From: Bacteroidota bacterium | Lineage (GTDB): Bacteria > Bacteroidota > Bacteroidia > 2-12-FULL-35-15 | Direction of reading: 5' to 3' | DNA length: 64,000 nucleotides | Assembly (NCBI GenBank): GCA_025963715.1 | Contig: JAOQAG010000037.1 | Coordinates: 1-64,000, forward strand | Shown: positions 1 to 64,000 of the stretch, in pieces | Numbering within the stretch: the first letter of the stretch is position 1 | Layout of the letters: each line of letters starts with the position of its first letter | The notes under the pieces: model-generated | Seen by the model: only the letters and a program-made list of their open reading frames with translations | What the model was told of the DNA's origin: nothing | The model's database searches: none | Program-made: the position numbers and the translations under genes

Positions 1-34
1 ATGTTGTTGTTTTTACAATGTTCACAAACAATAC

Positions 35-126
35 TGTCATCCCGGGCCTGACCCGGGATCTGTTAAATACTCGCAGCGCCCACACAGTTTTTAATTGGCA
101 GATCCCGGGTCAGGCCCGGGATGACA
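35..126. repeat. Family A palindromic doublet
   Basis: Two 28-bp arms (35..62 and 99..126) are perfect reverse complements separated by 36 bp. Each arm is itself a hairpin with a CCCGGG/CCCGGG stem. The same doublet occurs at 37975..38070 and 62037..62130, and single arms at 2457..2484, 9952..9979, 11277..11304 and 56173..56200. No coding potential is seen. The whole doublet can fold into one long cruciform or into two REP-like hairpins. Confidence 0.9.
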
Positions 127-160
127 ACTCCGAAGGAAAATCGTGGACTGTATTAACACA

Positions 161-246
161 CAGCATCTACACAGATTAGTAAATTCGTATTAATTGGTAT
201 TTAGTAGATCCCCGGATTGGTATATTCGTATTTATTCGTAATTCGT
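161..246. repeat. Family G repeat, 3' of uvrB
   Basis: This AT-rich module contains ATTGGTATTTAGTAGATC (193..210) and ATTCGTAATTCGTA-like units up to the uvrB stop codon. It matches modules at 2519..2578, 41107..41150, 58748..58789 and 59048..59089. It lies just downstream of the uvrB stop, which is on the minus strand. Confidence 0.75.
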
Positions 247-250
247 ATGT

Positions 251-2275
251 TTATTTATCTGCGAACAATTTTTCCAGTGCAAACATCTCATCGCGCAAGC
301 GTGCCGCTTCTGCAAAATCAAATGCTTTTGCCGCTACTTCCATAGCTTTGCGTGTGCGCGTAATGGCTTTTTGCAATTCTTCCTTGCTCATGTATTGTAC
401 CACCGGGTCGGCAGCGTAATTGATTTGCTCATTTTCAATGTACGGCCTTGCCAGATCGCCTTTTGCATCTACCACCACCGTGGTTTGTCCCATAATGGAA
501 GCCCTGGATTTATTAAGTGCCGTTGGAACCAGCCCGTGCTCCAGGTTATAGGCGATCTGTTTTTTTCTCCGGCGTTCTGTTTCATCGATCGTGCGCTTCA
601 TAGAATCTGTGATCTTATCCGCATACATGATCACACGTCCGTTGATGTTACGTGCTGCACGTCCCGCTGTTTGCGTCAATGCGCGGTCCGAGCGGAGAAA
701 ACCTTCTTTATCCGCATCCAATATCGCCACCAATGAAACTTCCGGAAGATCCAATCCTTCACGCAGCAAATTGATCCCGATCAGCACGTCAAATTTCCCC
801 AAACGCAGATCACGCAAAATTTCCACACGTTCCAGCGTATCCACATCAGAGTGAATGTAGCGGCAACGAATGCCAATATTCAGCATGTATTTATTCAATT
901 CTTCCGCCATGCGTTTTGTTAATGTTGTTACCAGCACACGCTCATCGCGCTTCGCCACTTTGTCCACTTCTTCCAGCAGATCATCGATCTGGTTAATGCT
1001 CGGGCGGATCTCAATGATCGGGTCCAGTAATCCCGTCGGGCGGATCAGCTGTTCTGCAACAATTCCTTCTGATTTTCCCAATTCGTATTCCGCAGGCGTT
1101 GCACTTACGTAGATCACCTGGTTGATCAGCGTTTCAAATTCATCGTAAGTAAGCGGACGGTTGTCCATCGCGGATGGCAAACGAAAACCAAACTCCACCA
1201 GATTTTGTTTCCGGGAACGGTCGCCGCCGAACATGGCGCGGATCTGCGGAAGCGTTACGTGACTTTCGTCGATCACCATTAAAAAATCATCCGGAAAATA
1301 ATCCAGCAAACAGAACGGACGTGAACCCGGACGGCGGCCGTCGAAGTAACGCGAATAATTTTCAATCCCGGAACAATAACCCAATTCGCGCATCATTTCC
1401 AGGTCGTACGTTACACGGTCTTCCAGCCGTTTTGCTTCCAGGTGTTTGCCTATCTCTTTAAAATAATCCACCTGGCGCACCATGTCTTCCTGGATCTGGA
1501 TAATGGAATTTTTCATCGTGTCTGCATTGGTCACAAACATGTTGGCAGGATAGATCGTGATCGCATCCATGCTTTCAATTTTTTTCCCGGTCGATGTTTC
1601 AAAATATTCAATTTCTTCGATCTCATCATCAAAGAATGTAACGCGTAATGAATAATCCGCATAAGCAAGATTGATATCCACCACATCGCCTTTTACACGA
1701 AAATTCCCGCGTAAAAAATCGGCCGTAGTGCGCGAATACAAGCTGCCTACCAGTAAATGCAAAAAACGATTGCGGCCAAGGATTTCGCCTTTTTTGATCC
1801 TGATCACGTTTTCCCGGAAGGAAACCGGATTTCCAATACCATAAATGCAGGAAACCGAGGACACCACAATTACATCGCGCCTTCCCGAAAGCAGGGCAGA
1901 AGTGGTGCTCAATCGTAATTTTTCGATCTCATCATTGATCGCCAGATCTTTTTCGATGTATGTATTGCTGCTCGGAATAAAAGCTTCCGGCTGATAATAA
2001 TCGTAATAGCTTACAAAATATTCTACGGAATTATTAGGAAAGAATTGCTTGAACTCTCCATACAGCTGCGCTGCAAGGGTCTTATTATGACTGAGGATCA
2101 ACGTCGGTTTTCCCGTTTGCTGGATCACATTGGCAATGGAAAACGTTTTACCGGAGCCGGTAACTCCTAATAATGTTTGTGCTGGTAAATTTTGATTTAC
2201 GCCTTCCACCATCTGTTTGATGGCGCTTGGCTGATCGCCCGTAGGCTGAAAATCGGAGACAAGTTTAAATTCCAT
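251..2275 (-). CDS. uvrB: UvrABC excinuclease subunit B
   Basis: This is the DNA helicase-like subunit of nucleotide excision repair. UvrA loads it at lesions and it then recruits UvrC for incision. The 674 residues match the family's usual length. Visible motifs are the Walker A GVTGSGKT (37-44), the beta-hairpin region YYDYYQPEAF (90-99) that inserts between strands, the DESH box (336-339), helicase motifs V and VI (LLREGLDLPE, QTAGRAARN) and a C-terminal UVR motif (about 640-670) that binds UvrC. It is transcribed alone after aroE, across a 294-bp repeat-rich gap. An exact -7 box (2284..2291) lies only 8 nt before the ATG, so the gene probably has its own near-leaderless promoter. No truncation is seen. 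Confidence 0.98.
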   Translation of the reverse strand: MEFKLVSDFQPTGDQPSAIKQMVEGVNQNLPAQTLLGVTGSGKTFSIANVIQQTGKPTLILSHNKTLAAQLYGEFKQFFPNNSVEYFVSYYDYYQPEAFIPSSNTYIEKDLAINDEIEKLRLSTTSALLSGRRDVIVVSSVSCIYGIGNPVSFRENVIRIKKGEILGRNRFLHLLVGSLYSRTTADFLRGNFRVKGDVVDINLAYADYSLRVTFFDDEIEEIEYFETSTGKKIESMDAITIYPANMFVTNADTMKNSIIQIQEDMVRQVDYFKEIGKHLEAKRLEDRVTYDLEMMRELGYCSGIENYSRYFDGRRPGSRPFCLLDYFPDDFLMVIDESHVTLPQIRAMFGGDRSRKQNLVEFGFRLPSAMDNRPLTYDEFETLINQVIYVSATPAEYELGKSEGIVAEQLIRPTGLLDPIIEIRPSINQIDDLLEEVDKVAKRDERVLVTTLTKRMAEELNKYMLNIGIRCRYIHSDVDTLERVEILRDLRLGKFDVLIGINLLREGLDLPEVSLVAILDADKEGFLRSDRALTQTAGRAARNINGRVIMYADKITDSMKRTIDETERRRKKQIAYNLEHGLVPTALNKSRASIMGQTTVVVDAKGDLARPYIENEQINYAADPVVQYMSKEELQKAITRTRKAMEVAAKAFDFAEAARLRDEMFALEKLFADK

Positions 2276-2283
2276 GATAAATG

Positions 2284-2291
2284 CAAAATTA
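2284..2291 (-). promoter_or_regulatory. Putative -7 promoter box of uvrB
   Basis: On the minus strand this reads TAATTTTG, an exact match to the Bacteroidota consensus TAnnTTTG, 8 nt upstream of the uvrB ATG. No convincing -33 TTG is visible. The short distance implies a leader of only a few nucleotides. Confidence 0.55.
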
Positions 2292-2319
2292 CGGAATAAT
2301 TCGCGGGATAATTAAAGGA

Positions 2320-2578
2320 GTTCAAAGTTTAAAGTTCAAAGTTTGCTGTGCGCAGATGCTGTGTATAATTTACCACAAAGGCACGAAGGCCACAAAGAAG
2401 GACAGTTCAGTAATTAACAATAGTGTTTATTTGAATAATAATCATTCTTTCGATTCGTCATCCCGGGTCAGGCCCGGGATGACAAAGCAGAAGAAAAATT
2501 GCACTCCGAAACAAACACAGCAAATACCCAGATTCGTATATTGGTACAAATTGGTATTTAGTAGATTCGTTATTCGTA
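2320..2578. repeat. Mosaic repeat block D-E-A-G between uvrB and aroE
   Basis: Four modules follow each other: D (2320..2363, TTCAAAGTTTAAAGTTC then GCTGTGCGCAGATGCTGTG), E (2373..2402, CACAAAGGCACGAAGG-like), a single A hairpin (2457..2484) and G (2519..2578). The G module runs past the aroE stop codon. The A copy has the outer end of a left arm and the outer end of a right arm, as if a doublet had lost its middle. Long open frames here are translations of repeats. Confidence 0.85.
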
Positions 2579-3340
2579 CCCCCAGATCCGCCACGCTTCT
2601 TCCGCCTGTTGCTGCAGCATCGACAAACCGTTTACAGTGGCAGCACCCTGCAATTTTCCACGTTTTAAAAATTCCGTTTCCGCCGGATTGTATACCAGGT
2701 CGTATAATAAATGAGAAGGACTAAGATATTGATAAGGAATTTCCGGCGCGCTGTTTATATCCGGAAAAGTTCCAAGCGGCGTGGTATTTACAATCAGTTT
2801 AAAAGCATTGAATATGTATTCATTGAGTTCTGAATACTCAAATATATTTGGAGATTGTATTTTCGAATTTTTTTTATTGCGCGTTACAAAATAACAATCC
2901 AGCCCGATCTCTTTCAGCACATACGCCACCGCTTTGGATGCGCCGCCTGTTCCCAGGATCAATGCGCGCTCGTGCTGCGTTTCTAAAAATGGTTTGATGC
3001 TTTGGCGAAACCCAAATGCGTCAGTATTGTATCCTGTTAGTCTTGCTACCTGATACTCATCTCTTGATACCTTTATGCAATTGACAGCGCCAATTTTTTT
3101 TGCCGTTTCATCCAATTCATCCAAAAACGGGATCACACTTTCTTTATAAGGAATGGTCACGCTTAATCCTTTAATGCTTTGATCGCTGCTGATCAATGAA
3201 GGAAGTTCATCAATAGTGGAAATAGGGTAGAGGTTAAATTCACAACCGCTGATGTTTTCTTTTTCGAATTTTTCAGTAAAATATTTTTGGGAAAAAGAAT
3301 GTCCGAGCGGGTAACCAATGAGTCCGTATGTTTTTTTCAT
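2570..3340 (-). CDS. aroE: Shikimate 5-dehydrogenase
   Basis: This enzyme reduces 3-dehydroshikimate to shikimate with NADPH in aromatic amino acid synthesis. The protein starts at MKKTYGLIGYPLGHSFS (ATG at 3340), giving 256 residues, slightly short but typical for Bacteroidota. A longer frame upstream (to 3523) only translates E-type repeats, so I reject it. Substrate-binding SxS/HS residues are at 14-17, catalytic Lys66 is in VTIPYK, Asp107 is in NTDAFG, and the nucleotide-binding GTGGASKAV is at 130-138. The stop codon lies inside a family G repeat, so the last residues (GYE) are shared with repeat sequence. It follows DedA on the same strand after a 212-bp gap. Confidence 0.95.
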   Translation of the reverse strand: MKKTYGLIGYPLGHSFSQKYFTEKFEKENISGCEFNLYPISTIDELPSLISSDQSIKGLSVTIPYKESVIPFLDELDETAKKIGAVNCIKVSRDEYQVARLTGYNTDAFGFRQSIKPFLETQHERALILGTGGASKAVAYVLKEIGLDCYFVTRNKKNSKIQSPNIFEYSELNEYIFNAFKLIVNTTPLGTFPDINSAPEIPYQYLSPSHLLYDLVYNPAETEFLKRGKLQGAATVNGLSMLQQQAEEAWRIWGYE

Positions 3341-3404
3341 GAACGTTTTTATCTTGGAAATATAAATACCGTAGTTTTTGAGAAACAGTTCGCAGCATAC
3401 ATTT

Positions 3405-3490
3405 AGCTTTGCGTTCTTTGCGCCTTTGCGAGAAACACACACAGCACACATCCGGCTCTGCGTTCTCCGCGTCTCTGCGAGAAATAAAAA
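3405..3490. repeat. Tandem family E repeat units
   Basis: Two related units, roughly TTTGCGTTCTTTGCGCC plus TTTGCGAGAAA (about 3410..3440) and TCTGCGTTCTCCGCG plus TCTGCGAGAAA (about 3461..3487), are spaced by about 51 bp. Inverse-orientation relatives are at 2373..2402, 38672..38707 and 57171..57205. They fill the aroE to dedA gap. Confidence 0.7.
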
Positions 3491-3552
3491 AGATGCGAGC
3501 CTGCGAGCCACACAACAAAACACTTCTGCAAGAAAAATCTTCGTGGTAAAAC

Positions 3553-4188
3553 CTACGCTTTTTTGCTCATTCTTGATCTCAAAAATTCGAAAATGATCGG
3601 CAGTACCGAAATGAAAATAATCCCAAGGGCAACCAATTCAATGTTTTTTCTGATCCATGGGATCTCGCCTAAAAAGTAACCGGCCATGGTCAGGGACGCG
3701 ATCCAGATAGCGCCGCCTAACACATCAAACGATAAGAATTTACGGTATTTCATTTCTGCGATCCCTGCAACAAATGGGGAGAACGTTCTTACGATCGGAA
3801 CAAAACGCGCCATGATAATGGTTTTTGGTCCGTGCTTTTCAAAAAAGCCATGTGTTTTCTCCAGATATTCAGGTTTCACTAAATTTTTCCCACGCACTTT
3901 TATCTGCAGCACCTTTAAACCGATCTTCCGCCCGATCCAGTAATTGACATTGTCACCAACCACAGCCGCAACAAACAGCAGGATCAGCAGATACGATAAA
4001 TTCAGATAACCCAATCGTGCAAACAAGCCTGCAGTAAACAAAAGCGAATCGCCCGGTAAAAACGGCATGATCACCAATCCTGTTTCAATAAAGATCACAA
4101 GGAATAAAATAATGTACACCGCATCGTTGTAATTTTGAAATAACCATTCGAAATCAAGATGCAGAATGTGCTTGAATAATTCAACCAT
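3553..4188 (-). CDS. DedA/VTT-family membrane protein
   Basis: This 211-residue inner-membrane protein belongs to the DedA (SNARE-associated/VTT) family. Members are linked to membrane homeostasis and in some cases to undecaprenyl-phosphate or lipid flipping. Seen here are about five hydrophobic segments, the family signature LPFLPGDSLLFTAGLFA near 41-58, and a central FxRFxPxxRTFxPFVAG-type motif (ARFVPIVRTFSPFVAG). The C-terminus is basic (RSRMSKKA). It sits between a rhodanese gene and aroE on one strand; the functions are unrelated, so shared transcription is only possible. The specific substrate cannot be read from sequence. Confidence 0.9.
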   Translation of the reverse strand: MVELFKHILHLDFEWLFQNYNDAVYIILFLVIFIETGLVIMPFLPGDSLLFTAGLFARLGYLNLSYLLILLFVAAVVGDNVNYWIGRKIGLKVLQIKVRGKNLVKPEYLEKTHGFFEKHGPKTIIMARFVPIVRTFSPFVAGIAEMKYRKFLSFDVLGGAIWIASLTMAGYFLGEIPWIRKNIELVALGIIFISVLPIIFEFLRSRMSKKA

Positions 4189-4223
4189 TTTCGGTAAGAA
4201 ATTTTAGGAGATAGATTTGGAAA

Positions 4224-4260
4224 TTTCCGGGCGCCTCATTAAAAAAAAGACGCCCGGAAA
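4224..4260. terminator. Hairpin between rhodanese and dedA genes
   Basis: A perfect 10-bp inverted repeat (4224..4233 and 4251..4260, TTTCCGGGCG) encloses a 17-nt loop that reads as a run of eight T on the minus strand. The T tract lies inside the loop, not after the stem, so it is not a canonical Rho-independent terminator. It begins 2 nt after the rhodanese stop and could be a terminator, processing site or attenuator. Confidence 0.5.
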
Positions 4261-4262
4261 AA

Positions 4263-4577
4263 TTAATATTTTGGCAACGATTTGTCGATTTCATTTGCCC
4301 ATGCAATGATGCCGCCTTTCAGGTTATACACATTCGTATATCCCTGCGATTCCAGCGCCTGGCAAATAGCACCCGAGCGGGCGCCGCTTCTGCAATGAAC
4401 GATCACTTGTTTGTCTCTTGCAATTTTATCCAGGTTATCCATCACATCGCCCATTGGGATGTGTAATCCGCCGATCTGACAAATTTCCAGCTCATGTGTT
4501 TCACGCACATCGATCAGTTGGAAATCTGCATTGTTATCTTTTAAGTTCTTTAATTCGGATACGGTAATTTCTTTCAT
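4263..4577 (-). CDS. Single-domain rhodanese-like protein
   Basis: This is a 104-residue single rhodanese domain, likely cytoplasmic since no signal peptide is present. Rhodaneses carry sulfur as a persulfide on the active-site cysteine. Seen here are the N-terminal LIDVRETHE motif (21-29), active-site Cys62 in HCRSGARS, and the C-terminal NLKGGIIAW typical of GlpE/PspE-like members. It lies 109 bp downstream of the ComA-like gene and upstream of dedA. The sulfur donor and acceptor are unknown. A role with the cysteine desulfurase at 8714 or with sulfur flux to ComA is speculation. Confidence 0.93.
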   Translation of the reverse strand: MKEITVSELKNLKDNNADFQLIDVRETHELEICQIGGLHIPMGDVMDNLDKIARDKQVIVHCRSGARSGAICQALESQGYTNVYNLKGGIIAWANEIDKSLPKY

Positions 4578-4686
4578 CGTTTTTATTTTCTAAAGTATTT
4601 TTTTATTTCCTTTTAATACACAACACTCCAACATTTTGTTTTTTTTTCACACGCAGATCTAAAATCTAACATCTCATGTCTAACAT

Positions 4687-5481
4687 CTACCCTTCCTGTT
4701 TTTGTTTCATTTCGTTTGGCAAGTAACTAAAAAAAGTATCGCCACGCAAACCCAAACGCAATGTTTCCAACGGGATCACATCATCGTATGCAATATTTCC
4801 CAAATTGGCATTGGCGCCCAATAATTTCAAGAACCAAACCTGCTGTCCTTTTTGAGGCGCTTCCCACAAAATATCATCCTTTTTTACTTTCGCTAAAATT
4901 TTATTGATCAGCAGCGTGTGCGCATTTCCGTTGGCACGATAAATTCCCACATTTCCGCTTTCACGCGCTTCCGCGATCACTTTCCAGGAACCCGCCTGCA
5001 ATTCTTTGTTCATCATCGAAACCCACATCGCCGGGTGAATGATCAGTCCGGCTTCCTTGGAACCCACTTCCGAAAGCACCGTATGATTTTTTGCAAGCGT
5101 ATGGATGTACTCACATTTTTTATCATGCGGCATCACGATCGAACCATCGGAAACCTCGGCACAATCCAGCTTCAGCTTATCGATCAGCTTACGGTAATCA
5201 TCAAACATATTGCGCACAATAAATGCTTCAAACAAAGTTCCGCCAAGGTAAATTTTCATCCCGGCTTCCTTGTATAATTTGATCTTTTGTTCAAGATTTT
5301 TGGTCAGGTAGGAGGTCCCGAATCCCAATTTAATAATATCTGTGTATTCGCTGTTTGCATCTAAAAAATCTTCAACCTGGCGAATGCTCAGCCCTTTGTC
5401 CATCATCATGGTTAATCCGCTGTTACGCGGACGGGATGGCCGTTCGGGAATGTGTGGCAGTGTAAAATTATTCATACTCAT
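4687..5481 (-). CDS. Phosphosulfolactate synthase-like protein (ComA family)
   Basis: This 264-residue protein matches the ComA family throughout. ComA adds sulfite to phosphoenolpyruvate to give (R)-phosphosulfolactate, the first step of coenzyme M synthesis in methanogens. Features seen are the TIM-barrel-like run IIKLGFGTSYL, YLGGTLFEAF, EVSDGSI, SEVGSKEAG and the late GNVGIYRANG. Its start overlaps the stop of the upstream TPR gene by ATGA, so the two are probably translationally coupled. A second ATG two codons in is also possible. Bacteroidota are not known to make coenzyme M, so the product may feed sulfolactate, cysteate or sulfonolipid synthesis. No ComB or ComC homologue is in this window. 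Confidence 0.85.
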   Translation of the reverse strand: MSMNNFTLPHIPERPSRPRNSGLTMMMDKGLSIRQVEDFLDANSEYTDIIKLGFGTSYLTKNLEQKIKLYKEAGMKIYLGGTLFEAFIVRNMFDDYRKLIDKLKLDCAEVSDGSIVMPHDKKCEYIHTLAKNHTVLSEVGSKEAGLIIHPAMWVSMMNKELQAGSWKVIAEARESGNVGIYRANGNAHTLLINKILAKVKKDDILWEAPQKGQQVWFLKLLGANANLGNIAYDDVIPLETLRLGLRGDTFFSYLPNEMKQKQEG

Positions 5482-6893
5482 TTTTTATAGGATTCTATCA
5501 GGTCCGTGATGCTGCTATTTTCTTTCAGATCCGGACTGTATTCAAATAATTCGTTGTGTTTCTCGTAATCCAGTGCCAGTGCACTTTGTAAAAAGCTCAA
5601 TGCTTCCTGTTTCTGGCCAATGCTCATCAGGCAGGCAGCAATCCGGTAGTGCAGGGCAGCATTTTGCGGATGATGCTTGATGCCTTCCGCTAAAATTTCC
5701 AGTGATCCGTTCTTATTTTCCTGTTCAAACAGTAAATTTGCATAATCCAGCCAGATCTCCGCATTGCTCGGATCCAGTTCAATTACTTTTTTAAAGGATT
5801 CTTCCGCATCTTCATAAAACTGCATTTTTTCCTGCAATTCGCCGTAAATGTACCAGAATTCAGCATTCTCTTTTTCCAGCTCCAGCGCTTTTTTCACATA
5901 GTGAATACCTTCTGCGGTTTTTTCCTGCGCATCCAGCACAATCCCAATCCCCAGCCATGCATCCGATAACTGGTTGTTCAATTTGATCGCTTTGTTATAA
6001 TAGATCAGCGCATGCTCAAAATCATCTTTTTTCTCGTAACATTCACCAATATAATAAAACGTGATCGCATCCGGCTCTTCCACTTTCAGCGTGTCCTTAT
6101 ACACTTCAATGGCTTCATCCAGGCGGTTCAAATTGGCAAGCGAGTTGGCTTTGTTAAAATAAGCCGAAGCAAAATCATCCTGGATCGCAATCGCATAATC
6201 ATAGGCGTCAATTGCTTTTTCAAACAATCCCAAACGGTTGTAAGCCACACCCAGGTTAAACCAGGCAGTAGCCGTGTACGGATGTTTATCCGTAAAATCT
6301 GTGTAATATTTTACACTTTCCTCGGATTGTCCGTTCAGTTCATAACAAAACGCCAGCTCATACAGCGCCGCTTCATTTTCCGGGTTTTCCGCAATGGCTT
6401 TTTTCAGGTAATAAATGGCATCGTCGAATTTGGCTGTATTTTCAAATTCAAAAGCCATGGCCAGGTAAATTTCGTCCAGCTCTTCCGCATTATCCGCTGC
6501 TTTTTTGTAATTCTCGATCGCCTGCTCCGTTAATCCCATCTGGCTGTAAATGCTGCCTTTGGTCATGTATAATTCAGCATTGGAGGGTTCCATGCTTTCT
6601 ACAAACGATAAGATCTCCAATGCTTTCTGGCTTTGGTTGGTAGCAGCAAAGATCTGTGCTTTTCTTAAAAAAAACACAGTAGAGAAAGGGTATTGCCCGA
6701 TCGCAAATTCAATCACCTGGAGTGATTTCTTGGGATTATTCTTGTCGATGTAATAATCTATAATGTCCTCAAACTCTTCCGAATCAAAAAAATAGTGCTT
6801 GCCATTTTGTATCATCTCCTCAAAGCGGTCAACAAGTAGTAGTATCTGTTGTGCTCCTTTACGTTCGTTGTCTCCAAAATCTTCGCTCATCAA
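5478..6893 (-). CDS. Tetratricopeptide-repeat protein
   Basis: This 471-residue soluble protein is built almost wholly of TPR units (about ten or more 34-residue helical hairpins, e.g. AWFNLGVAYNRLGLFEKAID and AIENYKKAADNAEELDEIYL). It has no signal peptide or membrane segment, so it is likely a cytoplasmic scaffold. It is the first gene of the minus-strand run and overlaps the ComA-like gene by 4 bp. The tight coupling suggests the two proteins act together, but the partner is not identifiable from sequence. Confidence 0.9.
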   Translation of the reverse strand: MMSEDFGDNERKGAQQILLLVDRFEEMIQNGKHYFFDSEEFEDIIDYYIDKNNPKKSLQVIEFAIGQYPFSTVFFLRKAQIFAATNQSQKALEILSFVESMEPSNAELYMTKGSIYSQMGLTEQAIENYKKAADNAEELDEIYLAMAFEFENTAKFDDAIYYLKKAIAENPENEAALYELAFCYELNGQSEESVKYYTDFTDKHPYTATAWFNLGVAYNRLGLFEKAIDAYDYAIAIQDDFASAYFNKANSLANLNRLDEAIEVYKDTLKVEEPDAITFYYIGECYEKKDDFEHALIYYNKAIKLNNQLSDAWLGIGIVLDAQEKTAEGIHYVKKALELEKENAEFWYIYGELQEKMQFYEDAEESFKKVIELDPSNAEIWLDYANLLFEQENKNGSLEILAEGIKHHPQNAALHYRIAACLMSIGQKQEALSFLQSALALDYEKHNELFEYSPDLKENSSITDLIESYKK

Positions 6894-7055
6894 TCTATAT
6901 ATTAAAGTTTACAACCCAATGAAAAACTTCCTTTCCATTGTACTAAAAATTTTAGCAAAATTACTAAAAAATCAACTAACCGGGTGCATAATCTTTTTCA
7001 ACAACCGGCGGTTGAATGTTTAGAATTAAATTTACAAAATAAATACCGAAAAGCC

Positions 7056-7063
7056 TATCTTTG
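7056..7063 (+). promoter_or_regulatory. Putative -7 promoter box of glmM-like gene
   Basis: TATCTTTG exactly matches TAnnTTTG, 46 nt upstream of the start codon. A TTTACA about 20 bp upstream (7031..7036) may serve as a weak -33 element. Confidence 0.5.
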
Positions 7064-7109
7064 TGGGCTCAAATTTTGAAACACTACTCAGAGAAAATTA
7101 AGATACATT

Positions 7110-8555
7110 ATGACGTTAATTAAATCAATATCAGGCATACGGGGAACAATCGGGGGGAAACCTGGAGAAGGATTAAGTCCCCTGGATGTGGTCAAATTTA
7201 CATCCGCCTACGCTGCATGGATTGCCGCACGCACAACTGCAGGCAAAAAAATAAAAATTGTGGTGGGCCGCGATGCCCGTATTTCCGGCGAAATGGTGAA
7301 CAACCTGGTACTGGGAACTTTACAGGGAATGGGTGTGGATGTGATCGACATCGGCTTATCTACCACACCTACAGTGGAAATTGCCGTTCCCGGAGAAAAT
7401 GCCGATGGTGGAATTATCCTTACCGCCAGCCACAATCCAAAACAATGGAATGCGCTGAAATTACTGAACGAAAAAGGAGAATTTATCTCCGAAAAGGATG
7501 GTGCCGACCTGCTGGAAATAGCTGAAAAAGAGACCTATACATTTGCCGATGTAAATTCATTGGGAAAGATCACGAAAAACGACACGTATTTTCAAAAACA
7601 CATCGACCAGATCCTGGCGCTTTCCTTAGTGGACGTTCCGGCGATCAAAGCGGCTAAATTTAAAGTGGTGATCGATTGTGTGAATTCCACCGGTGGCATT
7701 GTGCTTCCACAGCTTTTAGAAGCACTTGGTGTTGAAAATGTGGTGCAATTGTATTGCGACCCAACCGGCGAATTTCCGCACAACCCGGAGCCTTTGCCGG
7801 AAAACTTACGCGATATTTCCAAAGCAGTGAAAAAAGAAAAAGCGCACTTGGGAATTGTAGTGGATCCGGATGTAGACAGGCTTGCACTGGTTTGTGAAGA
7901 TGGGGAAATGTTCGGGGAAGAATATACACTGGTAGCGGTTGCCGAATATGTATTGAACAAACGCAGCCCGTCCGAAAAAGCGGCTGGCAAAAGAGGAAAT
8001 ACTGTTTCTAATTTATCATCTACCCGTGCTTTGCGCGATGTGACCGAAAAACACGGTGGCGCTTACACTGCTTCGGCTGTAGGCGAAGTGAATGTGGTAA
8101 AAATGATGAAAGAAACCAAAGCCATTATCGGGGGAGAAGGCAATGGGGGCGTGATTCTGCCGGAACTACATTACGGCCGTGATGCATTGGTTGGAATTGC
8201 TTTATTCCTGTCGCATCTGGCAAAATATGGTAAAACCTGCTCTATGCTGCGTTCTACGTACCCGGATTATCATATTTCCAAAAACAAGATTGAATTAACC
8301 CCGGAGATCAACGTGGATAGCATTTTAGCGGGCGTTCAGGAAAAATACAAAAAACAGCCGATCAATACTGTGGACGGTGTAAAGATCGAATTCGACAAGG
8401 AATGGGTGCATTTGCGCAAATCAAATACCGAAGCGATCATCCGTATTTATTCCGAAAGCGAAAGTGAAACGACTGCCGATAATCTTGCTAAAAAAATAAT
8501 GGCTGATATCCGCGAATTGATAAAAATGCAGCAAATTACCGTTACGAATAACTAA
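7110..8555 (+). CDS. glmM: Phosphoglucosamine mutase/phosphohexomutase
   Basis: This alpha-D-phosphohexomutase, most likely GlmM, interconverts glucosamine-6-phosphate and glucosamine-1-phosphate for peptidoglycan and LPS. Over 481 residues it shows the phosphoserine loop TASHNP (Ser107), the metal-binding DPDVDR (252-257), the sugar-binding GEGNGG (342-347) and the phosphate-binding RKSNTEAIIRIYSE near the C-terminus. Phosphomannomutase activity cannot be excluded. The last codons (VTNN-stop) fall in a TTACGAATAACTAA sequence that resembles family G repeats. A perfect 16-bp inverted repeat follows 5 nt after the stop. Confidence 0.88.
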   Translation: MTLIKSISGIRGTIGGKPGEGLSPLDVVKFTSAYAAWIAARTTAGKKIKIVVGRDARISGEMVNNLVLGTLQGMGVDVIDIGLSTTPTVEIAVPGENADGGIILTASHNPKQWNALKLLNEKGEFISEKDGADLLEIAEKETYTFADVNSLGKITKNDTYFQKHIDQILALSLVDVPAIKAAKFKVVIDCVNSTGGIVLPQLLEALGVENVVQLYCDPTGEFPHNPEPLPENLRDISKAVKKEKAHLGIVVDPDVDRLALVCEDGEMFGEEYTLVAVAEYVLNKRSPSEKAAGKRGNTVSNLSSTRALRDVTEKHGGAYTASAVGEVNVVKMMKETKAIIGGEGNGGVILPELHYGRDALVGIALFLSHLAKYGKTCSMLRSTYPDYHISKNKIELTPEINVDSILAGVQEKYKKQPINTVDGVKIEFDKEWVHLRKSNTEAIIRIYSESESETTADNLAKKIMADIRELIKMQQITVTNN

Positions 8556-8560
8556 TTTTT

Positions 8561-8605
8561 ACAAATTTACGAATCTGTGTGTAAGCGAAAGATTCGTAAA
8601 TTTGT
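8561..8605. terminator. Hairpin 3' of glmM-like gene
   Basis: A perfect 16-bp inverted repeat (8561..8576 and 8590..8605, ACAAATTTACGAATCT) has a 13-nt loop. It is AT-rich and uses the ATTCGTAAATTTG words of family G, so it may be a repeat module acting as a transcript end. Confidence 0.6.
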
Positions 8606-8644
8606 AAAATAATACACAAATTCAAAACAGTAACATTTAGCATC

Positions 8645-8684
8645 CACACAGATTCGTTATTCGCTTTTAATTCGTTATTCGTTG
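8645..8684. repeat. Family G direct repeat
   Basis: ATTCGTTATTCG occurs twice (8652..8663 and 8670..8681) just upstream of the cysteine desulfurase gene. The word also occurs at 2565..2577 and 20148..20158. Confidence 0.65.
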
Positions 8685-8713
8685 AAAAACAAATCTGCAT
8701 TAAATTATAAAAG

Positions 8714-9853
8714 ATGAAAGTTTATTTAGACAACGCCGCCACCACCGCACTGGACAAAGAAGTACTGGACGCAATGATCCCGTACATGACCGAACATTTC
8801 GGAAATCCTTCTTCCACGCATGGCTTTGGGCGTACTACACGTGCAGCAATTGAAGGTGCGCGCAAATCCGTTGCAAAATCACTGAATGTTTCTCCTTCCG
8901 AGATCTTTTTTACATCCGGCGGCACTGAAGCCGATAACCAGGCGATCCGCTCCAGCGTTCACGACCTGGGTATTAAGCACGCGATCACTACAAAAATTGA
9001 ACACCATGCGGTATTGCATACACTGGAAGCATTAGCGGAACAGGGCGTTATTAAATTAAGCTTTGTGAACCTGACGCCAAACGGACATGTGGACCTGAAA
9101 CACCTCGATCAATTACTAAGCGAAAATGAGCGTACACTGGTCTCACTGATGCATGCCAATAACGAGATCGGGAATTTATTGCCGATGAAAGACGTTGGAG
9201 AGATCTGCGCAAAATACAACGCTATTTTTCATTCCGATACTGTTCAAACGATGGGACATTATGCGATGGATCTTCAAAAAATAAACATTCATTTTATAAC
9301 TTGTGCCGCACATAAATTTCACGGGCCAAAAGGTGTGGGATTTTTATATGTGAATGGCAATATTAAGATCAATCCATTGATCTACGGCGGTTCGCAGGAA
9401 CGCAACATGCGTGGAGGAACCGAAAATTTATACGGGATCATCGGTCTTGCAAAAGCATTGGAAATTGCCAACCGCGACCTGGAAGAACACCAAAAATACA
9501 TCACCGGTTTAAAAAAATACATGGTGGAGCAATTAAAAGAAGCCATTCCGGGTGTCGATTTTAATGGCTCCTGCCTGGAGAATTGCCTGTACACTGTATT
9601 GAGCGTTCGTTTTCCACAAACGGAAAATGCCGAAATGCTGCTGTTCAATCTTGATATAGCCGGGATTGCTGCATCGGGTGGAAGCGCCTGTACCAGCGGA
9701 AGCGACCAGGGATCACACGTGCTGCGTGGAATAGGAGTGGACGTAACACGCCCATCCGTTCGTTTTTCTTTTTGCAAATACACCACAAAAGAAGAGATCG
9801 ATTTTACCGTTTCAAAACTGAAACAATTGTTTACAGTGAAAGAAATGGCTTAG
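8714..9853 (+). CDS. Cysteine desulfurase (NifS/IscS-like)
   Basis: This PLP enzyme converts cysteine to alanine and passes sulfane sulfur to Fe-S, thiamine or tRNA thiolation pathways. The 379 residues show the N-terminal YLDNAATT, HHAV (97-100), PLP Lys201 in AAHKFHGPKG and catalytic Cys326 in GGSACTSGS on the long mobile loop typical of group I (IscS/NifS) enzymes. No isc or suf neighbours are present, so it stands alone. A hairpin 7 nt after the stop probably ends the transcript. Confidence 0.94.
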   Translation: MKVYLDNAATTALDKEVLDAMIPYMTEHFGNPSSTHGFGRTTRAAIEGARKSVAKSLNVSPSEIFFTSGGTEADNQAIRSSVHDLGIKHAITTKIEHHAVLHTLEALAEQGVIKLSFVNLTPNGHVDLKHLDQLLSENERTLVSLMHANNEIGNLLPMKDVGEICAKYNAIFHSDTVQTMGHYAMDLQKINIHFITCAAHKFHGPKGVGFLYVNGNIKINPLIYGGSQERNMRGGTENLYGIIGLAKALEIANRDLEEHQKYITGLKKYMVEQLKEAIPGVDFNGSCLENCLYTVLSVRFPQTENAEMLLFNLDIAGIAASGGSACTSGSDQGSHVLRGIGVDVTRPSVRFSFCKYTTKEEIDFTVSKLKQLFTVKEMA

Positions 9854-9860
9854 GAAATTA

Positions 9861-9888
9861 TAAATGCTGTGTTAACCCACAGCATTTA
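9861..9888. terminator. Hairpin 3' of cysteine desulfurase gene
   Basis: TAAATGCTGTG and CACAGCATTTA pair across a short loop, followed by TTTTG. It lies 8 nt after the stop codon. The AATGCTGTG word also recurs within other repeat modules here. Confidence 0.65.
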
Positions 9889-9951
9889 TTTTGTCCTTGC
9901 ATATCCTTGAGCTTCTCACACGCAGCTAACTTTGAACTTGCTTCTAATTAG

Positions 9952-10067
9952 CAGATCCCGGGTCAAGCCCGGGATGACAGCACGGAGTGTAATGGGGCTC
10001 CGTTTTTAGCAAAAGTAGCATCTGCGCACAGCTAACTTTGAACTTTAAACTTTTGAACTTTGAACTA
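9952..10067. repeat. Single A hairpin plus D module
   Basis: A right-arm A unit (9952..9979, with CAAG in place of CAGG in the loop) is followed by CATCTGCGCACAGC and a D module AACTTTGAACTTTAAAC (10018..10067). The D module lies directly upstream of the T9SS cargo gene. Confidence 0.8.
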
Positions 10068-10109
10068 AAGAAAGCAACTAATCGCCTGCTTTTGGTATCT
10101 ATCAGACAA

Positions 10110-11225
10110 ATGATGAACTCTTTTTTTCGCCTGCTTTTCCTGTTATTTTTCGCAACACCCGTGCTTGCGCAGAATTTGGTGCCTAACCCGAGTTTCGAGG
10201 TTATTTCTTCTTATCCTACCGGCAGCAGCTTGTTAAGCTGCGCTGATGACTGGAAAAATAATACGTATCTCACCAATCCGGCAATGAACAGCGCCGACCT
10301 GCAATTTAACGGCTCCACTTTTTTTACCAGCATCAATGCTTATGACGGGATCCGTTTTGCAGCAATGGATTGCGAAGTAAGCAACCCGGAATACATACAG
10401 GTAAAATTTACAGCGCCAATGGTGGCAGGCCTTACTTATTGTGTGAGTTTTTACAGCTCTTTTTATGACCGTTTTACAGTAGCAGCACCATTTATGGGCG
10501 CTTATTTTTCTGCATCCCAGCTTACGGTAAACCCATATACAGCAGGGATCGCGGCAAGTGTGGAACAACCCGGTCCAACCGACCCGACCGTGTGGACACA
10601 GATCAGCGGAACGTATGTTGCTACCGGTGGCGAACAATACATGACACTGGGATGTTTCCGGGGCAACCTGCACCTGTTCTCTTACATGTACATTGACATG
10701 GTGGATGTGCATCCGATCACTATTTCTGTTGATCTGGGCGCTGATCAGTCGCTTTGTGCAGGGGAGCAACTTACGCTGGATGCCGGAACCAATGGCAGCA
10801 GCTATCTCTGGAGCACCGGTGCAACTGCATCTTCTATTACAGTAAGTACTCCCGGAACGTATTGGGTTCAAAAATACAGCGGCGCCTGCCCGGTTACCGA
10901 TACAATTGAGCTGAGCTCTACGGGTTGCAATAATCCGGTTATCCCGGTTGCAGACGGAGAATTATACATTCCTAATTCCTTTTCACCCAATGGCGACGGC
11001 ATTAACGACCTGTTTGGTGCAAAAGGCGAAAGCATCAGCAATTTTGAAATAAATATTTTTAACCGCTGGGGCGAAAAGCTCTTTACTTCTCATTCGATCA
11101 GCGATCAGTGGGATGGACGATTTGGAAAACAGACTGTTCCGGAAGGAGTGTATGTGTATACGTTGAGTTATCAGAACGGCAGCCGCAAGCATAATGTTAC
11201 GGGACACATCGTTCTGCTTCGCTGA
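10110..11225 (+). CDS. Secreted protein with type B T9SS sorting domain
   Basis: I take ATG 10110 (MMNSFFRLLFLLFFATPVLAQ) as start because it gives a clean signal peptide; an upstream frame to 10038 only reads a D repeat. The mature part has an N-terminal beta-rich domain beginning NLVPNPSFE (about 22-215), an Ig/PKD-like segment (about 220-275, SLCAGEQLTLDAG, YLWSTGAT) and a C-terminal CHU_C domain (about 290-371: FSPNGDGINDLF, NIFNRWGEKLF, DQWDGR, GVYVYTL). This C-terminal type directs export through the type IX system and surface attachment. The cargo activity is unknown; carbohydrate binding is possible from the beta-sandwich look. Confidence 0.88.
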   Translation: MMNSFFRLLFLLFFATPVLAQNLVPNPSFEVISSYPTGSSLLSCADDWKNNTYLTNPAMNSADLQFNGSTFFTSINAYDGIRFAAMDCEVSNPEYIQVKFTAPMVAGLTYCVSFYSSFYDRFTVAAPFMGAYFSASQLTVNPYTAGIAASVEQPGPTDPTVWTQISGTYVATGGEQYMTLGCFRGNLHLFSYMYIDMVDVHPITISVDLGADQSLCAGEQLTLDAGTNGSSYLWSTGATASSITVSTPGTYWVQKYSGACPVTDTIELSSTGCNNPVIPVADGELYIPNSFSPNGDGINDLFGAKGESISNFEINIFNRWGEKLFTSHSISDQWDGRFGKQTVPEGVYVYTLSYQNGSRKHNVTGHIVLLR

Positions 11226-11276
11226 AATTATAAATGAGGGATTATGAATGCTGTGTAGCCAGCAGTATTTAATTGG

Positions 11277-11409
11277 CAGATCCCGGGTCAGGCCCGGGAT
11301 GACAGTACGGAGCGAAATTATTCTTCGTTTTAACAAACACAGCATCTGCGCGCAGCGATCCCGATAGCTATCGGGATTAAACTTTTGAACTTTAAACTTT
11401 GAACTAACT
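11277..11409. repeat. A hairpin and D module interrupted by a 20-bp palindrome
   Basis: An A right-arm unit (11277..11304) is followed by a D module (11338..11409). The perfect palindrome ATCCCGATAGCTATCGGGAT (11358..11377) lies between the CTGCGCGCAG part and the TTTGAACTTTAAAC part of the D module. The D module runs into the last codons of the sensor kinase gene on the minus strand. Confidence 0.85.
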
Positions 11410-12648
11410 AAGAAGGTGCTGCTCAAATTTCAATTCAAAACAAGTTCCTTTGTTTACCGTAAACTTATACTCGCCGTCCAGCTGCTCGGATAGCGACTGG
11501 ATCACAACCATACCAAGCGATTCGCCTTTTTCATAATCTTCCTTTAAACCCACGCCGTTATCTTTCACTACAAAACGCAACATGTTGCCGATGCTGGTAA
11601 ATTCGATGTCGATCATACCATCGGTACGGCCAACAAAAGCATATTTGTAGCAATTGGTCAGCAGCTCGTTCAGGATCAAACCGCAGGGAATAGCGGTATT
11701 TACATTCAGCTGGATGTTGCTGATGTGCGTATTTACCACCACGGCATTGGTAACCGTAGGGTAGGAGTACTGGATCTCATCGACAAGATCTTTGGTATAT
11801 TTTGCAAAATCAACATCCGTCATGTTATCGCTTTTATACAAGCGGTCGTGGATCAGCGCCATTGATTTTACGCGATTTTTACTTTCCATCAAAATATTGC
11901 GGGCATCCTCGTTTTCCACGGTGCTCATTTGCAGATTGAACAGGCTGGCAATGATCGCCAGGTTGTTTTTCACCCGGTGATGGATCTCGGCCAGTAAAAT
12001 ATCCTTTTCCGTTAGTGCATGCTTAATGGCTTGTTCCGTTGCTTTACGTTCGTTCATGCGTTGCTCAAACACTCTTCCTTCGCGGATATTGCTGGCAATG
12101 GTCAGGTATACAAAAAAGGCAATGGAAGCGGCGCTGAACATGAGGTTAAAAAAGAACATCTGGTAACGGTCGTCCTCCGTAATGTATGCCGATTTAAAAA
12201 GCGTGTAATGCGTGGAAACATTAATAAAAAGGAAAATGAGCGGTAGGAGCAGGTGAAAAATGATGAGCATTTTTTCCTTGGAATCATGCACAAAGGAAAT
12301 GGCCAGGATCAACGGGAAAAAATACAGGAATGTGCCGGAATGCAAGCCGGAATAGGAATCAAAATAAAAAATGGCAGTGGATAACGCTACGAGTAAAAAG
12401 GAGGTGGCAAATTTATGCAACCCGATCTGGTTCAATGCAAAGCTGGATAAGCATAACAAGGCAAAAAACTCAATAATGACGGCAGAAAAAACATCGCCCA
12501 GCACAAAATTGTTCAATCCGCTGAAAAGGCAAACTATAAAAGCAATGAAGCTAAACTGGTTGGTAAGCGTGATGCGCTTGATCAGCTTATCATCATACCG
12601 AACCTTGACTCCTATGCAGGAAAGGGAATTCCATAACCGTTTGAACAT
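11404..12648 (-). CDS. Membrane sensor histidine kinase (HisKA_2 type)
   Basis: This 414-residue kinase has about six hydrophobic segments (about 32-185), a short linker helix and a HisKA_2 domain with EIHHRVKNNL (phosphoacceptor His223 or His224), followed by a HATPase_c domain (NELLTNCYKYAF, DNGVGL, SLGMVVIQ). No PAS or periplasmic sensor domain is visible, so the membrane part may itself sense. No response regulator is adjacent, so it is an orphan here. The C-terminal LS-stop is encoded by AGTTAGTTCAAAG, the edge of a family D repeat. Confidence 0.92.
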   Translation of the reverse strand: MFKRLWNSLSCIGVKVRYDDKLIKRITLTNQFSFIAFIVCLFSGLNNFVLGDVFSAVIIEFFALLCLSSFALNQIGLHKFATSFLLVALSTAIFYFDSYSGLHSGTFLYFFPLILAISFVHDSKEKMLIIFHLLLPLIFLFINVSTHYTLFKSAYITEDDRYQMFFFNLMFSAASIAFFVYLTIASNIREGRVFEQRMNERKATEQAIKHALTEKDILLAEIHHRVKNNLAIIASLFNLQMSTVENEDARNILMESKNRVKSMALIHDRLYKSDNMTDVDFAKYTKDLVDEIQYSYPTVTNAVVVNTHISNIQLNVNTAIPCGLILNELLTNCYKYAFVGRTDGMIDIEFTSIGNMLRFVVKDNGVGLKEDYEKGESLGMVVIQSLSEQLDGEYKFTVNKGTCFELKFEQHLLS

Positions 12649-12776
12649 AAAATTACCTTCTGTTTTTTAATGGGAATAAACTTAATCATTTTTATTTACA
12701 GATGACAAATCTTTGGAAATTTTGCGCGATACGGTGACACTTAGCTACATTTAACTGCATTCCCCCCCAACTACCA
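12649..12776. other. Upstream region of the sensor kinase
   Basis: This AT-rich stretch precedes the kinase start on the minus strand. I find no exact TAnnTTTG box and no gene in it. A run of eight C lies at about 12762..12769. Confidence 0.4.
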
Positions 12777-13075
12777 CATAAGACACAAAGAAACACATAA
12801 GGCGTAGCGCGGAAAAGGTTTTACCACAAAAGAAACAAAAGAAAAACAAAAGACCGGATTGTTAAACTGCGTGTAAACACACGTTGGTAAGTTACATCAT
12901 GCCCTTATGTGCTTCTTTGTGCGGCATGTGGTGGGAAGGGGCGGGGAAACATGTTGGCATGTCACGCCTGCCTCTTTTGATTCTTTTGTTTTCTTTTGTG
13001 GTTCAAAAAGAGCGGGGGGAAACACATTGGTAAGTTACGGCAAACCCTATGTGTTTCTTTGTGCGGTATGTGGTA
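12777..13075. repeat. Nested family C repeat cluster
   Basis: CCACATAAGACACAAAG-like left ends (12776..12805) and a second type, CCACAAAAGAAACAAAAG (12830..12860), are followed by inverted partners at about 12903..12933, 12976..13002 and 13045..13073. TTGGTAAGTTAC occurs twice, at about 12884 and 13027. The region is built from two or three overlapping palindromes. An open frame across it (12907..13185) is repeat translation. Confidence 0.8.
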
Positions 13076-13098
13076 GATTTTTTTGTTTTACACACAGA

Positions 13099-13130
13099 TT
13101 CGTTGTCATTCTGAGCTTGTCGAAGGACGT
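13099..13130. repeat. Half of a family H repeat
   Basis: GTCATTCTGAGCTTGTCGAA followed by GGACG is one arm of the H family, with inverted relatives at 22921..22979 and 52303..52371. Confidence 0.6.
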
Positions 13131-13226
13131 TCCTGTTTCTTTATGCGTACCGAAGCAACCAAACAAAAAAATCACGTCTATCTAACAACATTAACCGCCA
13201 TTCCATTGTTTATTCAATAAACATTC

Positions 13227-13234
13227 TAATTTTG
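13227..13234 (+). promoter_or_regulatory. Putative promoter of envelope protein gene
   Basis: TAATTTTG matches the -7 consensus exactly. A TTG at 13206..13208 gives an 18-bp spacer, making this one of the few sites here with both elements. The box ends 25 nt before the proposed TTG start. Confidence 0.6.
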
Positions 13235-13259
13235 TAGATGTTATTATTCTCTCAAACGC

Positions 13260-13991
13260 TTGAAACCGATCCTTAAATATTTTATTCTTTTTCTGCTTTT
13301 AGTATCTCCCATGCTGATAAAGGCACAGGACGACGAGCCAGCTGTTCAGCAGCCTGCAACGGCGGATGATGATGCTCCGGCACCACCCAAAAGATATTAC
13401 GTATTGAGTCCGCGCGTATCCGTTACCGTTCCGCACCCGATGAGCAACAAATCATTCAAAAAATGTTTTGTTGGGATCTACGAGATTAGCGGGGGATTGA
13501 ACTTTTATTTATACAAAGGGCTTTTTATCGGCGGTACTTACAAAAACGGATTGTTAAAGATCACAGAAAACAAAATTGCCGATTACAATGCCAGCATGTT
13601 CATTAACAATGCAGCAGTGAAGATCGGGACGGATGCCTACATTGGCGATAAGAACCGGGTGATCTTTTCGGCAGCTGTTTCGGGCGGAAAAAACTGGACC
13701 AAATACGGCGGGCTGGTAGCAAAAGAACCGCGGAACATTCCCACTTCCTATACATGCACTTACCTGGAGCCGGAAATAAACCTGTTCTTTTTGATCGAAT
13801 CCAACTTCGGCATCGGTGTAACCGTAAGTTACAGCATTTTTAACCACACTTTTGATCCGTATGAGCTGGCGCTGAACGACTGGACACAATTCAGCAAAAC
13901 CAACACCGGCAGCACGCAATACCTGAGCTTTGGATTTGGATTTTATTACAGCCTTCTGCAAAAAGGAAGAGTGAGAAAACCGCATTATTAA
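13260..13991 (+). CDS. Putative outer-membrane beta-barrel protein
   Basis: This 243-residue protein starts at a TTG codon, needed to include the signal peptide (MKPILKYFILFLLLVSPMLI then KAQDD). The mature part has an acidic proline-rich N-terminus and then alternating aromatic strands (GLNFYLYKGLFIGGTYKNG, LSFGFGFYYSLLQKGR), as expected for a small outer-membrane barrel. The penultimate residues are HY, not the usual terminal F. No family is recognised. It is followed after 5 bp by the GreA-like gene, so they may be co-transcribed. Confidence 0.75.
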   Translation: MKPILKYFILFLLLVSPMLIKAQDDEPAVQQPATADDDAPAPPKRYYVLSPRVSVTVPHPMSNKSFKKCFVGIYEISGGLNFYLYKGLFIGGTYKNGLLKITENKIADYNASMFINNAAVKIGTDAYIGDKNRVIFSAAVSGGKNWTKYGGLVAKEPRNIPTSYTCTYLEPEINLFFLIESNFGIGVTVSYSIFNHTFDPYELALNDWTQFSKTNTGSTQYLSFGFGFYYSLLQKGRVRKPHY

Positions 13992-13996
13992 ACGGG

Positions 13997-14461
13997 ATGA
14001 GCCAGGAAGAAACGATCAAAAAACAATTGTACGATCATTGTGTGGAATACGTGAACAGCCGTTTGAACAATATTCAAAACGCAATCCGGTCGGCACAGGA
14101 ATCCGCCAACGACGACAGTAAAAGCAGTGCAGGCGACAAGCACGAAACCGGCAGGGCAATGGCACAGCTGGAGCAGGAAAAACTCTCTTTTCAGCTCGCC
14201 GAAACTCAAAAAACACAACAGCAGCTCCGCCAGATCAACCCCTCTAATACTTCTGAAAAAATCAGGGCAGGCAGTGTGGTTATCACTAATAACGGCAATT
14301 ACTACATTTCCATCAGCGCCGGAAAAATAACCGTGATGGATCAGCTCTATTTTGCTGTTTCGCCTGCATCTCCCATCGGCAATGCCCTGATTGAGGCAAA
14401 TAATACACAAGCTGAATTTGTTTTTAACAATCAGCGTTTTTCCATAAAAAAAGTATTTTAA
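13997..14461 (+). CDS. GreA/GreB-like small protein
   Basis: This 154-residue cytoplasmic protein has an N-terminal helical region (1-75) with SSAGDKHETGRAMAQLEQEK, then a short linker and a beta-rich C-terminal domain opening with GSVVITNNGNYYISIS. The helical-hairpin plus beta-barrel plan and the conserved SAGDKHETGRA segment resemble a Bacteroidota family related to Gre-type RNA polymerase secondary-channel factors. I base this on fold-level resemblance only. Such proteins may carry an unrelated fatty-acid enzyme name in databases; nothing here supports that. It follows the envelope gene by 5 bp. Confidence 0.65.
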   Translation: MSQEETIKKQLYDHCVEYVNSRLNNIQNAIRSAQESANDDSKSSAGDKHETGRAMAQLEQEKLSFQLAETQKTQQQLRQINPSNTSEKIRAGSVVITNNGNYYISISAGKITVMDQLYFAVSPASPIGNALIEANNTQAEFVFNNQRFSIKKVF

Positions 14462-14487
14462 TTGCCTTCGCTGTTTCTATTTTCTTT

Positions 14488-14495
14488 TACTTTTG
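14488..14495 (+). promoter_or_regulatory. Putative -7 promoter box of YfiR-like gene
   Basis: TACTTTTG matches TAnnTTTG, 10 nt before the ATG at 14506. A TTG at 14462..14464 lies 23 bp upstream and may be a -33 element with a long spacer. Confidence 0.5.
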
Positions 14496-14505
14496 TGCCG
14501 GAAAC

Positions 14506-15225
14506 ATGAAACAAATATCAACTACCTCTTTTATTATTTTTTTAGTGCTTTTTAGTCTTTCTTCCTGCGTAAGCAAGAAAAAATACATGGCGCTGCAAAC
14601 CGAATCTAAAACGAAAGAAACCGGGCTGCAGGCGGAAAATCAAAAATACCGCAGCATGTCCGATTCACTCAAATTTGTAGTCGTAAGCAAAGATTCGCTG
14701 ATCGATTCCCTGACGGTAAGGCTGAATGAAATGGCGATGAAGCGTGAAAAAGAAAAAGCGAAATCTACTGGCAGCATTGTGAAAAAAAGCACACTGACAA
14801 AGGATCAGGAATGCGAAAAAAAATCATTGTTCCTGTATAATTTCACAAAATACATTGAGTGGCCGATCGAATACAACGGAACCGATTTTGTGATCGGCGT
14901 TTGCGGTTCGGACCAGATGATCAAATCGCTGCAGGATTTTATGCTTCAGAAAAAAGTATCGGGTAAACGCATTACCGTTGAGAAATACAAAAAAGGCGCG
15001 AAATATAATGTGGTGTATGTAACGTCCGCCGAAATGGGTAATTTTTCCACCATTAAAAATGCGGTAAAAAAGAACAAGACATTATTAGTAACAGATGAAG
15101 CATCTTCCGGCAGCCACATTTCTTTTCTACTCGATCAGGACAAAGTGCGTTACATTGTGGATAAGATCGCTATTGAAAAAACCGGATTAAAAGTAGGGCA
15201 GGAGCTGATGCGGTATTCGGGGTAA
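14506..15225 (+). CDS. Lipoprotein with coiled coil and YfiR-like domain
   Basis: This 239-residue protein has a lipoprotein signal (LFSLSSC, lipid Cys21). Next comes an N-terminal segment CVSKKKYMALQTESK and a coiled-coil-like stretch (about 30-95) of the kind that precedes OmpA domains in Bacteroidota. Residues about 105-238 fit the YfiR/HmsC family (DUF4154): FLYNFTKYIEWP, FVIGVCGSD, SGKRITVEKY, LLVTDEASS, ISFLL. YfiR is a periplasmic regulator of diguanylate cyclases in Pseudomonas. No GGDEF partner lies nearby, so the target is unknown. Confidence 0.82.
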   Translation: MKQISTTSFIIFLVLFSLSSCVSKKKYMALQTESKTKETGLQAENQKYRSMSDSLKFVVVSKDSLIDSLTVRLNEMAMKREKEKAKSTGSIVKKSTLTKDQECEKKSLFLYNFTKYIEWPIEYNGTDFVIGVCGSDQMIKSLQDFMLQKKVSGKRITVEKYKKGAKYNVVYVTSAEMGNFSTIKNAVKKNKTLLVTDEASSGSHISFLLDQDKVRYIVDKIAIEKTGLKVGQELMRYSG

Positions 15226-15232
15226 AAAGTAA

Positions 15233-15347
15233 GCCACAGATTCACAGATTTTTTATTGCACAAATTATTACGCAGATTAAAATCGCAAAGCGATTTTGAA
15301 AAATCCATACAATTTCTTTTTTACTTTTTAATCTGTGAATCTGTGGC
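15233..15347. repeat. Family B palindromic element, copy 1
   Basis: Perfect 18-bp inverted ends (GCCACAGATTCACAGATT at 15233..15250 and its complement at 15330..15347) enclose a central hairpin AAAATCGCAAAGCGATTTT (15279..15297). It fills the gap between two convergent genes, 8 nt from one stop codon and 6 nt from the other. Other full copies are at 20021..20136, 40913..41026, 43322..43436 and 58861..58972. Confidence 0.9.
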
Positions 15348-15352
15348 TGTAT

Positions 15353-16594
15353 TTATTTTTTCTTCACCGGCACTTCCAGCGGCTGGTAGCGTTTCAGCGA
15401 GTTGATCGCAAACATAATTCCGATAAACATAAACACGGCTCCAACAATAAATGCTGCGCCCGGAAAATAAAAAGGCGCGCCTTCTTTTGTAAAATAATAA
15501 AACAGGTTATTCATTAGTAAGGGACCAAGAATAGAGGTAACGCTCATCAAACCGGTGAGCGCCCCCTGCAATTCGCCCTGCTCGTTTACTTTTACCTGCC
15601 CCGACATAATTCCCTGTAAAGCCGGACCCGCAATTCCACCCAAACAATACGGCACAATAAAAATAAACATCATCCAGCCCTGCGAAGCAAACGCAAATAA
15701 GATCAGCCCCAGCGTGCTTAATGATAAACCTATAAATACAGCGCGCTTTTGTCCCAGCTTCGGGATCGCAACACGGATCAAGCCGCCCTGAACGCCAGCA
15801 ATCAGGATCCCAACCACACTCAGCGAAATTCCTACCCACACACTGTTCCAGTCAAATTTCAACTTGGTATAAAATGTCCAGGTATTTTCCACCGATTTTC
15901 CTGCCATGAACAACAAAAGATAGGTTACCACCAAACCCGAAATAACCGGGTATTTACGCAGATTAAGCAAAGAGCCTATCGGATTGGCACGTTTCCAGTC
16001 GAACTTGCGGCGGTGTTCTTTAACCAATGATTCCGGCACCACAAAATAACCGTAAATAAGATTGAGCAGTGAAAAGCCAGCCGCAATAAAAAACGGAATG
16101 CGCGGTCCCCAATGTCCGAAAATCCCTCCAATGGTTGGCCCGATGATAAACCCAACACCGAATGCGGCACCGATCAAACCAAAATTCTGCGCCCGTTTTT
16201 CCGGCGTGCTGATATCGGCAATGTATGCTGTGGCTGTACCAAAGCTGGCACCGCAGATCCCGGCGATCAGGCGACCTACAAAAAGCCATGCAATGGTAGG
16301 CGCCATTGCCATGAAAATATAATCGCAGCCAAGCCCCATCAGCGAAAGCAATAATACCGGCCTGCGCCCGTAACGATCACTTAAACCGCCTAACACAGGC
16401 GAAAATACAAATTGCATGACACCATACGTTACGCCCAGCCAGGCACCATAGCGCGATGCTTCGCTGACATTGCCACCCGTTAATTGCTCAATCAGATCGG
16501 GGAGTACCGGGATGATCACCCCAAGTCCGATCACATCGATCAATACCGTAATGAATATAAAACCTAACGCTTTTTTATTTTCTTTATCAGACAT
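15353..16594 (-). CDS. MFS transporter, tetracycline-efflux-like
   Basis: This 413-residue inner-membrane protein has twelve predicted transmembrane segments. It shows the MFS loop motif GGLSDRYGRRPVLL (about 72-85) and the motif C-like GAAFGVGFIIGPTIGG of drug:proton antiporters, placing it with TetA/MdtG-like exporters. The substrate cannot be assigned and tetracycline resistance should not be assumed. The gene converges on the YfiR-like gene across a family B element. Confidence 0.88.
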   Translation of the reverse strand: MSDKENKKALGFIFITVLIDVIGLGVIIPVLPDLIEQLTGGNVSEASRYGAWLGVTYGVMQFVFSPVLGGLSDRYGRRPVLLLSLMGLGCDYIFMAMAPTIAWLFVGRLIAGICGASFGTATAYIADISTPEKRAQNFGLIGAAFGVGFIIGPTIGGIFGHWGPRIPFFIAAGFSLLNLIYGYFVVPESLVKEHRRKFDWKRANPIGSLLNLRKYPVISGLVVTYLLLFMAGKSVENTWTFYTKLKFDWNSVWVGISLSVVGILIAGVQGGLIRVAIPKLGQKRAVFIGLSLSTLGLILFAFASQGWMMFIFIVPYCLGGIAGPALQGIMSGQVKVNEQGELQGALTGLMSVTSILGPLLMNNLFYYFTKEGAPFYFPGAAFIVGAVFMFIGIMFAINSLKRYQPLEVPVKKK

Positions 16595-16679
16595 GCTTTA
16601 AAAATTTGGGCGTAAAAATAGCGATTTTTACAGCTGATAAATGTGTTAATATTTCATCGCTGCAAAGTTTAATATTCCA

Positions 16680-16788
16680 GATAAAAACAATTACTTTGGT
16701 TGTATGAGAATGGCAAGATGCCATAAAATATAAAGGCACGAGTGGGACACTCACGCCTGCGTGATAAAAACAATTACTTTGGTTGTAT
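16680..16788. repeat. Tandem 83-bp duplication with three small hairpins
   Basis: An identical 26-bp segment occurs at 16680..16705 and 16763..16788 (period 83). It includes CAATTACTTTGGTTGTAT, and its TTACTTTG differs from the -7 consensus by one base. Between the copies lie short hairpins ATGGCA-AGA-TGCCAT (16710..16724), GAGTG-GGA-CACTC (16740..16752) and CACGC-CT-GCGTG (16752..16763). The second copy ends 16 nt before the oxygenase ATG. Confidence 0.85.
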
Positions 16789-16804
16789 AAAATTTCCAAT
16801 CCAC

Positions 16805-17416
16805 ATGGCCATCATTAAACCTTTCCGGTTTTTACCGGGCATCAAGCGTAAAGATTTTAATCCTGATTTTGCAGATTACACCTGGTTCAAAAACTTTTTT
16901 AATGAAGAAGAAGTGGCGAAGATCCGCTTACTATGGGATGATAATGTGGCAAAGAATGCAGAAGTGAACAGCGCCGGTAAGCCGCAGGAACGCGATGAGC
17001 TGCGCAAATCGCAGATCATTTTTATTAAGCCGGGCGAAAACGACTGGATCTACGAACGCTTGTCGCAGGCCTGTATCCAGACGAATGCCAACCGTTATAA
17101 ATTTGAGATCACGGGATTTCAAACAGAACTGCAGCTGGCCAATTACAGCAATACCGATTTTTTTGAGTGGCACATGGATTTTGGCCCCGGCGATGTTTCC
17201 AACCGCAAGCTCAGCATTACCGTGCAATTATCGGATAGCGACGAATATGAAGGTGGCGACCTGCAATTTATGATCAATAAAAATATTGTGAATGCACCGC
17301 GTGAAAAAGGTACCGCTATTGTTTTTCCATCCTTCTCATTACACCGTGTAACACCTGTTACCAAAGGCAGCCGCAAATCCATTGTAGGCTGGATCGCAGG
17401 CCCGCCATACAGATAA
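16805..17416 (+). CDS. 2-oxoglutarate/Fe(II) oxygenase, PKHD-type
   Basis: This 203-residue cytoplasmic dioxygenase has the double-stranded beta-helix iron triad His123-x-Asp125 (FFEWHMDFG) and His180 (SFSLHRV), with Arg190 positioned for 2-oxoglutarate. This is the order seen in PKHD/PiuC-like hydroxylases and prolyl hydroxylases. I choose ATG 16805 (MAIIKPFRFLPGIK); an upstream frame to 16742 reads through a duplicated promoter-like repeat. The substrate is unknown. A lipoprotein gene follows after 24 bp. Confidence 0.88.
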   Translation: MAIIKPFRFLPGIKRKDFNPDFADYTWFKNFFNEEEVAKIRLLWDDNVAKNAEVNSAGKPQERDELRKSQIIFIKPGENDWIYERLSQACIQTNANRYKFEITGFQTELQLANYSNTDFFEWHMDFGPGDVSNRKLSITVQLSDSDEYEGGDLQFMINKNIVNAPREKGTAIVFPSFSLHRVTPVTKGSRKSIVGWIAGPPYR

Positions 17417-17440
17417 AACATTTTCAAAAAAAACAACCAC

Positions 17441-18634
17441 ATGAAACAGTTCCCCATTTATTATTTAAGCTTGCTGCTTTTTGCAGGCTGCACCAGCACC
17501 GAAAAAAATTATGTAGCACGCGTAAAGCTGCAAACACTTACCACTGCTGATATTTTTAACCGGAACATGGTATCGGATGTAATTTTTGATTCGCAGGAAT
17601 TGCAAAGCGATTCCATGAAAAACAAAAGCCGCCAATTGTTTTTAAAAGGAATGGACCTGTATAAAAACAAGAAAGATCCGGCTGGCGCAGTAGCGTTATT
17701 AAAACAATCTATACTAACATTCCCGGATGCTAAAACGTATTACGAATTGGGAAATGCGCTGGTGGATTGCAAAGATGCGGCAAGCTGCCAGCAAGCCATC
17801 GACTCCTACAATGTAGCCAGTCACCTTGATTTTAAACCGCAGTCGATGGTGTATTATAAAATGGCAACGGCCTATAATTTGTGGCACCAGATCGATCAGA
17901 ACATCAGCCTCGAAAATGTAACACACCGGTTAAACCTGGCGTTTGATAGTGGATTTGCCGATACAACAATGTTGTATGCAGATAAACACCTGGCAACATT
18001 TATAAACACACCGGAATTTACAAAAATGTACCATGCACTGGATCTAAGTAAAATTGCTAAAAGCAGCGCTTCGGGGCTTTTTGCAATGTATAAAAAAGCC
18101 TTCCAGGAATATAAACAACCCTATGAAATTTCTTTCAACGACCTGGAAGGCACAAATGACCGCCAATCCATCAATTTTGAATTTGCTAAATTTATTCCTG
18201 AAATGCAAAATACTTCTTTCGGAAGGGAAGTATCACACGAATATTTTTATGTGGCAAAAGTAGCGGAAACACCTGCTTATACGGCATTGATCTATTCTTC
18301 TATTTCTTTTTACGGCATGGACAATATGCAACCGGTAACTACCAAGCTGGTAACGTATGATGCGGATGGAAATATTATTGCAAGCAGAATTTTTGCAGGA
18401 CAATTTTCTGCAGAAAAGATAAAAGTCGGGAAGATCGACAACAACGAAATTACACTGCAGGATTACAAACGTGTGTGGAAAAAACCGATCGATGAAGTTT
18501 CGTTCGAAGACAATGAAGTGGAAAAATATGTATTGCAGGCAAAAGCAATATTCCGGCTTACGGAAACCGGCGAGATCATGGAGGTATCTGTACCTTCCAA
18601 TTATTCCGATTCTGTTGTATTTGCTAAAAATTAA
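17441..18634 (+). CDS. Putative lipoprotein, paralogue of next gene
   Basis: This 397-residue lipoprotein has a signal ending LLFAGC (lipid Cys17). It has TPR-like helices in the N-terminal half (about 60-150, KTYYELGNALVDC) and a beta-rich C-terminal half with TTKLVTYDADGNIIASRIFAG. The C-terminal layout resembles that of the next gene: HRLVTYNKKANIISSQIV in a like position, then K/RxWKxP in both. I read them as an old tandem duplication. The DIFNR/DLYRN motif after the Cys is also shared. No known family is recognised. Confidence 0.75.
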   Translation: MKQFPIYYLSLLLFAGCTSTEKNYVARVKLQTLTTADIFNRNMVSDVIFDSQELQSDSMKNKSRQLFLKGMDLYKNKKDPAGAVALLKQSILTFPDAKTYYELGNALVDCKDAASCQQAIDSYNVASHLDFKPQSMVYYKMATAYNLWHQIDQNISLENVTHRLNLAFDSGFADTTMLYADKHLATFINTPEFTKMYHALDLSKIAKSSASGLFAMYKKAFQEYKQPYEISFNDLEGTNDRQSINFEFAKFIPEMQNTSFGREVSHEYFYVAKVAETPAYTALIYSSISFYGMDNMQPVTTKLVTYDADGNIIASRIFAGQFSAEKIKVGKIDNNEITLQDYKRVWKKPIDEVSFEDNEVEKYVLQAKAIFRLTETGEIMEVSVPSNYSDSVVFAKN

Positions 18635-18652
18635 TGTCTTCAAAAAAAATTT

Positions 18653-19825
18653 ATGAAAAATTTACTCTACATCTGTATTTTGTTCATCGCGGTCAGCGGC
18701 TGCAAAACCAAAACAGAAACCGAATACAAAGAAGTAACTGCTATCCGCGCAAGCGATCTGTACCGCAACGACTCGGTGTATCAATACGTACAGCGCAATA
18801 AAAATAATTATGCCGACCTGGCCAATGAATATTTGAAAAAATCAAAAACGGCGGAAGAGAATAATCTTGCCATGGCAGTATATTTTGCAAAGCGCGCGGT
18901 TACGTTAAACCCAACCATGGAAAATTATAAAGCACTGGCGGCAATGCTCGAAAAAGCGAAAAATTATGATGAGCTGGGCGAATTGTATTACCTGGTAACT
19001 TCCAAATATTATCCGGATGGTGCTGACGGCTTTTATATTTTCGGTCAGCCGGATGAAGATCTGTACCGCGAAATGATGGTTTGCGAATTGCTTGGCAGAG
19101 GCGCCATTGATCCTGAAACGGTATACAATGCAAAGGAATTAAAGCTAAATCTTTCCAAATTAAAGGAAACTGTTTTTGCAGATAAGCGCTTAAAAATTGA
19201 CATGACCACACCCGACGCAAAAAACATGTTGCTGCAGTTTTTATCGGATGAGGAGCTGCAGGCGTATAACAAATTGCCGAGCACCTTCAAAGATTTTTTA
19301 GCTTCCATAAAAGATGTAGCACCGGTTTTTGAGATCGATAAAAAAGCGGTGCACGAATTTGATTATGCTGATTTTAACGGAATGAATGACGAAGAAGGAT
19401 ATGACAGCCCAACAACTTCCTACGTTTATCAAAATTTTTTGAAAGAAAAAAGAGACAAGCCCGACGAGTGGTTTCACTACAACTTTAATCACCTGCTCAA
19501 TGTAAATGATTCGGTGATCGGTGTGATCTACGCCATTGATTCTTCCGAAACGGCTTGCCCGGTGGAGATGCGTCATATTTATCACAGGTTGGTAACGTAC
19601 AACAAAAAAGCAAATATCATCAGCTCACAAATTGTAGCCATACAATCCGGCGAACAATTAACTACAGCCAGTTTCAACTTCAATAAATTTACGGTAACCG
19701 AATCCAAACGCAGCTGGAAACATCCGTATGAAAAAACTGATTTTGATAACTACATTACCGGAACGGAAAAAGTAAAAGAAACATCCTACGAAATTCAACC
19801 GAACGGGAAGATCATACAGTTGTAA
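18653..19825 (+). CDS. Putative lipoprotein, paralogue of previous gene
   Basis: This 390-residue lipoprotein has a signal ending IAVSGC (lipid Cys17) and helical TPR-like segments (about 45-120, NLAMAVYFAKRAVTLNP, NYKALAAMLEKAKNYDELGE). Its beta-rich C-terminal part resembles the preceding gene product. The two genes are 18 bp apart on one strand and probably form an operon with the oxygenase at 16805. The function is unknown; a surface or periplasmic location is inferred. Confidence 0.75.
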   Translation: MKNLLYICILFIAVSGCKTKTETEYKEVTAIRASDLYRNDSVYQYVQRNKNNYADLANEYLKKSKTAEENNLAMAVYFAKRAVTLNPTMENYKALAAMLEKAKNYDELGELYYLVTSKYYPDGADGFYIFGQPDEDLYREMMVCELLGRGAIDPETVYNAKELKLNLSKLKETVFADKRLKIDMTTPDAKNMLLQFLSDEELQAYNKLPSTFKDFLASIKDVAPVFEIDKKAVHEFDYADFNGMNDEEGYDSPTTSYVYQNFLKEKRDKPDEWFHYNFNHLLNVNDSVIGVIYAIDSSETACPVEMRHIYHRLVTYNKKANIISSQIVAIQSGEQLTTASFNFNKFTVTESKRSWKHPYEKTDFDNYITGTEKVKETSYEIQPNGKIIQL

Positions 19826-20020
19826 ACAACCTCTCCCCTTAATCCCCTCTCCACGCGCCGACGCTGAAGCTTTAGCGCAAGAGTCAGGAGAGGGGGCAAT
19901 GCCCGTGCTTTATGTTTCTGTGTGTATTTCTTTGCGAGAAAAAAACAACACGGATTTTCACATATGGTCTTTTGTTTTCTTTTGTGGTTCCATTTCACAC
20001 AAACAAACACAATGTTTTTT
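19826..20020. other. Repeat-rich intergenic stretch
   Basis: An imperfect palindrome (CTCTCCCCTTAATCCCCTCTCC near 19830..19852 in pieces, against GGAGAGGGGGC at 19892..19902) may end the lipoprotein operon. It is followed by partial E-like (TTCTTTGCGAGAAA) and C-like (CTTTTGTTTTCTTTTGTGG) words. No gene is seen. Confidence 0.5.
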
Positions 20021-20160
20021 GCCACAGATTCACCGATTAAAAAATCAGAAAAAAATGATCACTGATTGGCACAAAATCGCTTAGCGATTTTATCCGTGTA
20101 ATTGGATTTTATATTTAAAATCTGTGAATCTGTGGCTTTATACACAGATTCGTTATTCGG
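20021..20160. repeat. Family B copy 2 plus G module
   Basis: Inverted ends at 20021..20038 (one mismatch) and 20119..20136 enclose the central hairpin AAAATCGCTTAGCGATTTT (20073..20091). A G module ATTCGTTATTCG follows and enters the 3' end of the DUF2306 gene at 20153. Confidence 0.85.
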
Positions 20161-20794
20161 AAAAATTCGATATTCGCAGTGACGTTCTCCTGATCCAGAA
20201 TTCCGCAATAATTAAATTAGGAACCCAGCTCAACCATGCTACCAGCGTATACATCTGCACGCCGTGTAAGTGTATAAAATATGGCAGTAACAGCACGTAT
20301 GTGCGCAGCGTGATGGCCGACAGTGTGAGCGCGTAGCTCCTGAACATATAGGCGAGGTGTTTATTAAAATTCCGTTTCAGGATCTGGCGGTACGCTGTAA
20401 ATGTAAAATACCACCACAATACGGAAATGATCGCGAACGATGTTTTTGCAGCAATGCCGCCGTTGGCATAAAAAGCCATGATGAGCCCGGAAGGTGCGCT
20501 GACAAACAAAACCAGGCAAACGTAAATTTTTCCCAGCAAGCGGTGTACTTTCGAAAAACGGAACATTAATTTTTTCGAGAACTGGAAAGCTCCGAATAAC
20601 AATACAAACAGACTGGAGCTGATGTGCGTGTAAAAAGCAAGCCGCCAGACAGTCACGTGTAAAACAGATTGTTTGGTCAGCAGAAAATCAACATCGTAAC
20701 GGAAAGAAAAATAAGGAAGCGTGAGCTTCAGCATCAATAAAAAAAAGAAAACGCCCAGCGCAATAAACAACCAGGAAGCTATTTCTTTTTTCAT
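20153..20794 (-). CDS. DUF2306-like integral membrane protein
   Basis: This 213-residue protein has about six transmembrane helices and the DUF2306 pattern: HISSSLFVLLFGAFQF, HRLLGKIYV, and a late NKHLAYMFRSYALTLSAITLR segment. Conserved histidines within helices suggest a possible redox or metal role, which is inference. It overlaps the upstream DUF2461 gene by ATGA, so the two are translationally coupled. The C-terminus (ISNFSE-stop) lies in a G repeat. Confidence 0.8.
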   Translation of the reverse strand: MKKEIASWLFIALGVFFFLLMLKLTLPYFSFRYDVDFLLTKQSVLHVTVWRLAFYTHISSSLFVLLFGAFQFSKKLMFRFSKVHRLLGKIYVCLVLFVSAPSGLIMAFYANGGIAAKTSFAIISVLWWYFTFTAYRQILKRNFNKHLAYMFRSYALTLSAITLRTYVLLLPYFIHLHGVQMYTLVAWLSWVPNLIIAEFWIRRTSLRISNFSE

Positions 20795-21477
20795 ACCAGC
20801 GAGATCCCGTTCATATCCGTAGTGAGTACTTCGCTCATATAATCCAGGAAGGGGCGCATTTTTTTAAACGTATCGTTTACCTCTTTCAAAAATGTGCCGC
20901 TCAGCACTTCCTTGTCGGTAAACCGGCGCACCAGCGTAAATTGCTTGTAGCGCAGCAGGTCAATATCGGCGTGGGAAGCGTTAAAACCCTGCGGCGCCGT
21001 TTTCACCTGTTCGCCACGCAGGGTGCCGAATGTAGAAACAAAGGATTTACTTTTCAGGATCTTCCGTAATCCCGAAGCATCGTAATCGATCTCATCGCGG
21101 ACACGTTTCAGATCCTGCGGGTTTGGTCCCCAGAAACCGCCGCCCAGGAATGAATTTCCCGGCTCGATGTGAAAATAATAACTTCCTCTTAATTTTTTTG
21201 TTGAACGGCTAAAGCTGCCGCTCCAGTTATTTTTATACGGAATTTTTTCTTTCGAAAAACGTGTGTCTTTGTAGATCCGGTGCAAACTTTTTTTACCGGT
21301 AGGCGTTTCAATCTGGTCGTGCTTGTTCATTTCCAGCAGCAACGCATCTGCAAAAGCAATAATGTGAGCATGCTCCTGCAGATACAATTCCTTGTGTGCG
21401 TTAAACCAATCGCGGTTATTGTTCTTTTTCAGTTGCTTCAAAAACTCAAGAGAGGAAGCAGGTATTTTTACACTCAT
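20791..21477 (-). CDS. DUF2461 family protein
   Basis: This 228-residue soluble protein fits DUF2461 (TIGR02453-like): LEFLKQLKKNNNRDWF, KSLHRIYKDTRFSKEKIPYK, GSYYFHIEPGNSFLGGG and GFWGP in order. The family is widespread but uncharacterised. Start ATG 21477 follows the preceding TPR gene's stop by 2 bp, and its stop overlaps the DUF2306 start, suggesting a three-gene operon. No catalytic residues can be assigned. Confidence 0.85.
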   Translation of the reverse strand: MSVKIPASSLEFLKQLKKNNNRDWFNAHKELYLQEHAHIIAFADALLLEMNKHDQIETPTGKKSLHRIYKDTRFSKEKIPYKNNWSGSFSRSTKKLRGSYYFHIEPGNSFLGGGFWGPNPQDLKRVRDEIDYDASGLRKILKSKSFVSTFGTLRGEQVKTAPQGFNASHADIDLLRYKQFTLVRRFTDKEVLSGTFLKEVNDTFKKMRPFLDYMSEVLTTDMNGISLV

Positions 21478-21479
21478 TA

Positions 21480-22751
21480 TTATTTGGTAGCTTCTATTGG
21501 AACGATGTATTTTTTGTAATATTCAACGATCTTATTCCCGTTTTTTGTTGCAAAATCCAGGTACTGATCGTAAAAATCATAATGGAAGCAGGTTACCAGC
21601 ACATAACAATCCAGGTAACCGTCTTTTTGCATTCTGCGGGCTTCTTCCAGGCTTGGGTCGGTGCTGTTTTTCAGCATTTCTTCCCATGCAAATACTTCCA
21701 TATAATGCGATTGTGTAAGCGGGCTGGTCTTCGTAATAATTCCTTTTGCGTCGCAATTGTCTTTGATCTTTGCCATTGCCGCCTGGTAAACAATCCACGG
21801 TCCTTTTGCCTCCAGCTCCTTGTCCGGTTTGTAAGTATTCATGTCGTCCCTGGTGGTATCTGTATCCGGCATTTTATTAGGAAATACAGGGCGTGGCGTC
21901 CATTTAATATCCAGTTTTTTATTACTTAAATACGCTGCATCATCCATGCGCACCACCATATCCGATTCAGGATACACTTTCATGGAGTTGATAGATTCTT
22001 CCAATGCATTGGAGAAAAATTTATCTTTTAAATACGCATCTATCAAATATTTACGCGGCTCTATCAGACCGGGAAAGCGATCAACCGCTGCTTTAAAAGA
22101 AGTGATCGCGTCGGTATAATTATCCAAGGCGTAATAACAATCGCCTAAATACAAGCTGGCTTTGTAAAAATCAGGCTGCTCATCCAACGCTCTTTTATAT
22201 TGCTTTGCTGCCAGATCGTAATTTTTCTTTTGAAATTCTTCTTCGCCATTGTTAAAATATTTCAGCGCTTTTTTACTTACGGCCGTATCTACCGGCGGAT
22301 CAATAAAATTGGTACGGATATACACCGAGCAATTGTGCGCATCATCCGCCATGAGCGTGCCTAACCTTAACGTATAAATGTATTTATTGAACGCTACTTT
22401 GGATGGTTTTACTTTATTCAGCAGATCCATCAGCGCGGCAGTAAGCGAATCGCCGCCTTTAACGTCTTTTCCGTCCTTATCCTTGGTGGTAACTGTAATG
22501 TTTCCAAAAAGATTATCCGACTGTTTGCTTTCCTTGTATTCCTTATAGCGGATCATGCGTAAATAATCCCAGCCCGAGCCGTATTCCGGATGATCTTTCA
22601 GGATCTTCACAACGTATTCATCCGCATCGTCGTATTTTCCTTTGTCAACAAGATCCTGCGCTTTTTCCATTTTTTTATCCAGCTTGTTGGATTGCGCCAT
22701 TAAGCCGAATGCGGTAAACATAAAGCCGAGTAGTAAGATGTGTTTTTTCAT
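21480..22751 (-). CDS. Secreted TPR protein
   Basis: This 423-residue protein has a signal peptide (MKKHILLLGFMFTAFGLMAQ) and TPR units at about 30-60 and 170-260 (NYDLAAKQYKRALDEQPDFYKASLYLGDCYYALDNYTDAI in pieces). The C-terminal 130 residues are not repetitive and contain MEVFAWEEML. It is probably periplasmic and is the first gene of the run with DUF2461 and DUF2306. The role is unknown. Confidence 0.85.
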   Translation of the reverse strand: MKKHILLLGFMFTAFGLMAQSNKLDKKMEKAQDLVDKGKYDDADEYVVKILKDHPEYGSGWDYLRMIRYKEYKESKQSDNLFGNITVTTKDKDGKDVKGGDSLTAALMDLLNKVKPSKVAFNKYIYTLRLGTLMADDAHNCSVYIRTNFIDPPVDTAVSKKALKYFNNGEEEFQKKNYDLAAKQYKRALDEQPDFYKASLYLGDCYYALDNYTDAITSFKAAVDRFPGLIEPRKYLIDAYLKDKFFSNALEESINSMKVYPESDMVVRMDDAAYLSNKKLDIKWTPRPVFPNKMPDTDTTRDDMNTYKPDKELEAKGPWIVYQAAMAKIKDNCDAKGIITKTSPLTQSHYMEVFAWEEMLKNSTDPSLEEARRMQKDGYLDCYVLVTCFHYDFYDQYLDFATKNGNKIVEYYKKYIVPIEATK

Positions 22752-22920
22752 AGGTTTCGGGGTAGTGTTTTAGTTGTAATAACGTGTTTAGTGGTCACAA
22801 GATACAAAAAAGGGAATTTAATCTTCCGTCGTTCTTAAATTTATGCTTCCGCGATCGTGTATTAATTTACAGGCGCTGGCAGGTGGCTTTTTTCATAAAA
22901 TTAAAAAACGCGCTGGTCAC
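22752..22920. other. Upstream region of the TPR gene
   Basis: I see no gene, no exact -7 box and no repeat module in this stretch. Its far end grades into family H sequence. Confidence 0.35.
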
Positions 22921-23098
22921 TTAGAGCTTGTCGAAGAGTGTGCGCGAGCCAAGCCAAATGTTTCGACAGGCTAAACAGGACAATAAAAATTCCACCACAT
23001 AAGGCACAAAAGAACACAAAGTGCCAGATGTGATGTGCTAAAGATAATAGCACAAAAACCGGGTATCGCCTTATGTGTTTCTTTGTGTCTTATGTGGT
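22921..23098. repeat. Family H hairpin followed by family C element
   Basis: The H arms GAGCTTGTCGAA (22924..22935) and TTCGACAGGC (22962..22971) are inverted. The C element has arms at 22994..23021 and 23068..23098 (GCCTTATGTGTTTC and CCACATAAGGCAC words). It ends 20 bp before the DUF1761 stop codon. Confidence 0.8.
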
Positions 23099-23117
23099 GG
23101 AAAAAAATTGTTTTTTA

Positions 23118-23627
23118 CTACGAAAAAGCGCAAATAACGCCGCCCATCAACGCCATGTTCACGATCCAGAAACCGCCGTTGATCGCAATGTATTTGAATC
23201 CTTTACGCTCAAACATTGCATTTACGGCAATGATCGGGGTAACCAAAAACAAACCGCCCATTGTTCCATGTAATGCGCCGTGTTTGAATGTGCGGAAACG
23301 GTCGCCGTATTTCGACATAAAATCCGTTAAATAATTATTCATTTCCGATCCTTTTTCCATGATCCCCGGCTCGTTCATTAACACAGAACCAACACTGAAC
23401 TGGTGAATGACCAGGAACTGAATAATAAAACCGGCAAAAAAGCTGCACAAATAAGTGAGTACAAACACCAATCCCATGTTCATACCTTTTCCGGTCGCAG
23501 TTTCGGGTGTAACGCCGCTGGCTTTCATCCAGGCAGTCCCGAATGTTTTTGGATTATACCACAGGAAACCCATGACCAAAGGAATAAATGCTGCTGCTGC
23601 AATAATAAGAAAGTTGATTTTTACCAT
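23118..23627 (-). CDS. DUF1761 membrane protein
   Basis: This 169-residue protein has four hydrophobic helices and the DUF1761 hallmarks GFLWYNPKTFGTAWMKASG near the N-terminus and a late HGALHGTMGGLFLVTP. The family is uncharacterised and membrane-embedded. An exact -7 box lies 24 nt upstream of its ATG. It is divergent from the helicase gene. Confidence 0.85.
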   Translation of the reverse strand: MVKINFLIIAAAAFIPLVMGFLWYNPKTFGTAWMKASGVTPETATGKGMNMGLVFVLTYLCSFFAGFIIQFLVIHQFSVGSVLMNEPGIMEKGSEMNNYLTDFMSKYGDRFRTFKHGALHGTMGGLFLVTPIIAVNAMFERKGFKYIAINGGFWIVNMALMGGVICAFS

Positions 23628-23651
23628 GATTTTAAGTTTTTAAGGTTCAAT

Positions 23652-23659
23652 CAAATATA
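23652..23659 (-). promoter_or_regulatory. Putative -7 promoter box of DUF1761 gene
   Basis: It reads TATATTTG on the minus strand, an exact TAnnTTTG, 24 nt from the ATG at 23627. Confidence 0.5.
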
Positions 23660-23732
23660 GAACGTTTTATAATTTTTGCAAACAAAAAAATTAAATTCTT
23701 CGTATACACTTTCCGCAACCCTTTAAATTCCG

Positions 23733-23740
23733 TACTTTTG
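23733..23740 (+). promoter_or_regulatory. Putative -7 promoter box of helicase gene
   Basis: TACTTTTG is an exact TAnnTTTG match, 24 nt before the ATG. The TTG at its end is in frame with the gene but is more likely promoter than start codon. Confidence 0.55.
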
Positions 23741-23764
23741 CGGGATTTTTCATTTGAGAAGTAT

Positions 23765-25345
23765 ATGATAACTGAATTCTTCGACACAGAAGAAAAAAGA
23801 ACCGGAAAAAAATTGTACGATTATCAGCAGGAGGCGATCGATAAGATCTTCAACTGCCTGCATGAGTTTCCGGAACGCTACAACCTGCTTTATCAGCTGC
23901 CTACGGGCGGCGGTAAAACTGTGATTTTTTCGGAGATCGCCAAACGCTATATCCGGGAAACCGGGAAAAAAGTACTGATCCTTACGCACCGCATCGAATT
24001 GTGCGCACAAACCTCCAACATGCTTACCGAATTTGGTGTAAGCAATAAGATCATCGACAGTAAAGTAAAAGAGCTGCCCGACCAGGAAGATCACAGTTGT
24101 TTTGTAGCCATGGTGGAAACACTCAACAACCGCCTGATCGATGAAAAGCTGGAAATGGAAAAAATAGGGCTGGTGATCATTGATGAAGCGCATTACAACT
24201 CTTTCAGGAAACTGTTCAAATATTTTGAAAAATCGGTGATCCTCGGCGTTACCGCCACACCGCTTAGCTCCAACCGGAAATTGCCGATGAAGGACACGTA
24301 CGATCAGCTGATCGTGGGTGATTCCATTGCTACGCTGATCGAAAAACAATTCCTTTCAAAAGCCACGACTTACCATTACGATGTAAACCTGGGATCACTG
24401 AAAGTAGGCATCGACGGCGATTATACCGTAAGTTCTTCCGAACGGCTGTACACCAATTCGCTGATGCAGGAAAAACTGCTAATGGCCTATGAAGAACGCT
24501 CGAAAGGAAAAAAAACGCTGATCTTCAACAACGGGATCAATACTTCCAAACACGTGCATGCCGCTTTTGTAAAAGCCGGGTACGAGATCAGGCACCTTGA
24601 CAATACCAACAGCGAACAGGAGCGAAGAGACATTTTATACTGGTTTAAAACGCAGCCGGATGCCATTCTTACTTCGGTAGGGATTTTAACCACCGGTTTT
24701 GATGAACCCACTGTGGAAACCATTATTTTGAACCGTGCCACCAAATCACTGACATTGTATCACCAGATGATCGGCCGTGGATCGCGCATCCTGCCGAATA
24801 AATCCGAATTTACGGTGATTGATTTAGGGAACAATGCCGCACGTTTCGGCGCCTGGGATTCATATGTCAACTGGCACGAGATCTTCCGTTCGCCGGATGC
24901 GTATCTGAACAGTATCTGGAATGATATTGAGATTGAGCGCCAGTTCGTTTACGCGATGCCGGAAGATGTAAAAAAACGGTTCCGCAGATCGCGGCTCAGC
25001 GAATACGACATGAAAGCGGAATATGCCAAAGTGCTGCGCGAAGGATTGCGCCCGAAAGCCGCCATCGACCGATCGGTAGAGCAACATGCGCAGCTGGTTT
25101 TTGAGAACAGCGAAGACATCCTGGAAGCCCGTGAATTGGTAAAACTCCTGGACGACGACATCGAATTCCGCGTAAAGCGATACACCTATTGCATTAGCGC
25201 CAGCACCGATAATTATGTTAAATGGCTGCAGGATGAATACAAACAAAAATTAAAAGCGGTGCTGGAACGCAAGTTTTTAAAGGTGGAAATGGAGAAAAGC
25301 AAATTTAGTTTTGCCGCGCTGCGCTATGAGTTTGCGAAGAAATAA
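23765..25345 (+). CDS. SF2 DEAD/DEAH-family helicase
   Basis: This 526-residue superfamily 2 helicase starts at ATG 23765. It shows the Q-like YDYQQEAI, Walker A LPTGGGKT (45-52), motif Ia LTHRIEL, DEAH (IIDEAHYNSF), motif III GVTATPL, and motifs V and VI (LTTGFDEPTVE, YHQMIGRGSR). It resembles ssl2/RadD-like DNA or RNA helicases. Residues after about 380 form an uncharacterised charged C-terminal domain of about 145 residues, with no nuclease motif visible. It stands alone between promoters and a family B half-element abutting its stop codon. The biological role is unknown. Confidence 0.92.
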   Translation: MITEFFDTEEKRTGKKLYDYQQEAIDKIFNCLHEFPERYNLLYQLPTGGGKTVIFSEIAKRYIRETGKKVLILTHRIELCAQTSNMLTEFGVSNKIIDSKVKELPDQEDHSCFVAMVETLNNRLIDEKLEMEKIGLVIIDEAHYNSFRKLFKYFEKSVILGVTATPLSSNRKLPMKDTYDQLIVGDSIATLIEKQFLSKATTYHYDVNLGSLKVGIDGDYTVSSSERLYTNSLMQEKLLMAYEERSKGKKTLIFNNGINTSKHVHAAFVKAGYEIRHLDNTNSEQERRDILYWFKTQPDAILTSVGILTTGFDEPTVETIILNRATKSLTLYHQMIGRGSRILPNKSEFTVIDLGNNAARFGAWDSYVNWHEIFRSPDAYLNSIWNDIEIERQFVYAMPEDVKKRFRRSRLSEYDMKAEYAKVLREGLRPKAAIDRSVEQHAQLVFENSEDILEARELVKLLDDDIEFRVKRYTYCISASTDNYVKWLQDEYKQKLKAVLERKFLKVEMEKSKFSFAALRYEFAKK

Positions 25346-25363
25346 GCCACAGATTCACAGATT
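25346..25363. repeat. Solo family B end at helicase stop
   Basis: GCCACAGATTCACAGATT starts at the first base after the helicase TAA. No partner arm lies nearby in inverted orientation; the next copy (26179) is in the same orientation. Confidence 0.85.
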
Positions 25364-25438
25364 TTATATTGATCTTTTCCGAAAGCAGGATTATAAATAA
25401 TTTTCGCTACTTTTAAATTCCTGTAAAACAAAGCCCGC

Positions 25439-26178
25439 TTGAAAAAGATCATTAAAACCCTCCTGTATTTTTTTCTTACAATTGTTTGCATCTATCTTAT
25501 TTTCGCATTTTATTACGGCGGTTTCGGTAAAAAAATATCTGTATATACGTCAGCTGGTAACAATGGAAAAACGCTTCTTTTTGCTCACCGGGGCATGTAC
25601 CTGTATTATCCCGAAAACAGCTGTGAAGGCATAGCAGGAGCAAAGCTGCATGGATTCAGGGCTTCGGAAGTGGATATCCGGCGGTCGGCCGATGATCGGC
25701 TGATCATTTTTCATGATGAAAGCTGTAATCGTTTGCTGGGACTTGATAAGAACGTAAATACGCAAACTGTTGCCGAACTGAAAAAATACCCGATCCGGTT
25801 GCAAAACGGACAAAAAAGCGATGCTTTTATTTCAACCGTTGATGAGTTGCTTGGTTCTGAAAAAGAAATGGTATTTTATTTCGATATGAAACCGAAATAA
25901 TGACCGTGCTGGAAGGATTTAACGCCGGAAAGGAATGGATGTATTATTTTATCCCGAAAAATTTAAAACCGGATTTTCTTTCCGGATTTTATTCGGCCAC
26001 GAATGAGGCGCATGTGAACTGGTTAAAAGAGAATGATTTGCTGGACAGTAAGATCGCTTACGGAGTAGATCTGAAAAATTACAAAGCGGTTTTAAAATCG
26101 GGCTTCAAAAATATCCTGATCGATTACGATTCGCTTATGGAAAAAGATCTCCAGATTAAAGATCTGCTGGAAAATTAA
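25439..26178 (+). pseudogene. Broken glycerophosphodiester phosphodiesterase gene
   Basis: The first part (25439..25900, TTG start) has a membrane anchor, then the GDPD core: FAHRGMYLYYPENS (catalytic HRG and PEN), EVDIRRSADDRLIIFHDES and a truncated FYFDMKPK. The second part (25900..26178) is in another frame and reads like the C-terminal part of the same family (LEGFNAGKEW, PDFLSGFY, IAYGVDLKNYKAVL). The segment that would normally join them, roughly 40 residues, is absent, so an internal deletion that also changed frame is likely. The two frames share TAATG, so translational restart is possible, but loss of function is more probable. Confidence 0.75.
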
Positions 26179-26196
26179 GCCACAGATTCACAGATT
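26179..26196. repeat. Solo family B end at pseudogene stop
   Basis: GCCACAGATTCACAGATT again begins at the first base after a TAA stop, exactly as at 25346. It is a direct repeat of that copy, so the broken gene is flanked by two identical 18-bp words. Confidence 0.85.
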
Positions 26197-26612
26197 ATTT
26201 TTCAAAAAAATTTCTTGAAAAAATCCCAGATTTTCCGGAATAGAGATCTTGGGTTTGGTTTTTCAGGAGGGTGGTTTATAATCGTGATATTATTGTAAGT
26301 TTGATTTATTTGATTGAAGGTGTATTTTGTATTTTTCATGATTTTTATTATTAAATTTAAATTATTTTGTAATTTCGAAGCGTAATTTTCATGAATTATT
26401 TTAACTAAGGCATAATGATCATTTTTATAAAATTTATTATTTATTTAAATCAGGCCAATTCGCAGAAAACTTTGACCAGATTGATTTTCAGCACTAATAT
26501 AGTAAAATTAAATTGTCTTATAATTAATATTATGTTAAACAGAAACTGTAAAATAACACTACAAAAACACCTTAATTCTGCACACTATTTCAACCTCATT
26601 TTTAATCACAAA
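26197..26612. other. AT-rich stretch without a clear gene
   Basis: This stretch is visibly richer in A and T than its flanks. A frame at 26415..26666 has no recognisable protein character. I see no RNA gene or repeat module. It may be decayed sequence behind the broken phosphodiesterase gene. Confidence 0.4.
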
Positions 26613-26644
26613 AAAAACGGAAAGCTTTTACACTTTCCGTTTTT
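26613..26644. terminator. Terminator of the TPR/BamE-like gene
   Basis: A 12-bp stem (AAAAACGGAAAG with CTTTCCGTTTTT) and 8-nt loop lie 24 bp after the minus-strand gene's stop. The A/T-flanked stem can work in both directions. Confidence 0.85.
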
Positions 26645-26668
26645 ATTTATTGGTTTTAATTGTTAATA

Positions 26669-28099
26669 TTATTTCGTTTCTATGTAACTAGTAACTACAC
26701 CTTGAGTAATGTAAATAGTTAAATTATCATAAATTAAAACCTCTGTAAGACCAGAAGCATCGGTTATTGATGTTGTATTTTTAGGTTCCTTTAACAATTT
26801 AACAACATCATTTTTAGTCATACCTAATTTAATCCCTTTAGAATTGCCATTTGCAGAAAGCATCGACTTCATAGCATCCCCCTTTTCTTTCATTTGCAAA
26901 CGGTAATAAATGCTTTTTAAAGCCGACATGGTGGCTTTATCTTTTTCATTAACTACTAAGGCTTTTTCCAGGATCGGAACTGCTTTGTTAAACTCCTCGT
27001 TTGCTTTTGCGATCTCCACATCGTATTTCTTTTGATCTGTGATCGTATTTGCTTTATTACCCAGGTTTACACCGTTATTAAAATACAATGCACCTAAGTT
27101 GTACAATGCATCAAAATAATCAGGTTTGATCTCTAGCGCTTTTTTATAATCCGCTTCCGCCAGTTTCATTTTTTCTTCCGCATCTTTCGGTTTGTCCATC
27201 TCTTTTCCTTTGGCATCTTTCGGGTTGGAAAGATTGTCGTACATGTTACCGCGGGCAAAATACAATACATGGTCATTTGGTTTCGCCAGAATCGCCTGGT
27301 TCAGGTTGGCCAGCGCTTCCTCACTTTTATTGGATTTGATGTAAAAGTCCGTCTCATTCAGCAATAAATTGATGTCATTAGGAAAAGCCGCCCGGCCTTT
27401 TTTCATTACATCCATCGCACCCGTCGTATCTTTTATTTCCATGTAAATGTTCATCAGCTGCACATACGTGTTTCCACGTCCAACTTTAGCATCCGCCATT
27501 TTTTGATAGTACACTTTTGCTTTGTCAAAATTACCTGCCCGTTCAGCCGTTACAGCGCAATTATACAGCGTTGTGGTATCTTTTGATCCCGTAATTTCAT
27601 ACGCTTTTTCAAAAGAGCTCAATGCCGAAGCATAGTTTTTTGCATTGTAATCATACACCGCTTTGTTGGAAATATACACCGTGATCGTAGCAATTCCGTT
27701 AGTAATATCCGATGTATAATTGCCTTTTGCATCCAGTGTTTTTGCTTTTGCGAAAGCATCGTAAGCAGTTACCGCTTCAGCTGCAGAAACAGTCTGAAAT
27801 CCGGCAGCTTCTTTCTTTTTAGGATCCGGATCTTTGCTTTTCTCTGTCTCCGTACGTAGGTTTTTCTGGAAAATCGCTAAATAGATCTGCCCTCTGTATA
27901 CCTGGGTTTTTGCCTGATCTTTCGTGTCAGGGTTTTCTGCTGCCAGGTCAATCGCTTCTTTTGCTTTCGCGATGTAATCCGCGTCCTGTGAATCGTTGTA
28001 ATCTTTTAAATACTTCCATGCCGAAACCACTTTTGCCGCCTGTGCATTGGCTGTAATCACGGATACTGTTGCAATAAATAATAAAAGGATCTTTTTCAT
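26669..28099 (-). CDS. Secreted TPR protein with BamE-like C-terminus
   Basis: This 476-residue protein has a signal peptide (MKKILLLFIATVSVITANAQ), about seven TPR units (about 90-400) and a C-terminal segment of about 55 residues (GIKLGMTKNDVVKLLKEPKN then VLIYDNLTIYITQGVV). That segment has the GMTxxDVxxLLGxP pattern of SmpA/OmlA/BamE folds. BamE is part of the outer-membrane assembly machine, so an envelope role is plausible but unproven. The gene follows gyrA after 21 bp and may be co-transcribed with it. Confidence 0.82.
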   Translation of the reverse strand: MKKILLLFIATVSVITANAQAAKVVSAWKYLKDYNDSQDADYIAKAKEAIDLAAENPDTKDQAKTQVYRGQIYLAIFQKNLRTETEKSKDPDPKKKEAAGFQTVSAAEAVTAYDAFAKAKTLDAKGNYTSDITNGIATITVYISNKAVYDYNAKNYASALSSFEKAYEITGSKDTTTLYNCAVTAERAGNFDKAKVYYQKMADAKVGRGNTYVQLMNIYMEIKDTTGAMDVMKKGRAAFPNDINLLLNETDFYIKSNKSEEALANLNQAILAKPNDHVLYFARGNMYDNLSNPKDAKGKEMDKPKDAEEKMKLAEADYKKALEIKPDYFDALYNLGALYFNNGVNLGNKANTITDQKKYDVEIAKANEEFNKAVPILEKALVVNEKDKATMSALKSIYYRLQMKEKGDAMKSMLSANGNSKGIKLGMTKNDVVKLLKEPKNTTSITDASGLTEVLIYDNLTIYITQGVVTSYIETK

Positions 28100-28120
28100 A
28101 ATCTGTTCTATTTTTTGTTT

Positions 28121-30736
28121 TTAATTTTCAGGTTCGCCGTTACCAACTTCCTTGCCATCATCGGCAGCATCTCCGGTAGTATCGGTATTGTTTTCTGTGT
28201 TATCAGACGCTGGCGCTGCATCAATTCCATATTCTGCCACCGGATTTTCAGGGTTTTCAATGCCTTCAGCATTTTCAAGCGCTTCCACCGTTTCGTCAAT
28301 ATCCACTTTGGTAACCGCAGCAATAGCATCGGTTTCCTTTAAATTGATCAGGCGTACACCTTGTGTTGCACGGCCAATCACACGCAGGTCGGCAACCGAC
28401 AGGCGGATGATGATGCCCGATTTATTAATGATCATCAGATCATTTTTATCCGTTACATCCTTGATCGCGATCAAATTACCCGTTTTATCGGTAATGTTAA
28501 TGGTTTTCACACCTTTACCACCACGGTTGGTTACGCGGTATTCTTCAATATCCGAGCGTTTTCCGTATCCTTTTTCAGAAACCACCATCACATTGCTGCT
28601 CAGGTCCGGCATCGCAATCATTCCCACCACTTCATTGTCTTTTTCCTCGCCCAGGTTGATTCCGCGCACTCCGGAAGCATTTCTTCCCATCGGGCGTACT
28701 TTCGATTCGTTAAAACGAACTACTTTACCGGCTTTGGAAGCCAGCATGATCTCGTTGGTACCGTTTGTCAGCAACACTTCCAGTAATGTATCTCCGTCAC
28801 GAACAGTGATCGCGTTGATTCCGTTTACACGCGGACGGGAATATGCTTCCAGTGTTGTTTTTTTGATGATCCCGTTTTTCGTACACATGATGATGAAGTT
28901 ATTTTTAATGTACTCATCATCTGTCAGGTCTTTCACATTGATAAATGCTTTCACCTTATCGTCGCTCGGAATGTTGATCAGGTTTTGGATCGCGCGGCCT
29001 TTCGACTGGCGGTTCCCCTCCGGAACTTCAAATGCACGCATCCAGAAACAGCGGCCCTGCTCGGTAAACAGCAATAAATAGTTATGCGTGGATGCGGTAA
29101 ATAAATGCTCGATAAAATCTTCATCGCGTGTGGTGCTTCCTTTAGCGCCTTTTCCGCCGCGTGCCTGTGTGCGGTATTCGCTCAGCATGGTACGCTTGAT
29201 GTAACCCATGTGGGAGATGGTAATTACCACTTCCTCATCGGCGATCATATCTTCAATTTTAAAATCACCGGCAGCGTATACAATTTCCGATTTCCGCTCA
29301 TCGCCGTATTTGGTTTTGATCTCTGCCAACTCGTCTTTGATGATCTGCATTCTCATTCCTTCATCTGCCAAAATTGCTCTTAAATGAGTGATCAGTTTCA
29401 TCAATTCATCGTATTCTTCTTTGATCTTATCTCTCTCAAGGCCAGTAAGTACACGCAATCTCATCTCAAGAATTGCTTTAGCCTGAAGCTCGCTTAATCC
29501 AAAGTTTTTCATCAGGCCATCCTGTGCATCCGAAGGCGTTGCCGATTCGCGGATCAGTTTGATCACTTCATCCAAATGATCCAGGGCAATTAAATATCCT
29601 TCCAGGATGTGTGCACGTTTTTCTGCCTGCGCCAATTCGTATTTTGTACGGCGGATCACCACTTCGTGACGGTGATCCACAAAATGAACGATCATGTCTT
29701 TCAGGTTCAGCATCATCGGGCGACCGCCCACCAATGCGATGTTGTTTACACTGAAAGAAGTCTGAAGCTCGGTATATTTGAAAAGATTGTTTAATACTAC
29801 GTTCGTAATGGCATCGCGCTTGATCTCGTACACGATCCGCATTCCGTCCCTGTCGGATTCATCCCGGATGTCGGAAATCCCTTCAATTTTTTTATCGTTG
29901 ATCAGATCAGCTGTTTTGCGGATCATTTCCGCTTTATTGATCTGGAAAGGAATTTCATTTACAATGATGCGCTCCCTGCCATTGTCAGCAATTTCCACAT
30001 TTGTTTTGGCACGCATCATGATCCGGCCGCGACCGGTATGAAATGCATCCTTCACGCCTTCGTATCCGTAAATGATCCCGCCTGTAGGAAAATCCGGGGC
30101 TTTTACATATTGCATCAAGCCGGTTATGTCAATTTCGCGGTTATCGATGTAGGCAACGGTTGCGTTGATGATCTCGGTTAAGTTGTGCGGCGGCATATTG
30201 GTAGCCATCCCCACAGCAATTCCGGATGCACCATTTACCAGCAAATTAGGGAAACGTGCGGGTAAAACAGTAGGTTCTTCCAGGGAATCATCAAAATTCG
30301 GGCGAAAATCAACTGTATCTTTTTCAATATCGGCAAGTAGCTCCTCTGCAATTTTTTTCAAACGTGCTTCGGTGTAACGCATAGCTGCCGGACTGTCACC
30401 ATCAATAGAACCAAAGTTACCCTGGCCGTCCACCAGCGGATAACGCAAGCTCCAATCCTGCGCCATACGCACCATTGCGTCGTATACCGATGTGTCACCA
30501 TGCGGATGGTATTTACCCAATACTTCCCCTACGATCCTCGCAGATTTTTTATGCGGGCGATTGGACATTACACCCAGATCCAGCATCCCGTACAACACCC
30601 GTCTGTGAACCGGTTTAAGCCCATCTCTCACATCCGGCAAGGCACGCGACACAATAACCGACATCGAATAATCGATGTAGGCCGACTTCATTTCCTCTTC
30701 AATGTTAATCAGAATGATTTTTTCTCCGTCTGCCAT
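28121..30736 (-). CDS. gyrA: DNA gyrase subunit A
   Basis: GyrA is the DNA cleavage and rejoining subunit of the type II topoisomerase that introduces negative supercoils. The 871 residues include the catalytic Tyr121 ([10 protein letters not shown]), the quinolone-determining region [19 protein letters not shown] (78-96) and the six-bladed C-terminal beta-pinwheel with the GyrA box-like [11 protein letters not shown], seen as ARGGKGAKG. At the positions matching E. coli Ser83 and Asp87 it has Thr82 and Asp86, so no standard resistance substitution is evident. The C-terminus ends in a disordered acidic tail (about 835-871) rich in D, E and N. It is divergent from clpC. Confidence 0.98.
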
Positions 30737-31063
30737 AATTTCTCTTTAGTTTTATTTTTTTTGAATATTTATGCTGTTTTTCAGAATATTTGTCACCTAA
30801 ATAAAATTAGCATAATCATTGATTATTCCAGCTGAAATTTAGGAGTTCGAAAATACTTAATTCAATACAGATGGCGCGCTATTTGACTGGTAAATTATCA
30901 ACATATTAACAAATTTGTTGTTGATAAAATAAAAGGAAGAGATAATACGGCATCAAAATCACTGAGTACTTTTGATTTTAACCAAAATTGGGATTTTTAC
31001 CCCTTGTTTTGTAACTCTTGAACAATGAAAACGTTTTAATAATATCTAAACACACCCAATTTT
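30737..31063. other. gyrA-clpC divergent promoter region
   Basis: A 327-bp AT-rich intergenic region free of the repeat families. It holds one exact -7 box towards clpC (30967..30974). TTAACAAATTTGTTG-like inverted words near 30905..30922 may be an operator, but no regulator can be named. I see no exact box for gyrA. Confidence 0.45.
30967..30974 (+). promoter_or_regulatory. Putative -7 promoter box upstream of clpC
   Basis: TACTTTTG matches TAnnTTTG, giving a leader of about 85 nt before the clpC ATG. Confidence 0.4.
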
Positions 31064-33601
31064 ATGGAAGCAAAATTTTCACCGAGAGTAAAGGACGTCA
31101 TCACCTATAGCCGCGAAGAAGCGTTACGCTTAGGCCACGATTATATTGGTACCGAACACTTATTACTTGGAATCATTCGCGAAGGCGAAGGCACGGCGAT
31201 CCGCCTGCTAAAAACTATTGGAGTTGATTTAATGGAATTGCGCAAAACGGTTGAAGATGCTATTGGTACAGGAAACCATAAAGTAAGCAACCTGGCAAAT
31301 ATCCCATTAATGAAACAAGCCGAAAGAGCTTTAAAAATCACCTACCTGGAAGCGAAGCTTTTTAAAAGCCCTGTGATCGGTACGGAACATTTGATCTTAT
31401 CCATCTTAAAAGACGAAGACAATGTGGCTACTAAATCGCTGCACAAATTTAAAATCGATTATGACATTATGAAGCGAGAATTAGACCTTTCGAAAAGTGA
31501 CCCAAAAGCTGAATTTCCGGGAACACCTCCTGATGATGATGCGGATGATGACAGTTTTAGCGCCAGCAGCACTAAAAAGCCTGTTGACAGTAAATCCAAA
31601 ACTCCTGTATTGGATAATTTCGGCCGCGACCTTACAAAAGCAGCGGAAGATGGCAAATTAGACCCGATCGTGGGACGCGAAAAAGAAATTGAGCGTGTTT
31701 CCCAGATTTTGTCACGCCGTAAAAAGAACAACCCGATCCTGATCGGTGAACCGGGCGTTGGTAAATCTGCCATTGCCGAAGGTTTGGCATTGCGCATTGT
31801 ACAGCGTAAAGTTTCCCGCGTATTGTTCAACAAACGCGTGGTAACGCTTGATCTTGCATCTTTAGTGGCAGGTACAAAATACCGCGGACAGTTTGAAGAG
31901 CGGATGAAAGCGGTGATGAACGAATTGGAAAAATCTCCGGATGTGATCCTGTTCATTGATGAGATCCACACCATTATTGGTGCGGGTGGCGCTTCCGGAT
32001 CGCTGGATGCTTCCAACATGTTTAAACCGGCGCTGGCACGCGGAGAGATCCAATGTATCGGTGCTACCACGCTGGATGAGTACCGTCAGTACATTGAAAA
32101 AGACGGTGCTTTGGAAAGACGTTTCCAGAAAGTAATTGTGGAACCGGCTACTCCGGAAGAAACATTACAGATTTTGAACAACATCAAATCGAAATACGAA
32201 GATCACCATAATGTGACCTATACGGATGAAGCGATCAAAGCCTGCGTTACATTAACGGCGCGCTACATCACCGATCGCCATTTACCGGACAAAGCAATTG
32301 ATGCATTGGACGAATCGGGTTCACGTGTACACATTACGAACATTAATGTTCCGAAGAACATTGTGGAGATCGAGAAAAAATTAGAAGAGATCAAAGAAGA
32401 GAAAAACAAAGTGGTACGTTCTCAAAAATACGAAGAAGCAGCCCGCCTGCGCGATACTGAGCGTACGTTGCTGGAGCAGTTGGAAATTGCGAAAAAAGCA
32501 TGGGAAGAAGAAAGCAAAATTCACAGGGAAACGGTTTCGGAGGATAATGTTGCTGAAGTGGTTGCCATGATGACAGGTGTACCGGTGCAACGTATTGCAC
32601 AAAACGAAGGCGACAAGCTGATGAAAATGGCGGATGAGCTGAGAGGAAAAGTGATCGGACAGGATGAAGCGGTTAAAAAAGTGGTAAAAGCCATTCAGCG
32701 TAACCGTGCCGGATTGAAAGACCCGAACAAACCAATTGGTTCCTTTATTTTCCTTGGCCCTACGGGTGTTGGTAAAACACAGCTGGCAAAAATATTATCG
32801 AAATATTTATTTGATAATGATGATGCGCTGATCCGTATCGACATGAGCGAATACATGGAAAAATTTGCGGTTTCCCGCCTTGTGGGAGCGCCTCCGGGAT
32901 ATGTAGGTTATGAAGAAGGCGGACAATTGACAGAGAAAGTTCGTCGCCGTCCGTATGCTGTTGTATTGCTTGATGAGATCGAAAAAGCGCATCCGGATGT
33001 ATTTAACCTGTTGTTGCAGGCTTTGGATGACGGAATGATGACAGACAGCTTAGGCCGCAAGATCGACTTTAAAAATACGATCATTATCATGACCTCGAAC
33101 ATTGGTGCACGCCAGTTGAAAGATTTCGGACAAGGCGTTGGATTTACCACCGCTGCGAAAACAGAAGTAGAAGGAGATCATGCAAAAGGTGTGATTGAAG
33201 GCGCATTGAAAAAAGCATTTGCTCCGGAATTCTTAAACCGTATTGATGATGTGGTGATGTTTAACTCGTTAACACGCGATGATATTCATAAGATCATTGA
33301 TATTGAGCTAAACAGCTTGTACGGCCGGATCCATGGATTGGGTTATGCGATCAAAGTTTCGGACGAAGCGAAAGATTTCATTTCCGAAAAAGGATACGAT
33401 GTACAGTTTGGTGCCCGTCCGTTAAAACGTGCGATCCAGAAATATTTAGAGGATCCGTTGGCGGAAGAGATCATCAAATCCAGCTTAAGCGAAGGTGATG
33501 TGATTGAAGTTGGTTTTGAAAAAGAAAAAGAAGAAATCTCGATCAAGATCAGCAAACCGAAAGAGCCGAAAGCAAAAAAATCGAAGAAAGAAGATTTATA
33601 A
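31064..33601 (+). CDS. clpC: ATP-dependent Clp protease ATP-binding subunit ClpC
   Basis: This 845-residue Hsp100 unfoldase delivers substrates to ClpP. It has a double ClpN repeat (about 1-145), an acidic linker (155-165), the first AAA module (Walker A GEPGVGKS, 228-235), a middle region with a UVR-like motif (KYEEAARLRD, about 445-455) typical of ClpC, and the second AAA module (GPTGVGKT, 565-572; LLDEIEKAHPDV). The C-terminal D2-small domain is present and ends in a lysine-rich tail. A strong terminator follows 7 nt after the stop. Confidence 0.97.
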   Translation: MEAKFSPRVKDVITYSREEALRLGHDYIGTEHLLLGIIREGEGTAIRLLKTIGVDLMELRKTVEDAIGTGNHKVSNLANIPLMKQAERALKITYLEAKLFKSPVIGTEHLILSILKDEDNVATKSLHKFKIDYDIMKRELDLSKSDPKAEFPGTPPDDDADDDSFSASSTKKPVDSKSKTPVLDNFGRDLTKAAEDGKLDPIVGREKEIERVSQILSRRKKNNPILIGEPGVGKSAIAEGLALRIVQRKVSRVLFNKRVVTLDLASLVAGTKYRGQFEERMKAVMNELEKSPDVILFIDEIHTIIGAGGASGSLDASNMFKPALARGEIQCIGATTLDEYRQYIEKDGALERRFQKVIVEPATPEETLQILNNIKSKYEDHHNVTYTDEAIKACVTLTARYITDRHLPDKAIDALDESGSRVHITNINVPKNIVEIEKKLEEIKEEKNKVVRSQKYEEAARLRDTERTLLEQLEIAKKAWEEESKIHRETVSEDNVAEVVAMMTGVPVQRIAQNEGDKLMKMADELRGKVIGQDEAVKKVVKAIQRNRAGLKDPNKPIGSFIFLGPTGVGKTQLAKILSKYLFDNDDALIRIDMSEYMEKFAVSRLVGAPPGYVGYEEGGQLTEKVRRRPYAVVLLDEIEKAHPDVFNLLLQALDDGMMTDSLGRKIDFKNTIIIMTSNIGARQLKDFGQGVGFTTAAKTEVEGDHAKGVIEGALKKAFAPEFLNRIDDVVMFNSLTRDDIHKIIDIELNSLYGRIHGLGYAIKVSDEAKDFISEKGYDVQFGARPLKRAIQKYLEDPLAEEIIKSSLSEGDVIEVGFEKEKEEISIKISKPKEPKAKKSKKEDL

Positions 33602-33607
33602 ATGAAG

Positions 33608-33638
33608 ATCCCCCGCAGGTTGCGGGGGATTTTTTTTG
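33608..33638 (+). terminator. Rho-independent terminator of clpC
   Basis: The stem ATCCCCCGCA/TGCGGGGGAT has a 3-nt loop and is followed by eight T. It is a textbook intrinsic terminator. Confidence 0.95.
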
Positions 33639-33648
33639 CGCGCATTTT

Positions 33649-33870
33649 GCCACAGATTCACAGATTAAAAAAAAATATCTGTTTCTTCCGCCGTCGCAGA
33701 CTCGAAATAACTTGAAAATAAAAGCCACCCATAAGACACAAAGAAACACATAAGGCAAACTGTAATACGCCAACGCATTTTACACACCCGGTCTTATGTT
33801 TTCTTTTGTGCCTTATGTGGTTAAAAAGGGGACTGCGCATTGATGCACAAATAATCTGCGAATCTGTGAC
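33649..33870. repeat. Family C palindrome nested inside family B arms
   Basis: B arms at 33649..33666 and 33853..33870 (two mismatches) flank C arms at 33725..33756 and 33791..33821. The usual B centre (AATCGCAAAGCGATT) is missing, so the C element appears to have replaced or split it. Confidence 0.85.
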
Positions 33871-33994
33871 ATTCTTTTTCACCACAAAAACCTCCATTCC
33901 CGCCACTTAATCAATAAACCGGCACGCTTACACATTCCGGTGTTTTTGACGCAGCTCCTGCCCTATTTTAGCTGTACAAAATAGCTACGACCCC

Positions 33995-34618
33995 ATGAAA
34001 AAATCAATTTTCACATTCATTATTGCGCTCATTTCCATTGTTGCTACTGCAAAAGCAGAAGACGAAAGCGAATTTGGCGTGTTTAAAACCAAAGATGATT
34101 TTATTAATCAGAAACTAACAAAGATCGGGATGCTGCTGGCGAGCGATAATTTTAATGTGGGTGAACTGAAAGTGCAGCTCAAGGACCGTGCGGTGATCCA
34201 GGTAAACTGCATGCACGAGCATTATTACGGTTTTAAGTATATTGATGGAAACGATTACGTGCTGGTAGACGGGATTTTTGCCCGCACGGTAATCATCGGC
34301 AACGCCAATTTACTGATCAGTCCGAAAGCTGATTTTAAAGTGGATGAAAATGGAAAATACACCTTCACTCCTGCCCCGAACGGCGCATTGAGCTATTATT
34401 TTGTAAGGGATCTGAATAAAAAAACGTCGGCAAAATTTGAACGCGCCATTGCCGATGATAAGGATCTATTGGAGAAATACAAAAATGACAAAGCGGATTA
34501 CGGAGATGCGATCAACAAGCAGATCAAATACCTGCTGCTGTTCAATGATAAAGCACAAAAGGACAACAAAAAAACGAAGAGCAAAGGAAAATCATCCGGC
34601 AAGAAGCACAAACGGTAA
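33995..34618 (+). CDS. Secreted protein of unknown function
   Basis: This 207-residue protein has a signal peptide (MKKSIFTFIIALISIVATAKA), a globular middle with YGFKYIDGNDYVLVDGIFAR, and a strongly basic C-terminal tail (KTKSKGKSSGKKHKR). I recognise no family. The basic tail could bind nucleic acid or the membrane surface. It is a single-gene unit with its own terminator 8 nt after the stop region. Confidence 0.75.
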   Translation: MKKSIFTFIIALISIVATAKAEDESEFGVFKTKDDFINQKLTKIGMLLASDNFNVGELKVQLKDRAVIQVNCMHEHYYGFKYIDGNDYVLVDGIFARTVIIGNANLLISPKADFKVDENGKYTFTPAPNGALSYYFVRDLNKKTSAKFERAIADDKDLLEKYKNDKADYGDAINKQIKYLLLFNDKAQKDNKKTKSKGKSSGKKHKR

Positions 34619-34620
34619 AT

Positions 34621-34652
34621 AAAAAAGAGAGCAGATCCTGCTCTCTTTTTTT
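34621..34652 (+). terminator. Intrinsic terminator of the secreted protein gene
   Basis: AGAGAGCAG and CTGCTCTCT pair across a 3-nt loop, followed by seven T and preceded by an A run. It may serve both convergent genes (33995 and 34676). Confidence 0.95.
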
Positions 34653-34675
34653 GTTCTTATAAAACGAAAATCAAT

Positions 34676-35131
34676 TTATTTTTTAGTTTTTTCACTTCCG
34701 CTGAATTCGTATTTTTTCTTTTCCACGCCGCCTTTCATCTGAACTGCAGTGCCTTCAATGTCATAATTGGTAACGGTTGCCTCCCATTTGTATTCAAATT
34801 TTTCGTCGGTATACGTTCCTTCAAACACCACCATATGCATTGGGCTGTCGTCTTCCGTATAGGTGGAATCTGTAATTACTTTGTAAGTTGCAGGTCCCAG
34901 GTTCATTTTATCTTCCATCAGGTCGCACTGGATCTTACCGCTTTTGATCACCACACTGCCCGGTACCGCTTTGCCCCTGCCGGATGTTTTCATTTCGTAA
35001 AATTGCACCTCGTACTTCTTTCCTTCCAGGAATTTGTTTTTTCCATCCGGGTTCATCGCTTTAAAAGCGGAAAAGGTAAACACCAGCAATACGCCTGCGG
35101 CTATTCCTGCTAATTTTTTTTTATAATTCAT
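34676..35131 (-). CDS. Small secreted protein of unknown function
   Basis: This 151-residue protein has a signal-peptide-like N-terminus (AAGVLLVFTFSAFKA) and a beta-rich body: KKYEVQFYEMK, VVIKSGKIQCDLM, YKWEATV. It resembles a small periplasmic or lipocalin-like fold, but no family is certain. The gene converges on the preceding secreted protein gene and is divergent from the acyltransferase gene. Confidence 0.7.
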   Translation of the reverse strand: MNYKKKLAGIAAGVLLVFTFSAFKAMNPDGKNKFLEGKKYEVQFYEMKTSGRGKAVPGSVVIKSGKIQCDLMEDKMNLGPATYKVITDSTYTEDDSPMHMVVFEGTYTDEKFEYKWEATVTNYDIEGTAVQMKGGVEKKKYEFSGSEKTKK

Positions 35132-35200
35132 ATGTGTTTTTTTACGGGATTAAGCAACATTTTTGCCAAAATTTAAAATGCTGGATGTAAAACTATACTT

Positions 35201-35208
35201 TATCTTTG
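35201..35208 (+). promoter_or_regulatory. Putative -7 promoter box of acyltransferase operon
   Basis: TATCTTTG is an exact TAnnTTTG match, about 80 nt before the first gene of the three-gene run to rarA. Confidence 0.5.
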
Positions 35209-35289
35209 TTTTCTGAAAATTTTTAACAAAATAATTAGAGTCGTCCGGGATCCCATTTTTCTGCCGTTTCTTTTAATTCAAAAATAAAT

Positions 35290-36210
35290 ATGATCGTTTT
35301 AAACATCCTGCTTTATTACCTGGTGATCATCCCTATTTCCTTATTGCCTTTTCCGCTGTTATACGGCTTATCCAATTTCCTTTTTGTATTATTTTACTAC
35401 GTTTTCGGCTACCGTAAAAAAGTAATTTTGGGTAATATTCAGCGCTCCTTCCCGGATAAAACGGCAAATGAACACGAAGAGATCTGTAAAAAATTTTACC
35501 GGCATTTCTGCGACCTGATCGTGGAAAGCTTAAAAACATTCACCATCTCGCGCAGGCAGGTGGCGAAACGCGTGGTGTGTAAAAACCCGGAAGTGATCAA
35601 TAAATATTACGATCAAAAGCGCAGTGTGATCATTGCGGGCGGACATTACAATAACTGGGAAATTTTTGCCGTTGGTGTGAACGACTTGATCAAACACCAG
35701 ATGATCGGGATCTACAAGCCCTTATCAAATTTATATTTTGATAAAAAAATGCGTGCAACCCGCAGCAAGTATGGATTATACATGATCTCTACCAAGATCG
35801 TAAAACAAGTATTTGATGAAGAAGCCAACAATTTAACGGCTACACTTTTCGCGATCGATCAGTCGCCTTCCAATCCGGACAATTGTTACTGGATGAAATT
35901 TTTGAACCAGGATACAGGCATATTATTTGGTGTAGAAAAATATGCAAAAGAATATAATCAGCCGGTGATCTATGGCCGCATCAACAAGGAAAAACGAGGC
36001 TATTACAGCTTTGAATTTTACGATGTAACCGATGCGCCGCGTGAAACCGCTTACGGCGAGATCACGGAAACGGTAAATAAAATGCTGGAAAACGATATTA
36101 ATGCATTGCCGCAATACTGGCTGTGGAGCCACAGGAGATGGAAACACAAACAACCGGCAAACTGGAATAAAGCAGATAAAAAATTAGAAAATAAAATAAC
36201 CACAAAATGA
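35290..36210 (+). CDS. Lipid A-type acyltransferase (LpxL/HtrB family)
   Basis: This 306-residue inner-membrane enzyme has one N-terminal hydrophobic segment (about 3-40) and the LpxL/HtrB catalytic HX4E motif GHYNNWE (about 116-122). Family members add secondary acyl chains to lipid A precursors on the cytoplasmic face. FAIDQSPSN and NQPVIYGRINK occur in the expected order. A role in other acylated lipids of Bacteroidota is also possible. It overlaps the cytochrome-like gene by 4 bp (ATGA). Confidence 0.88.
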   Translation: MIVLNILLYYLVIIPISLLPFPLLYGLSNFLFVLFYYVFGYRKKVILGNIQRSFPDKTANEHEEICKKFYRHFCDLIVESLKTFTISRRQVAKRVVCKNPEVINKYYDQKRSVIIAGGHYNNWEIFAVGVNDLIKHQMIGIYKPLSNLYFDKKMRATRSKYGLYMISTKIVKQVFDEEANNLTATLFAIDQSPSNPDNCYWMKFLNQDTGILFGVEKYAKEYNQPVIYGRINKEKRGYYSFEFYDVTDAPRETAYGEITETVNKMLENDINALPQYWLWSHRRWKHKQPANWNKADKKLENKITTK

Positions 36211-36581
36211 AAAAATTAACAATTTCAGCATTCATCATTTCAAGCGCATTGGTTGCTTGTAAATCTTCTCAAAAATCTACAGCTGCTGCTACGCCAGCTA
36301 AAACAGAAACTCCGGCAGCAGCAACGGGCGCAACGGTAACTTTTGCGATCGATATTAAACCGATCATGGAACGCTATTGCACACGCTGCCACAATCAAAA
36401 TGAAAAAGCAGGCTACAACTTTGAAGAAATTGCCTTTGTGAAAAAAGCAGGTGCTAACGGCCAATTACTCGGAACTATCAAGCATTTGGACGGTTTTGAC
36501 CCGATGCCTGCCAATGACGAGCCAATGGATGCAGCTACAATTGCAAAAATTGAAAGCTGGGTAAAAAACGGAATGAATTAA
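36207..36581 (+). CDS. Monohaem c-type cytochrome lipoprotein
   Basis: This 124-residue lipoprotein has lipid Cys18 (SSALVAC), then an alanine/threonine/proline-rich linker (20-42) and a small haem domain with CTRCH (Cys58, Cys61, His62). A candidate axial Met is Met100 in DPMPAND. This layout fits a mobile or membrane-tethered electron carrier. It is translationally coupled to the acyltransferase and lies 4 bp before rarA; neither neighbour suggests a redox partner. Confidence 0.82.
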   Translation: MKKLTISAFIISSALVACKSSQKSTAAATPAKTETPAAATGATVTFAIDIKPIMERYCTRCHNQNEKAGYNFEEIAFVKKAGANGQLLGTIKHLDGFDPMPANDEPMDAATIAKIESWVKNGMN

Positions 36582-36585
36582 AAAA

Positions 36586-37863
36586 ATGGACAATACTCCT
36601 TTAGCAGAACGCATGCGTCCAACCAGTTTGGACAACTACATTGGGCAAAAGCACATTGTGGGCGAAGGAGCTATTTTACGAAACGCTATTGCATCCAATA
36701 TTTTACCTTCCATTATTTTATGGGGACCGCCGGGTGTGGGGAAAACCACGCTCGCCAATATTATAGCGCACCAGTTAAAGCGTCCGTTCTACGCGCTTAG
36801 CGCGATCAATTCGGGTGTAAAGGATATTCGCGATGTAATTGATAAAGCAAAAGGGAACGGTATGTTTGCCGGTAATAATCCGATCTTGTTTATTGACGAG
36901 ATCCACCGCTTTAGTAAATCACAGCAGGATTCATTGCTGGGAGCAGTTGAAAAAGGTACGGTAACATTGATTGGCGCTACCACTGAAAACCCTTCTTTTG
37001 AAGTGATCTCCGCCTTATTATCCCGCTGCCAGGTATATATTTTAAAACACCTGGATAAGGAAGACCTGCTGGAAATGCTGGAACAGGCGATAAAAACGGA
37101 TCCATTTTTAAAAACAAAAAAAATTAATATCGTTGAAAACGAAGCATTGTTGCGGCTTTCAGGCGGCGATGGCCGAAAATTATTAAATATTTTTGAGCTG
37201 GTGGTAAATGCTATCGGTGGCGAAAATATAGAGATCACGAATGAAAAAGTAAGCGGCATTGTTCAGCAAAACATTGCCATTTATGATAAGGCAGGCGAAA
37301 ATCATTACGATATTATTTCGGCATTCATCAAATCCATTCGCGGCAGCGACCCGAATGCCGCAGTATACTGGCTGGCGCGAATGATCGAAGGCGGCGAAGA
37401 TCCGTCGTTTATTGCCCGCCGCCTGCTGATCCTTGCTTCGGAAGATATCGGCAATGCTAATCCTACAGCGATGATCCTGGCTAACAATTGTTTCCAGGCA
37501 GTAAATGTGATCGGTTTCCCGGAATCACGGATCATTTTGTCGCAAACGGTTATTTACCTGGCATCTTCTGCCAAAAGCAATGCCTCGTATGAAGCCATTG
37601 CCAAAGCGATGCAGCAAGTGCAGCAAACGGGCGATCAACCGGTGCCATTACACTTGCGCAACGCGCCAACCAAACTGATGAAAGACATCGGCTACGGAAA
37701 AGAATATCAATACAGCCACGGTTACGAAGGCAATTTTTCGGCACAGGAGTATTTACCGGATGCCGTAAAAGGAATGAAATTTTATGAACCTGGGAATAAT
37801 GCGCGGGAAAAGGAATTGCGGTTGTTTTTGAAATCGCGCTGGGGCGAGAAGTACGGGTACTAA
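36586..37863 (+). CDS. rarA: Replication-associated recombination protein RarA
   Basis: This 425-residue AAA+ ATPase of the RarA/MgsA/WRNIP1 family acts at stalled replication forks. It shows Walker A GPPGVGKT (47-54), Walker B FIDEIHRF (102-109), a sensor 1 GATTENPSFE and the C-terminal MgsA tetramer region (GSDPNAAVYWLARM, LASEDIGNA). Length is typical. The stop codon is one base from a family F inverted repeat, and the last residues KYGY-stop read into repeat-like TACTAAGTACGAATAACG. Confidence 0.97.
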   Translation: MDNTPLAERMRPTSLDNYIGQKHIVGEGAILRNAIASNILPSIILWGPPGVGKTTLANIIAHQLKRPFYALSAINSGVKDIRDVIDKAKGNGMFAGNNPILFIDEIHRFSKSQQDSLLGAVEKGTVTLIGATTENPSFEVISALLSRCQVYILKHLDKEDLLEMLEQAIKTDPFLKTKKINIVENEALLRLSGGDGRKLLNIFELVVNAIGGENIEITNEKVSGIVQQNIAIYDKAGENHYDIISAFIKSIRGSDPNAAVYWLARMIEGGEDPSFIARRLLILASEDIGNANPTAMILANNCFQAVNVIGFPESRIILSQTVIYLASSAKSNASYEAIAKAMQQVQQTGDQPVPLHLRNAPTKLMKDIGYGKEYQYSHGYEGNFSAQEYLPDAVKGMKFYEPGNNAREKELRLFLKSRWGEKYGY

Positions 37864-37864
37864 G

Positions 37865-38213
37865 TACGAATAACGCCCGCCTGAACGATTCGGGCAGGAA
37901 CAGGAACGAAAAACGAATCTGTATGGTTGCTGTGTATAAATGTTTATTTTCTATTAAGAACTCCCCTACGGAGTTGTCATCCCGTGCTTGACACGGGATC
38001 TCATAAATGTTTGCAATAGGCTTTTATTAGTTCTTAACTGGCAGATCCCGGGTCAGGCCCGGGATGACAGCATAAAAGAGAGATTGGTTTCCAAATTATA
38101 CATCACGCATTCACACAGATTTGTAAATTCGTATTGATTTGTAATTCGTAACCACAGATTCGTAATATTCGTTCCTGTTCCTGCCCGAATCGTTCAGGCG
38201 GGCGTTATCCGTA
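37865..38213. repeat. Composite F-A-A-F nested palindrome
   Basis: Outer 46-bp inverted arms (37865..37910 and 38168..38213, one mismatch) carry an inner GCCCG-CGGGC hairpin. Between them sits an A doublet (37975..38002 and 38040..38070) and G-like words (38118..38165). The A left arm has a stem CCCGTG/CACGGG, changed on both sides. The block fills the space from the rarA stop to the rnpB terminator. Confidence 0.9.
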
Positions 38214-38221
38214 ATAAAAAA

Positions 38222-38604
38222 AGCAAGCCTGTAAGCCGGGTTCTGTGCCTTTTCGCGAACGAAAAAACTTCTATCATTTATCTAGTCCTTTCATCACTAA
38301 AAGGATCCAGCAATCTACCCACCGAAATCGGACGAGCCGTCCTCAAGCTTCGGCTTATTTGATCTTTCAACTCCCAAGGTTTACCCCTAACAACTGTTGC
38401 CAATTGCTACTGTGAGCTCTTACCTCACATTTTCACCCTTACTATAAAGCAGAACAAGTTCGCTTTATAGCGGTAATTTTCTGTGGCACTATTCTGTTCC
38501 CGCATTGCTGCAAGACCTTCCTGTTAGGAAGTGGGATGCTCTGTGTTGCCCGGACTTTCCTCTCCCCTTCCCTTGCGGGATGAGCAGCGATAGAACGGCT
38601 TGCG
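38222..38604 (-). ncRNA. rnpB: RNase P RNA, bacterial type A
   Basis: The RNA reads on the minus strand. P1 pairs GCAAGCC at the 5' end with GGCTTGC at the 3' end. The conserved GAGGAAAGTCCGGGC of the P4 strand is near the 5' end. The 3' segment AGAACCCGGCTTACAG is the expected CCA-contact and P4 partner region. Length of about 383 nt fits type A. A T run at the 3' end (38216..38222) serves as terminator. Exact ends are estimated from P1. Confidence 0.95.
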
Positions 38605-38622
38605 AAAACAAAGGTAGTAATA

Positions 38623-38807
38623 AGTTTAAAGTTCAAAAGTTTAAAGTTCAATTTTGCTGTGTGCAATTTCACCGCAAAGGCGCAAAGAAGGCGCAGAGCA
38701 CGCAAAGATAAAGCTCAGCCTGTAGGTTTATTGTGTGTGACCAAACAATACACAGCATCTGCGTACAGCCAACTTTAAACTTTTGAACTTTAAACTTTGA
38801 ACTAACT
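38623..38807. repeat. Family D element with internal E module
   Basis: Inverted arms (38623..38654, GTTTAAAGTTCAAAAG words, and 38771..38802) flank an E module (GCAAAGGCGCAAAGAAGGCG, 38674..38693) and a small palindrome-like GTTTATTGTG. The right arm includes the last codons of the Smr gene. It occupies the whole gap between rnpB and that gene. Confidence 0.85.
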
Positions 38808-39833
38808 TAAAGCGATTTCCGTAGCCCCAAAGCCATATTTGGAATACGAACCATCATAAAATTTGAGATTCATAGAAGTTAAAATGTTGCGTACTTCTTG
38901 CTTCAACCGGCCGTTGCCAACACCGTGGATCACTGTAAGCTTGCGGTAATGCTCGTTGATAGCTTTATCAAGTGCCGTTTGGAAATGGCGCAACTGAATT
39001 TGCACGATCTCCGCATTACTCATGCCGGTCCAGTTATCCGCGATCTCCTCGATGTGAATGTCCACTTCCGTTTCAAAAACAGGATTATTGTTGCGGTGTG
39101 GCTTGGAAACTTTTTGCGGTTGCTGCGATGATTTTTTTTGAAATAATAATTTCGACAGGTCCACTTTTTGCGCTTCCGGCTGATCGAAATACAACTCTTC
39201 TCCTAAACGCTTTACCGCAAGAATAATGGCATCGTCAGGGATGAATGGATTTTTTGTAAATGCATTTTCCTTGTACAGTTTTACCTGTTTTATTTTTATG
39301 GTTTCCGAAACAGGCTGCTGGTGCTCATAATTATTGGCATTGTAAAACAGTGCATCGATCTTGATCGTTGAAAACAGATCCAATTCGCGCTTATCAATTG
39401 TTTCCATCAATTTGGATTCATACGGCCGCGCTTCGCCTTTATCAACCAGGTCGAAGCCCCTGCCATTAAAGAGGGATGCCGAATAAAACACTTCGTAGGA
39501 TGTATGATTGATCAGCCACAAATTAAAATCGGAGCGCGAAAGATCTTTTGGATTTTCCGGTGAAAGCGCCAGGTAAACTCCCTCCTGCTCTTCTTCCCTT
39601 TCAGTGCGTTTGCTGATGTGTACTGTTGGCGCTTCTTCTACAACAGGAGCATTCGTTTTTGCAGGCGATGGCTGCGATTCATCATAAACCGTTACCAGCT
39701 CATTTACTAAAAACGGAAGTTCAAAACCATCTTCAATGGTCACTCCCACAGTCGTTTTATTGATGATCTTACTGACTGTGCCTTCTCCTTTTTCGTTCAG
39801 AAACCGAACGGCATCTCCTATTTTGAATTTCAT
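38802..39833 (-). CDS. DUF2027 and Smr-domain protein
   Basis: This 343-residue protein has an N-terminal SH3-like DUF2027 part (KFKIGDAVRFLNEKGEGTV), a central domain (about 80-240) and a C-terminal Smr domain (about 260-343) with VDIHIEE in place of LDxH, and HGVGNGRLK. Smr domains nick or bind branched nucleic acids, as in MutS2, or cleave RNA. It is not a MutS2, as the ATPase is missing. The last two codons and stop (L-S-stop) are encoded by the edge of a D repeat. An exact -7 box is 4 nt from its ATG. Confidence 0.9.
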   Translation of the reverse strand: MKFKIGDAVRFLNEKGEGTVSKIINKTTVGVTIEDGFELPFLVNELVTVYDESQPSPAKTNAPVVEEAPTVHISKRTEREEEQEGVYLALSPENPKDLSRSDFNLWLINHTSYEVFYSASLFNGRGFDLVDKGEARPYESKLMETIDKRELDLFSTIKIDALFYNANNYEHQQPVSETIKIKQVKLYKENAFTKNPFIPDDAIILAVKRLGEELYFDQPEAQKVDLSKLLFQKKSSQQPQKVSKPHRNNNPVFETEVDIHIEEIADNWTGMSNAEIVQIQLRHFQTALDKAINEHYRKLTVIHGVGNGRLKQEVRNILTSMNLKFYDGSYSKYGFGATEIALS

Positions 39834-39837
39834 AGTA

Positions 39838-39865
39838 CAAATTTAAATCTAATTATCTAAATTTG
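39838..39865. promoter_or_regulatory. Overlapping divergent promoters
   Basis: Two exact -7 boxes lie in a 37-bp intergenic region: TAAATTTG on the minus strand (39838..39845) for the Smr gene and TAAATTTG on the plus strand (39858..39865) for the phosphatase gene. Each lies 4 to 5 nt from its start codon, so both transcripts should be leaderless or nearly so. Upstream elements of each would fall in the other gene's box. Confidence 0.6.
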
Positions 39866-39870
39866 TTAGC

Positions 39871-40821
39871 ATGTCGGGCAAACTAAAAGCACTTTTATTC
39901 CTTTCTGCAGTAATTGTCTGCATTCTATACCTGGGATGTACCAAAGATCCGGCGATCGGGCAGCACAAAACCAAAAATGTAGTGGTGATCGTAGTCGATG
40001 GTGCCCGCTACAGCGAAACCTGGGGAAACAGCACTCATCAATTTATTCCACACCGCTCCGCCATGCTGGCGCAGGGAATTATGTGCTCGGCGTTTTACAA
40101 CAATGGTTATACCTTTACCAATGCAGGACATACCGCAATTACCACCGGTGTTTATCAGAATATAAACAACAGCGGACTGGAATATCCACAATACCCTTCT
40201 TTTTTCCAGGTCTGGCAAAAAACATACAATCAACCGGCGAACAAAACCTGGGTGATCGCCACAAAAGACAAACTGGCAATTTTATCAGATTGTACAGATC
40301 CTGCCTGGAAAGGCGCTTACCGGCCGATGACCGATTGCGGTGTGAACGGTTTGGGAACCGGTTACCGCGAAGATTCGGTGACGTTTAAAAATGCAACAAC
40401 CATTTTCGCAACCGAACATCCGCGATTGGTGCTGATCAATTTTAAGCAGCCGGATGCTGCCGGACATGCCAATGATTCTGTCGCTTACCTGCAGGGAATT
40501 ATTGATACGGACAATTATATTTACCAGATCTGGCAGCAATTACAGGCCGATCCGTTTTACAAGGATCAAACAACATTGTTTGTTACCAACGATCATGGGC
40601 GCCACACACCCGGTCATCTCGATGGTTTTGTATCGCATACTGATAATTGCGAAGGCTGCAAGCACATTGAGCTGTTTGCAATGGGACCGGATTTTAAACA
40701 AAATTATCATTGCAACATGCCTTATTCCCAAATCGACCTTGCTTCCACCATAGCGGAGCTGATGGGAATTAAAATGCCGGATGCAAAAGGAAAAGTGATC
40801 TCGGATATTTTCATAAAATAG
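39871..40821 (+). CDS. Alkaline phosphatase-superfamily lipoprotein
   Basis: This 316-residue protein has a lipoprotein signal (lipid Cys23, ILYLGC) and a full alkaline-phosphatase-like fold. Metal ligands appear as VVDGAR (Asp), the nucleophile candidate Thr in FTNAGHTAITTG, PDAAGH (Asp, His), and NDHGRHTPGH with a final His in GFVSH. It could be a phosphatase, phosphodiesterase or sulfatase-like enzyme acting in the periplasm. The substrate is not determinable. It is divergent from the Smr gene, sharing a 37-bp promoter region. Confidence 0.85.
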   Translation: MSGKLKALLFLSAVIVCILYLGCTKDPAIGQHKTKNVVVIVVDGARYSETWGNSTHQFIPHRSAMLAQGIMCSAFYNNGYTFTNAGHTAITTGVYQNINNSGLEYPQYPSFFQVWQKTYNQPANKTWVIATKDKLAILSDCTDPAWKGAYRPMTDCGVNGLGTGYREDSVTFKNATTIFATEHPRLVLINFKQPDAAGHANDSVAYLQGIIDTDNYIYQIWQQLQADPFYKDQTTLFVTNDHGRHTPGHLDGFVSHTDNCEGCKHIELFAMGPDFKQNYHCNMPYSQIDLASTIAELMGIKMPDAKGKVISDIFIK

Positions 40822-40912
40822 TTGAGAGTTTAGTGTTTGAAGTTTACAGTTTGCTGTATGTGATAGAACGCAGATGACACGGATTTAGCCGATAAAAAAC
40901 GGATTTTCTTTT

Positions 40913-41150
40913 GCCACAGATTCACGGATTTTTGTTTAATAAATAATTACACGGATAAATCGCAAAGCGATTTTTACTGATCTGCGCAATTCTTAATTCC
41001 TCCTTTTTAATCTGTGAATCTGTGGCTTCATACACATTGGCATGGCGCGCTACGCCTTATGTTTTCTTTGTGCGGTATGTGGTAGATTTTTGTTTTACGC
41101 CTTGCCACACACAAATTAGTATATTGGTAAAAATTGGTATTTAGTAGATC
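40913..41150. repeat. Family B copy 3, half C and G modules
   Basis: B arms 40913..40930 (one mismatch) and 41009..41026 enclose AAATCGCAAAGCGATTT (40957..40973). A right-hand half of C follows (about 41051..41085) and then G (41107..41150). The G part runs through the comEC stop codon. Stretch 40822..40912 shows only D-like words. Confidence 0.85.
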
Positions 41151-43246
41151 TCCTCCACAAAAGCGCCTGAATCCATTACCGAATAATATTTCTGCGATAA
41201 CGCCATACATTCTGTTTTCCATTTAGTAACGTGGTATAACGAGTTGGACGAATCAAAAATAATTTTTTTCGGACGATATCTTTTCAATGCCTCTTCCATT
41301 TTTAATGTTGGATTTCCGGAGATCAGCAGGTAATCTACTTCTATTGGTATTATTGCCTGTTCACCAGATTCTTCCAATGCAGCATTAATGATCGCCATGC
41401 GCTTATTATTGAATTGGATAGCGTTACCGGCTATTTCCAGCGCATTTATTTTTATGTTTCCTGTAATTATTTTTGAATTGCTGAGCCCCAGATCCCACCA
41501 GTTGTGCTTTACGTGAAATAATAAACCGCTTTCATTTTGTGCAAAAGCCGAATCTGTAAGCAGCACGTTGCTTTTTGCATCTACAAAATCAATGGCGCTG
41601 GTTTTCGGAATGTTGTAAACGATTATTTTTTTCTGACGAAATTGTTCCTGCTGCTCTGTTAGTTGTGAAATGATCAATAATACTGCTGCACAAAAAACAT
41701 ACACAAGGTATTTGAATTGCTTTTTTGTGAAATAATAAAAAAGAAAAACAATAATCCCATAGATCAGGATTGTTTCGGTTACGGTGATCGAAATCCCTTC
41801 AATCAGCGCGTACGGCCATTTCTCGATCCATTTTACAGAAGCATTCAGCAGCCACACGCTCCAGCTGAAACCTAAAGCAATGTAAGCCGCCAGAAAAGAA
41901 ATCTTGGAGAATAAAAACAAAGCAATGCCTGCATACATGATCACTGTGGAAACCGGTATGACAATAAAATTGGAGATCAGGAAATAATTCGGGAATTGAT
42001 GAAAATAATGCAATCCCAATGGGAATGTGGCAATTTGTGCAGCAATAGAAACCGATGTGATCGTCCACACCTGCTCCATCAGCCAGTTTCCGGGTTCATA
42101 CAATACATTGAGCTTCGGCTGAATGTATACGATCCCGATCACAGCAATGTAGGATAACTGAAATCCAACATCCATTACCAGGTACGGATTGATCGCCAGC
42201 AGTAAAAAAGCCGATGCTGCCAGTGTATTGTAAATGTTGGTGTAGCGGTTAAACGCTTTCGCGATGATTATAAAACTAAACATAGCAGCAGCTCTCAGCA
42301 CCGATGGCGATAATCCGGTCAAGGCCGAATAAAACCAAAGCATCAGGATCAGGATGATCGCTTTGATGATGTTTCCGTGTTTTATTTTATCGAGGAAAAA
42401 CAGCAGCCAGTTGAACACAATGTACACAATGGCCACGTGGAGGCCAGAAACGGACAATACGTGCAGCGCGCCGGTACTGGAATACGCCGAAATAATTTCC
42501 GCATCCAGCTTGTCGGAATAACCCAGCAATAAAGCTGCACCCACTGCAAACTCATCACCTTTCACATGTTCGGCAGTTAAAACACTCAGCAAACGATCAC
42601 GCATGGCGTACGAACAGCTCAATATTTTATTCCCGGAATTTATTCTCAAATTCAGCCAAGGATTATTATTTATGCTGGTTTGCTGAAACACGTTGTGAAA
42701 AGCTAAAAATCTTTTGTAATCAAACTCGCCGGGATTTTGGATTCCCGGAATTTCATTAAAAACGGAATTAAAAACCAGCTCATCGCCATATTTTAATTGC
42801 AACGCCTGTTCATTTTTTTTGATGTATGCCATCGTCTTTCCACTCGTGGCGATCCATCCGGAAGGTGTTTTTATTTCCAGCACTTCCAAAACCATTTTTA
42901 ATGATTTTTCTTTTTCGATGTACGACTGCGCCAAACGGGCATGCACGGTTACATTGCCGGTGGCGAGCTTTGAAAAATGATCGGTGTTGTATTTTTCAGT
43001 TTTAAAAATGGTAAGCTGGTAAGCCATCGCAAACAGCGTAATGTTAAGCACCAGCCCAAACCACCACATGTTGCGGTATGCAATGCTAAGCTTCGGGATC
43101 AGCACAATGGATGCAATAATAAAAACCAGCGCTGCTACAATTGCAGAAAGGAATGCAAACTGATTTGGAAAATAAATGGCAGTGATGATCCCGGCAATAA
43201 AAGGAATGATCAATCGTACAAGAGGCGCCTGGTTCCAGAGTTCCAT
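41141..43246 (-). CDS. ComEC/Rec2-like DNA uptake channel
   Basis: This 701-residue inner-membrane protein has an N-terminal DUF4131 part (about 20-180), a Competence domain with multiple helices (about 220-520; HVLSVSGLHVAIVY, GLSPSVLRAAAMF) and a C-terminal soluble domain. ComEC is the channel for single-stranded DNA during natural transformation. The C-terminal part lacks a clear HxHxDH metal site, so the nuclease function of full-length ComEC is probably absent. Its stop codon (IY-stop) is encoded by a family G repeat. A family D module lies 8 bp upstream of the start. Confidence 0.9.
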   Translation of the reverse strand: MELWNQAPLVRLIIPFIAGIITAIYFPNQFAFLSAIVAALVFIIASIVLIPKLSIAYRNMWWFGLVLNITLFAMAYQLTIFKTEKYNTDHFSKLATGNVTVHARLAQSYIEKEKSLKMVLEVLEIKTPSGWIATSGKTMAYIKKNEQALQLKYGDELVFNSVFNEIPGIQNPGEFDYKRFLAFHNVFQQTSINNNPWLNLRINSGNKILSCSYAMRDRLLSVLTAEHVKGDEFAVGAALLLGYSDKLDAEIISAYSSTGALHVLSVSGLHVAIVYIVFNWLLFFLDKIKHGNIIKAIILILMLWFYSALTGLSPSVLRAAAMFSFIIIAKAFNRYTNIYNTLAASAFLLLAINPYLVMDVGFQLSYIAVIGIVYIQPKLNVLYEPGNWLMEQVWTITSVSIAAQIATFPLGLHYFHQFPNYFLISNFIVIPVSTVIMYAGIALFLFSKISFLAAYIALGFSWSVWLLNASVKWIEKWPYALIEGISITVTETILIYGIIVFLFYYFTKKQFKYLVYVFCAAVLLIISQLTEQQEQFRQKKIIVYNIPKTSAIDFVDAKSNVLLTDSAFAQNESGLLFHVKHNWWDLGLSNSKIITGNIKINALEIAGNAIQFNNKRMAIINAALEESGEQAIIPIEVDYLLISGNPTLKMEEALKRYRPKKIIFDSSNSLYHVTKWKTECMALSQKYYSVMDSGAFVEEIY

Positions 43247-43253
43247 TTATTTA

Positions 43254-43436
43254 GTTTAAAGTTCGAAAGTTCAAAGTTCAAAGTTCAAAGTTTGCTGTGC
43301 GCAGAAAACTTTGCTTGTTTTGCCACAGATTCACAGATTAAAAAAAGTAAAAAGGAATTACACTAATACTCAAAATCGATTTACGATTTTGATCCATGCA
43401 ATATTTTTTTGCAATAAAAATCTGTGAATCTGTGGC
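43254..43436. repeat. Family D module and family B copy 4
   Basis: D (43254..43300) has four GTTCAAAG-type units, one altered to GTTCGAAAG. B follows with arms 43322..43339 and 43419..43436 and a varied centre AAAATCGATTTACGATTTT (43372..43390) whose stem remains paired. The block is upstream of comEC and of the YbjN-like gene. Confidence 0.85.
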
Positions 43437-43617
43437 TAATAACCACAACAACTAAAATTCAGGCTTTAATCTTTTCTACTTCGCGGGGCAACCACTTTTA
43501 CTATTTACGTAAACTGAATTTGCTGCGAATGTATACTATTACTGTCAGCAAATTTTATCAAAATGTTACGGTTTTAAGGTTTCGGAAAAGCACAATTTGT
43601 TTCATCCGAAATTATTT

Positions 43618-43635
43618 TATATTTGTTATAACAAA
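43618..43635 (+). promoter_or_regulatory. Promoter with overlapping palindrome
   Basis: TATATTTG (43618..43625) is an exact -7 box. It overlaps a perfect 14-bp palindrome TTTGTTATAACAAA (43622..43635) across the expected start of transcription, a position suited to an operator. No cognate regulator is known. The leader to the ATG at 43668 is about 40 nt. Confidence 0.5.
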
Positions 43636-43667
43636 CAAAATATTCATTTTAAAACTATTTTTTAATC

Positions 43668-44099
43668 ATGGAAAATTTACAATACTATTATGATATGGTT
43701 GAGAACTGTATCAGGGATCTGGGTGTTGATCCTACGATCTGTCGCGGTGAGCAAGCCGGACAATGGAGCTTGAAAAAAGGATCTGCATCTGTATGGATCG
43801 ATGTGTGGCACATTGAAGCGGAAGGCCGCGGCTATTTCCAGGCATTGGCGCCTGTTATGCAGGTTCCGGCAACCCGGCAGGAAGAATTTTTCAAAGAATT
43901 ACTGGAGCTAAACTACACGTTATACGGCGTTGCGTTTGTAAAATACAACGATTGGATATATGTAAAGCTGATCCGTGAACTGGACGGGCTGGAACAAAAA
44001 GAAGCCGCTGCAACCATGAACCGTGTTGGCTGGTACGCCGATGAATACGATGATAAATTAAAAGTGAAATACGGGATTGTTGTTGGAGGACGCGGGTAA
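43668..44099 (+). CDS. YbjN-like small protein
   Basis: This 143-residue cytoplasmic protein has the alternating alpha/beta pattern of YbjN or CesT-type chaperone folds: WSLKKGSASVWIDVW, YFQALAPVMQVP, LYGVAFVKYNDWIYVK and a final VGWYADEYDDKL. Bacteroidota carry many such stand-alone proteins of unknown role. It is a single gene with its own promoter and terminator. A binding or chaperone function is inferred from the fold only. Confidence 0.75.
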   Translation: MENLQYYYDMVENCIRDLGVDPTICRGEQAGQWSLKKGSASVWIDVWHIEAEGRGYFQALAPVMQVPATRQEEFFKELLELNYTLYGVAFVKYNDWIYVKLIRELDGLEQKEAAATMNRVGWYADEYDDKLKVKYGIVVGGRG

Positions 44100-44167
44100 A
44101 AATAGTCGACAGTAAACAAATGAAAAAAAGTAAACAACAAAGAAGAAAATAAACAAGTCAAAAAAAT

Positions 44168-44197
44168 CGCGCTTCATAATTGAAGCGCGTTTTTTTG
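44168..44197 (+). terminator. Intrinsic terminator of the YbjN-like gene
   Basis: CGCGCTTCA and TGAAGCGCG form a 9-bp stem with a TAAT loop, preceded by six A and followed by eight T. Confidence 0.93.
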
Positions 44198-44406
44198 ATA
44201 AAATTAAAATGTTTATAGCTAAGATCTGATGTGAGATTGCTTCGCTCCCGCTCGCAATGACGTTTTAAAATAATTTGTTTACTGATTATTGCTTTTTCTT
44301 TCCACACAGTACTTGTCTACTGCAAATTGTCTATTGTATTTTTTCTTCTTTTTACAGCACAGTACGTCCTTGTCTACTGCCTGTTGCCAACTGCCGACCA
44401 AAAAAA
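44198..44406. other. Intergenic region with weak word repeats
   Basis: CTTGTCTACTGC occurs at about 44307 and 44372 with CAACTGCCG-like words. No gene or RNA is seen. The section lies between the terminator and the stop of the following minus-strand gene. Confidence 0.35.
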
Positions 44407-45162
44407 CTACCACCTTTTCTCATGCGGCTTGTAATAATCCTTGTTGGCGGCAAATGCTTCGTACTTGCCTTTTATAGCCATTACCAGTTCAAACTGCGAC
44501 GCATTTTTGATGAACGATTCGCTCAGGTTACAATAGATGATAAATTCTTCAAACTCTTCTTCACTCAGGTCGATAATGTCGTTCTTAATGTATAAACGGA
44601 ACAGGTCTTTAAGGATGTCTTTTTTCAGATCCTCGTTCTCCCACTCTGCTACTTTTTGTTTGGATTTACCAAATTTACTGAACCGTTCGTACAAATAAGT
44701 GATCGGACTTTCCAAACCGTTAATGTCCTGGTAGGACCTGCGCCTGCGGGTAGAATCCAGCTTGGCAATGTCCTTGTCAATATCACTCAGGTTGCGCGTA
44801 CCAAATATACTTACTTCTTTCAGCGTGTATTGCAGGCGCTGCATTTCCACTTCTATATAATATTGTTTTTTGATCACGGAATCTTTCAGACACACTTTTT
44901 TGGTATTAAAACCCACTACCGAAAACAGGATGGTATCGGATTGATAAGCACTGATCGAAAATTTTCCTTCTGCATCTGCAAAAACGCCATTGTTCGTGCG
45001 CTTATTGATCACCATTAATTTCGGAAGCGGCAATTGATTATTGCTTCCGTCAAATGCCCGTCCGGAGATGGTGATAGATGTTTGTGCCTGCTGTACAAAT
45101 GGAAATAAAAAAAGCAGGAGTAAAAAAGCAAGTGTGTATTTTGTACTTCCCCGTTTTTCCAT
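44407..45162 (-). CDS. Carboxypeptidase-like regulatory domain protein
   Basis: I choose ATG 45162 (MEKRGSTKYTLAFLLLLFLF) for its signal peptide, giving 251 residues. The mature N-terminus (about 30-115) is a CarboxypepD_reg-like beta-sandwich: TISGRAFDG, KRTNNGVFADAEGKFSISA, FSVVGF. The remainder (about 120-251) is helical and charged with no known domain. An alternative ATG at 45216 lies just 4 nt from a -7 box, so a longer product is not excluded. An envelope location is inferred. Confidence 0.78.
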   Translation of the reverse strand: MEKRGSTKYTLAFLLLLFLFPFVQQAQTSITISGRAFDGSNNQLPLPKLMVINKRTNNGVFADAEGKFSISAYQSDTILFSVVGFNTKKVCLKDSVIKKQYYIEVEMQRLQYTLKEVSIFGTRNLSDIDKDIAKLDSTRRRRSYQDINGLESPITYLYERFSKFGKSKQKVAEWENEDLKKDILKDLFRLYIKNDIIDLSEEEFEEFIIYCNLSESFIKNASQFELVMAIKGKYEAFAANKDYYKPHEKRW

Positions 45163-45220
45163 AAGCTGTGAGTGCTTCGGATGGATGTGACCGGTATGGG
45201 AAAGAGTAAAAAACATGTAA

Positions 45221-45228
45221 CAAAATTA
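45221..45228 (-). promoter_or_regulatory. Putative -7 promoter box of regulatory-domain gene
   Basis: It reads TAATTTTG on the minus strand. It lies 4 nt from ATG 45216 and 58 nt from the preferred ATG 45162. Confidence 0.5.
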
Positions 45229-45298
45229 GGTTTTAACAGAAGAGTAAAATGCTAAATAACGTTAAAAAGGGATTTATATAAAACGCCCGGTAAAGCCG

Positions 45299-45958
45299 TC
45301 ATTCCACTTCTACAGGATCTTCTTCCTTTTTCTTTTTCCGGATGATCCGCGCTTTTGATTCTTCCCTGCGCAGCAAACGTTCAATATTTTTTTGGTGCGT
45401 GATCAGTACCATGATCGCGATCAGGATCGAGAAAATAATAAGCGAAGGAACAGTTTCCTTGAAGATCACGATCACAATCACCGGAAATAATACTGCCGCC
45501 ATCATCGAGCTAAGCGATACATAACTGGAAATGAGCAACACCACAATAAAAATCCCCATCGCGATAAGCGCTGCATATAAATGCACAGCCAGGATGATCC
45601 CCAGCAGCGTGGCAATTCCTTTTCCGCCGCGGAACGATGCAAAGATCGGGAAAATATGCCCGATCAGGGATGCAATACCCAGTACCAGCTGCAGGTTAAT
45701 GAACTGGTTGCTGTGCGGCGTATAATCACTGATGTGTGCCAGGCTTACGGCAGCAAATCCTTTGAGCACGTCGATGAGCAACACAGGGATTCCGGCTTTT
45801 TTACCCAGCACCCTGAAGGTATTGGTAGCGCCTGCATTTCCGCTGCCGTATTCGCGTACGTCGATCTTATAATAGAACTTTCCGATCCATACAGCAGTTG
45901 GAATGGAGCCCAACAAGTAGGCTCCAATCAGTAATAAGATATGTGTAGTGGTGATCAA
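45299..45958 (-). CDS. plsY: Acyl-phosphate:glycerol-3-phosphate acyltransferase
   Basis: PlsY makes lysophosphatidic acid from acyl-phosphate and glycerol-3-phosphate in the inner membrane. The 219 residues show about five helices and three family loops: GSGNAGATNTFRVLGKKAG (about 38-56), GHIFPIFASFRGGKGIAT and a third near IAIMVLITHQKNIERLL. Length is typical, with a charged cytoplasmic tail. It follows the 1493-residue gene by one base, so they may be co-transcribed. Confidence 0.96.
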   Translation of the reverse strand: MITTTHILLLIGAYLLGSIPTAVWIGKFYYKIDVREYGSGNAGATNTFRVLGKKAGIPVLLIDVLKGFAAVSLAHISDYTPHSNQFINLQLVLGIASLIGHIFPIFASFRGGKGIATLLGIILAVHLYAALIAMGIFIVVLLISSYVSLSSMMAAVLFPVIVIVIFKETVPSLIIFSILIAIMVLITHQKNIERLLRREESKARIIRKKKKEEDPVEVE

Positions 45959-45959
45959 C

Positions 45960-48900
45960 TTATTCTTCTGCGCTTTGGGTTTTACGTAAAAACTGTGTTT
46001 TTTTACTGGGCGGACAAATATTGAAATAATAATTCGGTTCTTTTTTGTCTTTGTCCCCTGTTTTTTCGCGTTTCTCAGGTTTCAGATCTTTTAAGATCTG
46101 GTTAAATGCCTCGTTGGACGATACCGCCAGCATGGTTCCCCGGGTGTAATTGAAATAATACCAGTTGTTGGCATCCAGCTCAATGTAAATGTTCAGGATA
46201 TCGCCGCCGCGTTTTTTGATCAGTTCAATGCGACCGTCCACATATTTATTCACCTGCGTTTTACCCATGTTGCCAATTCCGATCTTGCCGATGGATGTGT
46301 ATGAACGGGTGTCTTTGTTCCATTTCATGCGCACATCGGTAAAGAAAAATGTTTTCCTGAGCTCATCCGGGAATTTTTTGTAGGAACCGTATAAGTTCAA
46401 TTGCGAGATCAATTTATCCGCCTGATCTTTTCCTAACATCTCACGCATTCCTTTTTCAAATACCGGACGTGAAAAATCGGTTGGTTTCAGGTCGGCAAAA
46501 TTTACGATCGCATCCGACATTTTATCCATTGCTCCGTCATCAAAGAAAAAATCCGAGCTCATCAGCATGTCAAACGCTACCGAATCAGGGATCAGGTAAT
46601 GGATGGCGCTACCAAATGATTCTATTTTTACTTGTCCGAAATCACCACCCAGGTCTATTTTTCCTTCGCCGTATACTTTGCATTGTGATGTGTTCAAACT
46701 CAGGTAATTACCCGGCAGGGAGCGTTCCACCAGTTTTTCTTTGTTAGAGATGCGGTATTCGCGCGATCCTTTATCAAAGAACAGGAAACCATCAGCAGGT
46801 AAAACATACGGATCGTTGCTGGATTCTTTCGGCGACAGGAATGCAGAGTAAAAGTGTGTTGAATCGGTGGTCACCATCAGGGAAGCCGCAATTGGTTTTC
46901 CGCCTCCGTCAACCGGCTCTTTTGGAACCGGAATGTAAATATTGTTCGGATCGATCTCCGATTCAAATTTGAACCACGATTTAGGAATGCCTGCACAATC
47001 ATGCGAAATGCGTGCTGTACCATCAAATACAAGGAACTGATTAGTGGCTTTCAGCTTCACTTTTCCTTTGTATTCAAAATTAGGGCTCAGGCGGAATTTA
47101 CTGGAATCCGGAATGTTTGTTTCCGCATAGGTTTGAAATGTTGTATCCACGCTGATGTTGCTGAAATAAAACGTTTGTTTTGTTTTGATCTCATCCACAT
47201 AATCGTAAAAACCCGATCCTGCGTAATTCTTTCGCGCATTTATGGTTACCGTACAGTTATACAGGTTGTGGTATTTGGTAATGGAGTTGGCTACAATTTT
47301 CGAATTGGTGAGCGGGCGCATTACCGCATCTTTTTCAATGGTCACATCTCCTTTATCAGGATAAATACGGGCATCTGCCACGTTGATATACCTCACCTCT
47401 TTTGCAGAGATAATATTTTTCTTCAAATCCACTTTTGCACCCGGGGAATAAAAAGCGAGTGAATCCTGTTTCGGATGGATCGATATAAACTGCGGCCCGC
47501 TCAGATCCACATCTTCGTTTGCCGCTTTTTGCGCCGCCTGTTTGCTCGAACCCAGCTCAATGCTATTCTCATCCATGAACCATTTAAAGTTATCCATAAA
47601 ACAGATGTACTGGTTTATCGGGAATTTCACAGGCGAGGTTTTACCATTGGATTTAAATTCGCCATACCGTTTGGAAAAATCGATCTTGGCATTCACATTG
47701 TCCGTTGAAAGAGCAATTCCGGCAGTTTCCATGGCTTTTAAGCTAAAGTTGGCGGTATCCGACTCAAAAGAGTTGGCGCTGAATTTTACCAGTCTTGCAT
47801 CTAATTTAGCACCGTTAAAATCAGCAGTACCGGTTCCAAATAATTGTTTCGGCGTAAGCGACACGCTTCCGGTAAATTCAGATTGTCCGTTATAAGCCTG
47901 GAATTTTTTCATTTTGTTGTTGGTAACCCGCATTACGTCTTTCATTGGCTGCCAGAACATGACTACGCTATCGCCATGCAACTGCGGAAATTCCGGTTTT
48001 GTTTTTTGCTCCTTCACATCAAAGGTCTGGGCGGTAGCCTTGGTGGAATCAGGGAAAAATATAAAATCACTTGATTTCGTGACGGAGGTCACGTAGTTGA
48101 TGGAACCATCGCCACGTAACCCCTGGTTACTCAATTTAACAGCACTGTTGTAGGTTCCTTTTCCACCGTACATCGGGTAACCGGCAGCAGGTGCCTGGTT
48201 TACAAAGCCCAGTGAATAATCGGGCTGCAGGGTTAACGATTCCTGGATCACCGGAAAAATACCGGCAGAAACAAGCGCGCCCTTAAACGTTAAACCTTCA
48301 TTGGAAAAGTTGTCCAAACTATCAATAGTGAAGGGTTCTAAATGGAAATAAAATTTATCGGAAGTGTACTTTCCGTTCTGGATCGTCCTTTTATTATAAT
48401 ACGCATACGAATCCTTGAAACTATTGAAAATCGGGTATTGCGGGAATTGTTTCCGCCCGGATTTATTGGCGGGATTATCGATCTCCAGATCCCCGTTGAT
48501 GTGCTCGATCACTGTTTTTACTTTTACCAGCGGATATTCACCGTACGCATCCGGTTTCAGCGATTTTACCGTTAAACGCAGTGAATCCACGTTTTTAAGA
48601 TCGATGATGAACTTATCGTAATTGAATGAAAATTCTTTTCCGAAAAAATCAAAACGCCCTGCATGTACCACACCGGCAAATGTAAAATCGCGGTTCTTTT
48701 TCAGGATGATCTTTTGTTCCGCAGGAAAAATGGTTACGTTCTGCGAATCACTCATGTAGATCTGGCGAACGCCATAAATGGTCATGTCGTAATTCAGCAG
48801 GTTAATGCTGGCATTGCTCGCATTACGCACTACGGAAGGGAACTGGATCACGTCATTATCCACATGCCCTGCTTTTGCAGAGATGTAAGTAAATAATTTT

Positions 48901-50441
48901 TCCTGCACCTGCACTTCATCGTCTTCAATATCGTACACAATAAAGCCCATTGCCGAAAGACGCACCAATGTTGGCTGCACATCTTTTAATGCAAAGCCTG
49001 CATATTTGGAATAATCGGCACCGGAAAATTTACGGTTCTCACCATTTTTTTTCATCACAAATTCGCGCATCTGGAAAAGCGGATTGATCGCATCCATCCC
49101 CTGCACACTTTCGTAACGGTCGCTCCGGAAATAATTTGCCGATTCGAACATGGCATCTTCCTGCGAATTTCCAACCAGCATGCGCAGGTCGATCTTCGGA
49201 TCATCGATCTTCCAGGACAATTCTTCAAAAAACATATCCACTTTGTGAAACGTATTAATGAAAGGCGAACGGGAAATCCCGTCGTTGGTACGGATCAGGG
49301 AAAGCATGCGGTCTGCCGTCATAAATTTCATGCTCACGCTGGGGTGCGTGATCGAATCTTTGTCAAAATAAATTTTAATGTTTGCCGGTTCCGCAGTCAG
49401 CTTATCCTTGGTAATACCAATCATTTTGGCCCCCACGATCATGACCACTTTTCCTTCCCGCTTAAAAACCAAGCGTGCATCTTCCTCTTTACTACCCGAA
49501 CCAAGGAATTTAGGACCGCGTTGTAAAAATCCGCCGTCGTAATCCACATCCTTTGCAATGTTCGGGATCTGCATCCGCTTGCTGTAAGAGTCAAAACGCG
49601 GATAGGTAATATTTCCTTCCTTTTCGGAAACTACTTTTTCGGTCAGCTGCCCGATCAGTGGTTTCTGGAAATAATTTTTATTATAAAAAACTACAGAATC
49701 GGCAGTAAAGCCGCTTGTTTTAAGCGTGATCTGGTATTTTTTCAATTCGGCCCATACGGTATTTACATCCAGCCCGGCGCGCATCCAGTTTACTTTTCCG
49801 GTTTCGCCGATAAAAACGCCTTTGTACGGATAATATACACCGCGCGTATTGTAAACGATACCGCTATCGTTCTGGTTATTGTAACAATGCAGATCCATTC
49901 CCGGAAAGATCACTTTCGGAACACTGTCGTACTCAAAAATATATTTGTTGTTACTGGATGAGTACTGCACTACGGCAGATTTGTAAAACGTATTGGAAGC
50001 AAACAGGTTTTCACTCATTTGCAGGTAATCCGAATAGTTTTTCAGGATCTTGGCATTCAGGATCTTATTGATACATTCCTGCCAGGTAAGAAAGTTGTCC
50101 TCGCTTTGGTTGGAGTTTGCAAAGTTCATCACCGAATTCAAATAGCTTTTGTATTCAGGTAAGATCCTGATCTTTTTCTTGATCATCAGGTTACAGCAAT
50201 CGTAGGTTGCTTTTTTTAGCTTATCGCTGTACTTGGGGCTGTTCCATACCAATGTAAAAGCTTCCATGTAATCTTTCACTTCTTTTTTGTCCATGTTGGT
50301 AACATCAAACATGGTTTTTACTTCATCCAGGAATTTAACAGGGTCTTCGGAAAACTGCTTGATTGGATTTAACTGGGCGGATGCTTTTTGCGAAATGATA
50401 CTCACGCTCAAAAGCAAAAACAGGAACTTGATTTTTTTCAT
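45960..50441 (-). CDS. Very large secreted protein of unknown function
   Basis: This 1493-residue protein has a signal peptide (MKKIKFLFLLLSVSIISQKASA then QLNP), a helical N-terminal 150 residues (CCNLMIKKKIRILPEYKSYL) and then over 1200 residues of beta-strand pattern. Repeated short units such as AKVDLKKNIISAKEVRYINV, ADARIYPDKGDVTI and GRFDFFGKEFSFNY recall stacked beta folds of the OstA/LptD or AsmA/TamB type, but I assign no family. A C-terminal domain (about 1300-1440) is globular and mixed. No T9SS sorting domain or membrane anchor is visible at the end. Its genomic link to plsY is one base. An envelope lipid or LPS role is speculative. Confidence 0.8.
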   Translation of the reverse strand: MKKIKFLFLLLSVSIISQKASAQLNPIKQFSEDPVKFLDEVKTMFDVTNMDKKEVKDYMEAFTLVWNSPKYSDKLKKATYDCCNLMIKKKIRILPEYKSYLNSVMNFANSNQSEDNFLTWQECINKILNAKILKNYSDYLQMSENLFASNTFYKSAVVQYSSSNNKYIFEYDSVPKVIFPGMDLHCYNNQNDSGIVYNTRGVYYPYKGVFIGETGKVNWMRAGLDVNTVWAELKKYQITLKTSGFTADSVVFYNKNYFQKPLIGQLTEKVVSEKEGNITYPRFDSYSKRMQIPNIAKDVDYDGGFLQRGPKFLGSGSKEEDARLVFKREGKVVMIVGAKMIGITKDKLTAEPANIKIYFDKDSITHPSVSMKFMTADRMLSLIRTNDGISRSPFINTFHKVDMFFEELSWKIDDPKIDLRMLVGNSQEDAMFESANYFRSDRYESVQGMDAINPLFQMREFVMKKNGENRKFSGADYSKYAGFALKDVQPTLVRLSAMGFIVYDIEDDEVQVQEKLFTYISAKAGHVDNDVIQFPSVVRNASNASINLLNYDMTIYGVRQIYMSDSQNVTIFPAEQKIILKKNRDFTFAGVVHAGRFDFFGKEFSFNYDKFIIDLKNVDSLRLTVKSLKPDAYGEYPLVKVKTVIEHINGDLEIDNPANKSGRKQFPQYPIFNSFKDSYAYYNKRTIQNGKYTSDKFYFHLEPFTIDSLDNFSNEGLTFKGALVSAGIFPVIQESLTLQPDYSLGFVNQAPAAGYPMYGGKGTYNSAVKLSNQGLRGDGSINYVTSVTKSSDFIFFPDSTKATAQTFDVKEQKTKPEFPQLHGDSVVMFWQPMKDVMRVTNNKMKKFQAYNGQSEFTGSVSLTPKQLFGTGTADFNGAKLDARLVKFSANSFESDTANFSLKAMETAGIALSTDNVNAKIDFSKRYGEFKSNGKTSPVKFPINQYICFMDNFKWFMDENSIELGSSKQAAQKAANEDVDLSGPQFISIHPKQDSLAFYSPGAKVDLKKNIISAKEVRYINVADARIYPDKGDVTIEKDAVMRPLTNSKIVANSITKYHNLYNCTVTINARKNYAGSGFYDYVDEIKTKQTFYFSNISVDTTFQTYAETNIPDSSKFRLSPNFEYKGKVKLKATNQFLVFDGTARISHDCAGIPKSWFKFESEIDPNNIYIPVPKEPVDGGGKPIAASLMVTTDSTHFYSAFLSPKESSNDPYVLPADGFLFFDKGSREYRISNKEKLVERSLPGNYLSLNTSQCKVYGEGKIDLGGDFGQVKIESFGSAIHYLIPDSVAFDMLMSSDFFFDDGAMDKMSDAIVNFADLKPTDFSRPVFEKGMREMLGKDQADKLISQLNLYGSYKKFPDELRKTFFFTDVRMKWNKDTRSYTSIGKIGIGNMGKTQVNKYVDGRIELIKKRGGDILNIYIELDANNWYYFNYTRGTMLAVSSNEAFNQILKDLKPEKREKTGDKDKKEPNYYFNICPPSKKTQFLRKTQSAEE

Positions 50442-50456
50442 TCTTCTACTACGCTA

Positions 50457-51290
50457 TTACGGTTTAATAAAATGTAACATGGCCCACTGGTTGCTTATTG
50501 CCTTGTCCTGGAAATTTAATCCCAATTCGGTTGCTTTTGCCTGCAGTTCAGGTATGTCGGTTTCAAAAAAACCGCTCAGTACCAGGTTCCCGTTTTTTTC
50601 GAGCGACTGAACATACACGGGCAAATCGGCCAACAGTACATTTTTATTGATATTCGCTAAGATAGTATGAAATAATTTTTTTTGCAAAATTTGCGCATTG
50701 CCTTTATGAACAAGCACGTTGTTGATATTATTTTTTTCCAGGTTCTCGATCGTATTTTCGTAGCTCCAATCGTCGATATCTATTGCCGTTATTGGATTTG
50801 CACCCGCCATGGACGCAACAATGGCCAGTACGCCCGTACCGCAGCCCATGTCCAGCAGGGCTTTTTCTTTAACATTTAATAACATTAATTTTTGCAGCAT
50901 CAGCTGCGTGGTGTCGTGGTGCCCGGTTCCAAACGACATTTTAGGCTCGATGATCACATCGTACTGAAAACCCTGTTTTGCTTCGTGGAACGGTGCACGG
51001 ATGTAACATTTACCATCCACTTCTATGGGCTGAAAACTGCTTTCCCACTCTTTGTTCCAGTTTTGCTGCGCAATAAGCTTGCTGGTAAACGCGATCTTAA
51101 ATTCATCGGCAAAATCACCGAATGTAAATTCCACTTCTTCTTCGCTGTATTCTTCCTCCTGGATGTACGCTAAAAAACCGGTTTCGTTTTCCACAAAGCT
51201 TTCAAAACCCAGCTCCGATAATTGTGCGATCAGTATATCGCTCCCCTGCTCTTTGGGTGTTACAGTTACTGCTAATTCAATATAATTCAT
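50457..51290 (-). CDS. prmA: Ribosomal protein L11 methyltransferase
   Basis: PrmA trimethylates ribosomal protein L11. The 277 residues contain an N-terminal substrate-recognition domain (1-95), the linker EPKMSFGTGHHDTT and the SAM-binding LLDMGCGTGVLAIVA (about 145-159), then the NPPY-like position ILANINKNV. This is the family layout in order. It precedes the large secreted protein gene by 15 bp on one strand and follows tpiA across a C repeat. Confidence 0.93.
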   Translation of the reverse strand: MNYIELAVTVTPKEQGSDILIAQLSELGFESFVENETGFLAYIQEEEYSEEEVEFTFGDFADEFKIAFTSKLIAQQNWNKEWESSFQPIEVDGKCYIRAPFHEAKQGFQYDVIIEPKMSFGTGHHDTTQLMLQKLMLLNVKEKALLDMGCGTGVLAIVASMAGANPITAIDIDDWSYENTIENLEKNNINNVLVHKGNAQILQKKLFHTILANINKNVLLADLPVYVQSLEKNGNLVLSGFFETDIPELQAKATELGLNFQDKAISNQWAMLHFIKP

Positions 51291-51350
51291 ATGATACGAT
51301 TTTTACCACTAAGGCACTAAAAAGTAAGTGATGATTTGCTGTGTTATTCC

Positions 51351-51435
51351 ACCACATAAGGCACAAAAGAAAACATAAGCCCTGTGTGACTCCTGCATGG
51401 GCTTCGCCTTATGTGTTTCTTTGTGCCTTATGTGG
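51351..51435. repeat. Family C palindromic element
   Basis: Arms at 51351..51381 and 51405..51435 are inverted with a few mismatches (ACCACATAAGGCACAAA against its complement). The loop holds GCATGGGCTTCGCC-like sequence. It lies between prmA and the tpiA stop, ending 14 nt from it. Confidence 0.88.
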
Positions 51436-51448
51436 TTGATTTTTTTAC

Positions 51449-52219
51449 TTATTCAGTTGGTGAAACGGTAAAAGAGTTGATGATGTTTATAAAGTCGGTT
51501 GCTTTTAAAGATGCACCGCCAACCAGGCCACCATCCACATCCATGCAGGAAAAAAGCTCTTTTGCATTTTCTGCATTACAGCTGCCGCCGTATAAAACGG
51601 ATGTATTTTCTGAAATTTCTTTTCCGTATTTTTTATTGATCTCGGAACGGATAAAATTATGCATTCCCTGCGCCTGGTGGCTGGTAGCTGTAAGGCCGGT
51701 GCCAATTGCCCAAATAGGCTCATAAGCAATGATCAGCCTGCTGAAATCTGCAGGTGCTAAATGATACAATGTTTCTTTTAATTGTTTTTTTACTACTTCC
51801 AGATGCTGGTTGCTGTTGCGCTCTTCCTGGTTTTCACCGATGCAGAAAATGGGTACGAGGTTGTTCGCTAAAGCGTGATTTACTTTTTGTGTTAATACAG
51901 CAGCGGTTTCGTTGAAATACTGGCGGCGCTCGGAATGACCGATGATCACATGCGTTGCGCCTGTGGAAGCGATCATGGCAGCAGAGATCTCGCCGGTATA
52001 AGCGCCGGATGCATGCTCCGAACAATTTTGCGCTGCTATGGCAAATCCGTGCAATGCTTTTAATTCCTGCACGGCGCCGGGGATGTGAATAAACGGACAA
52101 GCAATTATTTTAAGCACTTCCGAAGAAGCAGGTGAAGCAGCAATTTCGCTGATCAGCTCCATGCCTTCTGCAAGCGTCTTGTTCATTTTCCAGTTTCCGG
52201 CAACGATCTTTCTTCTCAT
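51449..52219 (-). CDS. tpiA: Triosephosphate isomerase
   Basis: This glycolytic enzyme interconverts dihydroxyacetone phosphate and glyceraldehyde-3-phosphate. The 256 residues show Asn9 and Lys11 (GNWKMN), catalytic His95 (IIGHSERR) and Glu167 (AYEPIWAIGTG), with the phosphate-binding YGGSCN and DGGLVGGASL near the end. The length is slightly above the family norm. It belongs to the minus-strand run with the DoxX and DUF1599 genes. Confidence 0.97.
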   Translation of the reverse strand: MRRKIVAGNWKMNKTLAEGMELISEIAASPASSEVLKIIACPFIHIPGAVQELKALHGFAIAAQNCSEHASGAYTGEISAAMIASTGATHVIIGHSERRQYFNETAAVLTQKVNHALANNLVPIFCIGENQEERNSNQHLEVVKKQLKETLYHLAPADFSRLIIAYEPIWAIGTGLTATSHQAQGMHNFIRSEINKKYGKEISENTSVLYGGSCNAENAKELFSCMDVDGGLVGGASLKATDFINIINSFTVSPTE

Positions 52220-52302
52220 AGTTTAATATATTTTAAAGAAATTAAAAATCGGTTTATTTTTTCTAATTCTTTTAAATGCTCTAACGAAATTTTTGATTCT
52301 TT

Positions 52303-52371
52303 TGTCACTCTGAGCTTGTCGAAGAGCTTTTTGCATATCTGTCTAAATGTTTCGACAGGCTCAACATGACA
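52303..52371. repeat. Family H inverted pair
   Basis: TGTCACTCTGAGCTTGTCGAA (52303..52323 in parts) and TTCGACAGGCTCAACATGAC (52351..52370) form an imperfect hairpin with a loop of about 27 nt. Related sequences are widespread in many bacterial genomes. It follows the OppB-like gene. Confidence 0.75.
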
Positions 52372-52385
52372 CAAATCATATTGTG

Positions 52386-53462
52386 TTATTGAATTCTTAC
52401 ACGCGGATCTAAAATTCCGTACACAATATCCACAATGATATTGATGGCCACAAAAATAAGGGCAAACACAAGCGTTGCACCCATTACTACAGGCAGGTCG
52501 TTTTTATTAAGCGCATCCACCACTTCGTAGCCGATGCCTTTCCAGTTAAAGATCATTTCCACAAATACGGCTCCGGCCATTAATCCTGCAAACCAGCCTG
52601 AAATTGCTGTAATTACAGGATTTAACGCATTTTTTAAAACATGTTTGAAGATCACTTTGTAAAAGCTTAATCCTTTTGCCGTGGCTGTACGGATGTAATC
52701 CTGCGAAAGTACATCGAGCACCGAGCTGCGCGTAAGCTGAATGATGATGGCGAGCGGGCGTAATCCGAGCGTTAATGTTGGTAAGATCAGGTTTTTGAGC
52801 GTTAAATGCTGGTCGCCAAAATCATCCGTGGTATAAAGCGAACCTTCGTGACTCAGGCCGGTATAATTGCGCAAAATGTAGCCAAAAAACCAGGAGATCA
52901 GTAAGCCGATAAAGAACGATGGCAGCGCCATTCCAAAGATCGCAAAAATGAGCGAGCTTTTATCGAACCAGGAATTCTTTTTTATGGCCGAAAAAATCCC
53001 GAGCAGGATCCCGAAAAATGCACCGAAAGTAATGGCTGAAAAAGCGAGCACCGTGGTTTCGGGCAGGGTATCTTCAATAATATCGGACACCTTTCGCTTG
53101 GTAATGTACGACCGTCGTAAATACGGGTATTTAAGCACAATCACTTTGCTTCCGACAGGAAATAATTTGAGGTAAGAGGAGTATTTATCCTTGTCCAGGT
53201 ACAGGTAATGGTCTTTGTTTACAGGATCGTGCACGGAGATCGGCGAAAGATCATTCATATACATCAGGAACTGTGTCATCAGCGGCTTATCGCGACCCAG
53301 ATCTTTGTTGATGGCATCAATGGAAGCCTGATCGGCACGCTGGCCAAGCATCATCCTGGCAGGATCGCCCGGCAATACATTGAACAAAAGAAAAACAACT
53401 GTAATAACTCCCAGCAGAACCAGGAACCCGTACATTAAACGTTTGAGTATAAATTTTGCCAC
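52386..53462 (-). CDS. Dipeptide/oligopeptide ABC transporter permease (DppB-like)
   Basis: This 358-residue inner-membrane permease has six helices and the family start MAKFILKRLMYGFLVLLGVI with VLPGDPARMMLG. The EAA-like loop SQDYIRTATAKGLSFYKVI is present. A long periplasmic insertion (about 60-125, LSPISVHDPVNKD, LYLDKDKYSSYLK) separates the first two helices. No DppC, ATPase or binding protein gene lies in this window, so partners must be elsewhere. It follows the DoxX-like gene by 3 bp. Confidence 0.88.
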   Translation of the reverse strand: MAKFILKRLMYGFLVLLGVITVVFLLFNVLPGDPARMMLGQRADQASIDAINKDLGRDKPLMTQFLMYMNDLSPISVHDPVNKDHYLYLDKDKYSSYLKLFPVGSKVIVLKYPYLRRSYITKRKVSDIIEDTLPETTVLAFSAITFGAFFGILLGIFSAIKKNSWFDKSSLIFAIFGMALPSFFIGLLISWFFGYILRNYTGLSHEGSLYTTDDFGDQHLTLKNLILPTLTLGLRPLAIIIQLTRSSVLDVLSQDYIRTATAKGLSFYKVIFKHVLKNALNPVITAISGWFAGLMAGAVFVEMIFNWKGIGYEVVDALNKNDLPVVMGATLVFALIFVAINIIVDIVYGILDPRVRIQ

Positions 53463-53465
53463 AAG

Positions 53466-54569
53466 CTACTTCTTAAAATATTTTTCTTTCACATCGTTAA
53501 ACGATGGAAATGAATGATAATGCCACATGTCTACTACTGTCGCGTCTTTCAATAAAATCAAACCCGGATTTGCGCGGATCATGGTACGCAGCGGCACATC
53601 ATCCAGGTTGGTATAAAACGGGTAATTAACGTTGATCTCTTTTTTGAAATTCAGCACGGTCATACTGTCGGAAGAAGTTAGCCCCACAAATTCTATTTTA
53701 TTCAATGAACATACAGCAGCAAAATCATTGATCTTACCTTGTACGCCCCTGTTTGCTTTAGTAAGGTCCCACTCTACCAAAATAAATTTATAACCCGGTT
53801 TTTGCAGGAATTCGTCGGTGTAATCCTCGCCGTATTCATTGTGCATGGCAAAACCATTGATCGGTGTTACATCTTTTTCAATGCTTTCGGTCCTGTTTTC
53901 GATGTAATCCCATTCTTTGTCCCAGTTTTCCGGCCAGTGGTCAAATTCTTTCACTTCGCCGGTAGCTTTGTTCTTCAGCTTGTAAAAATATTTTACCTGC
54001 GGATGAATGGCTTTGTAAAGGTCGGTGCCGATACGGTAAGCACGGAAATCTTTTACCGGCAAATAATTGTAAGTATAGATCGGGAAAGCAGTCACAGCAA
54101 TGAGGATGATCACCAATACCACATTTTCCAGCCGCGGGCCGAAGATGGGATTAATGTAATCCTTACCGATGAACAACACGATGATCAGGATCAGCAATAC
54201 CAAATCTTTTGTGAAGGATGTCCATGGTGTTAAGTGCAGGAAATCGCCGAAACAGCCGCATTCCTCCACTTTGTGGAAATAAGCCGAATAAAAGGTAAGG
54301 AAGGTGAAAAAGATGATCATCAGCAACAGCAGCCAGAGTGTGAGTTTGCGGCGTGCACCCATCAGTAATGTGAAACCCAGTAAGATCTCAAAAATACAAA
54401 TAAAGGTGGCCAGAGGCTGTGAAATGCCGATCAGGAAATTGGTTCCGAAGATCTCGAAATATTCATTTAATTTATAGGAAAAGCCCAGTGTGTCATTGGC
54501 TTTGATCAGGCCCGAAAAAATGAAAAGGCATCCGACAAGGATGCGGCAAATCGTAGTGATTATTTTCAT
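53466..54569 (-). CDS. DoxX-like membrane protein with thioredoxin-like C-terminus
   Basis: This 367-residue protein matches the BT_3928-type family. It has a DoxX/MauE-like four-helix membrane part (about 1-150; GCLFIFSGLIKANDT, GCFGDFLHLTPW) and a soluble C-terminal part (about 200-367) with thioredoxin-like features (FILVEWDLTKANR, PGLILLKDATVVDMW) but no CxxC. The lack of CxxC makes dithiol exchange unlikely. It lies directly before the permease gene and after DUF1599, a conserved Bacteroidota neighbourhood as far as I know. Confidence 0.85.
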   Translation of the reverse strand: MKIITTICRILVGCLFIFSGLIKANDTLGFSYKLNEYFEIFGTNFLIGISQPLATFICIFEILLGFTLLMGARRKLTLWLLLLMIIFFTFLTFYSAYFHKVEECGCFGDFLHLTPWTSFTKDLVLLILIIVLFIGKDYINPIFGPRLENVVLVIILIAVTAFPIYTYNYLPVKDFRAYRIGTDLYKAIHPQVKYFYKLKNKATGEVKEFDHWPENWDKEWDYIENRTESIEKDVTPINGFAMHNEYGEDYTDEFLQKPGYKFILVEWDLTKANRGVQGKINDFAAVCSLNKIEFVGLTSSDSMTVLNFKKEINVNYPFYTNLDDVPLRTMIRANPGLILLKDATVVDMWHYHSFPSFNDVKEKYFKK

Positions 54570-54572
54570 AGG

Positions 54573-55109
54573 TTATTCGTTTAATTTGATGAGCGCAAAA
54601 ACAGAATAATTGATCATGTCCTGAAAATTAGCATCGATGCCTTCCGAAATGATGGTTGCTCCTTTGTTGTCCTCAATTTGTTTTATCCTCAGGATCTTCA
54701 TCAGGATCAGGTCGGTAAGCGAACTTACCCGCATGTCTCTCCATGCTTCGCCGTAATCGTGATTTTTGTTCTCCATCAAATTCTTTGCCTCATTTGAATA
54801 TTTGTCGAAAAGCTTACCTACTTCATCTGCCGGGAGTTCCATCCGCGAATCATTTTTCAGCTCCAGCTGGATAAGCCCGATAATGGAATAATTGATGATG
54901 CCGATGTACTCGGATTTTACATCGTCGTTTATTTTTTGAGTACCTTTATCTTCGATATTTCTGATCCGTTGTGCTTTGATAAAAATCTGGTCGGTGATAG
55001 AGCTGGTGCGCAATACACGCCATGCAGTTCCGTAATCTTTCATTTTTTTAATAAAAATATCTTTGCAGGAAGTGATCGCGGTATCGTATTGACTGGATGT
55101 TTTATTCAT
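54573..55109 (-). CDS. DUF1599 protein with internal duplication
   Basis: This 178-residue protein is made of two similar halves (about 7-83 and 101-176): CKDIFIKKMKDYGTAWRVLR and AKNLMENKNHDYGEAWRDMR align, as do IKAQRIRNIED and MKILRIKQIED, then IINYSIIGLI and MINYSVFALI. DUF1599 is also described as a nucleotide-modification-associated domain (Nmad1-like), but its catalysis is unknown. The gene is divergent from folP across about 80 bp and 3 bp from the DoxX-like gene. Confidence 0.85.
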   Translation of the reverse strand: MNKTSSQYDTAITSCKDIFIKKMKDYGTAWRVLRTSSITDQIFIKAQRIRNIEDKGTQKINDDVKSEYIGIINYSIIGLIQLELKNDSRMELPADEVGKLFDKYSNEAKNLMENKNHDYGEAWRDMRVSSLTDLILMKILRIKQIEDNKGATIISEGIDANFQDMINYSVFALIKLNE

Positions 55110-55190
55110 ATCTTAATTAGAAATTAGCCGGGAGTACTTAGTCGTTAGATCGTTCTATACAACCTGCCCGCTGACTAAAAATTTTACATA

Positions 55191-56036
55191 ATGACGGCAC
55201 AAGATACAGTTTTTTCTCAAAAAATAAAGCAGATTTTTGATCCGGCTGCTAAACCCCTAATTATGGGTATTTTAAACATTACGGATGACTCGTTTTTTGA
55301 CGGTGGAAAGTACACGGAGGAAGGACAATGGCTGGAACAAACAAAAAAAATGCTGGCGGAAGGAGCCGATATCATTGATATTGGTGCTTACTCCACACGG
55401 CCGGGTGCAAAAGATATTCCGGAGGCGGAAGAAACAAAACGATTGCTGGAAGTGACCGTTTCGCTGAAAGAAAACTTCCCGGGAATTACGCTTTCCGTGG
55501 ATACTTTTCGTGCCAGCGTAGCCGAAAAGGTGGTTGCGGCGGGTGCGGATCTGATCAATGATATTTCGGGTGGAACGATGGATGAGCAGATGTTTGAAAC
55601 GGTGGCAAGGCTAAAAGTGCCGTATGTACTGATGCACATCCAGGGAACGCCGCAAACAATGCAGGTAAATCCCAGCTATAAAAATGTGGTAGCGGAAGTT
55701 TTAGGGATGCTGCAAAACGGATTGAAAAAGTTGCAGGAACTGGGCCACCGGCAGGTGATCATTGATCCGGGATTGGGCTTTGGAAAAACGGTGGAGCAGA
55801 ATTATGAACTGATGAAAAACCTGGAAAAATTTGGAGAATTTAACTGCCCGGTTTTAGCGGGTGTTTCCCGTAAATCATTCATCAATAAACTACTGAATAT
55901 CAAATCAAAAGAAGCGCTTAACGGAACAACTATATTAAATACAATTGCGGTACAAAAAGGCGCGAAGATCATCCGGGTACATGACGTGAAGGAAGCGAGG
56001 GAAGTACTGACGATACTAAATGAGTTCAAAGTTTAA
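55191..56036 (+). CDS. folP: Dihydropteroate synthase
   Basis: This enzyme joins p-aminobenzoate with hydroxymethyl-dihydropterin pyrophosphate in folate synthesis and is the sulfonamide target. The 281 residues show GILNITDDSFFDGG (pyrophosphate site), DLINDISGG, DPGLGFGKT and GVSRKSFI. The final E-F-K-V-stop is encoded by GAGTTCAAAGTTTAA, which is the edge of a family D repeat, so the native C-terminus has been replaced or extended by repeat sequence. In many relatives a diadenylate cyclase gene follows; here a repeat block and an MBL-fold gene follow. Confidence 0.95.
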   Translation: MTAQDTVFSQKIKQIFDPAAKPLIMGILNITDDSFFDGGKYTEEGQWLEQTKKMLAEGADIIDIGAYSTRPGAKDIPEAEETKRLLEVTVSLKENFPGITLSVDTFRASVAEKVVAAGADLINDISGGTMDEQMFETVARLKVPYVLMHIQGTPQTMQVNPSYKNVVAEVLGMLQNGLKKLQELGHRQVIIDPGLGFGKTVEQNYELMKNLEKFGEFNCPVLAGVSRKSFINKLLNIKSKEALNGTTILNTIAVQKGAKIIRVHDVKEAREVLTILNEFKV

Positions 56037-56200
56037 AGTTCAAAAGTTTAAAGTTGGCTATACGCAGATGCTGTATTTTTTTGAACCACAAAAGGATACA
56101 AAAGTTTCTGGGTATTAAACGAAATATTGGTGTTGCTTTGCCAGCAAAGAAATCAATTCATTCTAATTAAACTGTCATCCCGGACTTGATCCGGGATCTG
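56023..56200. repeat. Family D module and single A hairpin
   Basis: D (56023..56072) overlaps the last codons of folP. The A unit (56173..56200) has the stem CCCGGA/TCCGGG, compensated relative to the CCCGGG form. A C2-like word (AACCACAAAAGGATACAAAAG) lies between. Confidence 0.88.
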
Positions 56201-56258
56201 TTATTTAAAAACGAAAGTCTTTGCGTTTTCGTCCGCAGGACTCCTATGGAGTGGTAAA

Positions 56259-57020
56259 TCACAACTCCACCTGCAACCCGTCATACGCCAGCTTGATGTG
56301 CGGCGGCAATTCTTTCTCCACTTCTGCATGTAATCCCAGCTGGTGGCTGATGTGTGTAAAGTAAGTGGTTCCGGCTTCCAGCTCATTTGCCAGATCGATG
56401 GCTTGCTGAAAGGTAAAATGGGAAATGTGCTCTTCACGGCGCAGTGCATTGAGTACCAGTACTTTTGATCCGCGGATTTTCTCTTTTTCAGTTTCGGAGA
56501 TATAATTGGCATCGGTAATGTAGCTGAAATCGCCCACACGAAAGCCGAATACCGGCAATTTGTGGTGCATCACTTCTACCGGTAAAAAATCAACGCCTTC
56601 GATTGTCGTTCGCTTATTTTCCAGTAAATGCAGGTTGATCTCGGGAATACCGGGATATTTAAAATCACTGAAAATATAGGCAAATTCACGCCGTAACGCT
56701 TCCTGAACCCTCGCGGAAGCATATACCTCCATCTTTTTCTTATTGATGAAATTAAAGGCGCGGATATCATCAAAACCTGCTGTGTGATCTTTGTGCTCGT
56801 GTGTAAAAATAACGGCATCCAGCTCTTTTACATCTTCATGCAGCATTTGCTGGCGGAAATCGGGGCCGGTATCGATCACAAAATGTTTTCCTTTTTCTTC
56901 GATCAGTACGGAGGAACGCAGGCGTTTGTCTTTTTGATCGGTGGAATGACACACATAACAAGGGCAAGCGATGATAGGAACTCCCTGTGATGTACCTGTG
57001 CCTAAAAATGTAACGCGCAT
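56259..57020 (-). CDS. Metallo-beta-lactamase fold hydrolase (PhnP-like)
   Basis: This 253-residue protein shows the MBL motif THEHKDH (about 75-81) with a later Asp and His metal ligand set (ITDAN, THISHQLG). An N-terminal CPCYVCHS cluster fits the structural zinc site of PhnP-like phosphodiesterases. The family acts on cyclic phosphodiesters in PhnP; substrate here is unknown. It is a single gene between repeat blocks. Confidence 0.9.
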   Translation of the reverse strand: MRVTFLGTGTSQGVPIIACPCYVCHSTDQKDKRLRSSVLIEEKGKHFVIDTGPDFRQQMLHEDVKELDAVIFTHEHKDHTAGFDDIRAFNFINKKKMEVYASARVQEALRREFAYIFSDFKYPGIPEINLHLLENKRTTIEGVDFLPVEVMHHKLPVFGFRVGDFSYITDANYISETEKEKIRGSKVLVLNALRREEHISHFTFQQAIDLANELEAGTTYFTHISHQLGLHAEVEKELPPHIKLAYDGLQVEL

Positions 57021-57114
57021 AACAGATGTTGGATTGTTGGATATTGGACTGGTGCGTACTGTGTTTTATGAATTGTAAAGATAAAATCGTTTTGAGTTAA
57101 TTGCTAATAAATTC

Positions 57115-57296
57115 AGTTCAAAGTTTAAAGTTCAAAAGTTTAAAGTTTTGCTGTGTTTGCTGGAAAATTAACCGCAAAGGCGCAGAGGCGCAAAGAAAAA
57201 CGCAAAACCCCCGTTCCTGTTCCTGCCCGAATCGTTCAGGCGGGGTGTTATCCGTACACAGCCAACTTTAAACTTTTGAACTTTAAACTTTGAACT
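57115..57296. repeat. Complete family D element with E and F modules inside
   Basis: Perfect 33-bp inverted arms (57115..57147 and 57264..57296) enclose an E module (57171..57205) and a single F arm (57211..57256). It ends 7 bp before the promoter box of the LytS-like gene. Confidence 0.92.
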
Positions 57297-57303
57297 TATT
57301 ACC

Positions 57304-57311
57304 TACCTTTG
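57304..57311 (+). promoter_or_regulatory. Putative -7 promoter box of LytS/LytTR operon
   Basis: TACCTTTG is an exact TAnnTTTG match, 6 nt before the ATG at 57318. The transcript is likely leaderless. The DNA upstream of the box is a D repeat arm, so any -33 element lies inside the repeat. Confidence 0.6.
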
Positions 57312-57317
57312 CAAAAA

Positions 57318-58067
57318 ATGGATCCGATTTATTACATCCTGATCATTGTATTGGTGCTGGTTTTTGCCGGGGTCCTTTTCCGGTTACGGAAAAGCGAGCG
57401 GCAATTAAAACAAGGCTATAAGCTGTTAAAAAAAGAAAACGGCGAATTGCTGAACCAGATCCATGCGCTGGAACTGGAAAATTCCAAATTCAGGCTGAAC
57501 CCGCACTTATTTAAAAATACGCTTAATTCTATACAAGGATATGCTTACCGTACGCACCAGGCCATGGAAAAGCTGGGTGGCGTGCTCGATTATATTTTAT
57601 ATGAAAGCAACGTACAATACATTGCCATTAAGGACGAGCTGGAATTTGTCAGGAATTTTATTGAGCTGAATAAAATAAAACTGGGGCCGCTGTTCGATTT
57701 CCGGTTCAGGATCAGTGTAAACGAAGGAAATCCTTTTTACGACGAGCCGCTTGTATCGCCGCTGATCACTGCTTATTTTATTGAAAATGCATTTAAGCAT
57801 GCGGAACTTACCAGCAAAGATGCATTCATTTCTATTTTGTTTGAGCTGAATGACGATGAATTTATTTTTACGGTTTCGAACAAGATCAACAAAATGCCGC
57901 ATTTTAATCCCAATAGCGGCATTGGAAAAGAGAATATGAAAAAACGACTGGAGATCCTGTATGGCAAAGCCTGCAGCGTGGATTATTCGGTGCTGGAAGA
58001 AGTACACATTGCCCGTTTACAAATCAATTTACGAGATGTTAAAAATAAAGTGCATCCTGCTGGATGA
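57318..58067 (+). CDS. LytS-type sensor histidine kinase
   Basis: This 249-residue kinase has a single N-terminal membrane helix (5-21), a coiled coil (about 25-57) and the His_kinase domain with FRLNPHLFKNTLNSI (phosphoacceptor His63), followed by a HATPase part (ENAFKHA, GIGKENMKKRLEILYG). A periplasmic sensing domain is absent, so the input may come from a partner membrane protein. I choose ATG 57318 (MDPIYYILI); a TTG at 57309 lies in the promoter box. Its 3' end overlaps the regulator gene by 32 bp. Confidence 0.92.
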   Translation: MDPIYYILIIVLVLVFAGVLFRLRKSERQLKQGYKLLKKENGELLNQIHALELENSKFRLNPHLFKNTLNSIQGYAYRTHQAMEKLGGVLDYILYESNVQYIAIKDELEFVRNFIELNKIKLGPLFDFRFRISVNEGNPFYDEPLVSPLITAYFIENAFKHAELTSKDAFISILFELNDDEFIFTVSNKINKMPHFNPNSGIGKENMKKRLEILYGKACSVDYSVLEEVHIARLQINLRDVKNKVHPAG

Positions 58068-58755
58068 TGAATTACCGGGCCTGACCTACCTGCGGATGTT
58101 GTGCGAGCAGTTCCCCTTTATTGAAGTGGTGAAATGCTTTGATTCGCCATTGAACGTAATTGAAGAATTTAAAACACTGGAATTTGATCTTTGCCTGCTG
58201 GACATAAACATGCCCGGATTAAGCGGACTGGAAGTGGCGCAGGTGCTGAAAGATAAATACATCATTTTTGTATCGGCGCACCCCGAATACGCTGCTGATG
58301 CTTATGACCTGGAAGCAATTGATTTTATAAAAAAACCGGTAGCAAAAGAGCGGTTGGAAAAAGCATTGAACAAGGCATACAAGCTGATCACGGAAAAAGA
58401 AAGCCGCAAAACCTATTTCAGCTGGAATACCAACCAGGGAAAATCCATGTTGTTTTTTGATGAGCTATTATACATCAACACTTCCGAGATCGATAAGCGC
58501 GATAAGCTGGCGTATCTGAAAGACGATCAAACCCTGCTGCTGAAAAACATTTCCATTGAAAAATTATTGTCGCTCCTTCCTTCCGGCGAATTTATACAGG
58601 TAAATAAAGCGGAGATCGTTTCTAAAAAAACGATTCAGTCGCACGCTGCAGATGAAATTACTTTAAAAATAAAACATCCTTCAAAAAAGCAATTTGTGGT
58701 AACACTGGGTGATTCATTCCGGAAAAATTTTCAGGACTGGCTGAGATTCTACTAA
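58036..58755 (+). CDS. LytTR-type response regulator
   Basis: This 239-residue regulator has a receiver domain (1-120) with Asp10/Asp11, phosphoacceptor Asp56 (LLDINMPG) and Lys100, and a LytTR DNA-binding domain (about 140-239). It begins at ATG 58036 inside the kinase gene, so the pair is translationally linked. The final F-Y-stop codons are part of a 42-bp inverted repeat shared with 59048..59089. Targets are unknown; LytTR sites usually lie near the regulator's own targets. Confidence 0.93.
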   Translation: MLKIKCILLDDELPGLTYLRMLCEQFPFIEVVKCFDSPLNVIEEFKTLEFDLCLLDINMPGLSGLEVAQVLKDKYIIFVSAHPEYAADAYDLEAIDFIKKPVAKERLEKALNKAYKLITEKESRKTYFSWNTNQGKSMLFFDELLYINTSEIDKRDKLAYLKDDQTLLLKNISIEKLLSLLPSGEFIQVNKAEIVSKKTIQSHAADEITLKIKHPSKKQFVVTLGDSFRKNFQDWLRFY

Positions 58756-59089
58756 ATACGAATGGATACCAATTTACTAATCTGTGTGTGCTGTGTGTTT
58801 TTGAACCACAAAAGAAAACAAAAGAAACAAAGGTTGGATGTAACATACCAATGCGTATTAGCCACAGATTCACAGATTAAGAATTAAAAAAGGAAATTAC
58901 TCAGATCATATCAATCGCTTTGCGATTTTATTTGTGTAATTGAATTGAAGCTAAAATCCGTGAATCTGTGGCTATATTGACCTGGCAAGGGCTTAGTCTT
59001 ATGTTTTCTTTTGTGCCTTATGTGGTGAAATTTTGGGTATCGCTATTACACACAGATTAGTAAATTGGTATCCATTCGTATTTAGTAGA
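58748..59089. repeat. Nested palindrome G-C-B-C-G
   Basis: Outer perfect 42-bp inverted arms (58748..58789 and 59048..59089) carry the G module. Inside are a C2 word (58804..58831), a family B element (58861..58878 and 58955..58972, with centre AATCGCTTTGCGATT at 58913..58927) and a right half of C (58998..59026). The order is mirrored around the B centre. Confidence 0.93.
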
Positions 59090-59174
59090 TTAACTGTTGT
59101 TACATTTTTTAACCCTTTCATTACATCCTTTCCGGTTTCATTACAGCTGCCTTTTTTCTGCCCTTTCATTGATT

Positions 59175-59182
59175 TACTTTTG
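59175..59182 (+). promoter_or_regulatory. Putative -7 promoter box of small barrel gene
   Basis: TACTTTTG is an exact TAnnTTTG match, 22 nt before the ATG at 59205. The inverted repeat block ends 85 bp upstream. Confidence 0.5.
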
Positions 59183-59204
59183 CCGCTGAAACATTTATTC
59201 AACG

Positions 59205-59702
59205 ATGAAAAAGATCACTTTTTTACTTATTTTATTTCTTGGGCTTAGTGCTGTTGTACCGGCACAAACAGGCGTTGGAATTGGGATTTATCCCACCGGA
59301 ACCGATATAGGCGTAGGTTTACGCAGCAGTAAAACCTCCAAATGGCTGCTGGATGCCCGTTTAACAAAAGCCAATTTATACAACACCCCTACTCTTTCCT
59401 CTTTTACAACGGAAGCATCAGCCGTTTGTCGCCTGATCCGGCTGGAAAAAGTACGCTTTCATGTAGGGCTGGGTGTGCGTACCGAATGGAATTTTGCAGG
59501 TAAAAGAAGCAAAGTCGGAGGCGTGATTCCTGTTGGCGTGGAAGCATTTCCGTTCCCGTTCCAGAATGCAGGATTATTTTTTGAAGTAGCACCCTATTTT
59601 ACACACGATTTTGATTTCAGCTATTCTGCGGGATTACGCAGCGTAGCCGGATTTATATTTTATTTCCCAACAAAAGAAAAAGCAACAGTACCTAAAACCT
59701 AA
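59205..59702 (+). CDS. Small outer-membrane beta-barrel-like protein
   Basis: This 165-residue protein has a signal peptide (MKKITFLLILFLGLSAVVPA) and alternating strands (VGIGIYPTGTDIGVGLRS, FHVGLGVRTEWNF, AGLFFEVAPYF) suited to an eight-stranded barrel or a periplasmic beta-sandwich. It ends in a polar tail (FYFPTKEKATVPKT), unlike typical barrels. The function is unknown. It lies 5 bp upstream of the antiporter gene and may be co-transcribed with it. Confidence 0.75.
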   Translation: MKKITFLLILFLGLSAVVPAQTGVGIGIYPTGTDIGVGLRSSKTSKWLLDARLTKANLYNTPTLSSFTTEASAVCRLIRLEKVRFHVGLGVRTEWNFAGKRSKVGGVIPVGVEAFPFPFQNAGLFFEVAPYFTHDFDFSYSAGLRSVAGFIFYFPTKEKATVPKT

Positions 59703-59707
59703 AAATC

Positions 59708-61975
59708 ATGCTCAAAAAGTATAACCATATTTTATTTTACATTGTCGTGATCGGCAGTTTCCTGGGATTGATGTACTGGATCGTGCAAACGGGAAAACCG
59801 CTGGAAGTAGGTAAAGTAACAGTATTACCAACAACGGCGGCCAGTCATGATATCCTCGGCATGTTCCGCGATGCCATCACACAAAGCATCAACCACCCAC
59901 TTGCTATTTTATTGCTGCAGATCATCGCCATCATCATTACCGCGCGCACATTCGGTTTTTTGTTCAATAAGATCGGGCAACCAACGGTGATCGGCGAAGT
60001 AATTGCCGGTATTTTCCTTGGGCCATCCCTGATGGGGATGTGGTTCCCGGAATACACGGCGTTTTTATTCCCGAAAACATCCCTGCCTACATTGCAGTAT
60101 TTCAGCCAGATCGGATTAATCCTGTTCATGTTTGTAGTGGGAATGGAACTGGATCTGAAAGTTTTGAAAACAAAAGCGCGCGATGCTGTGATCATCAGTC
60201 ACGCCAGTATTATTGTGCCTTACGCACTGGGAATGGGGCTTGCATATTTTATTTATGAAGAATTTGCACCTGCAAATATTAATTTTCTTTCCTTCAGCCT
60301 GTTCATGGGAATAGCCATGAGCATCACCGCATTTCCGGTGCTGGCAAGGATCTTACAGGAACGCGGCATGACAAAATCCAAGCTCGGTACCATTGCCATT
60401 ACCTGCGCGGCGGCGGATGATATTACGGCATGGTGTATCCTTGCATCGGTTATTGCCATTGTAAAAGCGGGATCGTTCACCAGTTCCGTTTTCACGATCG
60501 CCATGGCATTGGTGTATGTTTTTATTATGCTGAAAGTGATCCAGCCATTTTTGAAAAAAGTAGGCGAAGTGTATTCCAATAAAGAAACGGTGAGTCTGAA
60601 CATCATCGCAATTATTTTTGGCGTGTTGCTGATCTCGGCATACACAACGGAAGTGATCGGCATCCATGCTTTGTTCGGTGCATTTTTGGCCGGTGTGATC
60701 ATGCCGCCGTCATTTAGTTTTCGCAAAATTTTAACAGATAAAGTGGAATATGTAGCGCTGGGTTTACTCCTTCCTTTGTTCTTCGCGTTCTCCGGATTGC
60801 GCACGCAAATTGGCTTATTGAACGATTCCCATACATGGATGATCTGCGGAGCGATCATTCTGATTGCAGTGGTTGGAAAATTTGGCGGCAGCATGTTTGC
60901 CGCACGGTTTGTAGGCCAAAGCTGGCGCGATAGTCTTGCCATTGGCGCATTGATGAACACACGCGGATTGGTGGAGCTGATCGTGCTCAACATCGGTTAC
61001 GACCTGGGCGTGCTTACTCCTACCGTTTTCACGATGATGGTGTTGATGGCGCTGATCACCACATTTATGACCGGCCCTGCACTGGACCTGATCAACCGTT
61101 TTTCGAAAGAACCTGCAACGGACAAAGGAAAGATCCTGAAACAAAAATTCAAGATTCTGATCTCGTTTGGAAACCCACAGGCAGGTAAAAAAATGATCCG
61201 AATTGCCAATATTCTTTCAGCTTCGGCAAGCACGCAAATTACCGCATTACACATCACCCCGAGTGCGGATACCAATAAGTTTGACGCCAACGAATACGAA
61301 AAGGAAAGCTTTAAGCCGATCCGCTCGGAAGCAAATAAACTGGGGATCGATATTAAAACAGTGTATAAAGCATCTAACGATGTGAGCGATGAAATTTTAA
61401 ATTCGGCCAATGCCGGTGATTTTAATTTACTGATCGTAGGCGCCGGGCAATCGGTTTTTCAGGGATCGTTTTTAGGAAAGCTGATCGGGATCACCGCCAA
61501 AGCGCTGAATCCGGAAAAGCTGATCAATACCATTGCAGGGAAAGAAAGCTTGCTGGAATCGCAAACGGTGATCGATGAAAAAATAAAAGGATTTATTTCA
61601 CAAAGTAAAATACCAGTGGCTATTTTTATTGATAAAGATTTCAGCATGCCCGAAAAGATCATCATCCCGATCTTTTCCATCGGTGATATTTTCCTGCTGT
61701 TTTATGCAAAACGCATCATCAAAAACAGTAATTGTCAGTTGTTACTGATCGATTATAACGAGATCATCAATTCCAATTCGGAAATAAAAGAAGAGATCAC
61801 CAACATCGAAAATTTTGCTCCGAATACTGTTTCATTGAGCAATAAAAAGGAATTGGTGTTTAACTCATTACCCGAAACCAGTTTGCTGATCAGTAGTTTT
61901 GAAGGATGGAAAATGCTGGAACAGGAACAGAATTCGGGAGCGATATCGTCGTCGGTGTTGCTTATTCGTCCTTAG
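59708..61975 (+). CDS. Cation/proton antiporter with C-terminal UspA-like domain
   Basis: This 755-residue protein has a leader helix, a Na_H_Exchanger domain (about 55-450) with about twelve helices (GQPTVIGEVIAGIFLGPSL, ITCAAADDITAW with the acidic ion-site pair, ALMNTRGLVELIVLNIG) and a soluble C-terminal part (about 470-755) in two Usp-like lobes (KKMIRIANILSASASTQITA, LLIVGAGQSV). Such fused domains may sense nucleotides or stress. The ions exchanged cannot be assigned. The stop codon TAG abuts a long inverted repeat. Confidence 0.9.
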   Translation: MLKKYNHILFYIVVIGSFLGLMYWIVQTGKPLEVGKVTVLPTTAASHDILGMFRDAITQSINHPLAILLLQIIAIIITARTFGFLFNKIGQPTVIGEVIAGIFLGPSLMGMWFPEYTAFLFPKTSLPTLQYFSQIGLILFMFVVGMELDLKVLKTKARDAVIISHASIIVPYALGMGLAYFIYEEFAPANINFLSFSLFMGIAMSITAFPVLARILQERGMTKSKLGTIAITCAAADDITAWCILASVIAIVKAGSFTSSVFTIAMALVYVFIMLKVIQPFLKKVGEVYSNKETVSLNIIAIIFGVLLISAYTTEVIGIHALFGAFLAGVIMPPSFSFRKILTDKVEYVALGLLLPLFFAFSGLRTQIGLLNDSHTWMICGAIILIAVVGKFGGSMFAARFVGQSWRDSLAIGALMNTRGLVELIVLNIGYDLGVLTPTVFTMMVLMALITTFMTGPALDLINRFSKEPATDKGKILKQKFKILISFGNPQAGKKMIRIANILSASASTQITALHITPSADTNKFDANEYEKESFKPIRSEANKLGIDIKTVYKASNDVSDEILNSANAGDFNLLIVGAGQSVFQGSFLGKLIGITAKALNPEKLINTIAGKESLLESQTVIDEKIKGFISQSKIPVAIFIDKDFSMPEKIIIPIFSIGDIFLLFYAKRIIKNSNCQLLLIDYNEIINSNSEIKEEITNIENFAPNTVSLSNKKELVFNSLPETSLLISSFEGWKMLEQEQNSGAISSSVLLIRP

Positions 61976-62209
61976 GTACGGATAGCAAACAGGAACGAAA
62001 AATGAATTGGGGTGGTTGCTGTGTGTATATTAAGACTGTCATCCCGGACTTGATCCGGGATCTCATGAATGTTTGCAGCGCTTGTCTTTAGTCCTTTATT
62101 AGCAGATCCCGGGTCAGGCCCGGGATGACAATACAAAAAAGAGATCGTTTTCCAAATTTATATCACATAGATTCGTAAAATTCGTTCCTGTTCGCTATCT
62201 GTATCCGTA
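61976..62209. repeat. Nested F'-A-A-F' palindrome bounded by two stop codons
   Basis: The ends TACGGATAGCAAACAGGAACG (from 61977) and CGTTCCTGTTCGCTATCTG with TATCCGTAC (to 62210) are inverted with small differences. Inside is an A doublet (62037..62064 and 62103..62130) whose left arm has CCCGGA/TCCGGG. The block begins right after the antiporter TAG and ends right before the opposing gene's TAG. Confidence 0.92.
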
Positions 62210-63031
62210 CTAAAGCTTAAAACTGGCACCAACACACAAAAACATCTCATAACAACCGAATGATTGTTTGGCTAAGCCATTGTAGATCTGCAATTGCGAG
62301 TAACGTGCATACACTACTTTATTGGCATATTCCAGGAAAACGTGCTTAAAAAATGTAGCGCGGAACGATACATCCGCATCCACATTCCAGCCGCCAAATT
62401 GAAAACCAGGGTTGTTGCTATTACCAAAAATCGTATTCTCTACGTGCGGGATCACCGGCCCAGCACCTGCTTTGAGCAGGCATACAAATTGAAAGCGGGA
62501 TTTGAATGCATCTACCAACGGAAGTTTTCTTACGAGATTTAATTCCAGGAAATTAGCACCATTGTTCAATTGCCATTTAAATGTGCTCTCGCCGGTTTTT
62601 ACAAGGCTGTCCACTTGCCTGCCTTCGTATGTACCTTTTATGCGCACTTCGCGATCCGGGATCACCACATATTTGGTATGATCAAAATTGATCTCCAGCC
62701 CCCAGGTTTGTGCTTCGTTAAAAAAGTAACCGATGCGGTAATTGTATTGTGGAATAGTAATGTCCTTTTTCAATAATTTTTTATCCCAGCCTTCGTGATC
62801 TTTCGCACGCAGGTCATCAAACTTGTAATCGTTGTTCATTTCCGGCTGCGAAATGTGAATGTCGCTTTTGGTATACCACTCATGATTATAGCCCCAGGAG
62901 AAATAAAAATCACCGTTACCCACGATCTTTTTTTTCTTTGCCGGTGGCGTATCCGTTTGAGATAAAGCAACAAGTGCATTGGAAAATAACAGAACGGCTA
63001 AAATGTATTTGAGGGAAAAACGGATATTCAT
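62210..63031 (-). CDS. Putative outer-membrane beta-barrel protein
   Basis: I choose ATG 63031 (MNIRFSLKYILAVLLFSNAL) for a clean signal peptide, giving 273 residues. The mature part has a lysine-rich segment, then strands with aromatic ends (NGDFYFSWGYNHEWY, YRIGYFFNEAQTWGLEINF, ATFFKHVFLEYANK) and a final CVGASFKL with hydrophobic alternation, as for an outer-membrane barrel. No family is recognised. It converges on the antiporter gene. Confidence 0.78.
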   Translation of the reverse strand: MNIRFSLKYILAVLLFSNALVALSQTDTPPAKKKKIVGNGDFYFSWGYNHEWYTKSDIHISQPEMNNDYKFDDLRAKDHEGWDKKLLKKDITIPQYNYRIGYFFNEAQTWGLEINFDHTKYVVIPDREVRIKGTYEGRQVDSLVKTGESTFKWQLNNGANFLELNLVRKLPLVDAFKSRFQFVCLLKAGAGPVIPHVENTIFGNSNNPGFQFGGWNVDADVSFRATFFKHVFLEYANKVVYARYSQLQIYNGLAKQSFGCYEMFLCVGASFKL

Positions 63032-63082
63032 GCTGTACAATCGAATTAAATAATAAATTAAAATAGCGGTATTACCGGGGCC

Positions 63083-63090
63083 CAAAAGTA
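63083..63090 (-). promoter_or_regulatory. Putative -7 promoter box of barrel gene
   Basis: It reads TACTTTTG on the minus strand and lies 51 nt from ATG 63031. A TTG inside it would extend the frame to 63085 but is more likely promoter. Confidence 0.5.
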
Positions 63091-63178
63091 CATTATTTCA
63101 TTCAATTTTTGGAAACGAACCTTAAAAATAAGCGGAAGCAAGTCCTGATTTTTGTCAGGATTACAATTGAATAAAGCG

Positions 63179-63186
63179 TAAATTTG
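63179..63186 (+). promoter_or_regulatory. Putative promoter of CDF transporter gene
   Basis: TAAATTTG is an exact TAnnTTTG match. A TTTG at 63151..63154 lies 24 bp upstream as a possible -33 element. The box ends 23 nt before the GTG start. Confidence 0.5.
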
Positions 63187-63209
63187 GAGCATCAACAAAA
63201 CCATTTTTT

Positions 63210-64000
63210 GTGTCACACGATCACGATCATCACGACCATAGCCACGGCCATCATCACCATGTGCCGAAAAACATTAACAGGGCTTTTAAGCTGGGTATTG
63301 CCCTGAATATGGGCTTTGTGCTTTTGGAAGTAGCAGCCGGTTTCTGGAAACATTCCCTGGCTTTGCTCACCGATGCCGGGCACAATTTCAGCGATGTGGT
63401 AAGCCTTTTATTTGTACTGATCGCACACCGGCTGGCACAAATGAAACCCACCCGGAATTTTACTTACGGATACAGCAAATCAACCGTTTTGGTAGCGCTT
63501 GCCAATGCCATTCTTTTGTTGGTGGCCATCGGTGCCATTGGCTGGGAAGCCATCAGCCGCTTTTCGCAGCCGCATCCCGTTGAAGGCGGCGTGATCTCCA
63601 TTATTGCTTTTACCGGGCTGATCATTAATGCAGCAACAGCATTGCTGTTTTTCAGGGACAGGGAAAAAGACCTGAATGTAAAAGGCGCTTACCTGCACAT
63701 GGCGGCAGATGCAGCGGTTTCGCTCGGGGTTGTAATTGCCGGGATCGTGATCATATACACACACTGGTACTGGCTGGATCCGGCCATGAGTCTTGTTATT
63801 ATTGCCGTAATTATTTTCAGCACCTGGGGTTTGCTGCGCGATTCGGTAAGGCTTTCGCTGGATGGCGTTCCGATGAGCATTGATCCGGAAAAAGTACGCG
63901 GTTATTTTTCTAAATTAACGGATGTTTCCGCTTTTCACGACCTGCACATCTGGGCGATGAGCACCACGGAAGCAGCATTAACGGTACACGTGGTTTCTGC
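63210..64000 (+). CDS. Cation diffusion facilitator metal transporter, partial
   Basis: The gene starts at GTG 63210 and is open at the window end (263 complete codons visible). The N-terminus is a His/Asp-rich metal-binding stretch (SHDHDHHDHSHGHHHH). Then come transmembrane segments of the CDF fold with LLTDAGHNFSDV (helix 2 metal site) and HMAADAAVSLGVV (helix 5 site), both H/D-x3-D pairs of the transport site. It resembles CzcD/ZitB zinc exporters; Zn(II) is most likely, with Co or Cd possible. The cytoplasmic C-terminal domain begins near FHDLHIWAMS and is cut off. Confidence 0.93.
   Translation, partial: MSHDHDHHDHSHGHHHHVPKNINRAFKLGIALNMGFVLLEVAAGFWKHSLALLTDAGHNFSDVVSLLFVLIAHRLAQMKPTRNFTYGYSKSTVLVALANAILLLVAIGAIGWEAISRFSQPHPVEGGVISIIAFTGLIINAATALLFFRDREKDLNVKGAYLHMAADAAVSLGVVIAGIVIIYTHWYWLDPAMSLVIIAVIIFSTWGLLRDSVRLSLDGVPMSIDPEKVRGYFSKLTDVSAFHDLHIWAMSTTEAALTVHVVS

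Follow-up and report, generated by a model that had tools for sequence, protein, structure and literature searches.

The window analysed here is a 64,000-nucleotide stretch of DNA from an uncultured Bacteroidota bacterium, the nearest named loci of which are metagenome assemblies. At the locus under study, a histidine kinase gene and a response regulator gene are followed by a 342-bp cluster of repeats, a gene for a small protein and one for a Na+/H+ antiporter. The order regulator, sometimes a small gene, then antiporter was found in many Bacteroidota. Positions of the individual features are given in Table 1.

Table 1. Features at the repeat cluster (positions in the window).
Feature	Position	Strand	Remarks
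Response regulator gene with divergent LytTR DNA-binding domain	58036..58755	+	Response_reg 1e-17; LytTR 0.001, just under cut-off; C-terminus changed by the insertion
Entire mirrored repeat cluster (insertion)	58748..59089	.	Absent in relatives; single copy in own genome and genus
Left G arm, 42 nt	58748..58789	+	Contributes the TAC TAA terminating the upstream gene
G-to-C linker TGCTGTGTGTTTTTGA	58789..58804	+	Seen again after other G arms (family D13)
Left C-type arm, CCACAAAAGAAAACAAAAG subtype	58805..58833	+	
B palindrome, ~116 bp, GCCACAGATTCACAGATT arms and AATCGC..GCGATT tip	58859..58974	.	Occurs as 44 paired copies over 1.57 Mb
Right C arm, CACATAAGGCACAAAAGAAAACATAAG subtype	58987..59026	-	
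Right G arm	59048..59089	-	Perfect reverse complement of left G arm
Direct repeats TTTCATTACA(T/G), two copies with a distance of 20 bp	59116..59146	+	Like motifs after the regulator gene in relatives; putative operator

The cluster (58748-59089) is built of nested inverted pairs, with G outermost, C-type modules within and B in the centre. The G pair (58748-58789/59048-59089) comprises 42 nt with 100% identity, the C-type pair (58807-58825/58997-59015) 19 nt with 95% and the B pair (58859-58878/58955-58974) 20 nt with 95%. The nest with perfect 42-bp arms described at 58748-59089 in the first-pass annotation was thereby confirmed. Since a first-order Markov resample of 183 kb yields no inverted pairs with score of at least 15, versus 237 in 787 kb of real sequence, the structure is real. 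As a single strand, the cluster folds far more stably than its shuffles (z -13.6 as RNA, z -13.5 as DNA). The same annotation described the interior as C words and a full B element in mirror order. The C-type pair and the central B are indeed present, but the mirror image is incomplete: the two C arms are of different subtypes (ACCACAAAAGAAAACAAAAG on the left vs ACCACATAAGGCACAAAAGAAAACATAAG on the right) and the left and right linkers between G and C show no mirror symmetry. These unlike linkers and C subtypes rule out that the cluster arose as one whole inverted duplication.

Next, we compared the end of the regulator gene with its counterparts in related bacteria. In the window, the encoded protein ends WLR-FY*, FY* being read from TTC TAC TAA (stop codon at 58753-58755) at the start of the left G arm. 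The G arm thus begins inside the last codons of the gene, as had been noted before, and now provides its stop codon. In locus L150 the regulator ends WMQN* and is followed directly by TTTCATTACAT / TTTCATTACATTTTTTCTCCGTTTCATTACAT, with no repeats between. In genomes G010 (WIG*) and G009 (RLPVM*), a short, module-free stretch leads up to a conserved CATTACAT motif, and in the window a motif of this type sits to the right of the cluster, at 59116 and 59136. Because the genes of the relatives end shortly before this motif without repeats, the cluster is an insertion, relative to L150, G009 and G010, between the last codons and the conserved motif; the relatives are distant (best regulator protein identity ~63%), and the empty site is read from where their genes end and from the conserved motifs rather than from nearly identical flanks. 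We could not assign a target-site duplication at the cluster. Its flanks are GGCTGAGAT and TTAACTG; the arm ends overlap any short duplication, and there is no near-identical empty site for comparison.

The TTTCATTACAT-type repeats that follow the regulator gene occur as two copies ~20 bp apart both in the window and in L150, and recur in G009 and G010. They are a candidate operator for the LytTR-type regulator. The provision of stop codons by G arms is not limited to this gene. The consensus G arm contains a TAA stop in all three frames, and ten genes in 1.57 Mb terminate within a G arm, six of them at the identical offset with TAC TAA. G arms concerned here are, among others, those at 41109-41149 and 58748-58789 of the window.

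Profile searches, with a pattern for B, detected 694 module matches of eight families in 1.57 Mb of the 4.91-Mb genome, one of which lies within a gene according to our home-made gene caller; the families were seeded from the window and contig C16, so that rarer families were missed, and the whole genome was covered by BLAST. Modules occupy 65% of intergenic regions between convergent genes, 42-51% between tandem genes and 25% between divergent genes. Each module of the cluster belongs to an abundant, nearly exclusively intergenic repeat family. G arms are ~40 nt long, consist of three TAC-NAAT words, end with CTGTGTG and fall into at least three subfamilies. A G arm followed by TGCTGTGTGTTTTTGAACCACAAAAG recurs with variation at several other loci, as does G plus linker plus C'. 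The combination B-C-G is found again at 40913-41149 of the window and at C42:96938-97174, and G-C with a partial B arm at C42:118662-118862. Since G-linker-C and B-C-G occur at these other loci, both halves of the cluster are recurrent combinations.

The exact B palindrome was found in three of 198 genomes of the class, own genome included. A search against Rfam gave nothing above cut-off, a plasmid collection contained no match, and in the literature on Bacteroidota intergenic repeats we found no paper describing these families. Two other long inverted pairs were seen in the genome. The first (46 nt, 98%), at 37865-38213 of the window, surrounds A hairpins together with a G arm that is present on one side only. 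The second is a near-perfect 60-nt pair at C16:233265-233847, 463 nt apart and outside all families used.

Is the mirror order special? Among 44 B palindromes, 17 are naked, 18 are capped on one side and 9 on both. The same nearest module stands on both sides in 2 of the 9 two-sided cores vs 2.46 expected (permutation, p 0.79), which, with only nine such cores, excludes a strong mirror rule and not a weak tendency. The best homologues of the cluster carry G-C on the right, with E-H2 (C42:96938) or D-H2 (40913 of the window) on the left. Nesting of one pair in another is exactly as common as side-by-side arrangement (10 cases each), and this, together with the cap permutation, led us to reject the idea that mirror order is a rule. 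The caps to the left and to the right of B are independent of each other, and the mirror order is the outcome of independent capping, given the fixed polarity of the modules. Where a genome abounds in such modules, an order like that of the cluster is for the most part expected by chance. The notion of a special mirrored design finds no support: mirror caps are no more frequent than by chance, and homologous B cores in the same genome carry caps that are not mirrored. Non-mirrored module orders in other genomes had been named beforehand as the observation that would refute the mirror idea, and orders of this kind were found within this very genome. A striking mirrored nest can thus come about when abundant polar repeat modules combine by chance, and the present case provides the control needed before such nests are called designed.

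The G arms, in contrast, are special in being perfectly identical. The arms of the cluster show 0 differences in 40 positions, while non-local G pairs (66 G arms) differ on average at 7.4 of 40; identical pairs number two among 2145, the cluster pair being one of them. The identity ends at the module boundaries. Tandem arrays of G monomers at C16:109222-109346 and C5:156011-156098, one of which alternates two subfamilies, suggest local tandem copying. As local tandem G copies exist, local copying does occur in the G family. These data point to perfect G arm identity as a trace of recent copying, the only one in the cluster.

In most families, the pairing of arms has not been kept up. For D, B, A2 and M, arms within one cluster fit each other no more closely than arms from separate clusters do; A is marginal (p 0.06). 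C arms have 3.6 mismatches to cluster mates vs 5.2 to others, and shared rare variants exceed chance in C only, most of them belonging to one subfamily with a one-base shift. C at least acts as a palindromic unit or undergoes homogenisation. General homogenisation of arms, which we also considered, was seen in C and not in D, B, A2 or M, with A again marginal.

These comparisons bear on the idea that the cluster is retained for a long stem working in RNA or DNA, for instance as a terminator or 3´-end stabiliser that separates the regulator from the antiporter operon. The very stable fold fits such a role, and so does the enrichment of the families between convergent genes with depletion between divergent ones. 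Depletion upstream of genes is, however, also expected from purging of insertions that damage promoters. No Rfam family is matched, and one weak terminator-like site was found vs 0.5 expected. Since D, B, A2 and M arms are no closer to their mates than to strangers, and A arms only marginally so, selected pairing is a poor explanation of G identity, and the unmaintained pairing in most families, with rare variants shared beyond chance in C only and mostly through the subfamily shift, argues against a selected hairpin function. A functional stem is thus quite improbable.

Perfect palindromes are known to be strongly unstable when the spacer is missing or short. In the cluster, 258 nt separate the arms, which makes the argument from instability weak, and so retention does not imply function. 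Of the two consequences that the first-pass annotation drew from retention, recent origin or function, the former is favoured by the absence of the cluster in relatives and by identical G arms against an average of 7.4/40 differences; the latter does not follow.

Perfect 42-nt terminal inverted repeats at both ends, identity that stops at the G module boundaries and an insertion missing from relatives would all be expected if the whole 342-bp unit were a single MITE. Such an element should be present as a complete unit at several sites, but the unit occupies one genomic place only. We looked for the same nest elsewhere and obtained no other copy, neither in the own genome nor in 36 genomes of the genus (best fragments ~50 bp). 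Furthermore, most of the 73 G arms stand unpaired, adjacent left-right pairs numbering 4, and homologous B cores end in other modules; a target duplication could not be made out clearly, as the arm ends overlap any short one. We therefore regard a single MITE as unlikely.

The perfect inverted repeats surrounding an interior segment also recall an invertible switch, the interior of which would be turned round by recombination of one G arm with the other. This is hardly credible here: no recombinase is present among the neighbours examined (kinase, regulator, small protein, antiporter), matches to promoters in the interior are below those in shuffles, none being beyond chance, and inversion of a near-palindromic interior would alter little.

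Two Y1_Tnp (RAYT-like) genes are present in the genome (C7:201850-202062 and C15:160523-160720; L147, L148), each edged by its own REP family, GTAGGCGCTAGGC.. and GCAGGCGCGAGTG.., respectively. Together with numerous palindromic intergenic repeats, they raise the question whether the cluster is a REPIN mobilised by the genome's own Y1 transposase. The repeats beside these genes are, however, different ones: GTAGGCGCTAGGCTCTGCCTAGTGAC has 20 matches in 1.57 Mb and GCAGGCGCGAGTGTCCCACTCGTGCC has 19, and neither gene was seen to be flanked by a G, B, C, D or A module. As both RAYT-like genes are bordered by other REPs, we do not count the cluster among REPINs and reject mobilisation of its modules by these RAYTs. 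Neither were two inverted REP hairpins with a GTAG or similar tag found in the cluster; on inspection, the G arm looks like three ~10-nt TAC-NAAT words rather than a hairpin. A REPIN origin is extremely improbable.

Taken together, the cluster is most likely a mosaic of small dispersed, probably non-autonomous G, C and B modules accumulated at a gene end. The B palindrome is its core, with G-C arms placed on each side in the polarity that those modules show genome-wide, and the modules would have gathered between the last codons of the regulator and the conserved repeats belonging to the promoter that follows. They may spread by copy-in, through a transposase acting in trans or through copying during replication or repair, and may survive where they are harmless, such as at gene ends. 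No mobilising enzyme could be linked to G, C or B, and the copy-in step is for this reason one that we infer. The identity of the two G arms could stem from recent local copying, through a template switch or gene conversion, or from their having been inserted together. Such a mosaic needs no specific function, and any effect on the 3´ end of a transcript would be incidental.

A more far-reaching proposal is a fixed grammar in which the outer caps (D, E, G) are directed towards an inner core (A, B, C, M). Left-type modules precede right-type ones in 198 of 209 multi-module regions, a figure that overstates the rule, since the polarity of E and M was set after viewing the data and the order within palindromic families is trivially fixed. 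Heterologous neighbours give a fairer figure (35 left-right vs 8 right-left), subject to the same choice of E and M polarity. We hold this grammar to be possible but rather doubtful. If true, it would indicate an undescribed copy-in mechanism adding modules at defined ends of existing palindromes. The wider repeat system could serve to ask how small repeats for which no enzyme is known spread and stack in Bacteroidota, and how insertions at stop codons alter protein ends.

Small dispersed repeats (SDR) of Nostoc are very small elements located beside or inside other repeats. By this description they resemble the modules of the cluster, a likeness that we take as a lead only; SDR are mentioned in PMC3116915. 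Mosaics are known from Anabaena, where GTAG-15 dimers occur inside longer palindromes, and from Neisseria, where CGTC-1 is interleaved with other repeat families (PMC3733652). Like them, the cluster joins small palindromic intergenic elements of several families, inserted in or beside one another. Unlike them, G, B and C have other sequences, were not seen to contain the tagged GTAG/CGTC REP hairpin and showed no link to the RAYT genes of this genome. With REPINs (PMC3116915) the cluster shares non-autonomous inverted pairs in extragenic space, but its arms are long strings of recurring short words instead of a tight hairpin, and the repeats flanking the RAYT genes are other families. The BrickBuilt MITE of Porphyromonas gingivalis (PMC4596501), also from Bacteroidota, is likewise always intergenic and modular, with internal word repeats, inverted ends and few copies retaining both ends. 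BrickBuilt, however, is a single defined element that contains a 23-nt minisatellite, whereas here several families combine freely.
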